Assembly: GCA_028714695.1 (NCBI GenBank)
Contig: JAQTLX010000001.1
Coordinates: 62,001 to 126,000, forward strand
Reading direction: 5' to 3'
Source of the DNA: Ignavibacteria bacterium
GTDB taxonomy: Bacteria > Bacteroidota > Ignavibacteria > Tepidaquicellales > Tepidaquicellaceae
Length of the DNA stretch: 64,000 bases
Below the pieces are notes generated by a model. The model did not search any database. It was not told the DNA's origin and was given only the letters and a program-made list of their open reading frames with translations. Within the stretch, counting starts at the first letter, position 1. Every line of letters starts with the position of its first letter. The translations under genes and the position numbers were made by a program. Below, piece by piece: positions 1 through 64,000 of this stretch.

Positions 1-89
1 ATAATTACAACTTTGATTATTCACGGAAAATAGCAGTGAGTTCATCAAATATACGCACAATTTATTTCGGTATGGGATTACAATTATAA
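1..89 (+). CDS. C-terminal end of an outer-membrane beta-barrel protein (partial)
   Basis: The frame starting at base 3 is open from the window edge and gives 28 residues ending in IYFGMGLQL before a TAA at 87-89. Alternating polar and hydrophobic residues with a terminal aromatic/Leu-rich strand are typical of the last strand of a barrel protein such as a TonB receptor. The next gene starts 15 bases downstream, so they may share a transcript. Family assignment rests only on this short tail. Confidence 0.45.
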   Translation, partial: NYNFDYSRKIAVSSSNIRTIYFGMGLQL

Positions 90-104
90 TAAAAATCTAA
101 CATT

Positions 105-899
105 ATGAAAAACTTTTCAAAGACAGTTTTACTTTCGGCAGTTATAATACTGCTTTGTGTAAATTTCGTTAAAGCGGACGATTTTACCGATGCAATAATG
201 AAAGCAAAAAAAAATCTTCAGGCGTCAATGAATACATACGACGAAAAAGCGCTTTTGAAGGTGAGAGGGGAATTCGAGAGAATCCTCCAGTTAAAAAAGA
301 ATGAGTGGATAGTTACTTACTACTTGGCTTTAATAGACTATACCATAGCAAGTTCGGCTATGGGCGGAGAAAATTCTGATAAGGATAAAGTGAAAAAGTA
401 TACCGAATCCGGATTCGGCAATCTTGAAAAATCAATTCTTGTCCGTGATGATTTTGCCGATTCGTATATTCTTCGTTATGCGCTGAGTTTTAACCGCTGG
501 ATATATGAATCGGATAAAATGAACGACATAATCGCGCAGTCGGAGGAAGCAAAGACAAAATCGGAAAAACTTGAATCTGATAATCCGAGATTGTCTCTTA
601 TGGACGGAATATCCACTTATTATATGCCTGAAATGTTCGGCGGCGGAGCTAAAAATGCTGTGCCTATTCTTGAAAAATCGGTTGAACTCTTCGCTAAACG
701 TGTTGAGAAAGAAGCATACTATCCCGACTGGGGCAAGGATATGGCTTACGGTTTTCTCGTCCTTGCTTATATTAAACGCGATGATGATGGTGATAAGAAA
801 AAAGCGGCGGAACTCTTCAGTAAAGCAGCGACAGAACTACCTGACTCTTCTTTCCTTAAAGGATTTGTGAAAAAGGAACTTGATAAGAACGGAAAATAG
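105..899 (+). CDS. Secreted TPR-like protein, unknown function
   Basis: 264 residues. An N-terminal signal peptide (about residues 1-24, ending V-K-A-D) predicts export to the periplasm. The rest is almost wholly helical, with paired helices of TPR type; the clearest repeat is near the C-terminus (KKAAELFSKAATELPD), where the Ala and Pro spacing fits a TPR. Such proteins act as scaffolds for protein-protein contacts; no catalytic motif is seen. It lies 15 bases after a barrel-protein gene, so it may serve that receptor. A perfect palindromic terminator follows. Confidence 0.6.
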   Translation: MKNFSKTVLLSAVIILLCVNFVKADDFTDAIMKAKKNLQASMNTYDEKALLKVRGEFERILQLKKNEWIVTYYLALIDYTIASSAMGGENSDKDKVKKYTESGFGNLEKSILVRDDFADSYILRYALSFNRWIYESDKMNDIIAQSEEAKTKSEKLESDNPRLSLMDGISTYYMPEMFGGGAKNAVPILEKSVELFAKRVEKEAYYPDWGKDMAYGFLVLAYIKRDDDGDKKKAAELFSKAATELPDSSFLKGFVKKELDKNGK

Positions 900-922
900 T
901 TATCTGAAAATGGAAAATAAAA

Positions 923-958
923 AAATGGAAAATGGATTTATAAATCCATTTTCCATTT
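923..958. terminator. Bidirectional palindromic terminator
   Basis: Perfect 36-bp palindrome with 18-base arms centred between 940 and 941, T- and A-rich at the ends. It lies between two convergent genes (stops at 899 and 1007), where a shared terminator is expected. Confidence 0.7.
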
Positions 959-1006
959 AGTTTTTCCGGTTCACCCGAAAGGATATAATTTGCGATGTAT
1001 CGGTTG

Positions 1007-2080
1007 TTACGGCGTTATTTTTAAATCGCCGCCGTTAATTCCTCCCCATTCTACAACCGTGAATCCGGTTCTTGTGAATTTTGAAATAGTAGGAGCAGTC
1101 AATTGTGTTTTTTCACTTACCGGCTTGAAATGAAAATTAAGTCTCAATATAGATTGCGGTTCCGGAGTAACAACAAGTTTCATGTTTGCACTCAGAAAAT
1201 CGCTGCCGAGAAGTCTGATTTCATAATAATTAGATTTTTTAAGATTCTTCAGCCAGTATTCCTTAAATTGTTCTGTTTCTTTTTTATTTAAACCCATCGA
1301 CGGCAGATTTTCGTTGAACCAATTTTCAAGTTCGTTGTAACTTACAATCCAGCCTTCCGAAGGAAGATCGACTTTATTCAGGTCTGCTTCGTAAAATAGA
1401 TAATCATATTTGTCGTCAATCAATCCGTTTGAAGTTGCATTTACTTCCCATCCGTCTTTGTAAAGCGGTTCCGTAAACGTAAGTTTTCCGTTAACGGCAA
1501 TTTGCACATTTACCTTTATATCGGATTCGGGATAAAGATATACTGCAGGCTTTTTAACGGGCATTGGTTTTTGTGTGTCCTTTAAACATGTTTTCTGATA
1601 CAAGGTTACAAGGTCGCCTGTTATTGCGTATTTCATATCGATATCTGAATCTATACCGCTTTTAGCCGCCCTCACGGCATCGTCAGGTGTATCGGCAGTT
1701 AAACTGCATGAGGTATTTATGAAATCTTTATAGTGATTAGCGAACTCTTTGCAGCCCGTCATCATGAAACCAATAACCGAATTTTCATCCATTACAGCAT
1801 CGTCTGCTTTGTATAAGTCGGTAATTTTAAAATTTACATCGTAACCTGTTTGCGGTTCGGTTATCGGTGTAATTGTAATCCGGCTTACTTCAATCATTTT
1901 GAAATCTTTTAAATATGTTGTCTTGTCTATCGATGCTGTTTTTCCCGATATTATTGTGTTGTATAAAGACGCATAATCTTTACATTGTACCGCAGTTATC
2001 TGCGAATGTGATTTTCCCGTAAATGCAAAAATAAAAATAATTGCAGCGAACACAGGATATATTAACTTTGAATTTTTCAT
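1007..2080 (-). CDS. Secreted protein of the KPAVYLYPE type, unknown function
   Basis: 357 residues with a signal peptide (about 1-26, ending S-H-S-Q). Residues about 30-165 form a poorly recognisable domain with several cysteines. From about residue 174 comes a recognisable module starting KPAVYLYPE, followed by beta-rich sequence with DGWEV and the closing FTVVEWGG. This module occurs in many bacterial hypothetical proteins as a beta-sandwich-like domain without known activity. The gene stands alone, convergent with the TPR-like gene. I do not know its function. Confidence 0.55.
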   Translation of the reverse strand: MKNSKLIYPVFAAIIFIFAFTGKSHSQITAVQCKDYASLYNTIISGKTASIDKTTYLKDFKMIEVSRITITPITEPQTGYDVNFKITDLYKADDAVMDENSVIGFMMTGCKEFANHYKDFINTSCSLTADTPDDAVRAAKSGIDSDIDMKYAITGDLVTLYQKTCLKDTQKPMPVKKPAVYLYPESDIKVNVQIAVNGKLTFTEPLYKDGWEVNATSNGLIDDKYDYLFYEADLNKVDLPSEGWIVSYNELENWFNENLPSMGLNKKETEQFKEYWLKNLKKSNYYEIRLLGSDFLSANMKLVVTPEPQSILRLNFHFKPVSEKTQLTAPTISKFTRTGFTVVEWGGINGGDLKITP

Positions 2081-2555
2081 AAGATTAAGGTTTATTATTT
2101 ATACTTTTATAAGGGGAATATGTTTCCTTATTCAGTATACTTTAATAAATTTAAACTAATTTTATTATGAGTAAATAGAAGTACAATAAATTGTAATGAT
2201 AGTTGACAGATTAATTTTTGGATTTGTATTCCATTAAGTTTATTATCATGCATTCCGTTTTAAGCGAATGTTGTAATCGAAAAACACATAATTCTTAACC
2301 ACTCTTCTGCTATTTCACGTTTTATAATTTATTAATTTCACTAAAAACCATTTATAATAAGGAATAAATTTACCTAATATTCTCAAACTGTGTTATTTTG
2401 TCTCAAATTGAGAAATATTTAAGGCTTATTGGTAATTATATGCCGCTCGTTTAAAATAATATATTGATTACACGCAAATTAAATCCTATCCAAATTTATA
2501 CTTTTCGGCATAATAATTGCAGAATATTTTATAATTAACTAACACTGGGGGGTGT
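2081..2555. other. Intergenic region, 475 bp, no gene seen
   Basis: AT-rich spacer between divergent genes (2080 minus and 2556 plus). It must hold both promoters, but I could not place a convincing -33/-7 pair. No ORF of useful length and no strong hairpin. Confidence 0.5.
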
Positions 2556-4379
2556 ATGAAAGCAAGTTCTATTCTATTTTTTATTGTTCTAACAATTACT
2601 GCAAGTTCATTTACTTATGCACAGCCGTACGGCTGGTTCACACAGCAAAGCGGAACAACAAACAACCTTAATGACGTAAAGTTTGTGAACTCGAATACAG
2701 GTACTATTGTCGGTCAGAGCGGTTTGATAATTAGAACCACGAACGGAGGCACAAACTGGATTTCTCAAACCAGCGGTACGCCTAATCATTTATTCGGAGT
2801 ATCATTTGCAAATGCAAATACGGGCTGGGCTGTCGGCGATATCGGTAAAATTCTATATACTTCAAACGGAGGTATAAACTGGATTTCTCAAACCAGCAAT
2901 ACAAATTATCAATTGCGCGCTGTTGATTTCCTGAATTCAAATACAGGCTATGCAGCCGGCTGGTACGGTGTTGTACTTAAAACCACGAACGGCGGGACAA
3001 ACTGGGTGGTTTTAAATACGGGAACCACAAGCAATCTTAACGGAATATTTTTTGTAAATCAGACGTCGGGTTATGTTGTCGGCTGGTATGGCACTATTAT
3101 TAAAACGACTAACGGCGGAACGAACTGGACTGTCTCAGCAAGCGGTACTTCAAATACACTTGAGAATACAAAATTCATAAATGACCTGACGGGATTTACA
3201 ATCGGCGAATCCGGTATGATTAAGAAAACAACTAACGGAGGAACCAATTGGACAAATCAGACAAGCAGTTCAAGCAGTTGGTTTGCCGGCATGACAATGC
3301 CGCTTACAAATTATTTAACCGTTATAGGCGCGGCGGGAACTATACGCACAACTACAAACGGCGGTGTCAACTGGTTAACGCAAGCGAGCAATACTTCGTC
3401 CGCCCTTAACAAAATATCTTACAGTGATACATCAAACGGATGGGCGGTCGGGGATTACGGTACAATTATTCACACAACTACTTCCGGATGGCTTCTGCCG
3501 CCTGCGCCGGCATTATCCGCGCCCGGAAACAATCTGACTTGTGTGTCGCTGACTCCTAATCTGACATGGACAAATATTTTTCCTCCTTCTTGCTATTACA
3601 GGGTGCAATTGTCACTCGCATCGACATTTACCGCAAATATTATCGACAGCAGCATGATAGTATTCTCAAATCTGAATATTCCGGCGAATAAACTTGCAAA
3701 TTCAACCGTATATTATTGGCGAGTTGCTGCAACAAATATTGCAGGAACGGGTCCATGGGCAACAACGAGAAGTTTTACAACTGTAAGTCCGACTCCTCTT
3801 GCGCCGGTACTCGTATCACCCTTAAATAATTCAAACGGATTATCATTAACTCCATTGCTAAAATGGGACAGCGTATTATCAGCATCTACATTCAGAGTGA
3901 GAATTTCAAATGACTCAACTTTCACTACTATGCTTATAGATTCGGGCGGTCTTAGCATTCCGCAATTCCAGGTGCCTGCGGGGAAACTGCAATTAGGGGC
4001 AAAATATTATTGGAGAGTGAATGCTTCGAATTCATGTGTTACAAGCGCTTGGTCGCCTGCATGGAATTTCAGAGTAGTCCTTACATACACCGGAGGTAAT
4101 GAAACCGGAATTCCAAAACATTTCAAACTTTATGAAAACTATCCGAATCCTTTCAATCCCGCAACAAGAATAAAATTCGATTTACCCGATAAAAGTATAG
4201 TGAAATTATTTGTGTATGATATTACCGGAAAATTGGTGTCTGAACTTGTAAATACGGAATTAAAGGCAGGCTCGTATGACATTGATTGGAACGCGGAAAA
4301 TGTTTCAAGCGGAATATATTTTTACAGGATACAGACTGACAAATTCACGGATGTAAAACGAATGATATTTTTAAAATAG
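2556..4379 (+). CDS. T9SS-secreted YCF48/BNR-like propeller with fibronectin-III-like modules
   Basis: 607 residues. Signal peptide about 1-22. Residues about 25-310 hold seven or so repeats of the type TTNGGTNW...GWAVGxxGTI, the pattern of YCF48/BNR-like beta-propellers (Asp/Asn-box relatives). Two fibronectin-III-like segments follow (about 320-410 and 415-510, each with YYWRV), then a type A T9SS sorting domain (about 520-607, starting LYENYPNPFNPATRI and ending in a Lys). The protein should cross the outer membrane through the T9SS and be released or anchored at the surface. The ligand cannot be told from sequence. A strong terminator follows. Confidence 0.85.
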   Translation: MKASSILFFIVLTITASSFTYAQPYGWFTQQSGTTNNLNDVKFVNSNTGTIVGQSGLIIRTTNGGTNWISQTSGTPNHLFGVSFANANTGWAVGDIGKILYTSNGGINWISQTSNTNYQLRAVDFLNSNTGYAAGWYGVVLKTTNGGTNWVVLNTGTTSNLNGIFFVNQTSGYVVGWYGTIIKTTNGGTNWTVSASGTSNTLENTKFINDLTGFTIGESGMIKKTTNGGTNWTNQTSSSSSWFAGMTMPLTNYLTVIGAAGTIRTTTNGGVNWLTQASNTSSALNKISYSDTSNGWAVGDYGTIIHTTTSGWLLPPAPALSAPGNNLTCVSLTPNLTWTNIFPPSCYYRVQLSLASTFTANIIDSSMIVFSNLNIPANKLANSTVYYWRVAATNIAGTGPWATTRSFTTVSPTPLAPVLVSPLNNSNGLSLTPLLKWDSVLSASTFRVRISNDSTFTTMLIDSGGLSIPQFQVPAGKLQLGAKYYWRVNASNSCVTSAWSPAWNFRVVLTYTGGNETGIPKHFKLYENYPNPFNPATRIKFDLPDKSIVKLFVYDITGKLVSELVNTELKAGSYDIDWNAENVSSGIYFYRIQTDKFTDVKRMIFLK

Positions 4380-4402
4380 TAAACCCTTTTGAATAAAAGA
4401 TT

Positions 4403-4433
4403 GCCCTGCCGGAGTTATCCGGCAGGGCTTTTT
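4403..4433 (+). terminator. Rho-independent terminator after the propeller gene
   Basis: An 11-bp GC-rich stem (4403-4413 with 4418-4428), loop GTTA, followed by TTTTT. It sits 24 bp after the stop at 4379. Confidence 0.9.
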
Positions 4434-4465
4434 AAAAATAATCTGTTAGCAATTTTGTTTCTGTA

Positions 4466-4497
4466 ATTACCAATTACGAATTACCAATTACTAATTG
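4466..4497. repeat. Heptamer tandem repeat ATTACNA x4
   Basis: Four 7-bp units (ATTACCA, ATTACGA, ATTACCA, ATTACTA) then ATTG, ending 6 bp from the stop codon of the minus-strand gene at 4504. A second array of the same unit lies at 39475-39506 in the same position relative to another minus-strand stop. Confidence 0.75.
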
Positions 4498-4503
4498 AAA
4501 TAA

Positions 4504-4950
4504 CTATTTCTTCTTTATGTATTTCAGCGTATTCCCTCTCCCCACATATGAAAGTTCCAGTTTGCTGTCACTTACGCTCACTATATAGAAGCATCTGTTG
4601 CCGTCGACATCGAATACCGTGATATATTTTCCGCTGGGATTTGTTTTTGCATTCTGATTCGCAAGACACGAATCGCCGAAACCGAATTTAAATGTATCCG
4701 GTTTTTCGCCTTCGTATATTTCTGTCCAATCGTTTCCTTTAACCTGCAAAGCAGATTTTGAATCCTCTGTTGAAATCCATGTCCCTTCGAGAACTGAATT
4801 TTTTACTTCAGGTTCTTTTTCTTTTTTCTGAACGGTATCTTTCTTTGGTGCCGTATCTTTGTCCGTCTTTCCCGGATTGGATTTGCAGGAATATACAAAT
4901 GGAAGTGAAAATATTGTAACAATAAGTAAAATGAATTTCAAATTTTTCAT
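4504..4950 (-). CDS. Small lipoprotein, unknown function
   Basis: The longest frame opens at 5022, but the ATG at 4950 (MKNLKFILL) starts a typical lipoprotein signal with a Cys at residue 22 (FVYSC), so I choose that start, giving 148 residues. A charged low-complexity linker rich in Lys, Asp and Glu (about 25-50) leads to a compact C-terminal domain containing GTWISTED, resembling the lipocalin-like stress domains common in Bacteroidetes lipoproteins. Probably anchored in the periplasm or outer membrane. Function not recognised. Confidence 0.6.
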   Translation of the reverse strand: MKNLKFILLIVTIFSLPFVYSCKSNPGKTDKDTAPKKDTVQKKEKEPEVKNSVLEGTWISTEDSKSALQVKGNDWTEIYEGEKPDTFKFGFGDSCLANQNAKTNPSGKYITVFDVDGNRCFYIVSVSDSKLELSYVGRGNTLKYIKKK

Positions 4951-5088
4951 AAATGCCCTGATATAATTTAAAATGTAAAAATTAATGTAATTTAAAAAAA
5001 TACAATCTCTAACTAAACTCATTTACTTATCCTTATAATAAAATCAAATCCTTTCCTTAAAGCATTGCTTGCATTAATCCGCAGATGC

Positions 5089-8000
5089 CTATTTTACAAG
5101 CATCATTTTTTTCGTCAAGGAGAAACTTTTCCCGTCGGACGCTTTGACTGTTATCCTGTACAGATAAATCCCGCTGGCGAAATTATTCCCGTTAAACTCT
5201 GTCGAGTAATATCCAGCCTTCTGATTCTCGTTAACAAGAGTCTTTACTTCTTTTCCGAGTATGTCATAAACTGCAACATTAACATTCCCGTCATAAGGCA
5301 AAGCAAAATCAATTTTTGTTGCCGGATTGAAAGGATTCGGATAGTTCTGGGATAATTCATAAGATTTAGGTATGCTGATTTCCACAACCGCGTCTAAATT
5401 ATAATATGTGAAGTTTCCATTCAGGTCAATTTGTTTCAATCGATATTTGTATTTGCCTGCGTTAAGTTTTGTATCTGTATAGTTATATGAAGTTAAATTA
5501 TTTGTTGTCCCTTTCCCTTCTGCATATCCGGTCTTAATCCAATCTGAATAATTACCCGCTTCTGCTGATTTCTGTATCTCAAATCCCGCATTATTCCGTT
5601 CGTTTGATGTTGACCATGATAGTTTTACGTTCCTGTTATTGACGGAATATGAGAATGATGCCAGTTCTACCGGCAAAGGCGAATTCTGATCCGTTAAAGC
5701 GAACATTGAAAAATCCGTTAATCCTCTAACCGTAACGGTTTTTGCATTCCAATCAAGATCGCTTTGACCATTTCCGGTACCTGCGTTTATATAACCCGTC
5801 CATACCGAGCCGTTATATTTTGCCAGCCTTGTACCGGTGGATGGCGTACTCACTGTATATGTTTCATTGTCGCCGAAATTTAACGTTATGTCGTAAGTGC
5901 AGTTATAAGTTCCGACAGGCAGTATTTCCCAATAGGCTAAACTTGAATGGCTGATGCCGGTATTCGGCGGAATTGTTTGAGAGTAAGACCTTAAAGTCAT
6001 AGAAGTCGGATAGGAGCCGCCCGGATACCAGTAAATTCTTGAAATTATTTTCCCGAATAGTGTATATGTGCTGATAACATTTCCGCCGGGAGCAAAATTT
6101 GCCGATGCAGCAGGAGGCGTGATACCTGAACCTGATGGTGTAAATTCATAAGCGCCTATATCTATAGGTCCGGTGATAATCTGTGAACTTCTTGAATTAC
6201 CGTTAATGTCGGTTGTAACCGCGGATAAAGGATAACCTTTTCCGTTAAGAACCCAGCAGTTTGGGTTTGTTGCATCAGGCATTAAATTAGACACCGAAAT
6301 AAATACAGGGTCGCTTGCCCATGAATTAATATCTTTTCCCGTAGCGGTTTTCCAATCGGCAAGAGAAGCAATGTTGGAACCAAGATATCCGGTGAATTCG
6401 GTTACGTTCGGCTGGTCTGTGTAATTATAATCATTGTAATTGATATTACTGAATGCCGTGTTTGCCGAATTGCATCTAATCACAAACAGCGAAGGACTTG
6501 ATGTTTCGCTTGCAAGTCTTCCCATTGAATTTCTTAACGCATTATTTCTTATATCCAATGCGGTTATCGAAGAATTGATTGAAATACAAGAACTATACCC
6601 GTTGTAATTTCCGGCACCTAATACATCACCTGTCATATATATTGAATTGTTATAAATTTGAATATTGCCGCCCGAATTTATATATATGCCCGCAGGGTCC
6701 CAATAAATTGCACTTGGATCTCCGCCTGCTTTTATGGCATAAATTACATTGTTGGAAATTTCCGTTATTGAAGTTGCTTCCGCACAATAATAAATTCCGA
6801 AAGTACCGTATCCGCCTGTGCTTGTATAATAAAAATCATGGATTATGTTCTTTCTTATTTTTGTGTTTGTCGAACCCGCGCCTATATATATTCCGGCTTG
6901 ATATGTATTTGTGTTGCCAGATGTATTGCCGTAAATATTATTTCCAGTAATTTCACAATTATCGGCATTCGTTAAAAAGACCGGCTGGTATTCGGATTTT
7001 ATATTGCAATTTTTTACAACATTGTAATTAGCGCTTCCGTATATGTTTATTCCATAAGTGCCGGATGATGAATTCGTATTTACTATTGTCAGACTCTTAT
7101 CGCTTCCGCCGGAATTTGAACCGTCAAAAATAATATAATCAGCCCCGTTTAAATTAAAAATTCCTGTCGAAGAAGAACCCGAAATCGAAGCAGTTACACC
7201 TGAAGTAGGTTTGAAAGTAATTGTGTTCGAGGCGCTCGAACCCGAAACCTGATTTATCGTAATTGGGAATGACTCGTAATTGAAACTTGCATCGGTCAAA
7301 AGGAATGTAACTGCACCGCATACGCCTCTCGAATTCAAATCACTGATTGCGGCGCTTATTGAACTGTAAACCCTTATTGCATCGGGACTGTCTTTGATTC
7401 CTTCTTTCGATTCGGCATATAAACTTCCTTTATATTCATTGCCGTTTTCAGTTAATATGTAATCCTCGGTTTCAACCGTTCTGGTTTCAGATCTTAAAGG
7501 ATTATTTTTATCTTTTGTGTGAATCTGGTATGTTTCCTTTGTTAAATGCTTTTCGGATTTCGGAACTAAATTCTTTCCTGATACTTTATTGAACAATGAT
7601 AAACCGACATAATATATACCGTTCATCGCGGAAACATTTGAATTCCCAAGAGCAAGATATCCGGGTGTATTTATTATGTTTGACATAACCGTTTGCCCTG
7701 ACACGGTTTTGCCTATACACGTGTATGTTCCGTTTATTGTTGAAGATTCTCCAATCGCCATTCCGGTAAGCGTTCCGGTTTCAGTGAGCCTTATAAACGC
7801 GCTTGTGAAATTAGCCGCTCCGCTCGGGAAAGATGTGTTCCAATAACGATTTGTATTAAGGGAATTAAGACCCTGTCCCGCTGTGCCTCCGCAATTTCCG
7901 TCAAAAACCTCCGCCTGAACAGTAACGCTTCCGCCCGGCGAAGTTATTGGGTTTACAAGTTCTACAGGATTGTAAGCGCTCTTTCCGAGAGGCAATAAAT

Positions 8001-10689
8001 ATGTCGAACCTGATACAAGCGATGAAGGGAGCGTAATCTTCATTGGTCCTGACACACATCCGTTCGTCCTTGAAATATTCGACGGACTTGTTCCTGTTAC
8101 CGTAAGAATATTTGAAGAAGTCGTGGTAATATTTCCTGATGTCAGAATCAGACCGGTCGTATTCACCGCACCGGATAAAACAATACCCGCTGAATTATTT
8201 ACTGTCATCGAGTAAAATGTTAATGCAGGTATCGACTGACTCGCAGTTCCGTCGAAAATCACAGAACCCGTATTGCTGCTGTATGTGCCTCCGCTGTTTG
8301 TCCAGTTTCCTTTTAATTCAAGTGAAGCCGTGCCTGTTCCAATCATATTCTGAAATACACCGCTGCTTTGTGAAATATTACCGTTAATGGTCAAACCGCC
8401 GATACCTGTTCCTGTTGAAATTGCAAGATTTCCGCCGTTCATATAAAGACTGCCGTTTACCAATGAATTACGGTTCACGCTGTATGAAGATGTAAGAAAA
8501 CCATTTGCAAGCGTCAGGTTTCCCTGCATCGTTGAAGGTATCCATCCCCAATAAGATTGCGATGCGCAATCCCAGGTCAGATTACCGAAATTTTGGTCAA
8601 AGCCTGTCGGAACCGGAGGATTTTGTGTTTTTGTTCCCGTTACGTAACATGTTGAAGATAATCCCCATGCTGCTGTCGGAATTGTTCCGCCGTCGACTCG
8701 ATGATAGTACGTCCCGCCGTTGTTAACGGCAATTTGACCGTTATTTGTTATTGTTCCGCTGTTATCAAGAATTCCATTAACATTTAAATCTGTTCCTGTT
8801 CCGTCATTGACAGTCAGAGTATATCCGGAATTTATTGTTAAATTTCCACCGCTGTTTATTGTCAACTGATCTGTTGCAGCATTGGAACTTAATGTAATTG
8901 TATGTGAACTTAGTATTGTTGTGTTTCCGTATTTTGTTGACGGGGGTTCGCACGCTCTGCCCCACGTTGTTCCGCCGTCTATGCTGACCTGCCATGCAAA
9001 AGTATTATTCCATGTGCTTGAATAATAAGTCTGATATGGCGGAGGCGAAGAAAAAGTTTGATAAGACAAAGTTGAAGCAGCCGTAAAATTAGAACCCGAA
9101 TAGTAGCCCCCGATAACGAAATAAGTTCCGGTTGTTTCGCAGGTCCAGACAAGCGAAGCCGACATACTTGAAGTACAATACGGACCCATATCATCTACAT
9201 TCCCTGTTAAATTATTGTTTACGTCGTAAATCCAAATCTGCGAATCTTCATCATCCGCGCACAGGCTGAATCCGTACGACGTTCCCGCTGCAGCGCTGAA
9301 ACTCCAAACAGGAAAAGTGTTCGAGTTGTACCCCGCTGTATTTACGGTTGCGGAAGGATAAAGCCATCCGCTATACGTATTTACATTCATCGGAAAAATC
9401 GTGTACATCATGGAATTATTGTTTATAAAAACCGAACCGCTCCAGAACCCCGAAACTATATAATAACTTCCTGCAGCAGAACACTGCCAGATAAGCGAAG
9501 CGGATGCGCTTGCGCAGTATGGTCCGTAATCATCGAGTGAAGCAGCAAGTGTTCCGGCGGAATTATAAATCCAAATCTTTGAATCTTCCGAGTCCGTGCA
9601 AAGACTGAATGAATAAGTTGTTCCAGCGGATGCATTAAAATTCCACATCGCAACTGTCTGGCTTAAATATGGAGTATTTTGTATCGCTGTTGAAGGAGTT
9701 ATGAAGTTGTAAGTTTTAGGAAGAAATTCGTAAATTATTCCCGTCGTTAAGTAATTAATTGTACTTATTGTATCATTAGATGTTGCGCTGCTTCCTGTTG
9801 CAGTTGAACCCGGTGTTACGCTCCAGAAATGCCCTGCGCCGGCAGTCATATCGTTTATTCCTATTGAAGCCGAAGCGGAATGAGGTGGAGCAGTCGTGCC
9901 ATATACAAATTGAATCATGTTTGATGTTTCATACAATTTCACCTGGAAGTTTTGCCCCGCTGTTCCGCTGTAATCCCATTGTGAATTCTTCCATTGCACC
10001 GTTAATATTCTGTTTGGGGCGGTTCCCGTTGTTATATATTGTACATTGTTTGATGCAAGGTCATCCCAAAGCGGTGCAATTATCGGACTTACATATGCAC
10101 TGTTCAAAGAGTTGTTGAAATAATGATTTGTTACGGCGGTACCAAGACACAACCAGCCGTTTGTGGATATTTTTATCTGTGTATAAGAATTCCCGCTGTA
10201 ATTAAATGTGAAACCTATATCAATTGCTGCGGACAAAGCGTCATCACCCGTTATGCCGGCATTTGTCCCGGTTATTTCCGTGTATGTCCCTGTTGTTGGA
10301 AGGAAAACATAGTCCGTTGCTGTTTTGGCATTCCCTAATGTGAACACCTGGATTTTATTTCTGGGTTCTTTAATTCCTCTCTTTTCCTTGTTTATGAACA
10401 TACTGTCAGGTCTGCTTGTTAAATTGGCATTTGTTCCGGCAATCTTTTGTGTAATTAAATTTTTGGATTTATTCATTGTTAAAAGAACATCTGCCGGTAC
10501 GTATTTGTTAACCCCGTTTTCATGTTCTTTCGTATTATTATCGTTAGTAATTTTATATTTCTCTTTCTTTGTTTCATTATTGTTTGATTGTGCAGTGGAT
10601 GGAGTTTTGTTGTTTGAATCTTGTGATAACAAAATAGAATAAGAAAAGAAAAATAAAATTACTGCTAAGATAGATGAAATTCTGCTCAT
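5089..10689 (-). CDS. Giant T9SS-secreted multidomain adhesin/beta-helix protein
   Basis: 1866 residues. A signal peptide (about 1-22, ending LLSQ) is followed by a charged linker. A beta-sandwich around residues 125-330 contains YTQIKISTNGWLCLG. Two PPC-like modules with paired motifs of the form FSLCTDSEDSKIWIYN lie at about 330-560. A repetitive region of short beta-strands follows (about 590-800; LTINSGGNLTINSG), then two segments resembling right-handed beta-helix autotransporter passengers, the second (about 1110-1400) with Asn-rich NosD-like turns. Near the end is an Ig-like module (VELASFSYSVNNRNVKLSW) and a type A sorting domain (about the last 85 residues, NYPNPFNPATKI). It is probably a surface fibre or adhesin. 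Single-gene transcription unit on the minus strand. Confidence 0.8.
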   Translation of the reverse strand: MSRISSILAVILFFFSYSILLSQDSNNKTPSTAQSNNNETKKEKYKITNDNNTKEHENGVNKYVPADVLLTMNKSKNLITQKIAGTNANLTSRPDSMFINKEKRGIKEPRNKIQVFTLGNAKTATDYVFLPTTGTYTEITGTNAGITGDDALSAAIDIGFTFNYSGNSYTQIKISTNGWLCLGTAVTNHYFNNSLNSAYVSPIIAPLWDDLASNNVQYITTGTAPNRILTVQWKNSQWDYSGTAGQNFQVKLYETSNMIQFVYGTTAPPHSASASIGINDMTAGAGHFWSVTPGSTATGSSATSNDTISTINYLTTGIIYEFLPKTYNFITPSTAIQNTPYLSQTVAMWNFNASAGTTYSFSLCTDSEDSKIWIYNSAGTLAASLDDYGPYCASASASLIWQCSAAGSYYIVSGFWSGSVFINNNSMMYTIFPMNVNTYSGWLYPSATVNTAGYNSNTFPVWSFSAAAGTSYGFSLCADDEDSQIWIYDVNNNLTGNVDDMGPYCTSSMSASLVWTCETTGTYFVIGGYYSGSNFTAASTLSYQTFSSPPPYQTYYSSTWNNTFAWQVSIDGGTTWGRACEPPSTKYGNTTILSSHTITLSSNAATDQLTINSGGNLTINSGYTLTVNDGTGTDLNVNGILDNSGTITNNGQIAVNNGGTYYHRVDGGTIPTAAWGLSSTCYVTGTKTQNPPVPTGFDQNFGNLTWDCASQSYWGWIPSTMQGNLTLANGFLTSSYSVNRNSLVNGSLYMNGGNLAISTGTGIGGLTINGNISQSSGVFQNMIGTGTASLELKGNWTNSGGTYSSNTGSVIFDGTASQSIPALTFYSMTVNNSAGIVLSGAVNTTGLILTSGNITTTSSNILTVTGTSPSNISRTNGCVSGPMKITLPSSLVSGSTYLLPLGKSAYNPVELVNPITSPGGSVTVQAEVFDGNCGGTAGQGLNSLNTNRYWNTSFPSGAANFTSAFIRLTETGTLTGMAIGESSTINGTYTCIGKTVSGQTVMSNIINTPGYLALGNSNVSAMNGIYYVGLSLFNKVSGKNLVPKSEKHLTKETYQIHTKDKNNPLRSETRTVETEDYILTENGNEYKGSLYAESKEGIKDSPDAIRVYSSISAAISDLNSRGVCGAVTFLLTDASFNYESFPITINQVSGSSASNTITFKPTSGVTASISGSSSTGIFNLNGADYIIFDGSNSGGSDKSLTIVNTNSSSGTYGINIYGSANYNVVKNCNIKSEYQPVFLTNADNCEITGNNIYGNTSGNTNTYQAGIYIGAGSTNTKIRKNIIHDFYYTSTGGYGTFGIYYCAEATSITEISNNVIYAIKAGGDPSAIYWDPAGIYINSGGNIQIYNNSIYMTGDVLGAGNYNGYSSCISINSSITALDIRNNALRNSMGRLASETSSPSLFVIRCNSANTAFSNINYNDYNYTDQPNVTEFTGYLGSNIASLADWKTATGKDINSWASDPVFISVSNLMPDATNPNCWVLNGKGYPLSAVTTDINGNSRSSQIITGPIDIGAYEFTPSGSGITPPAASANFAPGGNVISTYTLFGKIISRIYWYPGGSYPTSMTLRSYSQTIPPNTGISHSSLAYWEILPVGTYNCTYDITLNFGDNETYTVSTPSTGTRLAKYNGSVWTGYINAGTGNGQSDLDWNAKTVTVRGLTDFSMFALTDQNSPLPVELASFSYSVNNRNVKLSWSTSNERNNAGFEIQKSAEAGNYSDWIKTGYAEGKGTTNNLTSYNYTDTKLNAGKYKYRLKQIDLNGNFTYYNLDAVVEISIPKSYELSQNYPNPFNPATKIDFALPYDGNVNVAVYDILGKEVKTLVNENQKAGYYSTEFNGNNFASGIYLYRITVKASDGKSFSLTKKMMLVK

Positions 10690-11541
10690 ACAGATTACCC
10701 TTCCGAGTTATTTTAAGCGTCAAAAATTAGAAATATTTATTTGAAATTACCCCTTTTCAAATGGAAGTTGCCGTAAGAAATATAAGATGTGATTTTATAT
10801 TATAAATACTGCTGATACAAACTTATGCTAATTTATACTGGACGAATAAAATTATTTTCCTTAGTTAAATGAAATGAATGCACTATATATCACAGATTTA
10901 CCCTTTCTTACTTAATATTTACAATTTATTCTGCATTTTAAATCTGCATTAATAAATTGTAAATTTTGAACCTATTAATTTATTTAATTATTTTATTAAT
11001 TTCAAATTATTTCTTGATTTTACAGGTGTTTAAAAATTATACACTAATCTTTAAGTTTTTTTATATACCGCAGCCGGAATTAAAATCGGATTAATTATTA
11101 TATAGTAAAGTTCAAAATATCAAATTACATCCGGAATAAATTCTGTTCCTATTTTTTGAATTACAAATTTTTGTTGATGCAAAAAAGTATAGAGAATAAT
11201 AATCGAAACTCCGGAGTATTATGATTTGAAATATCTAACATTCGAATATCGACCCCGTATTTTCTCTTGATTTTTTCAACAATTTATGTAAAGTTGTGTA
11301 ATTACAAGCAGATATGTTGCTACGGGGGAATAAATTCCATTCTGTCATGACCTGTTAATATTTAACCCTGAGATAAATGTGTTCAATTTATGCGTATAAT
11401 GGAACGATGAATCATTTATCATTAATGATAATAATTCTTTAATAGACAGCAGTTAAATTATTATTTCTTATTCTTGCAGTCTAAGGGCTTAAAAAAGCCA
11501 TTATTAAAACCGGAATTGTCACAAAACTAAAATAACAGATT
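10690..11541. other. Long AT-rich intergenic region (852 bp) with one palindrome
   Basis: Separates the divergent giant gene (minus) and the propeller gene at 11542 (plus). No ORF above 20 codons looks real. The only clear structure is a perfect 16-bp palindrome, TTATCATTAATGATAA, at 11416-11431, 111 bp upstream of the plus-strand start, which could be an operator. The rest appears featureless. Confidence 0.5.
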
Positions 11542-13566
11542 ATGAAAAAAACCTTACGAATTTTTTCTGTGATGCTTTTATTTTACGCTTTAATTTTATT
11601 GTCATTTAATGCAAATAAATGCAATGCGCAGTGGGTTCAAACCTCAGGTCCATACGGGCTGTCGATTAATTCAATGGCTTCGAGCGGAACTAATGTAGTA
11701 GCCGCTACACGCGGACTTTATTTCTCTACCAATCGCGGATCATCATGGACGTTACAAGCCTACAATAACAGATTGTTCTGGAGTGTAGTTTCGAGCGGTG
11801 ATTATTTTTATGCGGGTTCAGGGGACAGCGGAGTTTATATTTCGACAAATACCGGTGTTAACTGGCTCCATACATCGCTTGATAACGATGAAATATATTC
11901 TGTAGCAGCAAACAGCCATTTAGTTTTTGCCGGCGGATATCACGGGGTTTATCGTTCGACAAATTTCGGCTATAACTGGGTTCATACAGGCTTTACCGAA
12001 CTGGTGAATTCATTGTCATTTATCGGAAATTATATCGTTGCCGGCACATCTTATGACGGAATCTGGCGTTCATCGAATAATGGCGTTAATTGGACTCAGT
12101 CTAACATTACTGACAAAACGATAGAATCCTTTACCGTAATGAATAATTATATTTATGCAGGAACTAATGGTGATGGAGTTTATAGATCTTCGAATGAAGG
12201 CGCTAACTGGTATTCGATCGGCCCGTCGTTTCAATATATACAATCCCTGACAAATAACGGAACTAATATTTATGCAGGAACTTTGACGAACGGATTGTAC
12301 TATTCAACAAACAACGGTGTAAACTGGACTCAGGGAGGACTGAGCGGCGACCAGATTTACGGGCTTTGCTTCTCAGGAAGTTATCTGCTCGCCGGAACAA
12401 GTGACTACGGGATTTACCGGACATTAAATAACGGTACAAACTGGACGCATACCGGAATTGCTCTTGCTGCTTATGCTCTTGCTAAAAGCGGAAATTATAT
12501 TCTTGCAGGAACGGAATACGGAGCATACCGTTCATCGGATAACGGAGCAAACTGGACACTTACAGGCTCAAATACAAGGACGATATACAGTTATGCCGGA
12601 ACCGGAAACATTATTTACGCCGGGACATACGGATTCATAAGCAGTATGGTCTATTCGACAGATAACGGTGCAAACTGGAATACTGGAGGGTTGGCGGGTC
12701 ATAATATTTGGGCTCTCGCATTAAACGGCAGCACTGTTTACGCAGGAACAAATGACAGCGGAGTTTTCAAAACGGCAAACAACGGTGCAAACTGGACTTA
12801 CACTTCTCTCGGAAAATTAAATGTACTCGCTCTCTCATTGAGCGGCATGTATTTATATGCCGGTGTATCCGGAACGACGGGTGGCGTTTACAGAACAACG
12901 AACGGCGGAACTAACTGGATAAAAACCTCGATGAACAATCTATACGTAACTTCGCTTGCTTCCACAGGCAGCGAAGTGTATGCAGGCACGCATAATAACG
13001 GTGTGTTTTATTCATCGAACACTGGAACGAACTGGACGCAGACTTCTCTTTCAAGCGGTTTGATACTTTCACTGACAACAAGCGGGAATAACATTTTTGC
13101 AGGTACAAATACCGGCGTGTATATTTCTACAAATAAAGGCGCAAACTGGTATGCCAAGAATCAGGGATTTACAAGCATACCCGCTGTATATTCATTACTT
13201 ATATCGAACAATGCTATATATGCCGGAACCGATGACCAGTGCGTTTGGTCGCGTTCGCTTACCGAAATCGGCATCAAACAGATATCAGAAGTAATTCCCG
13301 AACATTTCATGCTTCATCAGAATTACCCGAATCCGTTCAATCCCGTTACATGCATCAGGTTTGAAATTGCCGAATACTGCAATGCGAAAATTGAAATTTA
13401 TGATATGGCAGGCAGGAAAATCGAAACGCTTGCTGAAGAAAATAAAGAAGCAGGTGTATATGAAGTAACGTTTGATGCGTCGAAATATTCTAGCGGAGTT
13501 TATTTTTATAAATTGATAACTGACGATAAACAAATTGCAGTAAGAAAAATGGTACTCCTCAAATAA
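11542..13566 (+). CDS. T9SS-secreted sortilin/BNR-like beta-propeller protein
   Basis: 674 residues. Signal peptide about 1-29. From residue 30 to about 580 there are some fourteen repeats of roughly 40 residues with the pattern YAGT-x-GVYRSTNNGxNW, an Asp-box/sortilin-like propeller architecture long enough for two propellers. The C-terminus (about 590-674; HQNYPNPFNPVTCI) is the type A T9SS sorting domain. It shares repeat style with the 607-residue protein at 2556 but lacks the fibronectin modules. Likely released to the surface or medium; ligand unknown. A strong terminator follows. Confidence 0.85.
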   Translation: MKKTLRIFSVMLLFYALILLSFNANKCNAQWVQTSGPYGLSINSMASSGTNVVAATRGLYFSTNRGSSWTLQAYNNRLFWSVVSSGDYFYAGSGDSGVYISTNTGVNWLHTSLDNDEIYSVAANSHLVFAGGYHGVYRSTNFGYNWVHTGFTELVNSLSFIGNYIVAGTSYDGIWRSSNNGVNWTQSNITDKTIESFTVMNNYIYAGTNGDGVYRSSNEGANWYSIGPSFQYIQSLTNNGTNIYAGTLTNGLYYSTNNGVNWTQGGLSGDQIYGLCFSGSYLLAGTSDYGIYRTLNNGTNWTHTGIALAAYALAKSGNYILAGTEYGAYRSSDNGANWTLTGSNTRTIYSYAGTGNIIYAGTYGFISSMVYSTDNGANWNTGGLAGHNIWALALNGSTVYAGTNDSGVFKTANNGANWTYTSLGKLNVLALSLSGMYLYAGVSGTTGGVYRTTNGGTNWIKTSMNNLYVTSLASTGSEVYAGTHNNGVFYSSNTGTNWTQTSLSSGLILSLTTSGNNIFAGTNTGVYISTNKGANWYAKNQGFTSIPAVYSLLISNNAIYAGTDDQCVWSRSLTEIGIKQISEVIPEHFMLHQNYPNPFNPVTCIRFEIAEYCNAKIEIYDMAGRKIETLAEENKEAGVYEVTFDASKYSSGVYFYKLITDDKQIAVRKMVLLK

Positions 13567-13602
13567 TAATTTGCGTTTGACTAATCGATTCCTTCTTTAT
13601 TG

Positions 13603-13633
13603 GAAGCGGCGTCTTTATTAAAGGCGCCGCTTC
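13603..13633. terminator. Terminator between convergent genes
   Basis: An 11-bp GC-rich stem with one G-T pair (13603-13613 with 13623-13633), 9-base loop. It lies between the propeller gene and the convergent Mg-ATPase gene and could serve either direction. Confidence 0.75.
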
Positions 13634-13681
13634 GTTTATTAATTATTTTCCGCTTTAATGAAATTCGGAAAACCGGCTTTT

Positions 13682-16204
13682 CTATAATTTTACCTTCTTG
13701 TAAAATATTGATTTGGTAATTTCCGCCGCAAAGATATATAATGCTATTATCAGTAATATTAGAATATATGTGCCAATACTAAGAGGAACAAAACCAAAAA
13801 TATTTCCGAGCGGAGTGTAAGGTAATATTAATGTTGCAATGATGACCGAAAATGTTGCAATCTGCAGAAATTTTCCGGGACGGCTTTTGAAAAATGGTTT
13901 GCGGCTTCGTATTACAAGTACTATAAAAGATGCTGATATTACCGATTCAAGAAACCATCCTGTTCTGAACTGTCCTTCGTCTGCGTTCAAAATAAATAAA
14001 AGCAATCCGAACGTCAGGTAATCAAATACGGAACTTACCAAACCGAATGTTATCATAAACTTGCGGATTGACTTTATATCCCACCTTCGTGGATGGTCAA
14101 CCATTTCTTTGTCGATATTATCCGTAGCGATTGTCATTTCGGGAAAATCAGTCATCAGGTTGGTAAGAAGAATCTGCTTTGGCAGCAGAGGCAGGAATGG
14201 TATAAAAAGCGATACCCCCGCCATGCTGAACATATTTCCGAAATTAGCGCTTGTTGCCATGAAAACATATTTTAAAGTATTCGCGAAAGTTGTCCGCCCT
14301 TCACGCACACCTTCAATCAGCACGCCAAGGTCTTTTTCCAGTAATACGATGTCGGCAGCATCCTTTGCTACATCCGCGGCTGTATCAACTGAAATACCAA
14401 CGTCCGCAGCATGCAATGCTGAGGCGTCGTTAATACCGTCACCCATATATCCGACTACATTTCCCGTCTTTCGCAAAGCAATAATAATCCGTTCTTTCTG
14501 ATTCGGTTCTATTTCTGCAAAAACGTCAAACTCGTTTACTAATCTAATCAATGCACTGTCGCTTGTCAGGTGCACATCTGTTCCCGTAATGATTTTCAAA
14601 TTCGAGAGCCCCATCTTCTGACTGATATTAGCAGCGACAAGATGATTATCTCCTGTTATAATTTTAAGTGAGACGCCGAGCAGTTTCAATTGTTCAATCG
14701 TTTCCTTAATGTTTGGTTTGGGTGGGTCGAAAAGCGTGATGAAACCTAAAAACGTCATTCCGGATTCGTCTTCCTTTTTAATAGGGGAATCGTCAGGCAT
14801 ATTTTTATAGGCAATGCCCAGTGTCCGGAAACCGTTATTGCTGAATCCGGTAAATAGATTCTGTATCTGTTCCTGTACTGACTTAATATCTACGACAGTT
14901 CCTTCTTTAGTTTCCGCTGACGAGCACACGCCGAGTATATTAGATAATGCGCCTTTTGTAATCATAATATGCATACCGTCTTTTATTACCGATATACTCA
15001 AAAGTTTTCTCAAAAAATCGTAAGGTATTTCATCTGTTTTTCTGTAATCCGATATGTCTATTTTTCGCTTACTGCGGATTGCTTCATCTATCGGATTCGT
15101 AAAACCCGTTTCGTAAGAAGCATTAATATAAGCATAAAGAAAAACCTTGTCATTTGGTGCGCCGTTTACGTCCGGCGTAGATTCTACATTTACTATTCCC
15201 TCGGTCAATGTACCTGTCTTATCGGAACATATTACGTTCATGCTTCCGAAATTCTCGATGGAAGCCAGACGTTTGACAATAACTTTTTTCTTCGCCATAT
15301 TTTTTGCGCCGTGCGCAAGATTAATGCTGATTATAGCGGGCAGCAACTGAGGCGTAAGACCTACCGCTAGCGCTAGAGAGAATAGAAATGAATCAAGTAC
15401 AGGACGATGCAGATATACATTAACGCCGAAAATAAGGACAACTAAAATTAATGTAACTTCTCCCAGAAAATAACCAAACTTTCTTATTCCGTGTTCAAAT
15501 TCGGTTTCCGGCGATTTAAGTTTTAACCGTTCCGATACTTTCCCGAATTCGGTTTCTTTGCCTGTATGTATAACCAATGCCTTTGCGCTGCCGCTTACAA
15601 TATGCGTTCCCATCCATACCGAGTTTGTGCGCATTCCAAGAGTAGTATTTGCAGGCAGAACGGTAATAATTTTTTCGACAGGAAATGTTTCGCCTGTCAG
15701 CATCGCTTCATCTACGAATACATCTTTTGATTCTATCAGAATGCAGTCCCCTGGTACAATATCTCCGGCATTCAAAATAACTATATCGCCGGGCACAATT
15801 TCTTCGACGGGAATTTCCTTTTCGGCTCCGTCGCGAAGTGCCGCTGCTTTTATCTGTACTATTGCAAGTAGTTTTTCAACGGCATCGGATGCTCCTCGCT
15901 CCTGCCAGAAACCGAGTAGTCCGCTTATTAAAACAATTACAAGTATGATAGATGCATCGACAAAATTTCCCAGCGCTAAAGATAATGCTGTTGCAAAAAA
16001 CAGTATAAGTATGATTGGGCTTTTAAATTGTGATATGAGTAAAGTAAAAACATCTGATTTGTTAGGAGGTTTCAGACGATTCGCGCCGTATTCATTAAGG
16101 CGCTTTTTTGATTCCTCGTTTGATAGACCTCTGTCTGTTACATTAAGTTTTTTAAGAAGGTCTGAAGCGCTCACACTCCAGAAGAATTCAATGCCCTGTT
16201 CCAT
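13682..16204 (-). CDS. mgtA: Magnesium-translocating P-type ATPase (P3B)
   Basis: 840 residues, slightly shorter than the usual 890-900 of MgtA/MgtB. Order: cation-ATPase N-terminal domain (about 8-75), two membrane helices, actuator domain with TGET (MLTGETFPVEK), helices with a PQLLPAI segment, phosphorylation motif DKTGTLTEG with the phosphorylated Asp at 328, nucleotide domain, hinge GDGINDASALHAADVGIS, then six C-terminal helices. The motifs around LTPQLLPAIISINLA and NFGNMFSM are those of Mg2+ importers rather than Ca2+ pumps. It acts in the inner membrane, driving Mg2+ uptake with ATP. No mgtC or leader element is seen upstream. mgtA versus mgtB cannot be told apart here. Confidence 0.9.
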   Translation of the reverse strand: MEQGIEFFWSVSASDLLKKLNVTDRGLSNEESKKRLNEYGANRLKPPNKSDVFTLLISQFKSPIILILFFATALSLALGNFVDASIILVIVLISGLLGFWQERGASDAVEKLLAIVQIKAAALRDGAEKEIPVEEIVPGDIVILNAGDIVPGDCILIESKDVFVDEAMLTGETFPVEKIITVLPANTTLGMRTNSVWMGTHIVSGSAKALVIHTGKETEFGKVSERLKLKSPETEFEHGIRKFGYFLGEVTLILVVLIFGVNVYLHRPVLDSFLFSLALAVGLTPQLLPAIISINLAHGAKNMAKKKVIVKRLASIENFGSMNVICSDKTGTLTEGIVNVESTPDVNGAPNDKVFLYAYINASYETGFTNPIDEAIRSKRKIDISDYRKTDEIPYDFLRKLLSISVIKDGMHIMITKGALSNILGVCSSAETKEGTVVDIKSVQEQIQNLFTGFSNNGFRTLGIAYKNMPDDSPIKKEDESGMTFLGFITLFDPPKPNIKETIEQLKLLGVSLKIITGDNHLVAANISQKMGLSNLKIITGTDVHLTSDSALIRLVNEFDVFAEIEPNQKERIIIALRKTGNVVGYMGDGINDASALHAADVGISVDTAADVAKDAADIVLLEKDLGVLIEGVREGRTTFANTLKYVFMATSANFGNMFSMAGVSLFIPFLPLLPKQILLTNLMTDFPEMTIATDNIDKEMVDHPRRWDIKSIRKFMITFGLVSSVFDYLTFGLLLFILNADEGQFRTGWFLESVISASFIVLVIRSRKPFFKSRPGKFLQIATFSVIIATLILPYTPLGNIFGFVPLSIGTYILILLIIALYIFAAEITKSIFYKKVKL

Positions 16205-16408
16205 GCTGATAAAATTTGATTGTACGCACTCATATATCGGAATATCTGAATTTTAATATTTCCGACATAAAGATTTTACTTATCGCCGTATTCTCCTATA
16301 TAAAACAAAATTATTCGGGATAAATTCATGAAGTTGATTTGTCTTAATTTGCTTCATAGTAAAATTTCAAACTCTCAATTGTATTACAGATGATTTATAG
16401 TGATGGTT

Positions 16409-16444
16409 AAAAAAAGAAGGAGTTCCTTTTTCAAGAAACTCCTT
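16409..16444 (-). terminator. Terminator of the tRNA-Pro gene
   Basis: On the minus strand, a 10-bp stem with one U-G pair (16435-16444 with 16417-16426) begins right after the tRNA 3' end and is followed by a T run (read at 16415-16409). The first arm abuts the tRNA CCA. Confidence 0.8.
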
Positions 16445-16521
<77 letters not shown>

Positions 16522-16790
16522 AGTCTAACTAATATGCAATATAACACTCAAAAATCAAACTTTTTAGTCATTTCACGTAATATTGAAAAAAATATTTCAA
16601 AATCAAAAAACCTCAAAAAACAATCTGTTTTGGGCATTGGTTTCATTAGGGCTGACCATTGACAGAACATTTTCAATCTATAAATTATCTTATCAAATTT
16701 TATGGTGTAGGTTTATTGATCATATAAATACCGGAATATATTATTATCATTTATAATTCCGTATTAATTTTTTAACTTCCTGTAAAAACA

Positions 16791-18263
16791 ATGAAAATAA
16801 TCCGGGTATTCCTCGGTTTAGTTTTTTTCCTTCTGTGCTTGTCTTTTTTGCCGCAAGATATTTTACCCCAGACTCTTGATGAAAGCCGCGCCAAAGAATT
16901 TATAAATTCCTTAATCAGTAATAAACAAGATATTTCTAATTATGTATTGCCTTCCGAATTGGAAATATCCAATCTTCTTGGCATTAAGTACAAGGACGTA
17001 AAATTTAAATTCCTTATAGGAAATGATATTGATGATAATATCAAATCCGAAATACTGAAATCCGGATTGAAATATAATGTTAGTTTGAATAATCAGGACG
17101 ATGTCTATTCGATTCTCGAATTCTCAATTCCGGAAAAAAACTACATTAAAAAATATTATTTCCGTAACGGATTTATGATATCGCGGATTTTTTATTTTAC
17201 TAAAGAATGGAAAAGAATAGAGAGCGCACATTTCGTCTATATTGTAAGCGATTCGAGTCTCATTAATAATTATGCGATAAACGCCGTTGAAAAGTTCTTT
17301 TCAAATGTGTGCGATGTTTTGCAAATAGATAAACGCAGCCTCGAGAAAAATAAAATTCGTTACGTACTTTGCAGGGACCAGGATGAAATAGAAAAAATTA
17401 CAGGATATAAATCGCTGGGAATGTGCGACCTTGCTTATGATTGCGTCTTATCAACTTTTCCGTGCCACTATCACGAACTCTCGCATCTTTTAATTAATTA
17501 CAAACTTCAAAATATTTCTTTGTTCACAAACCCGTTCCTTCAGGAGGGGTTTGCCGTGGCAATGGGCGGACGCGGGGGCAGAGAGCCGTATATAATTCAT
17601 AATGTCGGTTTTTTCCTTGCTAAATCAGGCTTTATTGATTATAAAGATTTACTAAACAGACAAAAATTTATCGGCGAAGATGCAACAATCAGTTACCCGC
17701 TCAGCGGACTTTATAATCTTTTTTTGATTAAAACAATCGGAATTGATAAATATCTCGTTTTGTATAAGAAGTACAGCACCGATAATTCGGGAATTAACCA
17801 ATCTGAAATTAATCTTACGGATTTACCTTCTGAAAATAGTTGGAATGAATTTATAAATGACCGCTTCACACCGCAGGGCACATTCCCGGCAGTAAATGAT
17901 GAATTTGAAAACACAATTCTTAAAACCGGGAATATTATTATCGGCGAGTCGCAGGATTTTTATAAAATAGGAATTAAGGATACAGCCTTCTTAAAAGAAG
18001 AAAATCCTCAGCCCGGATATTTCTGTACAAGATTCAAGGAACTCTTTCCGCAAAAGAATTATTCGGGAGAAAAATACGCCTTTGTTGCAGACTCAAAGGA
18101 AATATTAATATATAACCTGTATACAAATAATCTTATTGCAGATTACACTCCTTCGTTTTCTATCCCTCCGGTGGAAATAAAAAGCATCAATGGCTATTAC
18201 GTTTTTAATATTACAAAAAATGTCTTTGGAAAGGAATTAAACGGGTTGATTGTTTCCCGTTAG
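16791..18263 (+). CDS. Exported zinc metalloprotease-like protein (gluzincin type)
   Basis: 490 residues with a signal peptide (about 1-27). Residues 228-232 are HELSH, a zinc-binding HExxH motif, in the context CHYHELSHLLINY. About 24 residues later comes FLQEGFAVAMGG, whose Glu fits the third zinc ligand of gluzincins (peptidase MA-like). The region before it (about 145-225) resembles the usual cap of these enzymes. The C-terminal 150 residues are not recognised. It is probably a periplasmic or surface peptidase. Convergent with the TonB receptor gene; no operon partner. Confidence 0.65.
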   Translation: MKIIRVFLGLVFFLLCLSFLPQDILPQTLDESRAKEFINSLISNKQDISNYVLPSELEISNLLGIKYKDVKFKFLIGNDIDDNIKSEILKSGLKYNVSLNNQDDVYSILEFSIPEKNYIKKYYFRNGFMISRIFYFTKEWKRIESAHFVYIVSDSSLINNYAINAVEKFFSNVCDVLQIDKRSLEKNKIRYVLCRDQDEIEKITGYKSLGMCDLAYDCVLSTFPCHYHELSHLLINYKLQNISLFTNPFLQEGFAVAMGGRGGREPYIIHNVGFFLAKSGFIDYKDLLNRQKFIGEDATISYPLSGLYNLFLIKTIGIDKYLVLYKKYSTDNSGINQSEINLTDLPSENSWNEFINDRFTPQGTFPAVNDEFENTILKTGNIIIGESQDFYKIGIKDTAFLKEENPQPGYFCTRFKELFPQKNYSGEKYAFVADSKEILIYNLYTNNLIADYTPSFSIPPVEIKSINGYYVFNITKNVFGKELNGLIVSR

Positions 18264-18346
18264 CAGGAAAACCCTGTTGAATTATTTGCTGTATTCGAAA
18301 TATTCTGCATAAGTTAATTTTGCAGTACAGGTTGTTACTCTTTTCT

Positions 18347-20842
18347 CTAAAACCCCGCTTTCAGATTAAAGAAAACATTCCTTTCGGCAGCAGGTATCCA
18401 GACAGGCGAGCCTTTGTAATTAATTCCCCCCGTTGTTTCATAAAAACTATCCAGAATGTTGTTTATTTTAACCGATGCCTCAAGAGATTTTATGTATTTG
18501 CTTAAATAGCCCGTTCTAACAAATGAAATAAAATCCAGCGTTACTCCTGCATTGAAAACTATATAGGGCTGTATGAATTTATGTACATAACCGGGAACAA
18601 GCCTTGCAGCGGGATTTTTCTTTTCGTTCTCGGTGTTATCAAGATATTGCTTTCCTATATACTGCATGGTTATAAATGCATTCAATCCGCTGCCGTAATT
18701 AAAATTAAGATTGAGGTTCCCGATGCACTGCGGACTCAGTAAAATTTTGTTTCCGGAATAATCGGCTCCGTAAACAATATTTCCCGGTTCATCAATCCCT
18801 GATTGTTCAATGTATGTTTTGTAATAATTTTCTGACAGACTGATGTTACCGCTTAATGTAATAAATGGATTCCTTTCGTATTTACTGCTTAATATGCTTG
18901 CAAGAAGGTTATATTCGAATTCGAATTCAATTCCCCTGTGTATTGATTCTCCCGCATTCGATGTAATAGGTTTTCCGAAAACATTCAGCCGTCCATTGCT
19001 TACAATCTCGTTTCTGTAATTCATCAGGTAAAAATTCAGATTGGCTTTTAGCAAATTACCTGTGTATCCTATCCCAAGTTCATAATCTTTCAGTTCTTCG
19101 TAATCAATTAAAGGATTTGAATAAACTCCGTTTACCGTATCAATTGATTGAAAGTTCGGTGTAAAAGTTGCATCCGAACCGTCGTATAGTTCGCTTAATT
19201 GCGGTTCGCGTCTTGCGACTGAAATATTCATAAATGCCCTTAAATGCTCATTGAAATTGTAGTTCAGCCCTATCCTGTAGTTCATTAAATTGTAATCCAC
19301 GCTGAAATTATACGGTGCTATATTATTGTCTATAGTATATCTGTGGTGTGTGAACTGAATACCCACCATCCCTGAAATCTTTTTCTCGATATTTGTAAAT
19401 TCATTCAGATAAACCGAATATGTACTCTTTTTGCCGTTATAAAAATAATATTGATAATTTTCGGGCGTCCCGGGCGGAAGCGCGTCTGCGCGTAAAATTT
19501 CGCCCGAATGTTCGGAGTTGTGGAGTCTGAACTCTCCGCCTAAAATCAGATTTCCTATATCGCCTGTATGTTTGAAATGAATTTTCGGATACCATCCGAA
19601 GTCATTGCCGTTTGAAATTAATTTTGCAGCAATGTCGCTTTGAACCACCCTGTATCCTTTCCCGGTTTCATATATAATTTTGCCCAACCAGTTCCTTAAA
19701 TAACAATTTGACTTATATGATGTGGTATCCTGCGAATAAAAATAATTGAGCCGGAAATTTGAAAAATTATATCCCCTGTTTGTAAAATAATAGTTGATAT
19801 AATTGCCGTCACGCCTTACGTAACTAAATGTGTTGGAGATAAATAAATCTTTGTCTGCCTGAAGATTATATATAAGTTCAAAATGAGGCTGGAAAAAATC
19901 GTCTGATTCATCGGGGTATGTAAGCGGATTGTATTTTCTGTCTGCACTTTGATTACCTGTTACTTTCCCGATAATATAGTTATTGGTGACTCCGGTATAT
20001 GCAAGATGGTTCTTTACAGGTGAGCCGTAAACATTCAGTTTGATAACCGAATTTTCACCGATAATTTTACCGGCGCTTAAAAAATAAGACCACAGGTCGG
20101 ACCACGAAAGATTCCTGTAGCCGTCAGTGCTTGTCTTGGATAATTTTCCGTAAATTCCGAATTTGTTCTTTGTCAGCCCGGATGAATATTCAAGCGAAAA
20201 TCTTTTTGAATTGTATGTCCCGTAACCGGCGTTAATATTTAAAAATTTATTTTTAAAATAATCGATTGTTTGAAGATTAATGACACCTCCGATTTCCGAT
20301 GAACCGTAAAGCGCCGTGCTCATACCTCTCTGGACCTGTATATTTTCAAGCGAGGATGTAATATCCGATAAATCATCCCAGTAAACTTCGTGTTCTTCGG
20401 CATCATTTTGGGGAACACCGTTAATCATAACCGATAATCTTCTCTGGTTGAATCCCCGAATCGTTATATATGAATGACCGATGGAAGCGCCCGATTCCGA
20501 ATACGCATTAATATTCGCGCATCCGTTTAAAAAAATCGGTACGTTCTGCATCCAGTATTTATTCCAGATAGTTTCCCGCTTTACTGTCTCTAATGTTAAA
20601 GGCACTACTTTCAAATTGTCCTTAAATTCATCAACCTCAATTGTGGGGGTCTTGTAGATATTTGTGTCGGTTTCCTGCGACCTTGCTTCTCCTGTGAATA
20701 TTGAAAGTGAACACAGGATAAAATAAAACGTGAATAAAGAAAAATGAATGGTAAGTCTTTTTATATAGTATAAAATAAAGTTGTTGTGTCCCGTACTATG
20801 AATCCCGGATTTCGATGCCGATTTGTGTATCGCTGATTTCAT
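18347..20842 (-). CDS. TonB-dependent outer-membrane receptor
   Basis: 831 residues. The N-terminal 55 residues include a hydrophobic export signal (about 30-53). The first ATG leaves an unusually long N-region, so the true start may be later. A plug domain spans about 70-210, with IRGFNQRRLSVMINGVPQND and the GMSTALYGSSEIGGVINL segment typical of TonB receptors. A 22-strand-type barrel follows and ends in a terminal Phe (NVFFNLKAGF). No carboxypeptidase-like domain precedes the plug, so it is of the siderophore/metal type rather than SusC. Barrel motifs YELGIGYTGNLLKANLNFY and REPQLSELYDG support this. The substrate is unknown. Monocistronic. Confidence 0.85.
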   Translation of the reverse strand: MKSAIHKSASKSGIHSTGHNNFILYYIKRLTIHFSLFTFYFILCSLSIFTGEARSQETDTNIYKTPTIEVDEFKDNLKVVPLTLETVKRETIWNKYWMQNVPIFLNGCANINAYSESGASIGHSYITIRGFNQRRLSVMINGVPQNDAEEHEVYWDDLSDITSSLENIQVQRGMSTALYGSSEIGGVINLQTIDYFKNKFLNINAGYGTYNSKRFSLEYSSGLTKNKFGIYGKLSKTSTDGYRNLSWSDLWSYFLSAGKIIGENSVIKLNVYGSPVKNHLAYTGVTNNYIIGKVTGNQSADRKYNPLTYPDESDDFFQPHFELIYNLQADKDLFISNTFSYVRRDGNYINYYFTNRGYNFSNFRLNYFYSQDTTSYKSNCYLRNWLGKIIYETGKGYRVVQSDIAAKLISNGNDFGWYPKIHFKHTGDIGNLILGGEFRLHNSEHSGEILRADALPPGTPENYQYYFYNGKKSTYSVYLNEFTNIEKKISGMVGIQFTHHRYTIDNNIAPYNFSVDYNLMNYRIGLNYNFNEHLRAFMNISVARREPQLSELYDGSDATFTPNFQSIDTVNGVYSNPLIDYEELKDYELGIGYTGNLLKANLNFYLMNYRNEIVSNGRLNVFGKPITSNAGESIHRGIEFEFEYNLLASILSSKYERNPFITLSGNISLSENYYKTYIEQSGIDEPGNIVYGADYSGNKILLSPQCIGNLNLNFNYGSGLNAFITMQYIGKQYLDNTENEKKNPAARLVPGYVHKFIQPYIVFNAGVTLDFISFVRTGYLSKYIKSLEASVKINNILDSFYETTGGINYKGSPVWIPAAERNVFFNLKAGF

Positions 20843-21215
20843 TTATCGGATGTGGTTTTTCTTTTTAATAAATATCTATAAGAAACTCTTTTTTGCTTCT
20901 TTAATATCTCTGCGAAAAACACTTGAATGATAAAATCTAATAAATAATTAACAGAGAATCAACGATTAATGTATTGTATTTATATAATTTAGAAAAGTTT
21001 GTTCACTGTTTCCGAATTTATCTCATTATTGAAAAAAGAAATTAATAAACTAAGCCGCCGCCGATTGTATCGAAATTGTAATGTGAATCATTTTGAAAGT
21101 CTCTAAATGTTAGAAAACTGTCCCCATTCAGCGGCTAAAACCAATTAATAAACGCACCGTGTGTATTTGTTTCATGAATTACGGTTTGTTTGTTATGTCG
21201 GTTTTTTTAACCGTG
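20843..21215. other. Intergenic region, 373 bp, nothing recognised
   Basis: Upstream of the TonB receptor gene and downstream of the YeiH-like gene, both on the minus strand. It should hold the receptor promoter. I looked for riboswitch-like conserved blocks and iron-box palindromes and found none I can support. Confidence 0.4.
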
Positions 21216-22127
21216 TCAGATATTTAAAGCAATCAATAATCCAAGGAAAATTGATACTACCCATAAAACCACACCGTATCCTATGCTCCTGCCTCCAACT
21301 TTTTTAATTGTATCTATATTGATTGCGTATCCTACCATGAAAAGAGCGGGGGACATAAGCATCTTTCCAAACTTTGAAATGTTTGAATAGAATTCAAAAG
21401 GAATAAATGTCGCTATTAATGAAGCGGCAAGAAATAAGGCAATGAAGTAAGGGAATTTTGATTTCTGAGAAGATTTGTTCGAAATTTTGTAGAATATTGT
21501 AAGGGGTATAATCCAGAGCGTTCTTGTTAACTTTAATATTGTCGCGATTGCCAGTGATGTTTCGTTAACAGATGCCGCACCGACGACTGAACTCGTATCG
21601 TGAATGCTGAGCGCGCACCAGATACCGTAAACTTCAGCAGACATATTAAAATACTGAAACAATAAAGGAAAAAGAAATAATGCAACGGCATTTAATATAA
21701 ATACAACTCCCGTCGATACAGCTATCTCATCATCGTTCGCATCTATTACTCCCGAAACCGCTGCAATAGCGCTTCCTCCGCAAATACACGTGCCGACGTT
21801 TATAAGCGAATGGAGTTTCTTGTCCAGTTTGAAAAATTTTCCGAGTAATGTTCCAACGCCGAGCAAAATTATTATTCCTATTGCCGTCTGCAAAATTCCT
21901 CTTGAACCGACGCTTATAACCTGCCCGAAATTTAATCCGAATCCCAGCAGTATTATTGCAGATTCGAGAGTGTATTTTCTGTATTTGCTTAATTGCTTTG
22001 GATTATAAAGGAAGTTCGATATCCCGAGTACGATACCGAGAAGCAATGCCCAGACAGGGGAAATAAATAATGTAATAAGAACTAAAAAATAAAATATAAA
22101 CTCGCTTTTTATAATTTTCTGCATCAA
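21216..22127 (-). CDS. YeiH/UPF0324 family membrane protein (putative sulfate exporter)
   Basis: 303 residues with about nine to ten hydrophobic segments and almost no soluble domain. Diagnostic stretches are the ILLGFGLNFGQV segment, GTCICGGSAIAAVSGVI (Cys-rich glycine loop) and ALSIHDTSSVVGAA, all conserved in the UPF0324/YeiH family. Members are annotated as putative sulfate exporters, with weak experimental support. Inner membrane. Stands alone with long spacers on both sides. Confidence 0.8.
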   Translation of the reverse strand: MMQKIIKSEFIFYFLVLITLFISPVWALLLGIVLGISNFLYNPKQLSKYRKYTLESAIILLGFGLNFGQVISVGSRGILQTAIGIIILLGVGTLLGKFFKLDKKLHSLINVGTCICGGSAIAAVSGVIDANDDEIAVSTGVVFILNAVALFLFPLLFQYFNMSAEVYGIWCALSIHDTSSVVGAASVNETSLAIATILKLTRTLWIIPLTIFYKISNKSSQKSKFPYFIALFLAASLIATFIPFEFYSNISKFGKMLMSPALFMVGYAINIDTIKKVGGRSIGYGVVLWVVSIFLGLLIALNI

Positions 22128-22543
22128 TCTGATTTATATTGTTGCCGGCCTGCTTTACGGCATAAAACTATTTCTCAATAATTTTGTAATTGACGAATGT
22201 ATATTCAATGACAAAAGAAATTATACGCGTTGATTTTCTATCTATAAAATAAATTAACGTAAGAAATATCCGGTCGTATGGATTATATATCTGATTTGTA
22301 AAATGATTTATAAGCAGCAGAAAAATGAAAAGATTGAAACGGTATTTAGGTTTACAATGAAAAATGAAAGCACTGTTTCCGATGAATACCTGAAAATTTG
22401 TCTGCGAAAAATTGTTCGGGTTTCCGATTTCGAAAATAAATGCCGGCTATATAGATGTGCTTAGGTTTTTATGTAAAATATTACCGGGATTCGGAATCTG
22501 TGGCTTAAACTGAAAATAAAACAGTTATTGGACATCGAATAAT
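22128..22543. other. Intergenic region, 416 bp, no supported gene
   Basis: Between two minus-strand genes. It contains two tiny plus-strand ORFs joined by an ATGA overlap (22325-22360, 11 codons; 22357-22464, 35 codons) without a recognisable ribosome site or homologue, which I do not call as genes. No terminator-like hairpin with a T run. Confidence 0.4.
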
Positions 22544-23293
22544 TCAAATATGTTTGAATGCATAATTAATATTTGCGAGTCTTATTAATTCAAGCATTTT
22601 AATATATGCCCAGCCTAGGTCGAACTCCCACCACTTTTTTGAAAATTTCGGCGATGCAGGATTTGTATGATGATTGTTGTGAAGTTCTTCGCCTAAAATT
22701 CCGATACCGATAGGAATTATGTTCTTGCTCGCGTCTTTTGTATTGGAGTTTCTGTATCCTATAAAATGTCCTATCCCGTTTATAATCTGACCGCTTATCG
22801 GTGTCCATGAAATCTGTACTAACCATACCAAAGGACCCCATATAAAACCCAACAGCAGAACGTATACTGCCAGAAGTATGAACAATCCCTCTCCCTTGAA
22901 TCTCTTGAATACGTTCTTCTCAATCCAGTCTTCCGGCGAGCCGGTTCCGTATTTTTCTACCATAACTTTGTCTTTAACGGCTTTCTGATAAAGGAAAATT
23001 CCGCCGAACATAACATGCCAGAATCCTTCAACTTTTGGACTGTGTGGATCGCCCGTTTTATCGGTGAATGCATGGTGTTTCCTGTGACACGCTACCCACT
23101 CTTTTGTATTAACTCCTGTTCCGAGCCAAAGCCATATCCTCATAAGGAGACTGACGGGATATTTAAATATCACACCTTTGTGCGTAACGCTTCTGTGAAG
23201 GTACAATGACGTACATACACTTGTCAAATGAACCGATAGTACGGCAATTATAACCGGAATGATTATTGAATCCGGCAAAAAATAAAAAAGCAT
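22544..23293 (-). CDS. Fatty-acid desaturase (acyl-CoA delta-9 type)
   Basis: 249 residues, a usual length for bacterial membrane desaturases. The three histidine boxes for the di-iron site are all present: HRSVTH (H33/H38), HRKHH (in ACHRKHHAFTD) and HNNHH (in ELHNNHHTNP). Hydrophobic segments near residues 8-30, 50-65 and 145-170 anchor it in the inner membrane. It inserts a cis double bond into acyl chains, probably controlling membrane fluidity. No redox partner gene is adjacent. Confidence 0.9.
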   Translation of the reverse strand: MLFYFLPDSIIIPVIIAVLSVHLTSVCTSLYLHRSVTHKGVIFKYPVSLLMRIWLWLGTGVNTKEWVACHRKHHAFTDKTGDPHSPKVEGFWHVMFGGIFLYQKAVKDKVMVEKYGTGSPEDWIEKNVFKRFKGEGLFILLAVYVLLLGFIWGPLVWLVQISWTPISGQIINGIGHFIGYRNSNTKDASKNIIPIGIGILGEELHNNHHTNPASPKFSKKWWEFDLGWAYIKMLELIRLANINYAFKHI

Positions 23294-23713
23294 AAAAATT
23301 AATTTAATATTTTCGAAAACCTATACACCGATACCATAATGCGTCCATTAGTTGTTTCACATATTCCGACATCTGTATATCTGCTAAAACGTAAATTATG
23401 TATATATAATTACATATTTTAATCTTTGCATTTAATTGTTGTGAATCCCGCATGTTTTCATTGTAATTGGCGTCTAATCAATTATATGGATTCGTGAATT
23501 CATAATAGTAATTTCAACCAGATTAGCCCTGTACCCCCAATTTACAGGGCTTTTCGATTTTTTAGACTTCTAAAAATATATTCTAAAATCCTGTCAAACC
23601 ATGTATCGGGTTTGAAATATTGTTTGTGACTTTGTTAATTCTATTGGAAACAAATACCCGCAGGCAACTTTTATATTTTCCTTATGGTTATAAAATGTAA
23701 GTAATTTAAAACT
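23294..23713. other. Intergenic region, 420 bp, with an orphan plus-strand terminator
   Basis: Divergent spacer between the desaturase (minus) and the gene at 23714 (plus). It should contain both promoters, yet a strong plus-direction terminator lies in the middle (23525-23556), implying a short plus-strand transcript with no clear ORF; see the findings. A loose TAnnnTTTG sequence lies at 23420-23428. Confidence 0.5.
23525..23556 (+). terminator. Orphan intrinsic terminator
   Basis: Perfect 9-bp stem AGCCCTGTA/TACAGGGCT (23525-23533 with 23543-23551) followed by TTTT and a further T-rich stretch. No plus-strand gene lies upstream of it within the spacer. Confidence 0.75.
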
Positions 23714-24340
23714 ATGTCGAAAAACATAACAACTATCCTGTCTTCTGCTTTTTTATTGCTCTCTTTATTTTTAATTCCTGCATATTCACAGAACAATGAT
23801 TTTGATACAAAATATACTGCCGAATATGTGATGAAAGACATAAGAGGCTCGGAATTAGGCAGATTGAAACTCTACAGAAATAATAATAAACTGCGTTTTT
23901 CAAAAACCGAAAACAAAGGCAAGGATGATGAAATTTCTACCGATGTTTATGTATTTAAGGATGAAAATAAGGCTTATTTAATTACTTCAACAAAAAAAAT
24001 AAAACTGGGCTTCGGGCATTCGTCCGATTTAATGACGTTCGTTGGTATGCTGACAGGTATTTATATTCTTGACCTCGGGAATGACGGCACTATTTTTAAT
24101 CCTTCAATAAAGTCCGGAACCGATATTGTTCTTGGTAGGGAATGTTTTAAATATACTATTATGACGGCGCCCGACGGCGGGTCTTTCTACTGGATGTTTC
24201 AGGATAATCTAATGCTTAAGAGAACGGCTGCCACCAGCACCGACGGTACTATTTTCGAAGCAATTTCGTATGAACCTGGAATAGACGTCCCGGAAAGTAT
24301 GTTCGTGCTGCCGGCCGATGTTCAGTTTGTTGATAATTAG
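23714..24340 (+). CDS. Exported protein resembling the DUF4412/LolA-like fold, unknown function
   Basis: 208 residues, signal peptide about 1-26 (ending YSQ). Mature sequence alternates beta-strands with motifs such as YVFKDENKAYLI and GRECFKYTI plus FYWMFQDNLMLKR, the order found in exported DUF4412-type proteins with a LolA/LppX-like half-barrel. These may carry lipid or act as periplasmic chaperones. No enzyme motif. Monocistronic. Confidence 0.5.
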   Translation: MSKNITTILSSAFLLLSLFLIPAYSQNNDFDTKYTAEYVMKDIRGSELGRLKLYRNNNKLRFSKTENKGKDDEISTDVYVFKDENKAYLITSTKKIKLGFGHSSDLMTFVGMLTGIYILDLGNDGTIFNPSIKSGTDIVLGRECFKYTIMTAPDGGSFYWMFQDNLMLKRTAATSTDGTIFEAISYEPGIDVPESMFVLPADVQFVDN

Positions 24341-24516
24341 TCAATATTTAGCATGAAATCGCGTAAAATTAACTGAATTTGAGTTTTTCTGTTTTCCGGT
24401 CGATAATAATATTATGCCGATTTGATTCGATAAGGAATTCTAAAAAGATTCACCTTGAATAAATACAAGAAATTTATTACTTTTAGTGTTTTATAAGTTA
24501 AAGAAATGCTCGCTTT

Positions 24517-24747
24517 ATGAAAAAGAATATTCACCCGAAATATTACAAATGCAACGTTATCTGCAATTGCGGAGAAAACCGCGGAGTTTTGTTTACGACC
24601 CGCTCGACTGTACCTGAAATAAAGGTTGAAATATGTTCATTGTGCCATCCTTTCTTCACAGGCACCCAAAAGATAGTCGATACTGCAGGACGTGTAGAGA
24701 AGTACTTAAAGAAATACGGACCGACAAAGAAAACCACAGAAGCATAA
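24517..24747 (+). CDS. rpmE: Ribosomal protein bL31 (zinc-binding form)
   Basis: 76 residues beginning KKNIHPKYY and containing [31 protein letters not shown] split over its length, the hallmark of bL31. Four cysteines are present as C-x3-C-x-C near 13-19 and C-x2-C near 47-50, so it is the C+ zinc-ribbon type. Large-subunit protein at the central protuberance. Followed by a strong terminator. Confidence 0.95.
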
Positions 24748-24767
24748 TTGGTTCTATAATTTTTTAT

Positions 24768-24807
24768 AGCCAGCCTTATTAAATTGCATAATGAGGCTGG
24801 CTTTTTT
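24768..24807 (+). terminator. Terminator after rpmE
   Basis: A 14-bp stem with one mismatch (24768-24781 with 24789-24802) followed by a T run; 20 bp after the rpmE stop. Confidence 0.85.
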
Positions 24808-24833
24808 ATTTTATAAAAATTAAATGTCCCGAT

Positions 24834-26063
24834 ATGAACTACATTATTTTTGAAGACAATAAGTTTGAAAATCTCTACCCGCTGAATGTTCTTAGAAATT
24901 CAATGGATATCAAAGCGGGCGTTTTTTCTCTTAAAGAACGTATCATAAACTATCTCCCTCTCGATTCTAATTACTCCCTGATTGTAAGAGAGGATTTATG
25001 CGGCCTTACAAAGTCGTTTAATAAATGTGATGTTAACGTTGTGCCCGAAACCGAAACGGTTTTCTTTAACGGCAGGGCAGTGTTCTCGCAGAGATTTGTG
25101 AAATGGATTGTAAACGATATGCCTTCTGACAGCATGGTTCAAATCGAAGGCACCGTCATCGCGGCTAAAATTTCAACTCAGGAAGTTCTTAAAAGAAAAT
25201 CCGGAGTTTCTTTCCCGCTTGAAAATAAATTCTTTGACGGTCTTAAAGATATAAACAATCTGAATTTCAATTTCGAAAATATCTTTGACCTTATAAATTA
25301 TTCCTGGGACGTAATCCGGCTTTTTGATTTCAATCTGGCATTTGATTTAAGTTACCTGCTCGAAAAAGTTAAAGGACTCGAGAAAAATCCCGAAGTTTCG
25401 CAGGAAAACGAAAATAACTATGTAAGCCCTTCCGCTAAAGTTTTCCCGGGAGTTATACTGGATACAGGAAGCGGTGAAATATACATCGATGACAACGCAG
25501 TTATCGAGCCTCTTTCATATATAAAAGGTCCCGTTTACATAGGCAAAAATACTCTCGTGAAATCAGGCTCAAGAGTTTACGGTCCCTGCTCAATCGGCTG
25601 GGGCTCAAAGGTCTCGGGCGAAATATCGGGTTCGCTTTTTCACAGTTGCGTGAATAAACAGCACGATGGATTTATAGGAAACACTTATGCCTGCCCGTTT
25701 GTTAATTTCGGCGCTGACACCGTTACAAGCAATCTGAAAAATAATTATTCGAAAGTAAAAGTCACACTCAACAATACTGCCTTTAATACCGGCATGCAGT
25801 TCCTCGGAAGCATTGTCGGCGACCATTCAAAATTCGGAATCAATACAATGCTTAATACAGGCACCATCTGCGGCATATTCGCAAACTTAGCAGGCGGAGG
25901 ATTCCCTGCAAAAAATATTGATTCGTTCTCATGGAATATACTCGGTCAGGAAACAACCAAATATAAATTCAACGAAGCCGTTGAAACAGCAAGAATCGTA
26001 ATGAAAAGACGCGGCATCGAAATGAAAGAAGAGTATATCTCGCTCCTGAGAAAGATTTATTGA
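24834..26063 (+). CDS. Putative sugar nucleotidyltransferase, GlmU-like
   Basis: 409 residues. The N-terminal half (about 1-190; MNYIIFEDNKFENLYPLNVLR, SLKERI) matches the GlmU-like NTP transferase family seen in Bacteroidetes that lacks the classic GxGTRM loop. The C-terminal half (about 200-370) is a left-handed beta-helix of hexapeptide repeats (GPVYIGKNTLVKSGSRVYGP, VGDHSKFGINTMLNTG). The family is thought to combine diphosphorylase and acetyltransferase functions of UDP-GlcNAc synthesis, but this is not shown for this version. Cytoplasmic. Starts 26 bp after the rpmE terminator. Confidence 0.75.
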   Translation: MNYIIFEDNKFENLYPLNVLRNSMDIKAGVFSLKERIINYLPLDSNYSLIVREDLCGLTKSFNKCDVNVVPETETVFFNGRAVFSQRFVKWIVNDMPSDSMVQIEGTVIAAKISTQEVLKRKSGVSFPLENKFFDGLKDINNLNFNFENIFDLINYSWDVIRLFDFNLAFDLSYLLEKVKGLEKNPEVSQENENNYVSPSAKVFPGVILDTGSGEIYIDDNAVIEPLSYIKGPVYIGKNTLVKSGSRVYGPCSIGWGSKVSGEISGSLFHSCVNKQHDGFIGNTYACPFVNFGADTVTSNLKNNYSKVKVTLNNTAFNTGMQFLGSIVGDHSKFGINTMLNTGTICGIFANLAGGGFPAKNIDSFSWNILGQETTKYKFNEAVETARIVMKRRGIEMKEEYISLLRKIY

Positions 26064-26124
26064 TATGAATATTTTTAATTGAAATGAATAGATCGTACAT
26101 ATTTTATCTTTACGGTACATCCTG

Positions 26125-26291
26125 TTGTTTCAGTCAATGATTATTAAGAAAAATCTGATTATCTTATATCTACAACACATTGTTTCAGTCAATGATTATT
26201 AAGAAAAATCTGATTATCTTATATCTACAATACATTGTTTCAGTCAATGATTATTAAGAAAAATCTAATTATCTTATATCTACAACACGTT
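26125..26291. repeat. 55-bp tandem repeat, three copies plus a partial fourth
   Basis: The sequence beginning TTGTTTCAGTCAATGATTA restarts at 26125, 26180, 26235 and 26290, an exact 55-bp period with only a few differences per copy. Each unit holds a small inverted repeat CATTG...CAATG that looks like a decayed form of the REP hairpin further right. The fourth copy runs into the 137-bp direct repeat. Confidence 0.85.
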
Positions 26292-26428
26292 GTTTCAGTC
26301 AATGATTATTAAACAAATATAATTATCTTTTAGGTACAGCCCACGACTTTAGTCGTGGGTAAGAAGTAACAAAAAATTGAAACCGTTTTAATTGAAAATC
26401 AGCCGTGGCTGAAGGTTTCTAAAACAAA
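26292..26428. repeat. 137-bp direct repeat, copy 1, with REP hairpin
   Basis: Identical to 26472-26608 (period 180 bp). Contains the hairpin CCCACGAC-TTTA-GTCGTGGG at 26340-26359 and an AAACCGTTTT segment that recurs inverted on the right side of the transposase gene. Confidence 0.85.
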
Positions 26429-26471
26429 GATTGTTAAGAAAAATCTAATTATCTTTTAAGTACAGCCCGTG

Positions 26472-26608
26472 GTTTCAGTCAATGATTATTAAACAAATAT
26501 AATTATCTTTTAGGTACAGCCCACGACTTTAGTCGTGGGTAAGAAGTAACAAAAAATTGAAACCGTTTTAATTGAAAATCAGCCGTGGCTGAAGGTTTCT
26601 AAAACAAA
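26472..26608. repeat. 137-bp direct repeat, copy 2, with REP hairpin
   Basis: Second identical copy of 26292-26428, ending 6 bp before the transposase start codon. Hairpin CCCACGAC-TTTA-GTCGTGGG at 26520-26539. Confidence 0.85.
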
Positions 26609-26614
26609 AATAAC

Positions 26615-27046
26615 ATGTCACATTCAAACGTCAAAATTTGGATTCATCTTATTTTTAGTACTAAAGACAGAATACCGCTGATTAATGAATCCTTGCAAGA
26701 AAAATTATCTAACCATATCAGGCATAAACTGATAAATGATTTCAATTGTGTTGTTGAAGAAATAAACGGATATAAAGATCATTTACACATTCTATTTGGT
26801 TTATGCCAAAATTTCGCGTTGGAAAATATTGTCCAAAATATTAAAGGCGAATCGTCGCATTGGATTAATCAAAATAACCTGTCGAATCATAAATTTGTCT
26901 GGCAGACGGGTTATTGTGCCTTCTCTATAAGTGTAGACAAAGTGGATAAGGTAAAAAATTATATAGCCAACCAAAAGACACACCATACAAAACTTACATT
27001 CAAAGAGGAGTACAGCCGGTTTCTGAAAATATATGGCATATCCTGA
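26615..27046 (+). CDS. tnpA: IS200-like/REP-associated Y1 HUH transposase
   Basis: 143 residues, full length for TnpA of the IS200/IS605 superfamily. The HUH metal motif is H56-L57-H58 (KDHLHILFG), and the catalytic tyrosine is Y116 in VKNYIANQ with Q120. The N-terminal HLIFSTKDR strand is typical. It cuts and joins single-stranded DNA at hairpin-marked ends. Appears intact and potentially active. No tnpB accessory gene is present. The flanking hairpins are its likely substrates. Confidence 0.9.
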   Translation: MSHSNVKIWIHLIFSTKDRIPLINESLQEKLSNHIRHKLINDFNCVVEEINGYKDHLHILFGLCQNFALENIVQNIKGESSHWINQNNLSNHKFVWQTGYCAFSISVDKVDKVKNYIANQKTHHTKLTFKEEYSRFLKIYGIS

Positions 27047-27091
27047 GAATGTAAAAACCGTTAAAACGGTTTATTTGTATAATCAACTTTC

Positions 27092-27111
27092 CCCACGACT
27101 GAAGTCGTGGG
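27092..27111. repeat. REP hairpin, right side
   Basis: CCCACGAC-TGAA-GTCGTGGG, the reverse-complement form of the left REP hairpins, 45 bp after the transposase stop; preceded by an AAACCGTT/AACGGTTT inverted repeat at 27055-27072. A degenerate second copy lies at 27216-27234. Confidence 0.8.
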
Positions 27112-27246
27112 CTGTAGTGAAAAGAAGAAATTAACCTTTTATTTCTTGACTCTTATAAACCGTTCGCCAAGGCGGCTTTTCAATCGAAACGGTTTGTTTG
27201 CGTAATCAACTTTTTCCACGACTGAAGTCGCTGGCTTATTTAAAAG

Positions 27247-27271
27247 AAAAAATCAATCAAATTGATTTTTT
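27247..27271. terminator. Bidirectional terminator between transposase and hydrolase
   Basis: A perfect 11-bp stem, A6-TCAAT with ATTGA-T6 (27247-27257 with 27261-27271) and 3-base loop, between convergent genes. The A and T runs allow termination in both directions. Confidence 0.7.
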
Positions 27272-27413
27272 CGCTGCTGAAAAACTTATTGATCAAAAAT
27301 TGCAGTTTCGAAGGGACGGCAATATTTTAATATATAGTTTTATGTATTAGCCCCGTACCTGTATGCTAAAGGCAGAGCCTGCATCTGAATTCTAAATTTA
27401 TAAACTAAAACAT

Positions 27414-28247
27414 TTAATTGTTTATAAATCCTACGGCCTCTCCAATCACTCTCTCTATTGCATCCGTCGTTCCCGCGAACGGATGAGCGCCGCCGAACGT
27501 ATGCCCGGTCTTTTCCATTATAACAAGTTTCGATTTTTCTTTATCGCATAAATTATACAACGTTTCCGCTTCCGATGTATCGACTGCTAAATCTTCCGTT
27601 CCCTGCATTATAAGAACAGGTACTTTGATTTTCTTCATCGCTCCGCATATATCCAGACGTTCGTAATTATTCTCTATATCCTCGAGCAGCGTTACGTTCA
27701 TTCTCATCTTCTGTTTTGTTCTCGTATTCAGCGCCTCTATGAATCCTCTTTCTTTCCAGTTCTTTCTTGTTTCATTGCCGTACCTGTCAAATTCTGATAC
27801 TGATGCAAGCGCTATTAATTTCTTTATCCTCATGTCTTCCGCCGTCTTCAATATCGCAATGCCTCCGCCTCTTGAATGGCCTGCAAGTATTAAATTATCA
27901 AAATCAAAATTGTAATTCTCTTTTTCCTTTTCAAGATAATCCAGTAAATTGCCAAGATCATCGAGTTCTTTTGAAAAAGTATTTTGCGCGAACAAATCCA
28001 GCCTGTCAAAATCAACCGGATTGTCTTTCGAATTGTCCGTCCCGTTGAATGAAAAATTGAAAGATACTACAAAAACTCCTTCCCGCGAAATTTTTTCCAT
28101 CATGTACGGAAAGCATCCCCAATCCTTAAATCCCTTGAATCCGTGGCAGAATACCAGTAAAGGCAGTTTCTTTTTCAAATTTTCATCGTACCTTAGGTCA
28201 ATATTTAATATATCTCCGCTCTTGTTTTTGATTTTAATGTTTTTCAT
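27414..28247 (-). CDS. Alpha/beta hydrolase (dienelactone/prolyl-oligopeptidase-like)
   Basis: 277 residues, no signal peptide, so cytoplasmic. Oxyanion segment VFCHGFKGFKDWG (about 32-44), nucleophile elbow GHSRGGG (Ser about 124), Asp in MQGTEDLAVD (about 218) and His in GHTFGGAHPF (about 247) complete the catalytic triad. Length and order fit the BAAT/acyl-CoA thioester hydrolase and DLH-like group. It is divergent from, and 50 bp away from, the acyl carrier protein gene, so a role in releasing or editing acyl groups is possible but inferred only from position. Confidence 0.8.
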   Translation of the reverse strand: MKNIKIKNKSGDILNIDLRYDENLKKKLPLLVFCHGFKGFKDWGCFPYMMEKISREGVFVVSFNFSFNGTDNSKDNPVDFDRLDLFAQNTFSKELDDLGNLLDYLEKEKENYNFDFDNLILAGHSRGGGIAILKTAEDMRIKKLIALASVSEFDRYGNETRKNWKERGFIEALNTRTKQKMRMNVTLLEDIENNYERLDICGAMKKIKVPVLIMQGTEDLAVDTSEAETLYNLCDKEKSKLVIMEKTGHTFGGAHPFAGTTDAIERVIGEAVGFINN

Positions 28248-28297
28248 TTAATTATTATTTTAAACATGAATTTAAACACAATTTAAAAACATATATT

Positions 28298-28528
28298 ATG
28301 GAAGAAAAGTTAATAAATTTTATCAAGGGAGAATATCTCGATGACGATGATATCGTGATTACAAAAGATACGAAATTAATCTCAAGCGGACTTATTGATT
28401 CTTTCTCGCTTGTGTCTCTTCAGACTTATATTGAAAGAGAATTCGGAAAAAGAATCCCTGCTCCGAAAATTACTGCGGAATCTTTTGATACGGTCGGTCA
28501 GATGATTGAAATCATCAATCAGTTCTGA
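28298..28528 (+). CDS. Acyl carrier protein of a surface-acylation cluster
   Basis: 76 residues. The four-helix ACP pattern carries GLIDSFSLV with the phosphopantetheine attachment Ser at position 35; the DSF variant of DSL is also seen in DltC-like carriers. It is acidic overall, as ACPs are. The MBOAT gene begins 4 bp after its stop, so the two are co-transcribed. By context it would present an activated acyl or aminoacyl group as a thioester to the MBOAT on the cytoplasmic face. No AMP-ligase gene that would load it lies within the window. Confidence 0.85.
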   Translation: MEEKLINFIKGEYLDDDDIVITKDTKLISSGLIDSFSLVSLQTYIEREFGKRIPAPKITAESFDTVGQMIEIINQF

Positions 28529-28532
28529 TTGA

Positions 28533-29684
28533 ATGAGGCTGGGATTCCTGTTCATATCGTTCCTCGCGGGCTCGCTTATAATTTACTGGACTCTGCCTAA
28601 CCAGAAATCAAGAACTGTCTTCCTCGGTCTGGCAAGTTTGATTTTTATTCTTCTGGCTGATAAACTCGCGGGACGAATTGTGGTAGTCCTTACTATCTAT
28701 ACTTACTTTTTCTCCGTTCTGATAGAACATTCGAAATTCAAATCGCTCTATCATAAAATATCCGTTGCCGGAATCGTATTGCTGCTCGCGTTTTTCAAGT
28801 ATATGGGATTTCTGGATAAATACATCCATTCCGTTACGCATTTTTTTATGCAGAACCCCGCGCATCCGTTCGAGAAAATTCTAGTTCCGCTCGGTCTCTC
28901 GTATATAACTTTCAGATACATCAGTTATCTGACCGATATTTACTGGGGCATAAATAAGAAAACCGATATTTATACACTTCTCTTTTACGGCGGACTTTTT
29001 ACAACATTTCTTTCGGGACCTATCGACAGATATGAACGGCTTGAAAAACAAATCAATGTCTTCCGTATCTATTTCAAAAAAGACTTTGTCTATGAAGGAT
29101 TTGAAAGAATCACAATCGGTCTGTTCAAAAAATTCGTAATAGCAGACTGGATAGGTTACATCATAAACAATATCAACTCCGACCCCGGCGGTCATTCGCT
29201 CGGAGTGAGAGCGGTAGTCCTGTTCGGTTTTTCAATTCAACTCTATATGGATTTCGCGGGTTACAGCGATATTGCAATCGGCGCTTCGCGTTTGTTCGGT
29301 CTGAAGATAATGGAAAATTTCAACAGCCCTTATACTAAACCCAACATCTCGCAGTTCTGGAGAAGTTGGCATATATCGCTCTCCGACTGGATTCGCGATT
29401 ATTTGTTTTTCCCGCTTAGCAAATACAGCGAAAATAAAATATGGCTGCTAATTATTGTCCCCATTATTTCAATGGGACTGTGCGGCATGTGGCACGGCTC
29501 GGAAATGAAATTCGCGGTGTGGGGGATGTACCACGGCGCGGGACTTTCGTTCTTTCAGTTTTGGAGCATCTGGAAAAGAAAAAATAAATCCCTGAAAAAA
29601 TTTACCGAAACAAAATCGTTTAACTTTTTCTCAATAATCATTACTTTCGTTTTCGTAACTATCGGATGGCTGTTCTTCAGATGA
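28533..29684 (+). CDS. MBOAT-family O-acyltransferase (DltB/AlgI-like)
   Basis: 383 residues with roughly ten membrane segments. The family core is clear: SQFWRSWHISLSDWIRDYLF (about 268-287), then WHG with His321 and MYHG with His334, the conserved active-site histidines. It is shorter than AlgI (about 470 residues), stopping at TIGWLFFR, where AlgI-type proteins usually run on; the missing tail is where some relatives carry a fused acyl-shuttle motif. Its stop overlaps the next start as ATGA, so translation is coupled. It should move the acyl group from the ACP across the inner membrane to an extracytoplasmic acceptor. Confidence 0.9.
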   Translation: MRLGFLFISFLAGSLIIYWTLPNQKSRTVFLGLASLIFILLADKLAGRIVVVLTIYTYFFSVLIEHSKFKSLYHKISVAGIVLLLAFFKYMGFLDKYIHSVTHFFMQNPAHPFEKILVPLGLSYITFRYISYLTDIYWGINKKTDIYTLLFYGGLFTTFLSGPIDRYERLEKQINVFRIYFKKDFVYEGFERITIGLFKKFVIADWIGYIINNINSDPGGHSLGVRAVVLFGFSIQLYMDFAGYSDIAIGASRLFGLKIMENFNSPYTKPNISQFWRSWHISLSDWIRDYLFFPLSKYSENKIWLLIIVPIISMGLCGMWHGSEMKFAVWGMYHGAGLSFFQFWSIWKRKNKSLKKFTETKSFNFFSIIITFVFVTIGWLFFR

Positions 29685-30661
29685 AAAAAATAATTATCAT
29701 ATTGCTCGGTCTTGTATTCGCGTTCATCGTATCGGAAATTATTGTATATAAAATTGTCGGTTATCCCAAAAGAACCGATTCGGTTAAATATGTTTTCCTT
29801 CCCGATTTTAAAGGATTCGAGAATCTCAAATTCAAAGAACCCTATTCGAAATTCTGGACTGTCGAAGGCGGAAATAAGGTTTACTCATATAACAATCTCC
29901 GAATCACGGGAAGAGATGTTTATCCCGATGATAAATCCACTTTGATATTCGTGCTCGGCGATTCATACGTCGAGGCGGCGTCAGTACCTGCTGACTCTAC
30001 AGGCGTTACGATTTTTCAGAATGAACTCAATACGATTGATACGAATTTAAAAGCAATCAACATCGGATATCCGAACAGCGACCCGTATACTCTCTGGTTC
30101 AGGACAATGTTCTTCGAAAAAACATACAAAGCCGATTATGTGATATTGCTTCTGACTCATCTTGACCTGCTTGACCAGAATATGCAGAGACATCCGGACA
30201 CATTGAATTTTGCCGTGCCCGAAAATTTCGGCGAAGTAATTCCACAATCGAAATCCGATAAGTTTTTTGATATATTCAGAAAAAAGTCTGCGGTGTTCAA
30301 TCTGCTTTCAACAAGTATGAGTGTAGCGGGTTCGAAGAAAGATGTAAGTGACGGCATAAGCGATGAATATGTCAAAGACCTGAACAGGAGCATGAAAAAA
30401 CTCCGTGACTGCCTGCTCCGTTATCAAGAGAAATTCGGAGATAAGTTCATTGTTGTATCGCTCGAAGTGAACGATGAAAAAAGCAAAGTGATGTCAGACG
30501 TATGCGATTCGATGAAAATAAATTATGCTGACAGAAAACTTCTTATCCCTGAAAACCAATGGGGGAAAGGCTCTCATTTAAACTATAAAGGCAACAGAGA
30601 ATTCGGGAAATTCCTGTTTGAAATATTTATGCGGTATTATAAAAAAGATAAACTGAAATGA
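29681..30661 (+). CDS. Membrane-anchored SGNH-type acyltransferase (DltD/AlgX-like role)
   Basis: The open frame begins at 29666, but the ATG at 29681 overlaps the MBOAT stop (ATGA) and gives the normal signal-anchor start MKKIIIILLG, so I use it: 326 residues. One N-terminal helix (about 3-26) is followed by an extracytoplasmic domain. Nucleophile motif is LGDSYVEA with Ser95; the third SGNH block resembles LLLTHLDLLDQN; the C-terminal GSHLNYKGN (His about 299) supplies the histidine. This fits SGNH transferases that receive an acyl group from an MBOAT system and put it on a polymer. The acceptor is unknown. Confidence 0.75.
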   Translation: MKKIIIILLGLVFAFIVSEIIVYKIVGYPKRTDSVKYVFLPDFKGFENLKFKEPYSKFWTVEGGNKVYSYNNLRITGRDVYPDDKSTLIFVLGDSYVEAASVPADSTGVTIFQNELNTIDTNLKAINIGYPNSDPYTLWFRTMFFEKTYKADYVILLLTHLDLLDQNMQRHPDTLNFAVPENFGEVIPQSKSDKFFDIFRKKSAVFNLLSTSMSVAGSKKDVSDGISDEYVKDLNRSMKKLRDCLLRYQEKFGDKFIVVSLEVNDEKSKVMSDVCDSMKINYADRKLLIPENQWGKGSHLNYKGNREFGKFLFEIFMRYYKKDKLK

Positions 30662-30699
30662 AAAACAGAAATGAAAAACTGAAATGAAAAACTGACATG
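30648..30699. repeat. 13-bp tandem repeat spanning a stop/start junction
   Basis: Four units of AAAAACTGAAATG (first and last with small changes) at 30648, 30661, 30674 and 30687. Each ends in ATG followed by A. The first ATGA contains the stop of the SGNH gene (30659-30661); only the fourth ATG (30697) opens the microprotein frame. Confidence 0.85.
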
Positions 30700-30852
30700 A
30701 AAAATATTTTTGCATTCATAAAAAATAATAACCTGAGATTATTCGTAATCTCATTCGTACTTTTCCTTATTTTCATAATCTCATTATGCTCAATTGCCTT
30801 GTTGAATATAATCGAAATCGAATCCAACCCGTTCTATTATATGAATTTCTAA
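30697..30852 (+). CDS. DltX-like single-helix microprotein with C-terminal F-x-Y-x-x-F
   Basis: 51 residues, too short for ordinary gene finders. A basic N-terminus (MKNIFAFIKNNNLR) is followed by one strong membrane helix (about 15-39) and a short acidic outer tail ending PFYYMNF, predicting the C-terminus outside the inner membrane. The last six residues, FYYMNF, fit F-x-Y-x-x-F, the type of terminal hexapeptide found on DltX, in which the Tyr carries the acyl group between MBOAT and the SGNH transferase. It lies 35 bp after the SGNH gene on the same strand. Gene reality is inferred from position, topology and the terminal motif. Confidence 0.7.
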   Translation: MKNIFAFIKNNNLRLFVISFVLFLIFIISLCSIALLNIIEIESNPFYYMNF

Positions 30853-31097
30853 ATATTTTGCACACAGAAAAAGCGGATAATTCGGATTCGCACAGATTCA
30901 GTATTTCTTCAATCGGCACATAGAAAGAAAAGATTAACAGATTCTCATAACAAATTTTTTTTTCAAATATATCTTCAATGTTCATATATACATGCAAAGT
31001 TGAAGATTCATTGAGTTTTGGCGAAGGAGGGCAGTAAACAAATTCTTTTATTTTAAGAATACCCCATTATAAAATATCTACAGTACTTTCCGTGCAA

Positions 31098-31201
31098 TCC
31101 CGCGGGCTATAAATTCTTGTTCTTAAATTAGTATAAATTAGTGGGAATTAGCGGCTATATTCTCTTCCGGTAAGTTAGTGAAATTCCTGATAATTAGTGG
31201 C
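31098..31201. repeat. 104-bp direct repeat, copy 1
   Basis: Starts TCCCGCGGGCTATAAATTCT and matches 31281-31384 with a few substitutions (offset 183 bp). Composed of sub-repeats of the AATTAGTGG/AATTAGCGG type. Confidence 0.85.
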
Positions 31202-31280
31202 TATATTTTTATTAATTAGGTTCGTGAAATCCGTGTAAATCCGTGGCTGAATTTCTTTCTGATATCCTTTTTTCTTTTTT

Positions 31281-31384
31281 TCCCGCGGGCTATAAATTCT
31301 TGCTCTTAAATTAGTATCAATTAGTGAAAATTAGCGGCTATATTCTCTTCCAGTAAGTTAGTGAAATTCGTGATAATTAGTGGC
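31281..31384. repeat. 104-bp direct repeat, copy 2
   Basis: Second copy of 31098-31201; the related sequence TTCGTGAAATCCGTGTAAAT lies between the copies, and another relative (AATTCGTGATAATCTGTGGC) at 39311-39330. Confidence 0.85.
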
Positions 31385-31458
31385 AGAATGTACTTGTTCT
31401 TAATTTTCTCTGTTTTTGTTTGCTTTTACTTCTTATTTTGTATGAAAATTATTAAACC

Positions 31459-32049
31459 ATGAGAATCATATTCATATTGCTGATTACCTTAATGTTTTCG
31501 GCATGCTCAAAAGAAAACACAAAAATTACACAGAACAAACAGGATACTATCAAAACGACAGAGTCAAAAAAAGACACGATTCCTCAGACAGATAAATCAA
31601 AGAACGAAGCTTTCATAGTTTCGAAAATTAAGGACGCGCTTGTAAACAACGTTTACAAAAGCGAAATCGGATTAATACCGAAAGAAGACAGAAAATTTTA
31701 TTTCTCTGCAATCGATATTAACGGAGACAGTCGAAACGAATATTTTGTGGCATTCTCGAATTCCTATTTCTGCGGTTCGGGCGGATGCACTGTAGTTATG
31801 CTCAATAGCGAATTCAAACCCAAACAAACATTTACGGTTGTTTCATATCCTATCATTGTTTTAAACGCAAAAACAAAGGGCTGGAACGACCTTGTAATGC
31901 ACAGCGGCGGAAAAGACCACATTCTAAAACACATAAAGGAAAATTATCCTTCCAATCCTTCCGTTATGCCTGAATATACTGACGCCATAGGAAACGACTG
32001 CGTAAAATTATTCGATGACATCGAAAGTTCAACATCGTATGAGTTTTGA
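31459..32049 (+). CDS. Lipoprotein, unknown function
   Basis: 196 residues. A short lipoprotein signal with Cys at residue 16 (LMFSAC) is followed by a Lys/Thr/Asp-rich linker (about 17-50) and a compact C-terminal domain with FSAIDINGDSRNEYFVAF, a stretch that resembles the Asp-rich loops of FG-GAP-like repeats, and an FCGSGGCTVVML segment with two cysteines. It is probably bound to the inner leaflet of the outer membrane. No recognised family. Confidence 0.65.
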   Translation: MRIIFILLITLMFSACSKENTKITQNKQDTIKTTESKKDTIPQTDKSKNEAFIVSKIKDALVNNVYKSEIGLIPKEDRKFYFSAIDINGDSRNEYFVAFSNSYFCGSGGCTVVMLNSEFKPKQTFTVVSYPIIVLNAKTKGWNDLVMHSGGKDHILKHIKENYPSNPSVMPEYTDAIGNDCVKLFDDIESSTSYEF

Positions 32050-32075
32050 ATGAAGCGGGTATAACCATTTTTGTC

Positions 32076-32095
32076 ATACCGGCGAAAGCCGGTAT
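32076..32095. repeat. REP-like hairpin ATACCGGC-GAAA-GCCGGTAT
   Basis: Perfect 8-bp stem with a GAAA tetraloop in the context TGTCATACC...GGTATCCAC, the layout of the widespread bacterial repeat of the type TCATTCCCGCGAAAGCGGGAATCC. A half-element of the same kind occurs at about 39411-39430. Confidence 0.7.
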
Positions 32096-32132
32096 CCACA
32101 TCGTGAAATAAACATGCATCTGTATTTAGTAA

Positions 32133-32186
32133 CCCCATTCTTTAGAATGGGGGAGTAAGAACATTCTCATACTCGGGCTTTAGCCC
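32133..32186. repeat. Two TTTA-loop hairpins
   Basis: CCCCATTC-TTTA-GAATGGGG (32133-32152) and GGGC-TTTA-GCCC (32175-32186). They share loop TTTA with the REP hairpins at 26340 and 26520 but have unrelated stems. Confidence 0.7.
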
Positions 32187-32270
32187 AAATACTCTCTTTT
32201 CGTTCAAAAATATTATCAAAACCTGATAATCCTTTTTCATCCCGTCTGGATATATTTTAAGAAAAAACCT

Positions 32271-32459
32271 ATGCCCGAATACGAAATAACATTAACCAAA
32301 GCATACACCGTAAGAATTGAAGCGGAAAACGAAAAATCCGCAAAACGCCTCACCGAATTCTATACTGGAGACATAAAAGACATCTCAACTCTTCACGACA
32401 GAAAAACCCACCGTTTCGAGATACAGGAAATAGAGTGTAAAGTGAATGAAGTAACTTAA
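32271..32459 (+). CDS. Small cytoplasmic protein, possibly DpnD/PcfM-like
   Basis: 62 residues. The pattern YEITLTKAYTVRIEAENEKSA then FYTGDI and a closing RFEIQEIE strand resembles small beta-alpha proteins of the DpnD/PcfM type, which accompany restriction or mobile genes; this match is from memory of the pattern and tentative. It sits at the left edge of the AT-rich defence-like island, 70 bp before the next gene. Confidence 0.45.
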   Translation: MPEYEITLTKAYTVRIEAENEKSAKRLTEFYTGDIKDISTLHDRKTHRFEIQEIECKVNEVT

Positions 32460-32529
32460 CTCAGTATGCTAAAACATATATTTGAATGCGAAACATTGAA
32501 TATTTAATCATCAAGAATATTATTAATAT

Positions 32530-33231
32530 ATGGATACTCTCACAAATCAAATAAATGGAATGAAAAATCAAACAATGACCTCAAAGGACGTAAAAGCAAT
32601 AGGTAACTTTCTTTCTAACTACTATTCTGATTTACTTTTCATTAAAGAGTTCAGAACTCAAATATCTAACACAGAAAAAGCGCCAGAGGTTTATTTTGAT
32701 AAGGATATTTCAGGTTCTTTTATGAATTTTTTAATTTCATACGGTATTAACCGAAATTTTACTAAAGCTGATATATACAAAGGTGATATTATTAAGGATT
32801 TATTTTATGTAATAAAGAAATATATCTTAATTAATTTATCTAACAGCGAACCAAAATCCGATGATGTTATTCGTCTTGTAGACGTAATAAAGAAAGCTAA
32901 GGACAAAGATAATAATCCGATTACTCCACATAATTTAATATCATTATCTTCAAAAACTCTATTCCTGTATAAGGCGTTTTATTATCCATATGATAGCCAA
33001 GCAAAAGTATCTTTGAATTATAACGGTAATGTGTATCAAGAATTTCATAATAAAGCAGGAAATTATTGGAAGGAAAACAAAGACAACAAAAAAAAGATCG
33101 ATTTTTGCTTGAACGAAATTGCTAAATATACCGATATAATTGAAAATAATTTTAATGGATTTTTCGATGATATAGAGGAAATACGATTTAATCGTTTTGT
33201 AGACAAGATGCTTTGGACTATAGGCGAATAA
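32530..33231 (+). CDS. Unknown protein at the start of a defence-like island
   Basis: 233 residues, mostly helical, rich in Lys, Asn, Asp and Ile, with no signal peptide or membrane helix and no motif I recognise. A central segment (about 155-185; LFLYKAFYYPYD, YQEFHNKAGNYW) is aromatic-rich. Codon use is much more AT-rich than in genes before 32 kb or after 39.5 kb, suggesting acquisition by transfer together with the three genes that follow. Confidence 0.5.
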   Translation: MDTLTNQINGMKNQTMTSKDVKAIGNFLSNYYSDLLFIKEFRTQISNTEKAPEVYFDKDISGSFMNFLISYGINRNFTKADIYKGDIIKDLFYVIKKYILINLSNSEPKSDDVIRLVDVIKKAKDKDNNPITPHNLISLSSKTLFLYKAFYYPYDSQAKVSLNYNGNVYQEFHNKAGNYWKENKDNKKKIDFCLNEIAKYTDIIENNFNGFFDDIEEIRFNRFVDKMLWTIGE

Positions 33232-33393
33232 TCATTATTTTATACATAAATTTATCCTACACATAATTGATGGAACTGGATGTATTGAGAATTAGGGGGT
33301 ATTCTTAATTATGAAATTATATGTAACACTATTATATTGTAATGGAATTTTTACTTTGAAGCAATATATCTTCAACAATATATTATTTTAAAC

Positions 33394-34152
33394 ATGGACA
33401 ATAAAGAGATATTAAAGAATTATGAAAAGGCTATAATAGAAATTTATCACGAGAAGAAATTAACTTGTCTACGTGGATTAAATCAAGATTTTATACATCA
33501 GGGTATACAAATTATGCAATATTATTACGCCATAGAAGCTAGAATTAGGAAATCAAATAAATCAGATTTTGATTATAAAGCAATATTTGATGAGTTAGTC
33601 TTTCTTTCGGATGAAATTATGTATTTTACTGCCATCCTGTATTTTAATAGACCATATATTAACAACCCTCTAGAAAATAAAATAGTATCCGGTGATAAAA
33701 CTTATTATCCTAACATGCAAAATATGTTTGCTAAAAGATATAATATGTATTTGGATATGGTTTATCAGTGTTTATACAATTATTGGGACAGGATAGGAGA
33801 TATATTAGCGTCAATATTTCCTCATAGTATTAAAGAGCATGATGTTATTTTTACAAGAGCTCTTGATGTTGTCCCCGATTCATTAAAGGAATCAGATAAT
33901 TACAAATGGCTGGCTGATTTTAAGAATAATGAATATCGTGAATTCAATTCAAAAAGAAAGAGCATTGTTCATTATGTTACTATTAATACCGAATTCACCA
34001 ATGCTCACCTGGAGAATATTGATAACAAAGATAAAATATCAGAACTTATGGCAGAGAGGGAAAATTACCCCGATTATTTTAATAATCAAATTATATTTAT
34101 AATTGAAGGGTTAATAAAATCTTTAAATTTAGTTGCTGAATATATTAATTAG
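33394..34152 (+). CDS. HEPN-domain protein (Cthe_2314-like), possible RNase
   Basis: 252 residues, all helical. Near the C-terminus, KRKSIVHYV contains R188-x4-H193, the catalytic R-x4-6-H motif of HEPN RNases. Size and the pattern RKSIVHY followed by a final long helix fit the Cthe_2314 HEPN group. HEPN proteins often act as toxins or RNA-cutting effectors in defence and abortive infection. It is encoded between an unknown protein and a fused restriction-modification enzyme, with spacers of 162 and 138 bp. The antitoxin role of the preceding gene is only a guess. Confidence 0.6.
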   Translation: MDNKEILKNYEKAIIEIYHEKKLTCLRGLNQDFIHQGIQIMQYYYAIEARIRKSNKSDFDYKAIFDELVFLSDEIMYFTAILYFNRPYINNPLENKIVSGDKTYYPNMQNMFAKRYNMYLDMVYQCLYNYWDRIGDILASIFPHSIKEHDVIFTRALDVVPDSLKESDNYKWLADFKNNEYREFNSKRKSIVHYVTINTEFTNAHLENIDNKDKISELMAERENYPDYFNNQIIFIIEGLIKSLNLVAEYIN

Positions 34153-34290
34153 TTTGATAACTATGAAACATACAAGAATGCAGGTTGAATGAGAGGGATT
34201 TATGACCTTTATACCTCATTAAGTCCAAAATATTTAATATTTTATAATTAACAAAATACTGTTAAATTCACTTTAATTATTCATAATTAG

Positions 34291-36768
34291 ATGACGAGAA
34301 AAACTAATTCATTCAAGGATTTCGTGTCAGATTTAAGCAGCGGAAAAACTGAAGAGGAAATTAAAAGCGCATATGCACGCCATTTCAATATTAAATATGA
34401 TACAAAAGATCATGTAGATTTGTATACAACCAGTGTGCTGTTCGAGTTCAAACATGATAAAAATCTTGCAAGTTTAAAAGTGCGTTCAGCAATTCTAGCA
34501 CAAACATTATATTACCTTCATAAATTAAAATACGGATTTACCGAAAAGCCTATTCCTCAATGTGTTTGTATCGCAGACAAGAATGAAGCATTTATAACCG
34601 ATACAAAGAAGTGGCGAAAGTATTATACTGATAAACATGAAAAATATGATTGGGATTTGGCTCCCAGTAATCCTGATATAAATTTGGTTAATGATATTGC
34701 AAAGGTAGATGAATTAAGAAATTTGCACGTTTTCAAAATTCATGATGAAAATGAATATAAGATTTTCTTTGGGAAATTATCTGCATTACTACAAGAGCAG
34801 CTATCGTTAGGGCTTTCAGACAAAAAATTAATAACGGAAGATAATTTTGAAGAAGTCTATGAATACTGGAACAGAATTTTTGGAGATAGTGTAAGAAACG
34901 GTTTAAAAACTTCAAAATATTTTGTTTGCGATATACAAGAAGGAAGAACGATATATTTCAAAGAGCATAGTAAAGTGTTTTTTGATTTTGGGGCTGGTGA
35001 AGGAAGAACAAAAAAAATATTGGCAAAGGATTATGAATATTTCTGGGACGTATATGAAAAAGTAAAAGATGAAAGGATTATTCGTGGTATTTTAGCAAAG
35101 ATAGATAGGCTCAGTGATGATAAGTTGCGAAGATTTTATGGTGAATTTTTTACTCCAGTTAGATTTGCAAAAAAAGGATTAGAGTATATTGAAAAAGTAG
35201 TTGGTAAAAGTTGGTGGGAAAAAGGCAATTATCGATTATGGGATATGGCAGCCGGAACTGGAAACTTAGAATATTATTTACCAAACGAGGCATTACAATT
35301 TTGTTATCTTTCAACAATCTATAAAGAAGATGTTGAACATTGTCAAAGATTGTTTCCAGAAGCTAATGTGTTTCAATATGATTATTTAAACGACGATATT
35401 GGTAATATATTTATTGAAGGAGCTTTGCCATTTGGATTGACATGGAAATTGCCACAGCAACTAATTGATGATTTGAATAATTCAAGTTTGAAATGGATAA
35501 TATTAATTAATCCACCATTTGCAACAAGTCAAATGGCAGGTACCGCAGGAGCTGCAGGTGGAAGTAAAAGAGATGTCAGTGATACAAAAGTAAGAAAAGT
35601 AATGCATAATAATGATTTGGGAGAAGTAAGTAGAGAATTATTCTCACAATTTTTATTTAGGATAAAGTATGAATTTGAAAAAAGGAAAGCACATCTTGGC
35701 TTATTTGCAAAATTAAAATACATAAACTCCACTAATGACCAAAAATTTCGTGATTCAGTTTTCAGATTTGGCTTCGAAAAAGGATTCATGTTTTCTTCTG
35801 TAAATTTTGCTGGAACGAGCCGAAATGCTCAATTTCCAGTGGGTTTTCTTGTATGGGATTTAAACAAAACAAAAGCATTAGAGAATCAAGAAATATTGAT
35901 TGATGTCTTTAACGAAAATGTAGAAAAGATTGCACAAAAAAATGTGCGTATTGAAAAAAGAGAAATATTTCTAAGTAAGTGGATTAATCGGAAACCTGCA
36001 AGAATAAAATATCCACCATTTGGATCAGCAATAAATATAAAAAGGGATAATTTAGATTCACGAGACCGAATAAGCGAAAATTTTATTGGTTCGTTGATGT
36101 GCTGTGGAAACGATTTGCAACATCAAAAATTTACATCAATATTGTCAGGCCCATATGTAAGTGCAGGCGCACATAGCATAACTCCAGATATTTTTGAAAA
36201 AAGTATGATTGTTCACAGTGTACGCAGAATTCCAAAAACGAATTGGATTAATGATCGTGATCAATATATGCAACCAAACAAAACACTATCAAGTGATTTT
36301 ATAAATGACTGTGTCATGTGGAGTATATTTAGTTATAGTAATGAAACCGTTTCAATGAGAGATGTTGAATATATGGGAAATTTATACCAAATTAAAAATC
36401 ATTTTTTTCCTTTTAAAATATCAGAATTAAAGAAATGGGAAATCGCTGATGCTGATATTAAATCATCTATGTATCGAGACGAAGATCGTTATGTAGCAAA
36501 TTGGATTTCAAAAAATAAAATCTCAAAAGAAAGTGAAACCATTTATGAAATTGGAAAAAATATTTATCAAGTGTTTTATAAAGAGCTAAATGTCCTCAAT
36601 ACTACAAAATTTAAAATTCAAATTTGGGATGCAGGGTGGTGGCAAATCAGAAATGCACTCAAAGACCAAAATATGGCACAGGAACTGTTTATAAGACTTA
36701 AAGAAGCGCATGATAGTTTGAAAGAAAAATTGCTTCCAAAAATTTACGAATACGGCTTTCTAAATTAA
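34291..36768 (+). CDS. Fused nuclease-DNA methyltransferase (type IIG-like restriction enzyme)
   Basis: 825 residues. The N-terminal part (about 1-190) has D43 followed by E52-F-K54 (LFEFKHDK), a plausible PD-(D/E)xK nuclease core. A helical linker leads to an N6-adenine methyltransferase core: FFTPVRFAKKGLEYI, SAM motif DMAAGTGNL with D318, and catalytic NPPF at 407-410. The C-terminal 300 residues vary and may hold the target recognition domain. One polypeptide that cuts and methylates matches type IIG enzymes. The OLD-type gene starts 12 bp after its stop, so the two are probably one operon. AT-rich codon use indicates transfer. Confidence 0.75.
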   Translation: MTRKTNSFKDFVSDLSSGKTEEEIKSAYARHFNIKYDTKDHVDLYTTSVLFEFKHDKNLASLKVRSAILAQTLYYLHKLKYGFTEKPIPQCVCIADKNEAFITDTKKWRKYYTDKHEKYDWDLAPSNPDINLVNDIAKVDELRNLHVFKIHDENEYKIFFGKLSALLQEQLSLGLSDKKLITEDNFEEVYEYWNRIFGDSVRNGLKTSKYFVCDIQEGRTIYFKEHSKVFFDFGAGEGRTKKILAKDYEYFWDVYEKVKDERIIRGILAKIDRLSDDKLRRFYGEFFTPVRFAKKGLEYIEKVVGKSWWEKGNYRLWDMAAGTGNLEYYLPNEALQFCYLSTIYKEDVEHCQRLFPEANVFQYDYLNDDIGNIFIEGALPFGLTWKLPQQLIDDLNNSSLKWIILINPPFATSQMAGTAGAAGGSKRDVSDTKVRKVMHNNDLGEVSRELFSQFLFRIKYEFEKRKAHLGLFAKLKYINSTNDQKFRDSVFRFGFEKGFMFSSVNFAGTSRNAQFPVGFLVWDLNKTKALENQEILIDVFNENVEKIAQKNVRIEKREIFLSKWINRKPARIKYPPFGSAINIKRDNLDSRDRISENFIGSLMCCGNDLQHQKFTSILSGPYVSAGAHSITPDIFEKSMIVHSVRRIPKTNWINDRDQYMQPNKTLSSDFINDCVMWSIFSYSNETVSMRDVEYMGNLYQIKNHFFPFKISELKKWEIADADIKSSMYRDEDRYVANWISKNKISKESETIYEIGKNIYQVFYKELNVLNTTKFKIQIWDAGWWQIRNALKDQNMAQELFIRLKEAHDSLKEKLLPKIYEYGFLN

Positions 36769-36780
36769 TTAATTAATTAT

Positions 36781-38592
36781 ATGGAATTCACATATTTTGA
36801 AATAAAAAATTTTAAGGGAATTGAAAATATTAGACTGAATTTAAGTGATTCCCCAAAGCAAAAAATTTATACATTAGTTGGTTTAAATGAAAGTGGAAAG
36901 ACGACTATACTGGAAGCAATAAATATGGTAAAGTACAAATCAGAAAACTTGGATCCTTTGGAGCTGAAAGGATATAATATAGAAAATATTCATGATTTAA
37001 TCCCTATAAATAAACGAGACAATTTTAATGATAGTATATTAATCGAAATAGGATTAAGTCTAAATGCTGATGACGAAAAATTCATATCAGATAAACTTAA
37101 AAAAGAATTATCAATAATAAAAACTCGTGATATAAATGATATAATAATAAAACAAGAGTATAAGTTTGTTAACTCAATAAATAACAAACAAGATAGTAAA
37201 ACTGTATGGTATTTTGCTGCTTATGGGAAAAAGAAACGTCAAGTTAAAGATAGAATGTTGAGTACGGAAGTTAAACAAACAATCATGAAGTTTGTTGGTG
37301 AATTAATTCCAAGCATATTGTATTTTCCTAATTTTTTGTTTGATTTTCCCGATAAGATTTATTTAGAAGAAATAGGTCAAAATGATAAAAAATATAAATT
37401 TTATAGAGTGGTTGTTCAAGACATTCTTGACTCTTTGAATAATGAATTAAATATTGAGGAACACATTGTAAAAAGAATCAGAAATGGAGATAGTAATGAT
37501 AGAAAAAATATGAATTCTGTTTTATTGAAAATGGAAAAATGTGTAACAAAAGCTATTTTCGAAGCATGGAATAAGATTTTCAAAAAATCAATTTCTGATA
37601 AATCAATAAAAATTGAATGTGATATTGACCAAGAAAATGATAAAGTATTTATGGAATTTCTCGTAAATGATGGAGAGGGGCTTTACCAAATAAGTGAACG
37701 TTCTTTAGGATTCCGATGGTTTTTTGTTTTCCTTTTGCTAACACAATTTAGAAAACATAGGAAAGCAAAAAATATAAATACCCTTTTTCTTTTAGACGAA
37801 CCAGCCTCAAATTTGCATTCTAGCGCTCAAGCACAATTGTTAAAAAGTTTTGAAAATTTACCTTCTTTAATATATACAACACATAGTCACCATATGATTA
37901 ATCCTTTATGGTTAGAAGGAACTTATGTTGTTAAAAACGAGGGTTTAAATTATAAAAATGATGATGAATATAATTCAAAAAAAACAAATATTACTCTTAC
38001 GAAATATAGAAGGTTTGCAAATAAATATCCTGATCAAACTAGTTATTATCAACCAATATTGGACATATTAGATTACGCGCCTTCAAATTTGGAGTTTAAA
38101 GATAACGCCATATTTCTTGAGGGGAAAAATGACTTTTATTGTTTGAATTATATTCAAGAGTTAATAAGAATCGGCAAAGAAAAGTTTACTTTTATACCAG
38201 GGACTAGTTCAAGTAATCTTGATAATTTGATATCGCTTTATCTTGGTTGGGGTAAAAATTTTTTGATTATATTGGACTCTGATAAGGAAGGGAAGAAACA
38301 GAAAAGTCGTTATAATGATGAATTCGGAATATTAGTGAAAGAAAAAATATTTGATTTATCAGATGTATCTATTTCATTTTCTAATTATGAGTTGGAAAAT
38401 TTATTTAAAAATAAGGAGTTATTGGATATTCAAAAAAGTTGTTACAGTGAGGACACAAAATATAATAAAGTGCATTTTAATAGAGCGCTGCAAGAATTGT
38501 TTATAACAAAGAAAAATATACTATTGTCAACTGAAACGATAAACAATTTTAGAAGGATTATCGATTTTATTGATTCTAAGATAAATGTATAA
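36781..38592 (+). CDS. OLD-family AAA ATPase with TOPRIM nuclease domain
   Basis: 603 residues. An SMC-like ATPase head with Walker A GLNESGKTT (34-42), signature-like region SERSLGFRWF and Walker B TLFLLDEPASNLHS is followed by the HSHHM switch. The C-terminal TOPRIM domain has E447 (FLEGKND) and D499-x-D501 (LDSDKEG), all needed for metal-dependent DNA cleavage. This is the architecture of OLD nucleases such as GajA, but no UvrD-like GajB gene is adjacent. It lies 12 bp downstream of a nuclease-methyltransferase. Likely an antiphage effector. Confidence 0.85.
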   Translation: MEFTYFEIKNFKGIENIRLNLSDSPKQKIYTLVGLNESGKTTILEAINMVKYKSENLDPLELKGYNIENIHDLIPINKRDNFNDSILIEIGLSLNADDEKFISDKLKKELSIIKTRDINDIIIKQEYKFVNSINNKQDSKTVWYFAAYGKKKRQVKDRMLSTEVKQTIMKFVGELIPSILYFPNFLFDFPDKIYLEEIGQNDKKYKFYRVVVQDILDSLNNELNIEEHIVKRIRNGDSNDRKNMNSVLLKMEKCVTKAIFEAWNKIFKKSISDKSIKIECDIDQENDKVFMEFLVNDGEGLYQISERSLGFRWFFVFLLLTQFRKHRKAKNINTLFLLDEPASNLHSSAQAQLLKSFENLPSLIYTTHSHHMINPLWLEGTYVVKNEGLNYKNDDEYNSKKTNITLTKYRRFANKYPDQTSYYQPILDILDYAPSNLEFKDNAIFLEGKNDFYCLNYIQELIRIGKEKFTFIPGTSSSNLDNLISLYLGWGKNFLIILDSDKEGKKQKSRYNDEFGILVKEKIFDLSDVSISFSNYELENLFKNKELLDIQKSCYSEDTKYNKVHFNRALQELFITKKNILLSTETINNFRRIIDFIDSKINV

Positions 38593-38807
38593 TGATAACA
38601 GATAGAAAATAAGATCCTCAATAGTTGGGTTGATTTCTTTTTTAAGGGAATAATAATAATTAGTATATAACAGCATGAATAAAACTTATCTCATATATCT
38701 TATTAATTTGCTACGAGATAAGATTTTGTTTTTCGATTTCCCAATCTTAAAATATAAGCTATTATCTCCCTCATAATCAATACTTTATATATGCGTGTGG
38801 TCATTTA

Positions 38808-38840
38808 TTGAATAATCTGAGAGATTATTTCTTATCTTTG
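38808..38840 (+). promoter_or_regulatory. Candidate Bacteroidetes-type promoter
   Basis: TTG at 38808-38810 and TATCTTTG at 38833-38840 fit the -33 TTG / -7 TAnnTTTG consensus with spacing slightly above the usual 19-21 bp. It faces a region with iterated motifs and no clear ORF. Confidence 0.4.
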
Positions 38841-38910
38841 TAGTATAATAAAATCGTATTAATATGTGTGTCGAATTAAATATTTTTGTTTTGAACAAAA
38901 AAAATAAAAT

Positions 38911-38959
38911 CAGATGATACCGCCAATGATACCAAAAATGATACCAAAGGTATCATCTG
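38911..38959. repeat. Inverted repeat enclosing TGATACC iterons
   Basis: 11-bp perfect arms CAGATGATACC (38911-38921) and GGTATCATCTG (38949-38959). Three direct TGATACC copies at 38915, 38927 and 38939 are spaced exactly 12 bp. Further copies: 39005 and 39016 (direct), 39087 and 39183 (inverted). Confidence 0.8.
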
Positions 38960-39115
38960 TAACTTATTTAAAATCAAAAACTTATTGCAACTTAACAGCG
39001 TTAATGATACCAAATTGATACCTTTTTAAGTTCTTTGAAATAGCCGCGTGTTTTTTCAATGTTTAGCAAAATTTTGTTGCTGCGATGGTATCATTTTGGA
39101 ATCGAAACAATTGAA

Positions 39116-39272
39116 AAACAAAATGAGCCATAATGAGCCATATTTTAAAAAAGTTTTACGATGTCACATTTGTTTTTGCGGTGGTATCATTCCGGTATGG
39201 GAATATCTGTAAAACAAAATGAGCCATAATGAGCCATAATGAGCCACATTTCAAAAAGTTTTTGAGATGTCA
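39116..39272. repeat. Paired arrays of a 10-bp ATGAGCCATA iteron
   Basis: ATGAGCCA recurs at 39123 and 39133, then at 39219, 39229 and 39239, each step 10 bp. Each array is preceded by AAAACAAA and an inverted TGATACC copy and followed by a T/A-rich stretch and GATGTCACA, so a block of about 95 bp is directly repeated. Confidence 0.8.
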
Positions 39273-39474
39273 CAACTGAGAATTATTTTTCACATCAGTT
39301 TTTCCGTTTTAATTCGTGATAATCTGTGGCAGTTTTGTTTTTGTATGTAATTAAAAATGGCTGCCTGCTGACAGCCATTTTATAAATTCCGTCCTGCCGC
39401 AGCAGTTCTTCGACTTTCGCCGGAATGACAAACTCTTAAATATGTATTCGCTAATCGTTAATCGCAAATTCTCA

Positions 39475-39506
39475 ATTATTAATTACCAATTACTAATTAC
39501 TAATTG
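39475..39506. repeat. Heptamer tandem repeat, second array
   Basis: ATTATTA, ATTACCA, ATTACTA, ATTACTA then ATTG; same unit and same end as the array at 4466-4497, and again about 6 bp from a minus-strand stop codon (39512). Confidence 0.75.
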
Positions 39507-39511
39507 AAAAG

Positions 39512-39982
39512 TTAAGCCGGTGAATTATACGTTTCCGTTATCGGCTCTTTGAAGTCTTTATTGAGAATCATGTTCTTCACGTCCTTTGCAATTGTTGCTG
39601 TTTTGTTCAGTGTCATATATACGTTGTCAACGAAGAGTCTCATTTCTTCGTAATCCATTGTTCCGGGTTTCTGCGCTATCGCTTCGAACAATTCGAACTG
39701 AAGTTTATCAAGGAGAGTTATTTCCATCGCGAACATTTTTCTGTTCGGAATCTGGAATGGCTTATATTCTGTTTTTGTCACCGACATTTTTACCGCTTTT
39801 ATCCGAGCCGGTTTTCTCACGGTTTTTGCTGCCGTCTTAATCACGGGCTTTTTCGCCGCAACTTTCTTTGCAGGTGTTTTCGCCGCAACTTTCTTTACGA
39901 CTTTCTTTGTTACGTTTTTCACGGCTTTTTTCACAACTTTCTTCGCCGGTTTCTTTAATGCTTTTTTCTTTGCTTTTGCCAT
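39512..39982 (-). CDS. Lysine/alanine-rich histone H1-like protein with a C-terminal helical domain
   Basis: 156 residues. Residues about 1-65 are composed almost only of Lys, Ala, Val and Pro in AKK/KKVVKK repeats, like bacterial H1-type nucleoid proteins (HctA/Hc1, AlgP tails). From about 75 the sequence changes to a normal helical domain (MFAMEITLLDKLQFELFEAIAQKPGTMDYEE). The basic tail should bind DNA or RNA non-specifically; the C-terminal domain is not recognised. It follows the hydrogenase genes on the same strand, but the HydA terminator separates them. Confidence 0.65.
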   Translation of the reverse strand: MAKAKKKALKKPAKKVVKKAVKNVTKKVVKKVAAKTPAKKVAAKKPVIKTAAKTVRKPARIKAVKMSVTKTEYKPFQIPNRKMFAMEITLLDKLQFELFEAIAQKPGTMDYEEMRLFVDNVYMTLNKTATIAKDVKNMILNKDFKEPITETYNSPA

Positions 39983-39993
39983 GGTATTTGTAA

Positions 39994-40020
39994 TTAAAAA
40001 GGGGGATTGTTAATCCCCCT
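39994..40020 (-). terminator. Terminator after hydA
   Basis: On the minus strand AGGGGGATT-AAC-AATCCCCCT followed by TTTTT (stem 40012-40020 with 40000-40008). It lies 13 bp after the hydA stop and just before the H1-like gene. Confidence 0.85.
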
Positions 40021-40032
40021 GAAAATAATTTG

Positions 40033-41949
40033 TTATGATATAAATTTTCCTCTTGCCGTGTAATGCGTGTGCAGAAGTTTATGTGAGAGATGTCCGCAAG
40101 GTCCTTCTTTAAAGAACTTTTCGTAAATCATCTTTACGTAAGGATTGTCATGCGATTTTCTCATTTCGAGTGATTCGTCTTCAGCGTAAATTGCTCTTGC
40201 GCGCGCCTGTCTTATTTCAAGCGATGTCGGAATCGGCTGACCGCCGCCGCCGATACATCCGCCCGGACATGCCATGAATTCTATGAAGTGACATTCGCTG
40301 AACTTGCCGCCGCGCTTTATGTCGTCCATAACTTTCTTCGCGTTTGCCGTTCCGTGCGCTACCGCTACTTTAAGCGTCGCGCCCTTTAGCCAGTTCCAGT
40401 CTTTAACGAGTCCCTGTAATATTTCGGGTACAGGTCCTACCGCGGTAATCGGAAGTTCTACATACTTAACGCCTTCAAATCCTCTTACGGGAGTAATGTT
40501 GGCATCGGCGAATATATCTTCAACCTTTACGCCGGTTACGAATTCGATTACGGACCTTAAAGCCGCTTCCATAACGCCGCCTGTCGCGCCGAAAATCAAT
40601 CCCGCGCCCGATGCGTCGCCGAACGGACTGTCGAAATGCGACTTAGGCATTTCAGGCAGATAAATACCCGCTTCTTTAATCATCTTGCCGAGTTCGCGTG
40701 TAGTTAAACCGTAGTCAACGTCTTTGTAACCCGACGATGTCATTTCAGGTCTGTTGCATTCGAATTTCTTCGCTGAGCACGGCATCAATGCCACCGATAC
40801 AACGTCTTTCGGGTCAACGCCTATTTGCTGTGCGTAGAAAGTTTTTATAATTGCGCCGAACATCTGCTGCGGTGATTTTGCAGTCGAGAGATTCGGAATG
40901 AATTCGGGATAAAAATGCTCGAGATATTTAACCCAGCCCGGCGAACAACTTGTAAACTGCGGTAACGCCATGCTGTTATCTTTTTCTACGAGCGCTTTGT
41001 ATAATCTTATAATTAATTCCGTGCCTTCTTCGAAAATTGTGAGATCGGCAGTGAAGTTGGTATCGAACACAGCGTCGAAACCTATTCTTCTCAATGCCGT
41101 GTTAAGTTCCTGCGTCATTGAAGTACCCGGCTCGACACCGAAACATTCCCCTATTGCAGCTCTCGGCGACGGTGCAGTCTGAATCACGACGTGCTTTGTC
41201 GGGTCGTCGATTGCAGCCCAGATTTCATCCGACGGATCGTTTGCATGAAGCGCCGATGTCGGGCATCTGTTTATGCACTGACCGCAGTTAATGCAGATAA
41301 CGTCCGCAAGCGGTCTTTCCATGAATGTGCTGATGTGTGTCTTGTCGCCTTTGCCGATTGATTCGAGTACGCCTACTTCCTGAAGGTCGATGCATGTACG
41401 GACGCATCTCTTGCAGAGTATGCATTTGCTCATTTCCCTTACTACGGAATATGACGATTTGTCTATTTCGTATGCGGGCTTGTCGCAATGTCCGAATGTG
41501 TATCCGTCGACTCCGTATTCTTCCGCAAGCGACTGAAGTTCGCAGTTGCCGTTCCTTATGCAGGAATAGCATTCGCCGTAATGCTCGCTGAGCATAAGGT
41601 CGATGATGTGCCTTCTTGCTTTTCTTACCTGCGGTGTCGATGTTTTGACTTTTATCGGCGCTGTAATGGGGAATGCACAGGCAGCCTGTAATGTTCTCAT
41701 GCCTTCCACTTCAACGGCGCAAACGCGGCAAACGCCGGCTACGCATAAATCCGTATGATGGCAGAGTGTCGGTATATGTATTTGATTTTGTCTGCATGCT
41801 TCCAGTATTGTTGTCCCGAGAGGAACTGAAACCTTTTTCTCGTTAAGTTCAACAGTGATGCTTCCGCCTATAGTGTTCGTGTCCACCGGTTTTGGTACCT
41901 TGAATTCCTGCTGACTTACGGGAGCTCTTGATGTTTTTTTATTATCCAT
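40033..41949 (-). CDS. hydA: [FeFe]-hydrogenase catalytic subunit, group A (HydA/HndD type)
   Basis: 638 residues. An N-terminal [2Fe-2S] domain has C63, C69, C74 and C77; a His-Cys [4Fe-4S] site follows (H123, C127, C130, C136); then two ferredoxin clusters (CKRCVRTC and CINCGQCINRCP). The H-cluster domain has all four cysteines: C335 (SCSPGW), C391 (MPCSAKK), C561 and C565 (ACPGGCIGGGGQP). The small-subunit-like tail ends in HTHYTARGKF. This is the M3-type cytoplasmic enzyme working with a NuoF-like partner, consuming or making H2 with NAD(H) and often ferredoxin. hydB starts 2 bp upstream, so they are one operon. Confidence 0.95.
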   Translation of the reverse strand: MDNKKTSRAPVSQQEFKVPKPVDTNTIGGSITVELNEKKVSVPLGTTILEACRQNQIHIPTLCHHTDLCVAGVCRVCAVEVEGMRTLQAACAFPITAPIKVKTSTPQVRKARRHIIDLMLSEHYGECYSCIRNGNCELQSLAEEYGVDGYTFGHCDKPAYEIDKSSYSVVREMSKCILCKRCVRTCIDLQEVGVLESIGKGDKTHISTFMERPLADVICINCGQCINRCPTSALHANDPSDEIWAAIDDPTKHVVIQTAPSPRAAIGECFGVEPGTSMTQELNTALRRIGFDAVFDTNFTADLTIFEEGTELIIRLYKALVEKDNSMALPQFTSCSPGWVKYLEHFYPEFIPNLSTAKSPQQMFGAIIKTFYAQQIGVDPKDVVSVALMPCSAKKFECNRPEMTSSGYKDVDYGLTTRELGKMIKEAGIYLPEMPKSHFDSPFGDASGAGLIFGATGGVMEAALRSVIEFVTGVKVEDIFADANITPVRGFEGVKYVELPITAVGPVPEILQGLVKDWNWLKGATLKVAVAHGTANAKKVMDDIKRGGKFSECHFIEFMACPGGCIGGGGQPIPTSLEIRQARARAIYAEDESLEMRKSHDNPYVKMIYEKFFKEGPCGHLSHKLLHTHYTARGKFIS

Positions 41950-41951
41950 TG

Positions 41952-43151
41952 TTATGCTTCAATTTTGTTTAATATTTCATCTTTGAAATTATCGATAATC
42001 GAAATGAATGAATTCGGGCTCGACTGACCCAGACCGCATTTTGACGCAACCTGCATCGTATGTCCGAGTTCTTTTAGTTTGCCGATGTATTCGAATGTGA
42101 ATTCGCCTTTCTCAATCATTTCTACACCTTCGAGTAATTTTACATTACCGATTCTGCAGGGTGTGCATTGTCCGCAGGATTCTTCAACAAAAAACTCCAT
42201 GAAGTTTTTCAGTATTTTCAGCATATCTCTGTTCTTTCCGAAAATCATAACAGAACCGCCCGTAGGAATATCTTCGTATGCAAGGGCTCTTTCGAAATGC
42301 GATTCCGGAATACAGATTCCGGAGGCTCCGCCTACCTGCACTGCCTTTGTATCTTCCGCTTCAACTATCTTGAGCAATTCTTTTACCTTTGTACCGAAAG
42401 GAAGTTCGTAAACTCCGGGTTTCTTGCAGTCGCCCGATACGGAGAACAATTTCGAACCGCTTGATTTATCGGTTCCGACTTTCGCGTACCAGTCGCCGCC
42501 TTTTACAATAATGTGCGCTGCCGCCGCGAGAGTTTCAACGTTGTTTACCGATGTAGGTCTACCGTTGTAACCCGTGTTTACAGGATACGGAGGACGGTTT
42601 CTTGATTCACCCCTTTGTCCTTCGAGTGATTCGATGAGCGCGGTTTCTTCGCCGCATACATAAGCGCCTGCGCCTAATCTAATCTTAATATCGAAATCAA
42701 AATCTTTCTTGCCGAGAATATTCTTGCCGAGCAAATTGTCTTTCCTCATTTGCGCAAGATAGTCTTCGAGGAATTTCAGCATATATTCGTATTCACCCCT
42801 CAGGTAAACTAATCCTTCTTTCGCGCCGCATGTATATCCGCCTATAACCATTCCGTCAAAAACCAATTCAGGATATTCTGTAAGCAGAACCCTGTCTTTG
42901 AAAGTTCCGGGTTCCCCTTCATCGGCATTACAAACGATAAATTTTTCATCCGCTTTTGCAGCGGCTGTTAGCATCCATTTTGTAGACGTCGGAAAACCTG
43001 CTCCGCCTCTACCTTTCAATTTTGAAGATTTCATTTCAAACAGCACGTTTTCTCTTCCGATTTCCAGAGCCTTTTTTATTCCTTCACCTCTTTTGTACTC
43101 GGAAAACAACACCGGTCCTGTCCTTTTCTGCTTGTTAAAAATTGGTTCCAT
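41952..43151 (-). CDS. hydB: NuoF-like diaphorase subunit of the hydrogenase (HydB)
   Basis: 399 residues. GRGGAGFPTSTKW (FMN/NAD loop), GAGAYVCGEETALIESLEG and the [4Fe-4S] motif ESCGQCTPCRIGN near 330-345 identify NuoF/HydB. It lacks both the N-terminal [2Fe-2S] domain and the C-terminal 2[4Fe-4S] domain that make many HydB proteins about 600 residues, so it resembles NuoF itself. It binds FMN and oxidises or reduces NAD(H), passing electrons to HydA. A NuoE-like hydC is missing from its usual place upstream; the next gene is on the other strand. Confidence 0.9.
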   Translation of the reverse strand: MEPIFNKQKRTGPVLFSEYKRGEGIKKALEIGRENVLFEMKSSKLKGRGGAGFPTSTKWMLTAAAKADEKFIVCNADEGEPGTFKDRVLLTEYPELVFDGMVIGGYTCGAKEGLVYLRGEYEYMLKFLEDYLAQMRKDNLLGKNILGKKDFDFDIKIRLGAGAYVCGEETALIESLEGQRGESRNRPPYPVNTGYNGRPTSVNNVETLAAAAHIIVKGGDWYAKVGTDKSSGSKLFSVSGDCKKPGVYELPFGTKVKELLKIVEAEDTKAVQVGGASGICIPESHFERALAYEDIPTGGSVMIFGKNRDMLKILKNFMEFFVEESCGQCTPCRIGNVKLLEGVEMIEKGEFTFEYIGKLKELGHTMQVASKCGLGQSSPNSFISIIDNFKDEILNKIEA

Positions 43152-43431
43152 GAACGATATGTTTTAAATTTGAACTAAGTAGATTATTTAACGAATTTTG
43201 ATTCTCGTGCGATGAATATACCGGGTCAGGAATGCTGCTTTTGAATATAGAAATCCCCGTAACAGGACTTGCCATTATACAAATGGGGTGTAACAACTGT
43301 ATTTATTCCTCCGGTAAATTTGATTAAAATTAGATAAAATAAGACGTTTACTCAATACATTTTTTAATGCCATACTTATTTAATGACCGTATCTTGTCCA
43401 AATTTTTCGTAAATTTCCAAAAAACAATTTA

Positions 43432-44097
43432 TTGCTTCTTAAACTGACATATTCGATTTTTAAGAAAGATATCAGGTCCGAGATTAGAAACAGATACGTT
43501 ATAAACTCTCTCCTGATGTTTGTGATTATTACAATATCAATCATTAGATTCTCGCTCGGAGACGATAAGGTCGATGACAGCATTCTTTCGGGTCTGTTCT
43601 GGATTGTGATTTTCTTTTCGGCAATCAGCGGGCTTGCGAGAGTATTCATTAAAGAAGAAGAGACCGGCACTTCGCTGGCGCTTAAACTTTCAGCAGGTCC
43701 TACGGAGATATTTCTCGGCAAACTCCTTTTCAATTTTGTTCTGACTTTTTCGCTGAATATAGTAATCTTCTTTTTGTTTTATCTGATAACGGGAATTAAG
43801 ATAATTAATTTCCCCGCTTTCTTTCTGACGGTTATATTCGGAAATTTCGGAATCGTATCCGCCTCCACTATTATAGCGGCAATTATTGCAAAGGCAAATT
43901 CAAAAGGAACGCTTTATCCCGTTCTGGCATTTCCCGTTTTGCTCCCGCTGCTGCTTACGCTTATCGACGCCACAAAACAATCCGCCGAAGGCGTCCCGCT
44001 TTCCGAACTGGCGGGGGATTTCCAGATTCTGATTTCGTATACCGTTGTAGTAACGGTAGTCTCTATATTTTTGTTTAAGTTTATATGGGAAGACTAA
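43432..44097 (+). CDS. ccmB: Heme exporter protein CcmB-like ABC permease
   Basis: 221 residues with six hydrophobic helices and the CcmB pattern: KKDIRSEIRNRY near the N-terminus, FWIVIFFSAISGLARVFIKEEETGT about 60-80, and the PVLLPLLL turn near 165. It is the membrane part of the CcmAB transporter of cytochrome c maturation system I. No ATG is available in frame upstream of a stop, so the start is probably TTG at 43432. ccmA and ccmC are not adjacent here. The methyltransferase gene overlaps its end by 13 bp. Confidence 0.8.
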   Translation: MLLKLTYSIFKKDIRSEIRNRYVINSLLMFVIITISIIRFSLGDDKVDDSILSGLFWIVIFFSAISGLARVFIKEEETGTSLALKLSAGPTEIFLGKLLFNFVLTFSLNIVIFFLFYLITGIKIINFPAFFLTVIFGNFGIVSASTIIAAIIAKANSKGTLYPVLAFPVLLPLLLTLIDATKQSAEGVPLSELAGDFQILISYTVVVTVVSIFLFKFIWED

Positions 44098-44837
44098 ACC
44101 TGAACAAAGATTTCTATAATTCCATTTCCGCAGAGTATGACTCAATGGTAAATTCCGATTCCATTATAAAAGCAAGAAAAAATATTCTGAAGAAATTCTT
44201 AGATGAAAATTGCAAGTATGCCGCGGATATCGGATGCGGCACGGGTAACGATTCAATCGCCCTTTCGCTCAACGGCATTAATGTAACCGGATTTGAGCCG
44301 TCGGAAGATATGCTGAAATCTGCGGAACGCAAAGCCGTAACTTACGAGCAGAAAATAAAATTCGTCAATACTTCGGCGGGAAAAATCGGCAAAGAATATT
44401 ACGGAAAGTTTGACCTTGCAATATCTCTCGGCAACACGATTGCCAACATAAAACCTTCCGAACTGAAAACTGCTTTCAAGAAAGCATACATGATTCTCAA
44501 AGATGAAGGCAAATTCCTCGTACAGGTTTTAAATTACGACAACATCAGAAAAGAAAACAAAAGGATTGTGAATGTTACCGGAAGCGGCGATAAATTATTT
44601 CTGAGATTCTATGACTTTTACACTGACCGCCTGAACTTTAATATTCTGACAATAAATAAAAATAATCATCAGGAATATAATCTCATTACAACGCGCTTAT
44701 ATGAATATAAAAAGAACGAACTTGCGGGTTTGCTTAAAACATCGGGATTTAAGAAAATTTCATTCTACGCGGATTTCAATCTTAATCCTTTTAATCCCAA
44801 AACATCAAAAGACTTGATATTAATCGCGCGGAAATAG
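44085..44837 (+). CDS. Class I SAM-dependent methyltransferase
   Basis: 250 residues. Motif I is AADIGCGTGNDSIALS (about 46-61); the acidic strand end GFEPSEDML and the DLAISLGNTIANI motif IV follow, as in small-molecule methyltransferases of the Methyltransf_11/25 group. Cytoplasmic. It overlaps ccmB by 13 bp, so translation may be coupled; a link to cytochrome or heme metabolism is only contextual. The substrate is unknown. Confidence 0.75.
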   Translation: MGRLNLNKDFYNSISAEYDSMVNSDSIIKARKNILKKFLDENCKYAADIGCGTGNDSIALSLNGINVTGFEPSEDMLKSAERKAVTYEQKIKFVNTSAGKIGKEYYGKFDLAISLGNTIANIKPSELKTAFKKAYMILKDEGKFLVQVLNYDNIRKENKRIVNVTGSGDKLFLRFYDFYTDRLNFNILTINKNNHQEYNLITTRLYEYKKNELAGLLKTSGFKKISFYADFNLNPFNPKTSKDLILIARK

Positions 44838-44887
44838 AATCTGTGAAATGATTTTGTATATAATACTTCCTTTCCCATTATTTGAAC

Positions 44888-45067
44888 TCATTTTGAAACC
44901 ATCTTTATTAGCAGCGCTATTATTGCTATAACGGCGATTACAATGATAATGCCCACCCATATTCCGGTTTTAAAAACATCTCCGATGAACTCGCAGCCCG
45001 GAAATAAAACCGATGATAATAATATTATTAAAAATACGGGCTTGAAAGAATTAATATATTTTTTCAT
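44888..45067 (-). CDS. Small lipoprotein with one C-terminal membrane helix
   Basis: 59 residues, not captured by length-limited gene finding. Lipoprotein signal MKKYINSFKPVFLIILLSSV then LFPGC (Cys25). After a short EFIGDVFKTGIW comes one strongly hydrophobic helix (about 39-54). Small proteins of this layout (lipobox, FKTG/FKAGxW, long Ile/Val helix) are common in Bacteroidetes and have no known function. Its ATG overlaps the stop of the iron-permease gene (ATGA), so it is the last gene of the stress operon. Confidence 0.75.
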   Translation of the reverse strand: MKKYINSFKPVFLIILLSSVLFPGCEFIGDVFKTGIWVGIIIVIAVIAIIALLIKMVSK

Positions 45068-45528
45068 TTTACGGTTTCCTTTCTTTTGCGTTTTGGTTTT
45101 GAATCTTCAATCGAATGCGATCTCTTTATATCTTTCTCCTTTTCAAAAAGTTGAGACAGATTGTGATATTGTTTCCTGTAGATTTCCAGATCCTGTTCGC
45201 TGATATTTTCTATATCTATCATTCTGTTGCTGGCACCGCTTAACGAAGCAATAAGTTCATCTAATTTTAAATGTGTTGCAAGCGAATCTTTATTTTGTGC
45301 TCTTTGTATAAGGAAAACCATCAGAAATGTTATTATAGTTGTTCCTGTATTTATAACAAGTTGCCATCCGTCGCCGTAATTAAAAAGAGGTCCGGTGGCT
45401 ATCCATAAAATTACACTGGTTACTGCCAAAACAAAAGCCGTTGTACTACCGGAAAACCTGGTTAAAGATACTGCAAGCGTCTCAAAGAAAATCTCCAGCC
45501 GGTTATTTTTTGATTTCCTATTAGCCAT
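45064..45528 (-). CDS. Low-affinity iron permease-domain membrane protein
   Basis: 154 residues. TRFSGSTTAFVLAVTSVILWIATGPLF and the second helix TIITFLMVFLIQRAQNKDSLATHLKLDELI contain the conserved features of the low-affinity iron permease family (two helices, then QNRDxxAxxxKLDEL). The tail is charged. The bacterial role is not established as transport. It overlaps the SDR-LuxR gene by 8 bp and the small lipoprotein gene by 4 bp. Confidence 0.8.
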   Translation of the reverse strand: MANRKSKNNRLEIFFETLAVSLTRFSGSTTAFVLAVTSVILWIATGPLFNYGDGWQLVINTGTTIITFLMVFLIQRAQNKDSLATHLKLDELIASLSGASNRMIDIENISEQDLEIYRKQYHNLSQLFEKEKDIKRSHSIEDSKPKRKRKETVK

Positions 45529-46582
45529 TTATAATTTCCTCTCTATCGGATGTTATATTTGTGGTATCGAATGCGTATTTATATTTTTTGCTTCTATATG
45601 CGTACTTTGCAATTTGAAGTCTCGTTCGAAGTGCCGTTTTTGTCAATATATTGTGAACATGACTCTTAATCGTAAAAGGGGATAGATGTAGTATATTCCC
45701 AATTTCTTTATTCGATAATCCTTCGGCAATAAGTTCTATAACTTCTTTTTCGCGTTTAGTCATTAGCAGCGAATCTTGAGAAGAATTTGAGAGATAAAAA
45801 GAAGCGTCATCATCACTTTGCCCGTCTCTTCTCAAAAGAATATCCTTTCCAAAAGCGGATAAATCGTTTTCCCGATAGGTCGAATCAATTATAGACGCCG
45901 CTATAGAATCGGGCGTTGCGCCATTTAAACGTATTCCGTGTTTCTCAAGATTTTCCGATAAAGAATTTGTATAAGAAGCAATCGCGCTTTTAGCCGATGA
46001 ATAGTCTATTAAATGCTCTCTTCCTTTGAGTGCAGTAAAGGATGAAGTATTTATAATGGAAGAATTTTTATTCAGATACTTTAATGAATGTTTTGTTATA
46101 TAAAATTGCGAAAGTACGTTTGCTTTAAATGATTTTTCAAGTTGTGCATGTGAAATTTTTGTTATGTCTTGCTCCGGGAATAGTACGGCAGCATTATTTA
46201 CTATTATATCTAACCTTCCAAATTCTTTTATAATTTTTAGCACAGCATTTCTGCAAAATGATTCAGACGTTACATCTCCCGCGATTAAAAGACATGACCG
46301 GTTCTCTTCTTCAACGGATCTTTTAGTAAGCCTGAAATCTTTTTTCCCATTGAAATATATTATGGAAATATCACAGCCCTCCTTGGCAAATGCTACTGCA
46401 ACCGCACTTCCTATCCGGCTGTCCGACCCGGTAATTAAAGCAACTTTCCCTTTCAGTTTGCATGAGGATGAATATCCTTCCGGATTAAGCCTATGCTTTG
46501 CAGGTATTTTTAATCCAACTCCCGAATGTGCCGTGCGGCGGGATTTTTTCTTCAGGTTTTTTTTAGTTGAATGAATTTGCAT
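45521..46582 (-). CDS. Short-chain dehydrogenase fused to a LuxR-type DNA-binding domain
   Basis: 353 residues. A basic N-terminal extension (1-40) is followed by an SDR Rossmann domain like the YghA/YhdF stress oxidoreductases: cofactor loop TGSDSRIG (51-58), NNAA (in VNNAAVLF), INTSSF serine and Y194-SSA-K198. The SDR ends early at FYLSNSSQDSL, where normal enzymes continue into the GQVLxVNGG tail, and a LuxR/GerE helix-turn-helix begins at 274 (MTKREKEVIELIAEGLSNKE...TIKSHVHNIL). It may couple redox or substrate binding to transcription. Third or fourth gene of the stress operon, 2 bp after ytxH. Confidence 0.85.
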   Translation of the reverse strand: MQIHSTKKNLKKKSRRTAHSGVGLKIPAKHRLNPEGYSSSCKLKGKVALITGSDSRIGSAVAVAFAKEGCDISIIYFNGKKDFRLTKRSVEEENRSCLLIAGDVTSESFCRNAVLKIIKEFGRLDIIVNNAAVLFPEQDITKISHAQLEKSFKANVLSQFYITKHSLKYLNKNSSIINTSSFTALKGREHLIDYSSAKSAIASYTNSLSENLEKHGIRLNGATPDSIAASIIDSTYRENDLSAFGKDILLRRDGQSDDDASFYLSNSSQDSLLMTKREKEVIELIAEGLSNKEIGNILHLSPFTIKSHVHNILTKTALRTRLQIAKYAYRSKKYKYAFDTTNITSDREEIING

Positions 46583-46584
46583 AA

Positions 46585-46947
46585 TTAATCTTCCTTTTTA
46601 TTATCTTTAAAAGAATGCACTCCTGTTTTTACCGCGTCTTTAAATCTGTAAGTTTCATCCGTTATAAAATCCTTGCTGTCTGACGCTATTGACGTGACTT
46701 TATTTCTTGCTTCTTTTATTAATTCTTCGGCTTTTTTTCTTCCGTCTGAAATAATCTCTGAGGCTTTGTCTCTGGCATTTTCCAAATAATTTTCAGCATC
46801 ATTCATAATCTTTTTGCTTCTCTTGTGTATGTCTTTGCGAAGTTCTTTTCCGCTCTTAGGGGCATATAACAATGCGGAAATTCCTCCTATCACGCCCCCC
46901 GCCAATAATCCGATTAAAAAACCTTTTGATGAATTTCTTTCTTCCAT
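46585..46947 (-). CDS. YtxH-domain general stress protein
   Basis: 120 residues. A glycine-rich membrane segment (GFLIGLLAGGVIGGISALLYAP, about 9-30) directly followed by KSGKELR is the YtxH signature. The rest is a long amphipathic helix rich in Lys, Glu and Ala, probably coiled coil. YtxH proteins are membrane-bound stress proteins of unclear function. It is preceded by a good ribosome site (GAGGAG) and 66 bp downstream of the receiver gene. Confidence 0.85.
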   Translation of the reverse strand: MEERNSSKGFLIGLLAGGVIGGISALLYAPKSGKELRKDIHKRSKKIMNDAENYLENARDKASEIISDGRKKAEELIKEARNKVTSIASDSKDFITDETYRFKDAVKTGVHSFKDNKKED

Positions 46948-47013
46948 GATAAATTATCTCCTCTATTATTTATTTTAATTTATAATTTGTTTTAAATCCG
47001 TTTATGCTCTGTT

Positions 47014-47421
47014 TCAAACTTTAATACTGTCAGGGTTATTAAGAATATCATCTACTGTATCAATTAATTCCGTAATCAAAAATGGTTTATCGATAATCGC
47101 GGAAATTCCCAATGATGACGCCCTCTCTTTGATTCCCTTATCCCTGCCGTACGCGGATATCATTATTGCTTTAATATCCGGGTCTTTTTCTTTGGCTATT
47201 GTGAATATATCCAGACCGCTTATACCATTCAAATACTGTAGGTTGTAATCCAGAATTAATAAATGATATTTTTTGTCGTTACTTTTTATCTTATTAATAG
47301 CGTCCGAAGCATTCAATACGCATTCAACTTTATAACCTTCGGCCTCAAGAACGTCACAAATTGTTTCGTTCATATAAAGATCATCTTCTACTACTAATAT
47401 TAAATAATTTATTTTTGACAA
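47014..47421 (-). CDS. Single-domain response regulator (receiver only)
   Basis: 135 residues forming just one receiver domain: acidic pocket VVEDD (12-14), phospho-acceptor D58 in LILDYNL, conserved Ser in MISAYG, and K112 in IDKPF. There is no output domain, so it probably acts by protein contact or as a phosphate sink. It is 24 bp after a small 52-residue ORF and divergent from the PAS kinase gene, its likely phosphodonor. Confidence 0.85.
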   Translation of the reverse strand: MSKINYLILVVEDDLYMNETICDVLEAEGYKVECVLNASDAINKIKSNDKKYHLLILDYNLQYLNGISGLDIFTIAKEKDPDIKAIMISAYGRDKGIKERASSLGISAIIDKPFLITELIDTVDDILNNPDSIKV

Positions 47422-47445
47422 TTAACATTTTGCCGAAAGTACATC

Positions 47446-47604
47446 TTAATTTTTATCGTTAGATATGAAATTAGACATTCTTTTCATTTTAAGTTCTTTT
47501 TTGTTGAAAATTTGTTTTTTACCGGTTTTTAAAATATCTACGAGCAATCTTAAATAACCGATATCTTCGCTTATTATTTTTAAATTCATTGTTTTTTCTT
47601 TCAT
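47446..47604 (-). CDS. Small basic protein upstream of the receiver gene
   Basis: 52 residues, MKEKTMNLKI at the start and rich in Lys and Asn towards the end, no signal or membrane helix. It is read in the same direction as the receiver gene and ends 24 bp before it, and begins 42 bp downstream of a sigma54-like promoter. This arrangement suggests it is the first gene of the operon. Family unknown; the ORF could also be a leader. Confidence 0.45.
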   Translation of the reverse strand: MKEKTMNLKIISEDIGYLRLLVDILKTGKKQIFNKKELKMKRMSNFISNDKN

Positions 47605-47645
47605 GTCCGTTATAATTTTATTGATAAACGTTTAATATATCACTT

Positions 47646-47660
47646 TCAAATTATATGCCA
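47646..47660 (-). promoter_or_regulatory. Sigma54-like promoter of the stress operon
   Basis: On the minus strand: TGGCATATAATTTGA, matching TGGCAC-N5-TTGC at the -24 GG and most of the -12 element (TTGA for TTGC). It lies 42 bp upstream of the small ORF at 47604 and faces an operon beside an NtrC-type activator. Confidence 0.55.
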
Positions 47661-47712
47661 AATTATTAAAGCCGTTTTTGTGTTATAAAAGATACTTACT
47701 TACACAAGGAAC

Positions 47713-47726
47713 TGACACTTTTGTCA
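47713..47726. promoter_or_regulatory. Small palindrome TGACA-CTTT-TGTCA
   Basis: 5-bp inverted repeat in the divergent spacer between the stress operon and the kinase gene. It could be an activator site for the adjacent NtrC-type regulator, but it is short and may be chance. Confidence 0.3.
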
Positions 47727-47748
47727 TACTTTATAACAACTCAATAAT

Positions 47749-49551
47749 TTGACTGACAGTAATACAAGACCGATATATAATTTTTTTGAGAAATTGTCAC
47801 TGGATAAGTTTATTCCGCTGGTATTCTTAATATTTTTGCTATGCTTGATAATTCTAAGCGTCATCACCTATGATAATATCGATGATTTTAAGAACGCCTA
47901 TAATCACACGCACATTTTTATCGTTTTAATAAGCATTTTTGCGTTTGTAGTGTTCGTTTTCTCAATTTTGATTTTTAATAAACTCATTAAGGATAAAAAC
48001 GAATCTGAACGGATTCTAAAAATGTCATATACTGATTTGAAAAACAACTTTGAAGAAAAGATACGCGAAAATAAAGGAAGATTTGGATTAATTATGGACA
48101 ATATAAAAGATTATGCCATAATTACGCTGGATGAAAATGGAATTATTAAAAATTGGAATAAGGCGGCGGAACAACTTAAAGGCTACAAGAAAGAAGAAAT
48201 TATAGGAAAACATTTTTCCGTCTTTTATAAAAAAGAAGATATTGAGAAAAAAGAACCAGAGAAAAATTTGGAATTGACCAGAATGCAAGGACGATATGAA
48301 CGTGAAGGTTGGCGCGTTAAAAAAGACGGATCTTTATTCATGGCGGATATCATATTTTCACCTTTATATAATAAAGACGGCGATTTAAACGGATATATAA
48401 AAGTGACAAGAGATATTACTGAAAGAAAAAAAGCGGAAGAAACTTTGAGGATAAGCGAAAAACAATTAAAAGAGGCTCAGAAAATCGCTAAACTCGGCAG
48501 TTGGGTGTGGAATGTAATAAATGATGACGTAATTTGGTCAGAAGAAATGTATTATATCTTTGAAGTCAAACATGAAAAAACAATGACATATCAAAAATAT
48601 CTGGAACTTCTTGGCGAAGAAAATAAAATACAAAGACAACAGGCTATCGATGAAGCAATTAAAAACGGCACATCTTTTCACTACTATCTGAATTATAAAA
48701 CACCATCGGGCAGAAATAAAATTCTAAGTTCACGCGGGGAAATTGAAAAAGAACCCGGCGGTAAAATTATAAGAATGGTCGGAACTGTAATGGATATTAC
48801 AAGAATAAAGATGGTTGAAGAAGAACTGCGTGAAACAAACGAAAGATTGATTATAATGCAAAAAGAATTGATTCATAACGAAAAACTTGCCGCTCTGGGA
48901 AGGTTCTCCTCCGGCATTGCGCATGAAATAAGAAATCCGCTTGCGAATATTAGTGCACTTGCTCAACTTGTTTCTAAAGCCAAAATTGACGACGAAAAAA
49001 TGAAAAAACATCTTAAATATATACTTGTGAATTCCGATATTGCAAATAATATAATTAAAGATCTTCTGCATTTCGCATCTCCGGATGACCTGGTTTTGGA
49101 ACAAATATCCATAAGGGATATTGTCGAAAACGTTGTGAATAGTATTGAGGCGCGTTGTTTGGAAAACAAAATTGTATTAACAAAACAAATTGGCAGCGAT
49201 ATTCCGGAAATTCAGGCGGATAAGGTTAAAATTGAAAATGCTCTGTTGAATTTCATTTCAAACGCCATAGAGGCAATGCCCGTCGGCGGAAATCTATCGG
49301 TTAAAACATATCTTGATAAAACTCATAACGATATTGTTATAGATATTATTGATACCGGTCAGGGAATTCCCGCTGAAAATATTGATAAGATTTTTGAACC
49401 GTTCTTTACTACAAAGGCTTCCGGTACCGGTCTTGGTTTGGGGCTGGCATATCAAACCATTAAATCTCATTCCGGCATACTTAATATAATATCCGAACCG
49501 GGCAAAGGCACTAATGTTATAATTAAACTTCCAATCAAAAATAATAATTAA
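47749..49551 (+). CDS. PAS-domain membrane sensor histidine kinase
   Basis: 600 residues; start appears to be TTG at 47749. Two helices (about 19-40 and 53-75) anchor it. Two PAS domains follow (about 115-230 with GIIKNWNKAAEQLKGY, and 240-355), each ending in a PAC-like DITERKK/DITRIK. Dimerisation and phosphorylation region contains H392 (IAHEIRNPLANI). The HATPase has N, G1 (DTGQGIPAENI) and G2 (GTGLGLGLAYQ) boxes. The sigma54 activator gene follows after 1 bp, so they form a two-component pair of the NtrB/NtrC kind sensing an unknown, probably cytoplasmic, signal. Confidence 0.9.
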   Translation: MTDSNTRPIYNFFEKLSLDKFIPLVFLIFLLCLIILSVITYDNIDDFKNAYNHTHIFIVLISIFAFVVFVFSILIFNKLIKDKNESERILKMSYTDLKNNFEEKIRENKGRFGLIMDNIKDYAIITLDENGIIKNWNKAAEQLKGYKKEEIIGKHFSVFYKKEDIEKKEPEKNLELTRMQGRYEREGWRVKKDGSLFMADIIFSPLYNKDGDLNGYIKVTRDITERKKAEETLRISEKQLKEAQKIAKLGSWVWNVINDDVIWSEEMYYIFEVKHEKTMTYQKYLELLGEENKIQRQQAIDEAIKNGTSFHYYLNYKTPSGRNKILSSRGEIEKEPGGKIIRMVGTVMDITRIKMVEEELRETNERLIIMQKELIHNEKLAALGRFSSGIAHEIRNPLANISALAQLVSKAKIDDEKMKKHLKYILVNSDIANNIIKDLLHFASPDDLVLEQISIRDIVENVVNSIEARCLENKIVLTKQIGSDIPEIQADKVKIENALLNFISNAIEAMPVGGNLSVKTYLDKTHNDIVIDIIDTGQGIPAENIDKIFEPFFTTKASGTGLGLGLAYQTIKSHSGILNIISEPGKGTNVIIKLPIKNNN

Positions 49552-49552
49552 A

Positions 49553-50911
49553 ATGGAAAAAATTCTGATAATTGATGATAACGAATCACTGAGGTATACA
49601 CTTGAAAATATACTGGAAGAAGCAGGCTATCAACCCTGCTCGGCAGAGGACGGGAATAAAGCAATTGAAGAGGTTAAATCTAAATCATACGATCTTGTTA
49701 TATGTGATATGAAACTGCCTAAAATGGACGGTATTCAAATCATGAAAGAAATAAAACTGATCGACCCCGATTTACCATTTATCTTTCTTACTGCATTTGG
49801 TGATATTAAGAATGCCGTAGAGGCTATCAAAAACGGAGCAACCGACTACTTAACAAAACCATTCGATAATGACGGAATGTTGTTGACTATTCGGAAAGCG
49901 CTCGAACTGAAGTATTTGAATCAGGAACTGGAGATATTAAGAAAGAAATCTGACGATTCCTACAGAGGTAATGGAATAATCGGCTCAAGCGCCATAATGA
50001 AAGAAGTATTTAATCAGGTAAATATTGTGGCTCCCACTAATCTAACCGTATTGATTCAAGGCGAAAGCGGCACCGGTAAAGAGGTTATTGCTAATATGAT
50101 TCATAGAGCCAGTGATCGTGCCGGGAAATCATTCGTAGCAGTCGATTGCGGCGCCATTCCGGAAACATTAATCGAAAGCGAACTTTTCGGACATGAAAAA
50201 GGAGCGTTTACCGATGCCAAAGTTCAAAGAGAAGGAAAATTTGAACAGGCTAACGGAGGAACTATTTTGCTCGATGAAATTACAAATCTTTCCGATTCTA
50301 ATCAGATAAAACTCCTGAGAGCGATACAGGAAAGAAAGATAACCAGAGTAGGCGGAAATAAACCTATTAGACTCGATGTTAGAATTCTTACTGCTACAAA
50401 TATTCGGCTGTCCAAAGCCGTAAATGACGGAAATTTCAGGTCTGATCTTTATTATAGAATCAATGAGTTTCATATCGATATCCCGCCGCTTCGCGAAAGA
50501 AAAGATGATATCCCTTTACTTGTTGATTATTTTTTAAAAGATGCAAACAGAGAACTCAATAGAAATGTAGAGAGTATTTCCGGGGAAGTCATGCAGAAAA
50601 TTCTTTCTCATTCATGGCCCGGTAATGTTCGTGAATTAAGAAATGTAATACGCAGGGCGGTTCTTCTAACGCAAGGGATTAACATGGAAAGAATTACAAT
50701 TAACGATGAAGTTGGAAATCATAAAATTCCCGTCGAAGTTTCGGAAGATACTGAAAATTTCAGCATTGATGACATAACAAAAAAGGCTGAGAAAGATGTC
50801 ATTTTAAAAGCAATAGAAGAAGCGGAGGGAAATAAAACAAGGGCTGCAAAACTGCTTAATATGAATGAAAGGACTTTTTACAGAAAACTTAAAAGTTTAG
50901 GTTTAAACTAA
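49553..50911 (+). CDS. NtrC-family sigma54-dependent response regulator
   Basis: 452 residues. Receiver domain (1-118) with D8/D9, phospho-acceptor D52 (VICDMKLP) and K103 (LTKPF). AAA+ domain (about 145-375) with Walker A GESGTGKE, the sigma54-contact loop as GAFTDA, Walker B GGTILLDEI, and the arginine finger region. The C-terminus (about 405-452) is a Fis-type helix-turn-helix (GNKTRAAKLLNMNERTFYRKL). It activates sigma54 promoters on phosphorylation by the upstream kinase. Candidate targets with -24/-12 sequences lie on both sides. Confidence 0.95.
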   Translation: MEKILIIDDNESLRYTLENILEEAGYQPCSAEDGNKAIEEVKSKSYDLVICDMKLPKMDGIQIMKEIKLIDPDLPFIFLTAFGDIKNAVEAIKNGATDYLTKPFDNDGMLLTIRKALELKYLNQELEILRKKSDDSYRGNGIIGSSAIMKEVFNQVNIVAPTNLTVLIQGESGTGKEVIANMIHRASDRAGKSFVAVDCGAIPETLIESELFGHEKGAFTDAKVQREGKFEQANGGTILLDEITNLSDSNQIKLLRAIQERKITRVGGNKPIRLDVRILTATNIRLSKAVNDGNFRSDLYYRINEFHIDIPPLRERKDDIPLLVDYFLKDANRELNRNVESISGEVMQKILSHSWPGNVRELRNVIRRAVLLTQGINMERITINDEVGNHKIPVEVSEDTENFSIDDITKKAEKDVILKAIEEAEGNKTRAAKLLNMNERTFYRKLKSLGLN

Positions 50912-50987
50912 TATATTATATCGGAAATCTCTATCAGCAAACCGATTAAAATAGTCTCTCCGGATAAATAAAAATTATTTTATATGC

Positions 50988-51013
50988 AAGCAGGCACTCA
51001 AGCCTGCTTTTTT
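50988..51013 (+). terminator. Terminator after the NtrC-type gene
   Basis: Stem AAGCAGGC/GCCTGCTT (50988-50995 with 51002-51009), 6-base loop, followed by six Ts. Confidence 0.85.
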
Positions 51014-51090
51014 AATGACATATATGTCGTAACTCAAAAACATTCTTCCGAGAAAATCAGCAATTCAATCAAATTTTGCCGTATAAACTT

Positions 51091-51105
51091 TGGCGCGTTA
51101 ATTGA
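51091..51105 (+). promoter_or_regulatory. Sigma54-like promoter upstream of the acidic protein gene
   Basis: TGGCGCGTTAATTGA matches TGGCACG-N4-TTGC at all but two positions and has the correct GG-to-TG spacing. It lies 50 bp upstream of the ATG at 51155, after the activator's terminator. It ends in the same TTGA as the candidate at 47646-47660. Confidence 0.6.
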
Positions 51106-51154
51106 TATACAACAAGTAAAACATTTTTATAACCAAAGTTAAAGGGAGATAGTA

Positions 51155-51736
51155 ATGAAAAACACAAATTATCCGTCACAACAAAACAATCAAAACGGCG
51201 AAACGGAAAATACAAGCCAAACAAACAATAACGATGACAATCGTTCGCAGGAATTTAATATTCCCGTTCCGCAAAAGAAAAACGACGACATAACTGCCGG
51301 AAATACGCAAGAAAAAGATAAGAACAACCTGACTGAGAATAATAAACGAGGCAGCGAAGATGAAACGTATGATACACCCGAAAATGAAAAATCGCAAGAT
51401 CTCGGGTTTGAATCAAACAAGAATGATGGTCCGGGCGAAAAACAAAAAGGTAATAACAGAACATCAAGGGAGAGTTATTCAAACGAGAATGAAATTCCCG
51501 AAGATAATAAACGAAAGAACAGACCGAAAACCGATGAAGAAAATGAAGATGGATTAAGAGAGAACGTTTCGGATGATGAAGAAAATGAAACAGACGATGA
51601 ATCAATTCTCGAAGAACCTGACATGGAAACAGATGAACAAGAAAAAAACGGTAATGATGAGGATTTCGATAATGAACATCACAAAAATTCCAACGAAAGA
51701 AACGATGCCGATAAAAAAAACCGGGAAAAAGTATAA
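51155..51736 (+). CDS. Intrinsically disordered, highly charged stress protein
   Basis: 193 residues built almost only of Asn, Glu, Asp, Lys, Gln, Ser and Thr, with virtually no hydrophobic residues except a few Ile/Val, so it should be fully disordered. No signal peptide. It has a strong ribosome site (GGGAG, 7 bp before ATG) and a sigma54-like promoter. The composition resembles hydrophilins and other desiccation or osmotic-stress proteins, but no repeat family is recognised. The YciF-like gene follows 106 bp downstream. Confidence 0.65.
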   Translation: MKNTNYPSQQNNQNGETENTSQTNNNDDNRSQEFNIPVPQKKNDDITAGNTQEKDKNNLTENNKRGSEDETYDTPENEKSQDLGFESNKNDGPGEKQKGNNRTSRESYSNENEIPEDNKRKNRPKTDEENEDGLRENVSDDEENETDDESILEEPDMETDEQEKNGNDEDFDNEHHKNSNERNDADKKNREKV

Positions 51737-51842
51737 TGCGTGAAAGATAATTCAGTGCTCATATCTGTATAAATATTACCGTCAAATTTGCAATGAAAAC
51801 ATTTAAAGTTTTGAAAACATAAAAAAGAAAGGATATTTAAAA

Positions 51843-52349
51843 ATGGCGAAAATGAAATCACTCGAAGATTTTTTAATGGATGAATTAAAAGATCTCTATA
51901 GTGCGGAAAAACAATTAACAAAAGCACTTCCGAAAATGGCGAAAGCGTCTCAGTCTGATGAATTACGTACGGCATTCGAAGATCACTTGAGTGAAACCGA
52001 AGGTCAGATTGAAAGGCTGAATAAAATAGCAAAACTCGCAGGCGGAAAACCGCTTACAGGCAAAAAATGCGCAGCCATGGAAGGATTAATCGAAGAAGGC
52101 AAGGAAGTTATCGAAGAAGACTGCACACCGGAAGTCAGAGATGTTGCGCTGATTGCTTCAGCCCAAAGAGTTGAACACTATGAAATAGCGGCATATGGCT
52201 GTGCAAAAACTTACGCCAGATTATTAGGCTTAAATGAAATTGAGGAACTGCTGGAAGAGTCAGAGAAGGAAGAAAGCGCTGCGGATGAAAAACTTACCGC
52301 GCTTGCAGAAGCAATCAATGCCGAAGCATTAGAGCCGTCTAAAGGCTGA
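51843..52349 (+). CDS. YciE/YciF-like ferritin-fold stress protein (DUF892)
   Basis: 168 residues, four-helix bundle. MKSLEDFLMDELKDLYSAEKQLTKALPKMA and AQRVEHYEIAAYGCAKTYA, read separately, carry the conserved Glu and His residues of the YciF di-metal site. YciF proteins are induced by osmotic and general stress in many bacteria; cytoplasmic. It fits the neighbouring YtxH and SDR stress genes. A hairpin at 52398-52440 may end its transcript. Confidence 0.9.
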   Translation: MAKMKSLEDFLMDELKDLYSAEKQLTKALPKMAKASQSDELRTAFEDHLSETEGQIERLNKIAKLAGGKPLTGKKCAAMEGLIEEGKEVIEEDCTPEVRDVALIASAQRVEHYEIAAYGCAKTYARLLGLNEIEELLEESEKEESAADEKLTALAEAINAEALEPSKG

Positions 52350-52397
52350 AGATTTAATATTAAATGAAAGCCTCGCAATCGAAGTTGTACGCTAAAG

Positions 52398-52440
52398 ATC
52401 TGCCGCAAATAGTATTTTAATTGTATAAAATGCGGCAGAT
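52398..52440. terminator. Hairpin after the YciF-like gene
   Basis: Perfect 10-bp GC-rich arms ATCTGCCGCA and TGCGGCAGAT (52398-52407 with 52431-52440), 23-base loop, 49 bp downstream of the stop. No long T run, so termination is less certain. Confidence 0.5.
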
Positions 52441-52523
52441 TATTTCGAAAAATTAATAAGTAAAAATTTTATAAAAAATTAAACAATAACCCAATAAGGT
52501 TATTAATTGAAAGGAACAAAATC

Positions 52524-53120
52524 ATGTTGAAAAAAAGTTTTCCTATACTGTTTGCTCTGTTATCGATAATTGTGTTTAATACTACCGCTTTGAAAGCGCA
52601 AACAACAACAAAGGATATATATCCCGAATTTTATATCAGTCCTTTAGCCGGTGTTCAATTTCCTGTCGGTTCATTGAATGATACATACAAACCAAGTTAT
52701 AATGCCGGTCTTGACTTTGCAGTGAGACTCAACCGCGAAACAAGTTTTTATCTGAAAGTTGGATATTATAATATGACGGCTAAAAGCGATGTCATGGCCC
52801 CTGATGCAAGTTTCATAGAAATAACGGCGGGTCCGAGGTATATCTTTACAAGTCCTAAATTGAAAGCCAAATTATTTCTTGAGGCAGGATTAGGCGCTTA
52901 TATATATAAAACCAAAGATTATACTATACCCGGAACACCTGATGTTGTGTTGCCCGGTACTTCCGTTGCGAATTTTGGTGTAAATGCAGGTCCCGGTTTT
53001 ATTTTACCGTTGGGAAAGTCAATAGATTTGATGATAAAATCCAAAATACATTGTGTGTTTGAAAAAGAAACTTCACATATGTTTATATCTGCCGTTATGG
53101 GGTTAAACTTTACTTTATAG
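52524..53120 (+). CDS. Outer-membrane beta-barrel protein
   Basis: 198 residues with a signal peptide (about 1-25, ending LKAQ). About eight amphipathic beta-strands (ISPLAGVQFPVGS, SFYLKVGYYNMTA, FIEITAGPRYIF, KLFLEAGLGAYIY, ending FISAVMGLNFTL) fit a small OmpA/OmpW-like barrel. A good ribosome site (GAAAGGAAC) precedes it. It lies within the stress block; its ligand is unknown. Confidence 0.75.
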   Translation: MLKKSFPILFALLSIIVFNTTALKAQTTTKDIYPEFYISPLAGVQFPVGSLNDTYKPSYNAGLDFAVRLNRETSFYLKVGYYNMTAKSDVMAPDASFIEITAGPRYIFTSPKLKAKLFLEAGLGAYIYKTKDYTIPGTPDVVLPGTSVANFGVNAGPGFILPLGKSIDLMIKSKIHCVFEKETSHMFISAVMGLNFTL

Positions 53121-53141
53121 ATTATTTAAAGGAGTAATTAT

Positions 53142-53171
53142 ATGAAAAATCGAAACAGGGTTTCCGTTTAG
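53142..53171 (+). CDS. Nine-codon leader ORF overlapping a terminator
   Basis: ATG at 53142 has one of the strongest ribosome sites in the window (AAAGGAG, 7-base spacer), yet encodes only MKNRNRVSV before TAG at 53169. The hairpin at 53158-53190 begins inside it. It may be an attenuator leader for the glycosyltransferase gene 50 bp further on, or the remnant start of a deleted gene. Confidence 0.4.
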   Translation: MKNRNRVSV

Positions 53172-53190
53172 TTGTCGGTTACCCTTTTTT
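53158..53190 (+). terminator. Intrinsic terminator overlapping the leader ORF
   Basis: GGGT-TT-CCG paired with CGG-TT-ACCC (53158-53166 with 53176-53184, internal TT/TT loop) followed by TTTTTT. Lies between the barrel gene and the glycosyltransferase gene. Confidence 0.7.
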
Positions 53191-53220
53191 CTAAACTGAA
53201 ACATTAAAATATAAATTATC

Positions 53221-54399
53221 ATGAACAAAACATTTGAAGTTTCCTTTATATCGTCAAATATTCCAAGACGCTGCGGTATTGCTACATTTACAAATGACCT
53301 TGCGAATTCATTTAGAAAAATCATCAATGGTACGAAATTATTGACAAATGTTGCCGCGATTAATGATAATCCCGGAGGATATGAATACCCTGATGATGTT
53401 ATGTATGAAATTAATGATAAAAGTGCAAATGATTTTAAAGAAGCGGCACATTATCTCAATATTTCCGATAATGATGTTGTCAATCTTCAGCATGAATTCG
53501 GATTATACGGCGGTGATGCGGGGTCATATATTTTATACCTTCTTGAAAATTTAAGAAAGCCCGTTGTTACTACGCTGCATACGGTTCTTGAACATCCTAC
53601 AGATGAACAATTAAGAGTAATACGGGAAATAAACAACTATTCATCACATATGGTAGTGCAGTCAAAAAAGGCTCAATCATTTCTTTCGGATGTTTATAGT
53701 ATTCCAAACGAAAAGATAAAATTTATTCCGCACGGCGCCCATGATGTACCCTTTGCAGATACAACGCGTTACAAAGAAAAATATAAACTTACTGATAAAA
53801 AGGTGTTGTTAACTTTTGGGCTCTTAGGTCCGGGAAAAGGTATAGAAGACGTAATAAATGCTTTGTCCGATGTAGTGAAAACAAATCCTGATGTTGTTTA
53901 TATTGTTCTGGGTTCTACACATCCGCATGTTAAAAAACAATTAGGAGAATCCTATCGCAAAAATCTTGAGAATCTTGTAATTACGCATGGATTGGAAAAT
54001 AATGTATTGTTTATTGACCGATTCGTAAATACCGAGGAACTTCTCGAATTTTTGATGATGAGCGACATTTATATTTCACCATACCATAATATGGCTCAGA
54101 TTGTTTCAGGTACGCTTACTTATGCTTTAGCATCGGGAAAAGCAATAATATCTACGCCGTATTGGTATGCCAAAGAATTGTTGAAAAACGGTAATGGGAT
54201 ATTATATTTACCGAATAATATTGAATTGCTTTCAAATTCAATCACAGATTTGCTGAATGATGATAAAAAACTTAATAATCTGAGAAGAAATGCTTACCAA
54301 TCCGGAAGAAAAATGACATGGAAAGCAGTTGCCAAAAATTATTACGAAATATTCCAGCAGTCGGTTGCTGAATTTAAATTAATGCCTCAAGTACATTAA
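53221..54399 (+). CDS. Family 4-type glycosyltransferase
   Basis: 392 residues. GT-B fold: the N-terminal half begins EVSFISSNIPRRCGIATFTNDLANS, in pieces typical of GT4 enzymes with an N-terminal GIAxxT loop; the C-terminal half has LTFGLLGPGKGIEDVINA, a nucleotide-sugar region with VYIVLG and YISPYHNMAQIVSGTLTYALASGKAIISTPYWYAKE holding the E-x7-E-like site. Similar proteins transfer mannose or glucose, often for glycan or compatible-solute synthesis. It sits at the end of the stress block, 31 bp past a terminator-like hairpin. Confidence 0.85.
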   Translation: MNKTFEVSFISSNIPRRCGIATFTNDLANSFRKIINGTKLLTNVAAINDNPGGYEYPDDVMYEINDKSANDFKEAAHYLNISDNDVVNLQHEFGLYGGDAGSYILYLLENLRKPVVTTLHTVLEHPTDEQLRVIREINNYSSHMVVQSKKAQSFLSDVYSIPNEKIKFIPHGAHDVPFADTTRYKEKYKLTDKKVLLTFGLLGPGKGIEDVINALSDVVKTNPDVVYIVLGSTHPHVKKQLGESYRKNLENLVITHGLENNVLFIDRFVNTEELLEFLMMSDIYISPYHNMAQIVSGTLTYALASGKAIISTPYWYAKELLKNGNGILYLPNNIELLSNSITDLLNDDKKLNNLRRNAYQSGRKMTWKAVAKNYYEIFQQSVAEFKLMPQVH

Positions 54400-54680
54400 C
54401 CTGCGTTAATCTGAAAGAGAAATTTTGCTGTGCAATTTCGGCTGTCTTATGCGATTTTTACTTCGTCAATGAATTCTTGAATTCCGGTATGCTCCGTTTG
54501 TGCTGCATCACAAATTTGTTCATGGCATTATTAAAGTGCGTCTTTATCAATATTAAGTTACTCGGTAAATCATCGATCGTCTTTGCATCGCATAAACCCG
54601 CGCAAGATATTCGATTGATTAGGGAATGAAATTTTTTGTGTGCTTTGATTTTTAATATTTAGTGCCGGATATTCTCAACA

Positions 54681-55370
54681 CTAATAACTAATCTGCACGA
54701 TTTCAATTTTTCTGAATGCTTCCTGATATCTCCCTTTATTGTCTTTTGGAATTATATTTTCCAGAAGAAATTTTGAAAAATTTTCGAAATTGGGGAATTG
54801 TGATTTGAAATTTCTCATAACATCGAGTTTGAAATTTATAGAATCCGAAATATCGACAAAGTAATCCGGTTTGTGTGTTCCGTAAAAAAGAATCGTGCTG
54901 ACCATATGCTTGCCTTTTTTATCGGGATATATAAAATCGTTCTTCGCGGCAAATATCGCATCGAATACGGCAGTGCCGATTATTCTATGGTCGCGGTGGT
55001 TAAGATTGATATTATCGAATTCCAGATTGGCAGGGTCGAACGAAAATATAACTTCAGGTCTTATGTCCTTAATTATAAGTGTAAGTTTCTTTCTTAGTGA
55101 TTCGGAGTATTCAAGAAATCCGTCCTTATAATCAAGGAAGTAGATTTTTTTGACCCCGACCAGCGCTGCTGCTTTTAAGGCTTCTTTTTTCCGTTCTTCA
55201 ATCCTGTCTTTGCTTCGCATCGACTTTATTTTAAATCCGTTTTCGCCGTTTGTGGCGATTATGTAATAAGCATCGTAACCTTTTGCGATGTATTCCCTGA
55301 CCGTTACAGGACAGCCGAATTCAATATCATCAGGATGTGCCCCGACGGCAATTATTGTTTTCTTGTTCAT
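54681..55370 (-). CDS. PIG-L family N-deacetylase (LmbE-like)
   Basis: 229 residues. AVGAHPDDIEFG at the N-terminus gives zinc ligands His12 and Asp15, the nucleophile-activating Asp14, and NLNHRDHR (about 122-129) supplies the second histidine pair. The family removes acetyl groups from GlcNAc-type sugars, for example BshB in bacillithiol synthesis; the substrate here is not known. Divergent from the hybrid kinase. Confidence 0.85.
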   Translation of the reverse strand: MNKKTIIAVGAHPDDIEFGCPVTVREYIAKGYDAYYIIATNGENGFKIKSMRSKDRIEERKKEALKAAALVGVKKIYFLDYKDGFLEYSESLRKKLTLIIKDIRPEVIFSFDPANLEFDNINLNHRDHRIIGTAVFDAIFAAKNDFIYPDKKGKHMVSTILFYGTHKPDYFVDISDSINFKLDVMRNFKSQFPNFENFSKFLLENIIPKDNKGRYQEAFRKIEIVQISY

Positions 55371-55481
55371 TTGATTTCTTTAATGTAAAATACAAAAATA
55401 TATAATATTCTAAAATACACTGAAAATAATAATTAAATATATTACAATTGCTTAAATATAAACAACAACAACATATTATTT

Positions 55482-58295
55482 TTGAAGCCCGAGCACTTAA
55501 TACCCGTCTTTGCAGATAACTCACTTCAGGGTATTGTGATTTATGAAAAGGGCCGTTTAATTTACTCCAACAAAAGAGCGTCCGTTATTTTAAACGTACC
55601 GGAAGCGGAACTTGCCAATAAACAAATTTCATATTTTATAGGCAACATTCATAAGGACGATTTCCCTTCGGTTGAAAAATATTTCCTTACGGCAGATCAA
55701 TTTGCAAATTACGATGTAAAATTGCAGTTCAGGTATAAAACCCATACGGATAAATATTCATGGCTTGAGTGTTATTTTAAAAATATAGATTACGATAACG
55801 AACAGTACCTTATTAACCTTTTCGCAAATATCGATGAAAACAAGAAGTACGAAGAAAGGCTCATCGAAAATGAAAAGAAGTATAAGAATTTCATAGAGCA
55901 AACATCCGAAGGCATCTCATATCTTGAGTTTGAAAGCCCAATCGATATATCATTGCCGCGCGAAGTCAAGGTGAAAAAGATTTATGAAACAGGTGTAATT
56001 GCCGAATGCAATCTGGCTTTTGCAAAAATGTACGGATTCGATTCTATAGATGAGATTTTAGGCAAAAAACTTATTGATATGCACGGTGATGATGAAAATC
56101 CGATGAACCTGAAAGCATTTTATGATTTTTGCGACAGTAATTATAATGTCCAAAATGTCGTTACCGAAGAAAACGGTAAAGAAGGCAATAAAATATTTTT
56201 CCTCAATAATTCAGTCGGAATAATTAAAAGTAATTTGCTTTACGGAATTTGGGGAACACAGATTGACATATCGGAAAGACAGAAGTCCGAAGAACTAGTA
56301 AAAGCGGCGTACAGAATTTCCGAGGCTGCTCATACATCTGACAATCTGGACGATTTGTTCAAGTCTATACATAATATTGTGTCTACTTTAATGCCGGCAA
56401 AAAATTTCTATATTGCGATTTATGACAGTAAAAAAGACCTGATATCTTTTCCTTACTTCATTGACGAATATGATGAACTTGCAATTACTCAGAAACCGGG
56501 TAGAGGCATAACCGAATATGTGATACGGTCCGGAAAACCGCTTCTAGCAACTCCGGCTGTTATAAAAGAACTTGAAGCAAAAAACGAAATTATTCCTATC
56601 GGCTCTGAATCCGTTGACTGGCTTGGTGTGCCGTTGAAAGTTAACAACTCGACAATCGGTATCCTTGCCGTGCAGTCTTATACTGAAGGCATAAGATATA
56701 CAACTGATGATATGCACATGCTTGTCTTTGTCTCCAATCTGATAGCGATGGCTATCGAAAGAAAACGTGCCGAGGAAGCGCTTAAATTCAGCGAAAGCAA
56801 AAATAGAGCCCTGCTCTCCGCTCTGCCTGATATGATGTTTGTACAGAATTACGACGGGGTTTATCTGGATTATCACGCAAGAAGCCCTGAAATGCTCATT
56901 TCGGGTCCCGAAAAATTTATGGGGAAGAACATGAGCGAAGTTCTTCCAAAATATATGGTAGATCTCTTTAAGGAGGGATTTAAAAAAGCGATTGAAAGCG
57001 GGGAAATACAACTTGTAGAATATCCGCTGGAAATAAGAGGCGTTATGTATCACTTCGAAGCAAGATTTGTCGCCTATGATAACGATAAAATTCTGACTAC
57101 TATCAGAGACGTATCCCAGAAAGAAAAAATGGTCAATGAACTTCTCGAGGCAAAAGAAAAAGCGGAAGAGATGAATCAGATAAAATCCAATTTCCTCGCT
57201 AACATGAGCCACGAACTCAGAACACCGCTGCATGGAATTCTGGGATTTGCACAAATACTGGCAGACGACCTGGATAACCCCGACCATAAGAATATGATTA
57301 CCACGATTTACAGGAGCGGAAAAAGATTGCTCGAGACTCTTAACCTTATACTCAGTTTTTCAAAAGCCGATGCAAAGAAATATAATCTTGTCTATTCGGT
57401 TGTGAACGTAAAGCAACTAGTGCATGAAGTCGTAGAATTATCGGTTCCGAATGCTGAAAGTAAATCCATAAATCTCACTTGCGACATATGCGATGAGGAT
57501 ATTTTTGCCGAACTTGATGCAAGACTTATCAGGGATATCCTTCATAACCTTATTAATAATGCAATCAAGTTTACCGAAAAGGGCGGAGTGATTGTTAAAG
57601 TTTCCACATCCGGAAACGAATTGATTCTAAAAGTTCTCGATTCCGGAATTGGTATTCCGGAAGATAAGTTCGATATTATTTTTCAGGAGTTCAGGCAGGA
57701 AAGCGAAGGATTGAGCAGGAATTTCGAAGGGACGGGTCTTGGTCTCACTTTAACCAAAAATTATGTTGAATTGCTGAAAGGTACAATAACGGTTGAAAGC
57801 ACAATAGGGAAGGGTTCGATTTTTACAGTCATATTGCCTCTTAAGAATATTCAGGAAATGACAATAGCATCAGGCGAATCAGACGATGAAATGTCCGTAA
57901 ATCTTATTCCTGCGCCCGATGATAAGAGAAATATTCTTCTCGTCGAAAACGACAGGGTGAGCGCCGTTCTCGTAAGGGCATATATTTCCGGGAGTTATAA
58001 TATTGATATTGTGGCGAAAGGCAATGATGCATTAACAAAAACAAAGGAAAAAAGATACGACGCGATACTTATGGATATAAATCTCGGAGAAGGCATGACG
58101 GGTATTGAAGTGACTCAAAAAATAAAAAAACTTAACGGATACCAAAACGTTCCAATAATTGCCGTTACTGCTTTTGCTATGGAAACCGATAAAGACGAAT
58201 TCCTGAATTACGGATGCACACACTATATCGCGAAACCTTTTGACAGAACAGAATTGTTAAATCTTCTGAATTCCATCTTTACCGGGGAAGCGTAG
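55482..58295 (+). CDS. Hybrid sensor histidine kinase (PAS-PAS-GAF-PAS-HisKA-HATPase-REC)
   Basis: 937 residues with no membrane helix, so cytoplasmic; start is TTG at 55482. PAS-like domains at about 10-125 and 135-268, GAF at about 275-435 (KNFYIAIYD, WLGVPLKVNNSTIGILAVQS), another PAS at 440-560, then HisKA with H577 (MSHELRTPLHGILGFA), HATPase with DSGIGIPEDKFD and GTGLGLTL, and a receiver with D865 (AILMDINLG) and K in IAKPFD. No separate response regulator is adjacent. Its last 17 bp overlap the convergent polyferredoxin gene. Confidence 0.9.
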   Translation: MKPEHLIPVFADNSLQGIVIYEKGRLIYSNKRASVILNVPEAELANKQISYFIGNIHKDDFPSVEKYFLTADQFANYDVKLQFRYKTHTDKYSWLECYFKNIDYDNEQYLINLFANIDENKKYEERLIENEKKYKNFIEQTSEGISYLEFESPIDISLPREVKVKKIYETGVIAECNLAFAKMYGFDSIDEILGKKLIDMHGDDENPMNLKAFYDFCDSNYNVQNVVTEENGKEGNKIFFLNNSVGIIKSNLLYGIWGTQIDISERQKSEELVKAAYRISEAAHTSDNLDDLFKSIHNIVSTLMPAKNFYIAIYDSKKDLISFPYFIDEYDELAITQKPGRGITEYVIRSGKPLLATPAVIKELEAKNEIIPIGSESVDWLGVPLKVNNSTIGILAVQSYTEGIRYTTDDMHMLVFVSNLIAMAIERKRAEEALKFSESKNRALLSALPDMMFVQNYDGVYLDYHARSPEMLISGPEKFMGKNMSEVLPKYMVDLFKEGFKKAIESGEIQLVEYPLEIRGVMYHFEARFVAYDNDKILTTIRDVSQKEKMVNELLEAKEKAEEMNQIKSNFLANMSHELRTPLHGILGFAQILADDLDNPDHKNMITTIYRSGKRLLETLNLILSFSKADAKKYNLVYSVVNVKQLVHEVVELSVPNAESKSINLTCDICDEDIFAELDARLIRDILHNLINNAIKFTEKGGVIVKVSTSGNELILKVLDSGIGIPEDKFDIIFQEFRQESEGLSRNFEGTGLGLTLTKNYVELLKGTITVESTIGKGSIFTVILPLKNIQEMTIASGESDDEMSVNLIPAPDDKRNILLVENDRVSAVLVRAYISGSYNIDIVAKGNDALTKTKEKRYDAILMDINLGEGMTGIEVTQKIKKLNGYQNVPIIAVTAFAMETDKDEFLNYGCTHYIAKPFDRTELLNLLNSIFTGEA

Positions 58296-59361
58296 ATTCT
58301 CCGCCGTCTCTGTAGTTTTCGTTCATTTCCCTGATTTTTTTTGTATCGGTCGGATGCCCGTATTCTTCAACATTTTTATATTGATATAAATATTCTTCCT
58401 TTGTGATTTTGTTCTGCCAGTAACCGGTCATTACGCCTATTCCCGTTATCGCTGCGAATATTAATACAACACCGAATGCTGCGGTTTTTCTTCCGATTCG
58501 TTTCTTTACTACTATATTTTTTAACTCAAGCGTGTCTTTTACAGGGCACACATCCACGCAGTTAAGGCATGAAGTGCACTCGTCGGAAATAACGGTTTTA
58601 ACTTTATGAACTTTGATAAATGACGGGCATGCCTTTGCGCATAAACCGCAGTCAATGCATGAAGATTCGTTTCTCTTGATTTTGTTGGTGCTTAACAGAG
58701 ACGCTATGCCCAGAAACGCTCCGTATGGGCACAGATACCGGCACCAGAATCCTCTGAAAACAATTGACAGAAGAAACAGTATGGATATAACCGTTAATGA
58801 AAATGTTGATATTTTGGCAAAGAAATAATACATCTTTATATCTGCGACAATATTGTAAGGACTGTCAAGGAATGCCTTCAGCGCTATGCCGCTCATGATG
58901 AATATTACAGAGTAAAGCAGAAAGGCAAGCAGCAGATATTTTATTCCGCGCAAAGGGTAATCGAGAAACCGGGGCATTCTGATATCACGTTTGAAAATCT
59001 TCCTGCCGAGATCTCCAAGCAGTTCGGATATGAACCCAACCGGACAGAACCAACTGCAGAATGATTTTCCGAATATCAGCGAAACAACCAAAATCGCCGT
59101 AAAAATAAAAAACCCCGCCGGATGTATAAGACTTATTTCGCCTGTCTTAAGGAAGAGATAAAAACTCATGAACGAACTTATCGGCAGAAAACCGTCAACG
59201 CCGGGAGGTCTTGAGTAAAATGAAGCAGCGCCTTCAGTATCCAGATAATTTACGAAAAGATGGAATTCAATTCCAATCCAGATACACAATAATGCAAACG
59301 CCGATTGAATGATAAATCTGTAGTTCTGAACTTTAAATTTCTTTAATTTGCCGTTTTTCAT
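58279..59361 (-). CDS. Membrane polyferredoxin protein (NapH/CcoG-like)
   Basis: The frame opens with TTG at 59388; the ATG at 59361 (MKNGKLKKFK) is a more usual start and is used here (360 residues). Five or six helices. Two membrane-proximal CxxxCP motifs (CSWFCPVGF and CRYLCPYGA) and two ferredoxin clusters (CIDCGLCAKACP and CTSCLNCVDVCP) match the NapH/MauN/NosR-C group, which moves electrons from quinol across the inner membrane. An Rrf2 regulator gene precedes it by about 20-50 bp, so it is probably regulated by iron-sulfur, NO or redox state. Confidence 0.8.
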   Translation of the reverse strand: MKNGKLKKFKVQNYRFIIQSAFALLCIWIGIEFHLFVNYLDTEGAASFYSRPPGVDGFLPISSFMSFYLFLKTGEISLIHPAGFFIFTAILVVSLIFGKSFCSWFCPVGFISELLGDLGRKIFKRDIRMPRFLDYPLRGIKYLLLAFLLYSVIFIMSGIALKAFLDSPYNIVADIKMYYFFAKISTFSLTVISILFLLSIVFRGFWCRYLCPYGAFLGIASLLSTNKIKRNESSCIDCGLCAKACPSFIKVHKVKTVISDECTSCLNCVDVCPVKDTLELKNIVVKKRIGRKTAAFGVVLIFAAITGIGVMTGYWQNKITKEEYLYQYKNVEEYGHPTDTKKIREMNENYRDGGESTLPR

Positions 59362-59392
59362 CTTTATTATATTTATCGTATCCTCCAAGCAT
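59333..59392 (-). CDS. 19-residue ORF with a strong ribosome site between rrf2 and the polyferredoxin gene
   Basis: ATG at 59392 lies 4 bp after GGAGG and encodes MLGGYDKYNKDEKRQIKEI, overlapping the start of the polyferredoxin gene in another frame and ending inside it. It may be a translational-coupling ORF or a microprotein, or indicate that the polyferredoxin start lies elsewhere. Low certainty. Confidence 0.3.
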   Translation of the reverse strand: MLGGYDKYNKDEKRQIKEI

Positions 59393-59408
59393 GATTCCTC
59401 CGAATCCG

Positions 59409-59849
59409 TTATTTCCGTATTATCTTATTAATTTTCGCAATGGATTTTTTCTTGAACTGTTCCAGAGTTTCGGATGTAAGCATATTGTATGCACTGTTCC
59501 TGAGTTTCCCCCATTTGTTATGAACAGGGCATGGATTTCCGGGCGAACAATCGGGAAATCCTAATACGCAGTTGTTGAATAAGGCTAATCCGTCGATAGC
59601 CTCGACTATCTCAATCAGTTTAATCTTCGCGGCTGCTTTTCCAAGATAGAATCCTCCCGAATTCCCTTTCTTTGACTTTACCAATTTCTTTGCAGTGAGG
59701 CTTTGCAGTATCTTCGAAACGAATTCTTTGGGAATGTCCAGTTTCTTTGAAATCTCATCTGCTGAAGCCATTGCGCCGGCTTCAAGTGTTGAAAGATACA
59801 ATACCGCCTGAAGGCCGTATTCGCATTTTTTCGAAAAAATTACTGTCAT
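59409..59849 (-). CDS. Rrf2-family Fe-S transcriptional regulator
   Basis: 146 residues. The winged helix (about 5-65) has FSKKCEYGLQAVLYL and SKKLDIPKEFVSKILQSLTAKKLVKS, typical of Rrf2 proteins, with the GNSGGFYLGK wing. Near residue 93 there are three cysteines, C-x6-C-x5-C (NNCVLGFPDCSPGNPCP), which would ligate a [2Fe-2S] or [4Fe-4S] cluster as in IscR or NsrR. It likely represses its own operon with the polyferredoxin gene through the palindrome right upstream of it. Confidence 0.9.
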   Translation of the reverse strand: MTVIFSKKCEYGLQAVLYLSTLEAGAMASADEISKKLDIPKEFVSKILQSLTAKKLVKSKKGNSGGFYLGKAAAKIKLIEIVEAIDGLALFNNCVLGFPDCSPGNPCPVHNKWGKLRNSAYNMLTSETLEQFKKKSIAKINKIIRK

Positions 59850-59850
59850 A

Positions 59851-59880
59851 ATTTAATCAGATAAATTAATCTGATTAAAT
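59851..59880. promoter_or_regulatory. Perfect 12-bp inverted repeat, candidate Rrf2 operator
   Basis: ATTTAATCAGAT (59851-59862) and ATCTGATTAAAT (59869-59880) separated by 6 bp, starting 2 bp upstream of the Rrf2 start codon. Size and spacing fit a dimer site, so autoregulation is likely. It also lies 119 bp upstream of recG on the other strand. Confidence 0.65.
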
Positions 59881-59998
59881 ATAGTATTCAAATCCGATTT
59901 AAACAAGACAAAATACTCTGTCTTGAAAAAATGTTTAATTCCTGAACATTGAATTATTTATAGCGTTAAAATTTTATGAAAAATACTTAATTTCCGCC

Positions 59999-62110
59999 AT
60001 GGATATTAAATTCCTAAAAGGTGTCGGTGAAAAACGCGCCGAGGCATTCAGAAAAATCGGAATCGATAGTCTTGAAGATTTTCTCACGTTCATTCCGAGA
60101 ATTCACATCAAAAGAGTTAAGATTGCAGATGCACGCAGAATGCTCGGAGAGAATATTATCGTGTACGGAAGGGTTCTTTCTGTAACCAGGCCTTCGCGTC
60201 CTTCGCATCCGGTAACAGTAGAGTTGGAAGACGGGACAGGAAGTATTGAAATCCCGATTTTCGGCGGCTCTGAATTCAGAGCTAAACAGTTCAGGCTCGA
60301 TGAAGATTATGTCTTCTACGGCAAAGTGAGCGAGGCATTTAAAGGATATACTACAAGGCTTGATTACCGCGACCACCTAAGAATAAACTTAACCGATGAA
60401 ACCGACAGGGATTTTCTCAAATATTCATTTGTGCCAATTTATGAATTATCCGGCATATTAAAAGCCACATGGATTAAACCCCTCACTCTCAGCAAGATTG
60501 TCTTTAATGCGTTCAGGTATGTTATTAAAAGCAGCCCCGGGGTTCCCGAAGATACTTTGCCTGCATCGGTAATTAATGACAATGTTTTATATTCAAAAAA
60601 AGACGCCGTTCTCAGAATAAATTTCCCGATTAACTTCGAACAGATTGAAACAGCAAGGAAGAGATTGGCATTCGAAGAGTTGTTTTACCTCCAGTTGCTG
60701 CTTGCATTAAAAAGGAAAAATCTCAAAGATGAAATAAAAGGTATTTCATTTGAGACGGATATAAAACAGATAGCGGGCAATTTTATCAAAGTGCTGAAAT
60801 TTGATTTGACGAAAGCGCAGAAAAGAGTAATTAATGAAATTTATTCCGATATGAAATCGGAAAAAGTTATGAACCGTCTTCTTCAGGGCGATGTGGGCAG
60901 CGGAAAAACGATTGTCTCGGTCTTTGGAATGCTGATTGCCCTCAAATGCGGTAGTCAGTCCGCTTTTATGTGTCCAACCGAAATTCTGGCGGAACAGCAT
61001 TTCAATACTATCTCGGAATTTATCGGCAAATATAATAAAGTTGCAGGGACTGATTATTCCGTTACTTTGCTTGTCGGCGGTCAGAAAAAGAAACTTCGTA
61101 ATGAAATTCTCGGAAATATTAAATCCGGAATGTCCAATATTATAATAGGCACACATGCGCTAATACAGGAATCCGTTTCATTCGCTAATCTGGGATTTGT
61201 GGTAATCGATGAGCAGCATAAATTCGGTGTCATGCAGAGAGCAAAGATAAAAGATAAAGGGCTTAATCCGGACGTGCTTGTAATGACGGCGACTCCGATT
61301 CCAAGGACGCTTTCTCTGACGTATTACGGCGACCTTGATGTTTCCGTAATCGATGAACTTCCCGCCAACAGGAAAAAAGTTATCACTTCACTTGTAAAGG
61401 ATACGGCAAAATTCGAAACATGGAGTTTCGTGAAAGATAAACTTGGCAAAGGCAGCAGAGCGTTTATTATTTATCCTATTATAGACGAATCGGAAAAACT
61501 CGACCTGAAATCTGCCGAAGAAAATTTTTTAAATCATAAAAATATTAACTTCAAAAACTTTAATGTCGGCATGGTACACGGAAGAATGCCATGGTACGAA
61601 ATCGAAGAAACGATGAACGATTTTAAATCGGGAAAACTCGATGTGCTCGTTGCAACAACCGTCATAGAAGTCGGAATCGACATACCGGAAGCGAACGTTA
61701 TGATAATAGAGGAAGCACAGAGGTTCGGTCTATCTCAATTGCACCAGTTACGGGGCAGGGTAGGTAGGGGGGCAGATCAATCCTATTGTATAATGATTGC
61801 CAAATATCTGGATGAAATTTCGAAAAAAAGGCTCGATACATTATGCCGTACTACTGACGGTTTTGAAATCGCGGAGGTCGATATGGAAATCAGAGGTCCC
61901 GGTGAATTTTACGGAATACGGCAGTCGGGCGTCCTGAATTTTTCCGTTACGGATTTGGCAAAAGACAACGATATTCTTGAAAAAGCCAGAAAAACTGCGT
62001 TTAATATAGTTGACCGCGACCCGCATCTTCGTATGCACGAACACGAAATGATTAGAAAAGAACTGCTTAAAAAATACAAGGATTCCATGTATCTTATGAA
62101 CATTGCCTGA
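59999..62110 (+). CDS. recG: ATP-dependent DNA helicase RecG
   Basis: 703 residues, the normal length. The N-terminal wedge/OB domain (about 60-150; VYGRVLSVTRP) is followed by helicase motifs: Walker A GDVGSGKT, VVIDEQHKFGV (motif II), MTATPIPRTL (motif III), and the C-terminal TTVIEVGIDIPEANVMIIE and QLRGRVGRG motifs. It remodels stalled replication forks and branched DNA. Single gene, followed 95 bp later by the glycosylphosphotransferase gene on the same strand. Confidence 0.95.
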   Translation: MDIKFLKGVGEKRAEAFRKIGIDSLEDFLTFIPRIHIKRVKIADARRMLGENIIVYGRVLSVTRPSRPSHPVTVELEDGTGSIEIPIFGGSEFRAKQFRLDEDYVFYGKVSEAFKGYTTRLDYRDHLRINLTDETDRDFLKYSFVPIYELSGILKATWIKPLTLSKIVFNAFRYVIKSSPGVPEDTLPASVINDNVLYSKKDAVLRINFPINFEQIETARKRLAFEELFYLQLLLALKRKNLKDEIKGISFETDIKQIAGNFIKVLKFDLTKAQKRVINEIYSDMKSEKVMNRLLQGDVGSGKTIVSVFGMLIALKCGSQSAFMCPTEILAEQHFNTISEFIGKYNKVAGTDYSVTLLVGGQKKKLRNEILGNIKSGMSNIIIGTHALIQESVSFANLGFVVIDEQHKFGVMQRAKIKDKGLNPDVLVMTATPIPRTLSLTYYGDLDVSVIDELPANRKKVITSLVKDTAKFETWSFVKDKLGKGSRAFIIYPIIDESEKLDLKSAEENFLNHKNINFKNFNVGMVHGRMPWYEIEETMNDFKSGKLDVLVATTVIEVGIDIPEANVMIIEEAQRFGLSQLHQLRGRVGRGADQSYCIMIAKYLDEISKKRLDTLCRTTDGFEIAEVDMEIRGPGEFYGIRQSGVLNFSVTDLAKDNDILEKARKTAFNIVDRDPHLRMHEHEMIRKELLKKYKDSMYLMNIA

Positions 62111-62205
62111 AAAACAAGGATTTTAATTACTTTTTCCAAAATTTCATTTATCATTTAGTATTTATTCCAAAAAACATATTTTAATATAAAATTATAAAAC
62201 AGTCT

Positions 62206-63624
62206 TTGCAAAAATCATCAAAAACCGAAATAGTACTGCCGTTACTAACAATCCTCCTGGATATGGCTGCTATTTTTTCCGCATACCTTATTTCGTATTA
62301 TGTCAGATTTTTTACTTTTTATGCAAATCTCTTTCCGATTGAAAAAGGGCTGCCTGAATTAAAGGGATATATTTACTTTGCATTGTTTACGATGCCTGTA
62401 TGGGTTCTTACATTTCATAATTTTAAAATGTATAAGCCGCGGAGAAATGTATTTATCGGGGATGAATTTGTACAGATAGTTAAATGCGTATCAATCGGTA
62501 TTTTTTTGTCAATCGGAATAATTTTCTTTTTCAGGGAATATCCTTATTCGCGTCTTGTTTTTGTTCTCTTGTGGTTAATCGCACTAATATTGATTACAAT
62601 TGAGAGATATATTTTACTGAAGGTCGAAAAAACATTTTATAATAAAAATATCGGGCTGAAAAATGTTGCCGTAGTCGGAACAAATGAAATGGCGGATAAG
62701 TTATACGGAACATTCAGTAAAGATAAATTTACGGGCTTCAACGTCCTCGGGTTTTTCTCATTATCGGCTCCAGGTGAAGAATTCCTCAAAAACAAAACTT
62801 ATATCGGCGATTATCAAAGCATTCCGTTAAAGATAAAAGAATTAGAGATTCAGAAACTTCTGATTGCGCTGTCACCGGAAGAAAACGAATATTTGTATAA
62901 AATTATAAAATTGTGCGAAGGTATTAATATTGAGTTCATGCTGGTTCCTGATTTTAACGAGGTGCTGACCAGCAGGCTGAAAATATCGGAGATTGACGGC
63001 ATACCGTTTATGATTATCAAATCATTCCCGCTCAATATATGGAACAGGGCAGTTAAAAGAATTTTTGATATCTTTGCCTCACTATTCATATTAATATGCA
63101 TTTCGCCGTTCTTTGTTTTGCTTTCGATGCTTGTCAAATTGACGTCAAAAGGTCCGCTCTTCTACAAGCAGGAAAGAGTCAGTCTTGACGGAAGAAAATT
63201 CAATATGCTTAAATTCCGTTCGATGAAAATTGACGCTGAGGCAGACGGAAAACCGCGATTCGCTTCGAAAGATGACAGCAGGTACACGCCTGTAGGTCTG
63301 TTTATCAGAAAATATTCTCTTGACGAACTTCCGCAATTTCTGAACGTGCTCAAAGGCGATATGAGCATCGTGGGACCGCGTCCGGAGCGGGAGTATTTTG
63401 TCAATATTATGAAAGACTCTGTCAGCAAATATCTCGAAAGACACAGAGTCAAATGCGGAATAACGGGCTGGGCACAGGTGAACGGTCTCAGGGGGTCGGA
63501 AACATCCATGCAGGCAAGAATAGACTATGATATTTATTACATTGAAAATTGGTCTCTGGTCTTCGATATTAAGATTATTCTGAAGACAATAAAGGAAATG
63601 TTTTTTTCCAAAAACGCTTTTTAA
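62206..63624 (+). CDS. Polyprenyl-phosphate sugar phosphotransferase (WbaP/WcaJ-like)
   Basis: 472 residues; start seems to be TTG at 62206. Four N-terminal helices, a CoA-binding-like central domain (about 155-240), a fifth membrane helix (about 290-310) and the C-terminal bacterial sugar transferase domain with KRIFDIFASLFILI, GPLFYKQERVSLDG, FRSMK, DELPQFLNVLKGDMSIVGPRP split into segments, and CGITGWAQVNGLRG. It attaches the first sugar phosphate to undecaprenyl phosphate for exopolysaccharide or O-antigen. It likely begins a surface polysaccharide locus continuing past the window. Confidence 0.9.
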   Translation: MQKSSKTEIVLPLLTILLDMAAIFSAYLISYYVRFFTFYANLFPIEKGLPELKGYIYFALFTMPVWVLTFHNFKMYKPRRNVFIGDEFVQIVKCVSIGIFLSIGIIFFFREYPYSRLVFVLLWLIALILITIERYILLKVEKTFYNKNIGLKNVAVVGTNEMADKLYGTFSKDKFTGFNVLGFFSLSAPGEEFLKNKTYIGDYQSIPLKIKELEIQKLLIALSPEENEYLYKIIKLCEGINIEFMLVPDFNEVLTSRLKISEIDGIPFMIIKSFPLNIWNRAVKRIFDIFASLFILICISPFFVLLSMLVKLTSKGPLFYKQERVSLDGRKFNMLKFRSMKIDAEADGKPRFASKDDSRYTPVGLFIRKYSLDELPQFLNVLKGDMSIVGPRPEREYFVNIMKDSVSKYLERHRVKCGITGWAQVNGLRGSETSMQARIDYDIYYIENWSLVFDIKIILKTIKEMFFSKNAF

Positions 63625-63660
63625 CGAAACGATTATATAAATTAATTCAGAAAGAAAAAA

Positions 63661-64000
63661 TTGATACCCGTAATAATATTTTTCGCTCACACTGTTTTTC
63701 TTGCATGGGCATTCGCAAAATCATATCAGAACGACGGACTTGTGCAGGCATTTCTTAACGTATTTTTTATTGTGATACTATTTACCGTCGGATGGACGCT
63801 CTCTGACCTGTTCGTCGGATTTATTATTTCCGCTGACGGTTACGAAATTGCGCTGCCGTCCGGCAAACTCCCGCTCTTTTTCCTTAAACTAACCGGCTTT
63901 GTCAAATTATACGGAAACGGATTCGGGAAGTTAATTCCTAAAGACTCTATTTCTCTTGTTGTTTTGACAATTATTGAATACTTTTTCTATAGATTCTATT
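63661..64000 (+). CDS. Membrane protein, partial (runs off the window)
   Basis: An open frame begins with TTG at 63661 (MIPVIIFFAHTVFLAWAFAK) and stays open to the window end, 113 residues. Two membrane helices are visible (about 2-20 and 33-57). It is 36 bp after the glycosylphosphotransferase gene on the same strand, so it may belong to the same polysaccharide locus. No family recognised from this fragment. Confidence 0.6.
   Translation, partial: MIPVIIFFAHTVFLAWAFAKSYQNDGLVQAFLNVFFIVILFTVGWTLSDLFVGFIISADGYEIALPSGKLPLFFLKLTGFVKLYGNGFGKLIPKDSISLVVLTIIEYFFYRFY

Follow-up and report, generated by a model that had tools for sequence, protein, structure and literature searches.

MBOAT proteins that act together with an SGNH partner are known from several acylation pathways. 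In C. jejuni, PatA auto-acetylates the tyrosine of its own C-terminal hexapeptide, and the acetylated FIYANF peptide is the donor for PatB (PMC12148441). Apart from Dlt, the MBOAT/SGNH pathways have been said to possess neither a carrier protein nor a microprotein (PMC12148441). A carrier reserved for one pathway is found in the sphingolipid synthesis of Caulobacter, where an ACP-specific ligase, a dedicated ACP and the PLP-dependent oxoamine synthase SPT form the AasR-AcpR-SPT set (PMC9386255). Our search of the literature found no report of a Kbl-ACP operon, nor of an MBOAT together with an SGNH protein and an acyl carrier protein. The locus described here lies in a window of 64,000 nt from contig JAQTLX010000001.1 of an Ignavibacteria bacterium, and all coordinates below are window positions. 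Among the MBOAT-SGNH acyl relays we class it as a Dlt-like variant and not as a Dlt system, fed by a carrier, based on a microprotein and tied to a Kbl-type enzyme.

Four open reading frames make up the cluster, all on the plus strand in the order ACP1-MBOAT-SGNH-X. The acyl carrier protein ACP1 (76 aa, 28298..28528) is followed after 4 bp by a split-type MBOAT of 383 aa (28533..29684), which overlaps in an ATGA the gene for a membrane-anchored SGNH-fold protein of 326 aa (29681..30661, start ATG at 29681); 35 bp further on comes X, a DltX-like microprotein of 51 aa (30697..30852). A direct check of the reading frames verified all four in the window and confirmed the genes, spacings and key residues listed in an earlier, sequence-only reading of this DNA. 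Pfam recognised the PP-binding domain and the MBOAT domain (PF03062, 3.1e-18), and the third and fourth proteins had no Pfam match at all. Scans for promoters and terminators gave no signal above chance.

Alignment with its solved homologue DltB (E about 1e-28) pairs His321 of the MBOAT with the catalytic His336; both His321 and His334 are invariant in nine relatives. The MBOAT terminates at GWLFFR, where relatives of 469 aa or longer run on, and the shuttle motif is not fused to its C-terminus as it is in PatA/AlgI-type proteins. By the curated model it is not a DltB (TIGR04091, 198 bits versus a cut-off of 375). The MBOAT tree unites 18 proteins of Ignavibacteria and Cloacimonadota, with bootstrap and SH-aLRT values of 98 each, in what we call the split clade. 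Clostridial DltB, the fused AlgI/PatA-type proteins and a third group, short MBOATs of Proteobacteria, Planctomycetota, Actinomycetota and others, all fall outside it. Many members of this third group have an FxYxxF microprotein, with an AMP ligase alongside. The idea that such microproteins are limited to Dlt and the split clade was dropped, because X-MBOAT-ligase loci were found in many Gram-negatives and also in actinobacteria. When 395 genomes of the window's phylum were searched at E 1e-60 or better, the full-length matches among those listed, with the window's own genome and G238 excluded, were nearly all in frames of at least 469 aa, so that the split clade is rare. Two relatives, both from Cloacimonadota, carry the motif as a natural fusion, one of 473 aa ending in ESSPFRYAGF (G490) and one of 455 aa ending in FIYAGF (G489); the loci concerned are L257 and L260, and no other relatives are fused. 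Since the two fusions nest at two separate places within the split clade, fusion has on the simplest reading occurred at least twice.

X has a positively charged N-terminus and one transmembrane helix and ends in ESNPFYYMNF, the last six residues of which conform to the FxYxxF acyl-shuttle motif with its putative acceptor tyrosine. The motif is beyond chance because such endings are so rare: of the 379 ORFs between 30 and 80 aa long that the window contains, X alone ends in this way, and a background set of 2384 ORFs yielded a single chance case. A microprotein of this kind beside the MBOAT, as in Dlt, was present at 15 of 15 split-MBOAT loci with intact flanks, in Ignavibacteria and Cloacimonadota alike; four further loci, interrupted by a contig end or a stretch of N, were unassessable. 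Three short MBOATs are encoded in the window's own genome, and every one is accompanied by a separate SGNH protein and a separate FxYxxF microprotein; the microprotein gene follows the SGNH gene in two cases and lies between the MBOAT and SGNH genes in the other. The presence of X at every assessable locus and the two natural fusions argue that it works with the MBOAT, and there is good evidence that it supplies the missing end of the split protein. Co-occurrence of microprotein and MBOAT in relatives, on which the sequence-only reading had staked its case, has thus come out strongly positive, and its suggestion that the motif is supplied separately to the short MBOAT is borne out by the fusions. 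Its wider proposal is supported too: a Dlt-like relay, from ACP to MBOAT to microprotein Tyr to SGNH Ser, in a Gram-negative bacterium of the FCB group with the motif on a separate microprotein.

The third protein of the cluster has Ser95 in an LGDS motif and His299 in SHLN, both invariant in 13 relatives. Pfam and PDB sequence profiles gave no named family for it, and its AF2 model matches SGNH/GDSL enzymes over residues 85-320 (best Foldseek E 3.7e-4, VIA Z about 14-15), at a modest mean pLDDT of 63.6. Together with His321 of the MBOAT, these residues and this fold provide the catalytic histidine and SGNH partner found in PatA/AlgI-type systems. The structural match to DltD is weak (E 0.013-0.018); that DltD was not among the best 50 matches of a second structural search is no argument against it. 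An aspartate in a DxxH motif is not evident in this SGNH family, and we count this against our best explanation. Presumably, the SGNH protein acts last and hands the acyl group to a polymer of the periplasm or the surface.

ACP1, the putative cytoplasmic acyl donor to the MBOAT, scores over the cut-off for PF00550 (25.6 bits) and has its phosphopantetheine site at Ser35 within DSF, so that the carrier with a phosphopantetheine serine that belongs to Dlt is present here. The DltC model gives only 27.5 bits versus a cut-off of 68. Eight relatives encoded in equivalent clusters share 67-93% identity with ACP1, and Ser35 is invariant in all of them. ACP1 is not an obligatory part of such a relay: in two genomes with split systems, G238 and SB14/G062, both this ACP family and Kbl2, the Kbl-type enzyme described below, are missing, and the relay itself is therefore not dependent on the carrier. 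These two systems are the earliest branches of the split clade in the MBOAT tree.

The window's genome has only three AMP-binding (PF00501) genes, none of them DltA-like. A DltA-type or NRPS-type ligase was found neither in this genome nor near any locus of the clade, and no adenylating ligase occurs within the 24 clade locus stretches. The earlier statement that the cluster has no adenylating ligase holds at the locus and, for the DltA type, throughout the genome, but one acetate-type ligase, away from the cluster, adjoins a sister ACP. This sister family, ACP2 (83-84 aa), was missed by the Pfam PP-binding search and recovered with a profile built on ACP1 itself. In the window's genome and many relatives it forms the operon acetate ligase-ACP2-Kbl2, of which the ligase passes the acetate-CoA ligase cut-off. 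Kbl2 is a PLP enzyme that exceeds the glycine C-acetyltransferase cut-offs, with 554-579 bits versus 493 (TIGR01822) and 460 (PRK06939). In Cloacimonadota, several of the ACP2 operons also encode AcpS and a threonine 3-dehydrogenase of the SDR type, which matches solved enzymes at E 2.4e-125. Threonine dehydrogenase makes 2-amino-3-ketobutyrate, which Kbl enzymes cleave with CoA to glycine and an acetyl thioester.

The carrier family and Kbl2 go together. Among 125 Cloacimonadota genomes 31 have both (including G061, where Kbl2 is cut short by the contig end and was counted as a fragment), two have the ACP only, one Kbl2 only and 91 neither; the Fisher p of 8e-26 overstates the case, related genomes not being independent. 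The match is perfect in 22 Ignavibacteria, where Kbl2 is present in 13/13 genomes with the ACP family and in 0/9 without it. In five loci of Cloacimonadota (L050, L051, L255, L256 and L257) the gene immediately 5' of ACP1 is Kbl2, and four of these loci have an MBOAT and an SGNH gene; L050 and L255 are complete clusters in the order X-Kbl2-ACP1-MBOAT-SGNH, and L257 combines Kbl2-ACP1 with a fused MBOAT. In the Kbl tree, from which L158 and L161 were left out because their rows were Kbl2 duplicates picked from loci holding both Kbl genes, the Kbl2s linked to ACP1 group together (SH-aLRT 95), with those linked to ACP2 as their sister group. Three Cloacimonadota genomes tested (G059, G060 and G061) contain no relative of the operon's acetate ligase at E 1e-60, and two of them have Kbl2 beside ACP1, so that Kbl2 is the only local loading candidate there. 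In the window's genome both Kbl2 and the acetate ligase adjoin ACP2, not ACP1, and their use for ACP1 is for that reason argued by analogy. G490 has ACP1 and a fused MBOAT with no Kbl2 match. The view of Kbl2 as an MBOAT-specific gene was rejected, because G029 carries the acetate ligase-ACP2-Kbl2 operon and has no MBOAT match; the Kbl2-ACP2 module must then have another job too.

The reading that we favour, with a probability of roughly 0.6, is that the cluster encodes a transmembrane acyl relay which O-acylates a surface or periplasmic glycan and which is fed by acetyl-ACP1, loaded by the Kbl2-ACP module and not by DltA. Gene content, conserved residues, the motif, the X-MBOAT and ACP-Kbl2 linkages and the absence of DltA are established by the sequences, and the relay of MBOAT, microprotein and SGNH protein is as such strongly supported. 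Threonine would be converted by threonine dehydrogenase to 2-amino-3-ketobutyrate, and its cleavage by Kbl2, which would have to run in the thiolysis direction, would leave an acetyl group on the carrier; the acetate ligase serving ACP2 may also, or instead, charge ACP1. Judging from the genomic linkage, holo-ACP may replace CoA in the Kbl2 reaction, and in the window's genome ACP1 would, by analogy, be charged in trans. In the condensing direction Kbl2 would unload the ACP, which we also count against our best explanation. Holo-ACP1 would then bear a small acyl group, most likely acetyl, which the MBOAT would take up through His321 at the cytoplasmic face and pass to the tyrosine in the C-terminal FYYMNF of X, which would fill the place that the final helix occupies in fused MBOATs. 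From the tyrosine the acyl group would move to Ser95 of the membrane-anchored SGNH protein and on to a polymer hydroxyl, the acyl-Tyr and acyl-Ser intermediates being proposed from homology with DltX and PatA. The sequence-only reading had left both cargo and acceptor unnamed. For the cargo, acetyl is now indicated, because the carrier is tied to a Kbl-type enzyme and because ACP2 links it further with threonine dehydrogenase and an AMP ligase of the acetate type, whereas for the acceptor the position is unchanged; SDR, ATP-grasp, Asn-synthase-like and polysaccharide deacetylase genes near the clusters hint at an exported glycan. A more specific proposal is tentative, and we rate it at somewhat below even odds: a PLP enzyme of threonine/glycine metabolism would place acetyl on ACP1 as a dedicated carrier, with no ATP-dependent ligase involved. 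The breakdown of amino acids would then supply the modification of the envelope, and neither CoA nor DltA would be needed.

Three other explanations were weighed against this acetyl-ACP1-fed relay. A true Dlt-type aminoacyl system, in which an unlinked ligase loads the ACP with D-Ala, Gly or another amino acid that ends as an ester on a surface polymer, is unlikely, yet it is the strongest of the three. The four-part anatomy equals dltX-B-C-D, and clostridial and other Gram-negative relatives with this anatomy have AMP ligases. The solved structures closest to ACP1 are the type II peptidyl carrier proteins PigG and PltL, with DltC matching weakly, and its likeness to prolyl/peptidyl carriers is as great as that to acetyl carriers, which keeps an aminoacyl cargo in play. 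However, the three AMP-binding genes of the genome are two acetate-CoA ligases, which pass the cut-offs, and one FadD-like gene, not a single ligase accompanies the 24 clade locus stretches, the conserved partner of the carrier is Kbl2, and the MBOAT lies outside the clostridial DltB clade.

Still less probable is an ordinary MBOAT-SGNH O-acetyltransferase fed by acetyl-CoA, with the ACP as a bystander serving some other pathway. Acetyl-CoA is the donor of PatA (PMC12148441), the relay is kept in the two genomes that are devoid of this ACP family, and the two further split systems of the window's genome have no adjacent ACP. Against this, ACP1 lies immediately 5' of the MBOAT in most clusters of both phyla and is the better conserved of the two (67-93% versus about 50% identity), and with an ACP gene adjacent CoA is the less likely donor to the MBOAT. 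We consider it quite improbable that the acyl group on ACP1 is a longer or unusual one, derived from a diverged Kbl2 or from fatty-acid synthesis and relayed to a surface polymer or lipid. The best NCBIfam matches of ACP1 and ACP2 do include an ornithine-lipid ACP, and the known modules of ligase, ACP and oxoamine synthase work on fatty acyl chains (PMC9386255), but Kbl2 exceeds the glycine C-acetyltransferase cut-offs and falls far short of those for serine palmitoyltransferase, its partner ligase scores over the acetate cut-off, and several of the operons contain threonine dehydrogenase.

The cluster provides a counterexample to the rule that non-Dlt MBOAT/SGNH pathways have no carrier protein or DltX-like microprotein (PMC12148441), and natural fusions bind that microprotein to the MBOAT. 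Kbl2 with its ACP is a concrete donor candidate in place of the absent ligase; if the Kbl2 step is true, a private acetyl carrier would connect amino-acid metabolism with the acylation of the envelope. A small and easily missed gene family is also brought to attention in environmental phyla.

Compared with the systems described so far, the cluster resembles Dlt in its carrier donor, in an MBOAT with an aligned catalytic histidine, in a one-helix FxYxxF microprotein and in an SGNH partner, and it shares the order MBOAT-SGNH-microprotein with the clostridial loci L090 and L094. It differs in that there is no DltA, the host is Gram-negative, the MBOAT belongs to another clade and scores below the DltB cut-off, and the carrier is partnered by a Kbl-type enzyme, the cargo being probably not D-Ala. 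The Dlt analogy drawn in the sequence-only reading is thus apt for the anatomy of the relay, but two defining features, DltA and an MBOAT that is DltB by clade or cut-off, fail. With PatA/PatB and AlgI-type systems the cluster has in common the path from MBOAT histidine to FxYxxF tyrosine to SGNH serine, a probable acetyl cargo and a likely glycan acceptor; there, however, the motif is fused and the donor is acetyl-CoA, whereas here the motif belongs to a microprotein and there is a carrier protein. The AasR-AcpR-SPT set of Caulobacter likewise brings together a specialised ligase, an ACP and a PLP oxoamine synthase, as in acetate ligase-ACP2-Kbl2, but it handles a fatty acyl group with serine palmitoyltransferase and has no MBOAT, in contrast to the Kbl-type and acetate-type enzymes found here.

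Imperfect direct repeats, including a 104-bp unit whose copies are 94% identical and have a spacing of 183 bp, lie immediately downstream of the ACP1-MBOAT-SGNH-microprotein cluster (31098-31406), and a putative IS200/IS605-type transposase ORF (26615-27046), its resemblance judged by eye, separates the cluster from a sugar nucleotidyltransferase gene. The Cloacimonadota genome G497 has a second small ACP-like gene after its SGNH gene (L259:3-197).

The window's own genome also carries, on contig C19, an operon encoding an acetate ligase, the ACP1 sister carrier ACP2 and the Kbl-type PLP enzyme Kbl2 (L166:5268-10116). The same gene order is conserved in Cloacimonadota loci L261-L268 and L270, and in several Cloacimonadota it is preceded by AcpS and an SDR-type threonine dehydrogenase. 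The operon, which was found also where a genome gave no MBOAT match, resembles a threonine/glycine pathway that uses a carrier protein of its own.

The split system also comes in a second subtype (L032:1629-6508, L037:1543-6464, L038 and L041), in which the order is MBOAT-microprotein-SGNH and the microprotein ends in FIYGDF; the SDR, ATP-grasp-like and Asn-synthase-like genes that come after it possibly serve cargo or polymer modification. In Proteobacteria, Planctomycetota, Hydrogenedentota and Actinomycetota, the loci combining short MBOATs, a separate FxYxxF microprotein and a nearby AMP ligase (L060, L063, L065, L068, L071, L072, L075, L077, L082, L085 and L089) are Dlt-like operons of Gram-negatives and Actinobacteria.

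Follow-up and report, generated by a model that had tools for sequence, protein, structure and literature searches.

Gene organisation at the locus

The window (the whole stretch of DNA that was analysed, 64,000 nucleotides long) contains an operon in which the genes for an acyl carrier protein (ACP), an MBOAT, an SGNH protein and, last, a microprotein here called X follow one another, tightly packed or overlapping. The features are as follows.

28298 to 28528, plus strand: acyl carrier protein (ACP), 76 residues; matches PF00550 at 25.6 bits, above the cut-off
28533 to 29684, plus strand: short DltB-like MBOAT, 383 residues; matches PF03062 at 3e-18 and the solved DltB at 1e-42
29681 to 30661, plus strand: SGNH-fold transferase with an N-terminal membrane helix, recognised by alignment, predicted structure and fold search
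30697 to 30852, plus strand: microprotein X, 51 residues, single membrane helix, proposed acyl shuttle
30832 to 30849, plus strand: FYYMNF, terminal shuttle motif of X; F46, Y48 and F51 do not vary among the 15 homologues
30838 to 30840, plus strand: codon of Tyr48 of X, the proposed acyl acceptor

The start of the SGNH gene overlaps the stop of the MBOAT gene. At two loci from genomes of the same genus, L027 and L028, X likewise overlaps the SGNH gene at its 3' end. The window has no such overlap; here the SGNH stop and the X start are separated by a 13-bp tandem repeat (30643-30707). Another repeat, which is intergenic, lies at 31098-31389 and consists of 104 bp present twice at 94% identity, plus shorter copies. 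The genome contains 15 matches to it, the two window copies included.

The microprotein X

The reading frame of X begins with ATG, ends with a stop codon at 30850-30852, and encodes MKNIFAFIKNNNLRLFVISFVLFLIFIISLCSIALLNIIEIESNPFYYMNF. A sequence-only reading had described it as a 51-residue ORF with a basic N-terminus, one helix and the motif FYYMNF exactly at the C-terminus, and this description is confirmed. There is a single hydrophobic stretch, at approximately residues 13-41 (19-residue Kyte-Doolittle means of 2.5-3.0), with basic residues K2, K9 and R14 on its N-side and acidic residues E40 and E42 across it. We infer a membrane topology in which the C-terminus is periplasmic.

The window has 1005 frames of 30 codons or more, and one of them, that of X, ends in the F-x-Y-x-x-F motif. 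Simulated sequence gives a chance expectation of approximately 0.3 per window, so that the motif at the end of an ORF is unremarkable when taken alone, and X needs other support. Databases of known families do not recognise X: it has no Pfam family at E values up to 1, nothing in NCBIfam but one weak and irrelevant match, and, as a profile, only chance-level matches to PDB sequences. It is conservation that lifts X above chance, and X is a real, conserved gene.

Intact orthologues of X are present in the same place at L027 and L028. The sequence-only reading had named frameshifts or stops in close relatives, and loss of the terminal Tyr, as the results that would speak against it. Neither same-genus orthologue has a frameshift or a stop, and Y48 is invariant in all 15 aligned homologues. 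A third same-genus copy (L029) is on a contig that ends before reaching the motif, and a further genome of the genus (G003) has no match to the SGNH protein nor to the ACP of the operon type. Comparison of the window X with each of the two same-genus relatives gives pN 0.168 and pS 0.79, the latter being saturated, while comparison of L027 with L028 gives dN 0.056 and dS 0.43 (dN/dS approximately 0.13). These substitution rates indicate purifying selection on X.

The alignment comprises 15 homologues, drawn from both Ignavibacteria and Cloacimonadota. All of them share P45, F46, Y48 and F51, and every chain ends at F51. The best-conserved part of X is the terminal hexapeptide rather than the helix. 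The genome itself has two paralogues of X, one of which ends in FFYANF, and each adjoins its own DltB-length MBOAT and SGNH protein. When the X profile was run against 395 genomes from the phylum, clear matches came only from this genome and one other (G233); as the number of candidates scored in each genome was limited, absence elsewhere says little.

The partner proteins

The ACP has its phosphopantetheine site at Ser35, within the sequence GLIDSFS, and this serine is invariant among the relatives. In the MBOAT, His280 and His321 occupy invariant alignment columns, and His321 is likely to be the catalytic residue. The protein has no shuttle motif at its C-terminus.

The SGNH protein has no match in Pfam or NCBIfam. 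Structure prediction (mean pLDDT 88) gives it an N-terminal helix followed up by an SGNH fold, with Z scores of up to 16.9 in the fold search; DltD and PatB are not among the matches listed. Ser95, Asn127 and His299 are invariant in the alignment, which shows no conserved Asp three residues ahead of the catalytic His. The locus thus has the pairing that marks the broad MBOAT/SGNH class, an MBOAT with a conserved His together with an SGNH protein with Ser and His. The shuttle motif of this class is also present, being carried here by the partner X and fused to the MBOAT in relatives.

Split and fused forms of the shuttle motif

The genome encodes five MBOATs. Three are short (383-388 residues), and each of these has its own SGNH protein and X, in the order MBOAT-SGNH-X in two of the three and MBOAT-X-SGNH in the other. 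The two long MBOATs (505 and 508 residues) have the motif fused at their C-termini, as GFMYVKF and QFIYAQF. The two paralogous operons have no adjacent ACP, and another locus, L058, has X, MBOAT and SGNH protein with no ACP nearby.

The same division holds more widely. Among complete MBOATs from loci of many phyla, with duplicate loci counted once, a separate motif ORF on the same strand lies near 31 of the 43 MBOATs that have no fused motif, as against one of the 13 that have one (Fisher p = 5e-5, a value that ignores relatedness). The opposite-strand control gave three such ORFs. For the remaining twelve unfused MBOATs, a looser scan recovers motif ORFs in some.

The most informative relatives are two ACP-linked loci of Cloacimonadota, L204 and L216. 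Their MBOATs are 44-45% identical to the window MBOAT, are 75-90 residues longer, and end in FIYAGF and FRYAGF. A separate X was looked for at both loci and none was found. X therefore behaves like a C-terminus of the MBOAT that can be detached.

Separate short ORFs ending in F-x-Y-x-x-F were also noted just upstream of short MBOATs at ten loci (L065, L068, L070, L073, L076, L077, L079, L086, L090 and L094), from Hydrogenedentes, Rhodobacterales, Magnetospirillum, Elstera, Phycisphaerae, Henriciella and Parabeggiatoa. An AMP-ligase-like gene lies close to these MBOATs, in many cases accompanied by an ACP. Three of the microproteins were scanned against Pfam, with no credible match.

Relation to the Dlt pathway

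The likeness of X to DltX was part of the original proposal, which saw agreement with the DltX acyl-shuttle type. The mechanistic half of that reading is supported, by the operon with ACP, MBOAT and SGNH protein, by the invariant C-terminal Tyr motif, and by the existence of split and fused MBOATs. Membership of the DltX family or of the Dlt pathway is not supported. The DltX-type C-terminus, F-x-Y-x-x-F with an invariant Tyr, is present in 15 of 15 homologues, and yet neither X nor its relatives match the DltX model (DUF3687). The MBOAT scores 198 bits against the DltB model, under the cut-off of 375 bits, and the ACP falls below the cut-off of both DltC models (23 against 52 bits, and 27.5 against 68 bits). 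The SGNH protein, despite its fold, has no Pfam or NCBIfam match that would make it a DltD. A search of the whole genome for DltA (TIGR01734) gave a best score of 60 bits against a cut-off of 560, in an assembly that is approximately 96% complete. To our knowledge, teichoic acids are not expected in the Ignavibacteria lineage. As far as these model comparisons go, the X system appears to lie outside the Dlt pathway, with X not a member of a Dlt family. On these grounds, the cargo is probably something other than D-alanine.

Proposed mechanism

In the Dlt pathway, DltB takes D-Ala from DltC and attaches it to the DltX Tyr, and DltX then passes it to DltD (PMC12148441). In PatA, where the motif is fused, the Tyr becomes acetylated, and PatB can use an acetylated FIYANF peptide as its donor (PMC12148441). 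By analogy with these systems, we consider it highly probable that X belongs, as a detached acyl-shuttle subunit, to an envelope acyltransferase of the MBOAT/SGNH kind that is linked to an ACP and acts at the inner membrane. The cytoplasmic ACP would offer an acyl thioester to the MBOAT, which, probably using His321, would move the acyl group onto Tyr48 in the C-terminal motif of X, on the periplasmic side. X, anchored by its one membrane helix, would pass the acyl group to Ser95 of the SGNH protein, and this protein would O-acylate an extracytoplasmic glycan. The two paralogous operons would have to share one ACP. What the sequences show directly is the gene and its conservation, the operon, the families and folds of its products, their invariant residues and the existence of a fused form of the MBOAT; the topology, the chemical steps, the acceptor and the cargo are inferred.

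Two other roles for X can be weighed against the shuttle. X could be purely structural, its lone helix acting as a scaffold that holds the MBOAT and the SGNH protein together while Tyr48 is never acylated, and acylation of Tyr48 is so far argued from analogy. A scaffold of this sort does not explain why the terminal hexapeptide is the most conserved part and the helix less so, nor why exactly this terminus is kept in the fused homologues, and we regard it as very improbable. That X is a chance ORF, or a small hydrophobic toxin-like peptide, is hardly credible. It is indeed short and hydrophobic, and its motif can arise by chance, but neither idea fits with purifying selection, an invariant terminus and paralogues in matching operons; the toxin-like peptide was rejected on conservation and gene context.

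Cargo and acceptor

A clue to the cargo of the shuttle is provided by Kbl1, a glycine C-acetyltransferase paralogue. Its gene lies directly upstream of the ACP in five of eight Cloacimonadota loci with an ACP of the window type, while two Cloacimonadota operons have no adjacent Kbl1. The Ignavibacteria Kbl1 is 67-68% identical to that of Cloacimonadota, and is encoded on a contig other than that of the operon, beside an ACP paralogue and an acetate ligase. Kbl1 is present in seven of seven relatives with the operon and in 15 of 52 without it (p = 5e-4, a figure inflated by relatedness). The genome of L058 has no Kbl match at 1e-100, and there are also Kbl1-ACP pairs that have no MBOAT next to them.

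At L037:3268-8116 (G000:C19), genes in a row encode an acetate ligase, an ACP, the glycine C-acetyltransferase paralogue and another enzyme of that kind. The unit of acetate ligase, ACP and Kbl1 recurs without an adjacent MBOAT in many Ignavibacteria and Cloacimonadota genomes.

The linkage of the ACP to Kbl1 suggests a cargo of acetyl type. We tentatively propose, at somewhat less than even probability, that the cargo is a short acyl group such as acetyl, supplied through the ACP-linked Kbl1. A more specific version, in which Kbl1 would load the ACP by cleaving 2-amino-3-ketobutyrate to acetyl-ACP and glycine, and X would carry the acetyl group across the membrane in a non-Dlt system, is unlikely as it stands. 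If true, it would mean that threonine breakdown feeds surface O-acetylation without acetyl-CoA. It is also rather unlikely, if less so, that X is a shuttle for a longer or hydroxylated acyl group from fatty acid synthesis. The ACP is a dedicated one, the cluster around the C9-type copy holds a FabG-like SDR, and a gene resembling sphingolipid desaturases adjoins one paralogue; set against this, the window operon has no fatty-acid gene, and the enzymes most commonly linked to this type of ACP, or to the ACP paralogue, are acetyl-acting by family. A divergent D-alanylation or aminoacylation, with D-alanine carried by the ACP, shuttled by X and loaded by a non-orthologous enzyme, would account for an architecture that is the same as DltX-DltB-DltC-DltD, for the strong match of the MBOAT to DltB and for the weak matches of the ACP to DltC models. 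The reading is lowered by the failure to find DltA above its cut-off; the DltB and DltC models are also below theirs, the operon contains no ligase, and the ACP is linked to Kbl1 and not to a D-Ala ligase. We therefore regard it as improbable.

The desaturase-like gene, of the sphingolipid delta-4 type, is at L023:3839-4831 (G000:C1, approximately 445.8-446.8 kb), just 5' of the second MBOAT-SGNH-X copy, and matches Lipid_DES at 62 bits and FA_desaturase at 93 bits in Pfam.

The surroundings of other copies bear on the acceptor. The C9 and G011 copies are clustered with SDR, ATP-grasp and asparagine-synthase-like genes, and the G011 cluster also has a polysaccharide deacetylase and a gene that by eye is glycosyltransferase-like. 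This content would be in line with a glycan acceptor. Downstream of the C9-type copy, the order of the SDR, ATP-grasp and asparagine-synthase-like genes is shared by two genomes (L024:2629-8659 and L032:3543-9551), possibly a glycan or conjugate pathway.

Comparison with known systems

Like DltX, X is a protein of approximately 50 residues with one membrane helix and a C-terminal F-x-Y-x-x-F, and its gene too is accompanied by those for a carrier protein, a DltB-like MBOAT and an SGNH protein. It differs in the position of its gene, which comes after or between the MBOAT and SGNH genes, whereas dltX comes before dltA. The X system also differs from Dlt in having no DltX family match, no DltA and an SGNH protein unmatched by DltD models, and in belonging to a Gram-negative-type lineage. 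As dlt genes have been reported in a few Gram-negatives such as Dickeya (Kamar et al., PMC5541007), finding a DltX-like protein in such a bacterium is not by itself without precedent.

With PatA/PatB, the X system shares the pairing of an MBOAT with an SGNH protein, and X has the same type of terminal hexapeptide as the long, AlgI-type MBOATs. PatA of N. gonorrhoeae, for example, ends in FIYANF (PMC12148441). In PatA/PatB and the AlgI-type MBOATs the motif is fused and the donor is acetyl-CoA, whereas in the X system the motif is on a separate protein and the operon includes an ACP gene.

A 2025 paper describes non-Dlt MBOAT/SGNH pathways as having neither a carrier protein nor a DltX-like microprotein (PMC12148441). 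The locus described here and its relatives have both of these components, which that paper gives as absent outside Dlt, in Gram-negative-type phyla and with no DltA. The gene for X is short enough for annotation to miss, and many short bacterial MBOATs may thus look incomplete despite having a partner next door. In the abstract of a 2023 paper on DltX, the motif reportedly belongs to a microprotein in the case of Dlt, other systems having it fused to their MBOAT. The Cloacimonadota loci L204 and L216 are also close to the X system, with a neighbouring ACP whose type is the same or related and an MBOAT with a core 44-45% identical, and they differ from it in that the motif is fused to a longer MBOAT instead of being on a separate protein. 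Split and fused forms thus occur in one group of MBOATs, which offers a direct test of the modularity of the shuttle.
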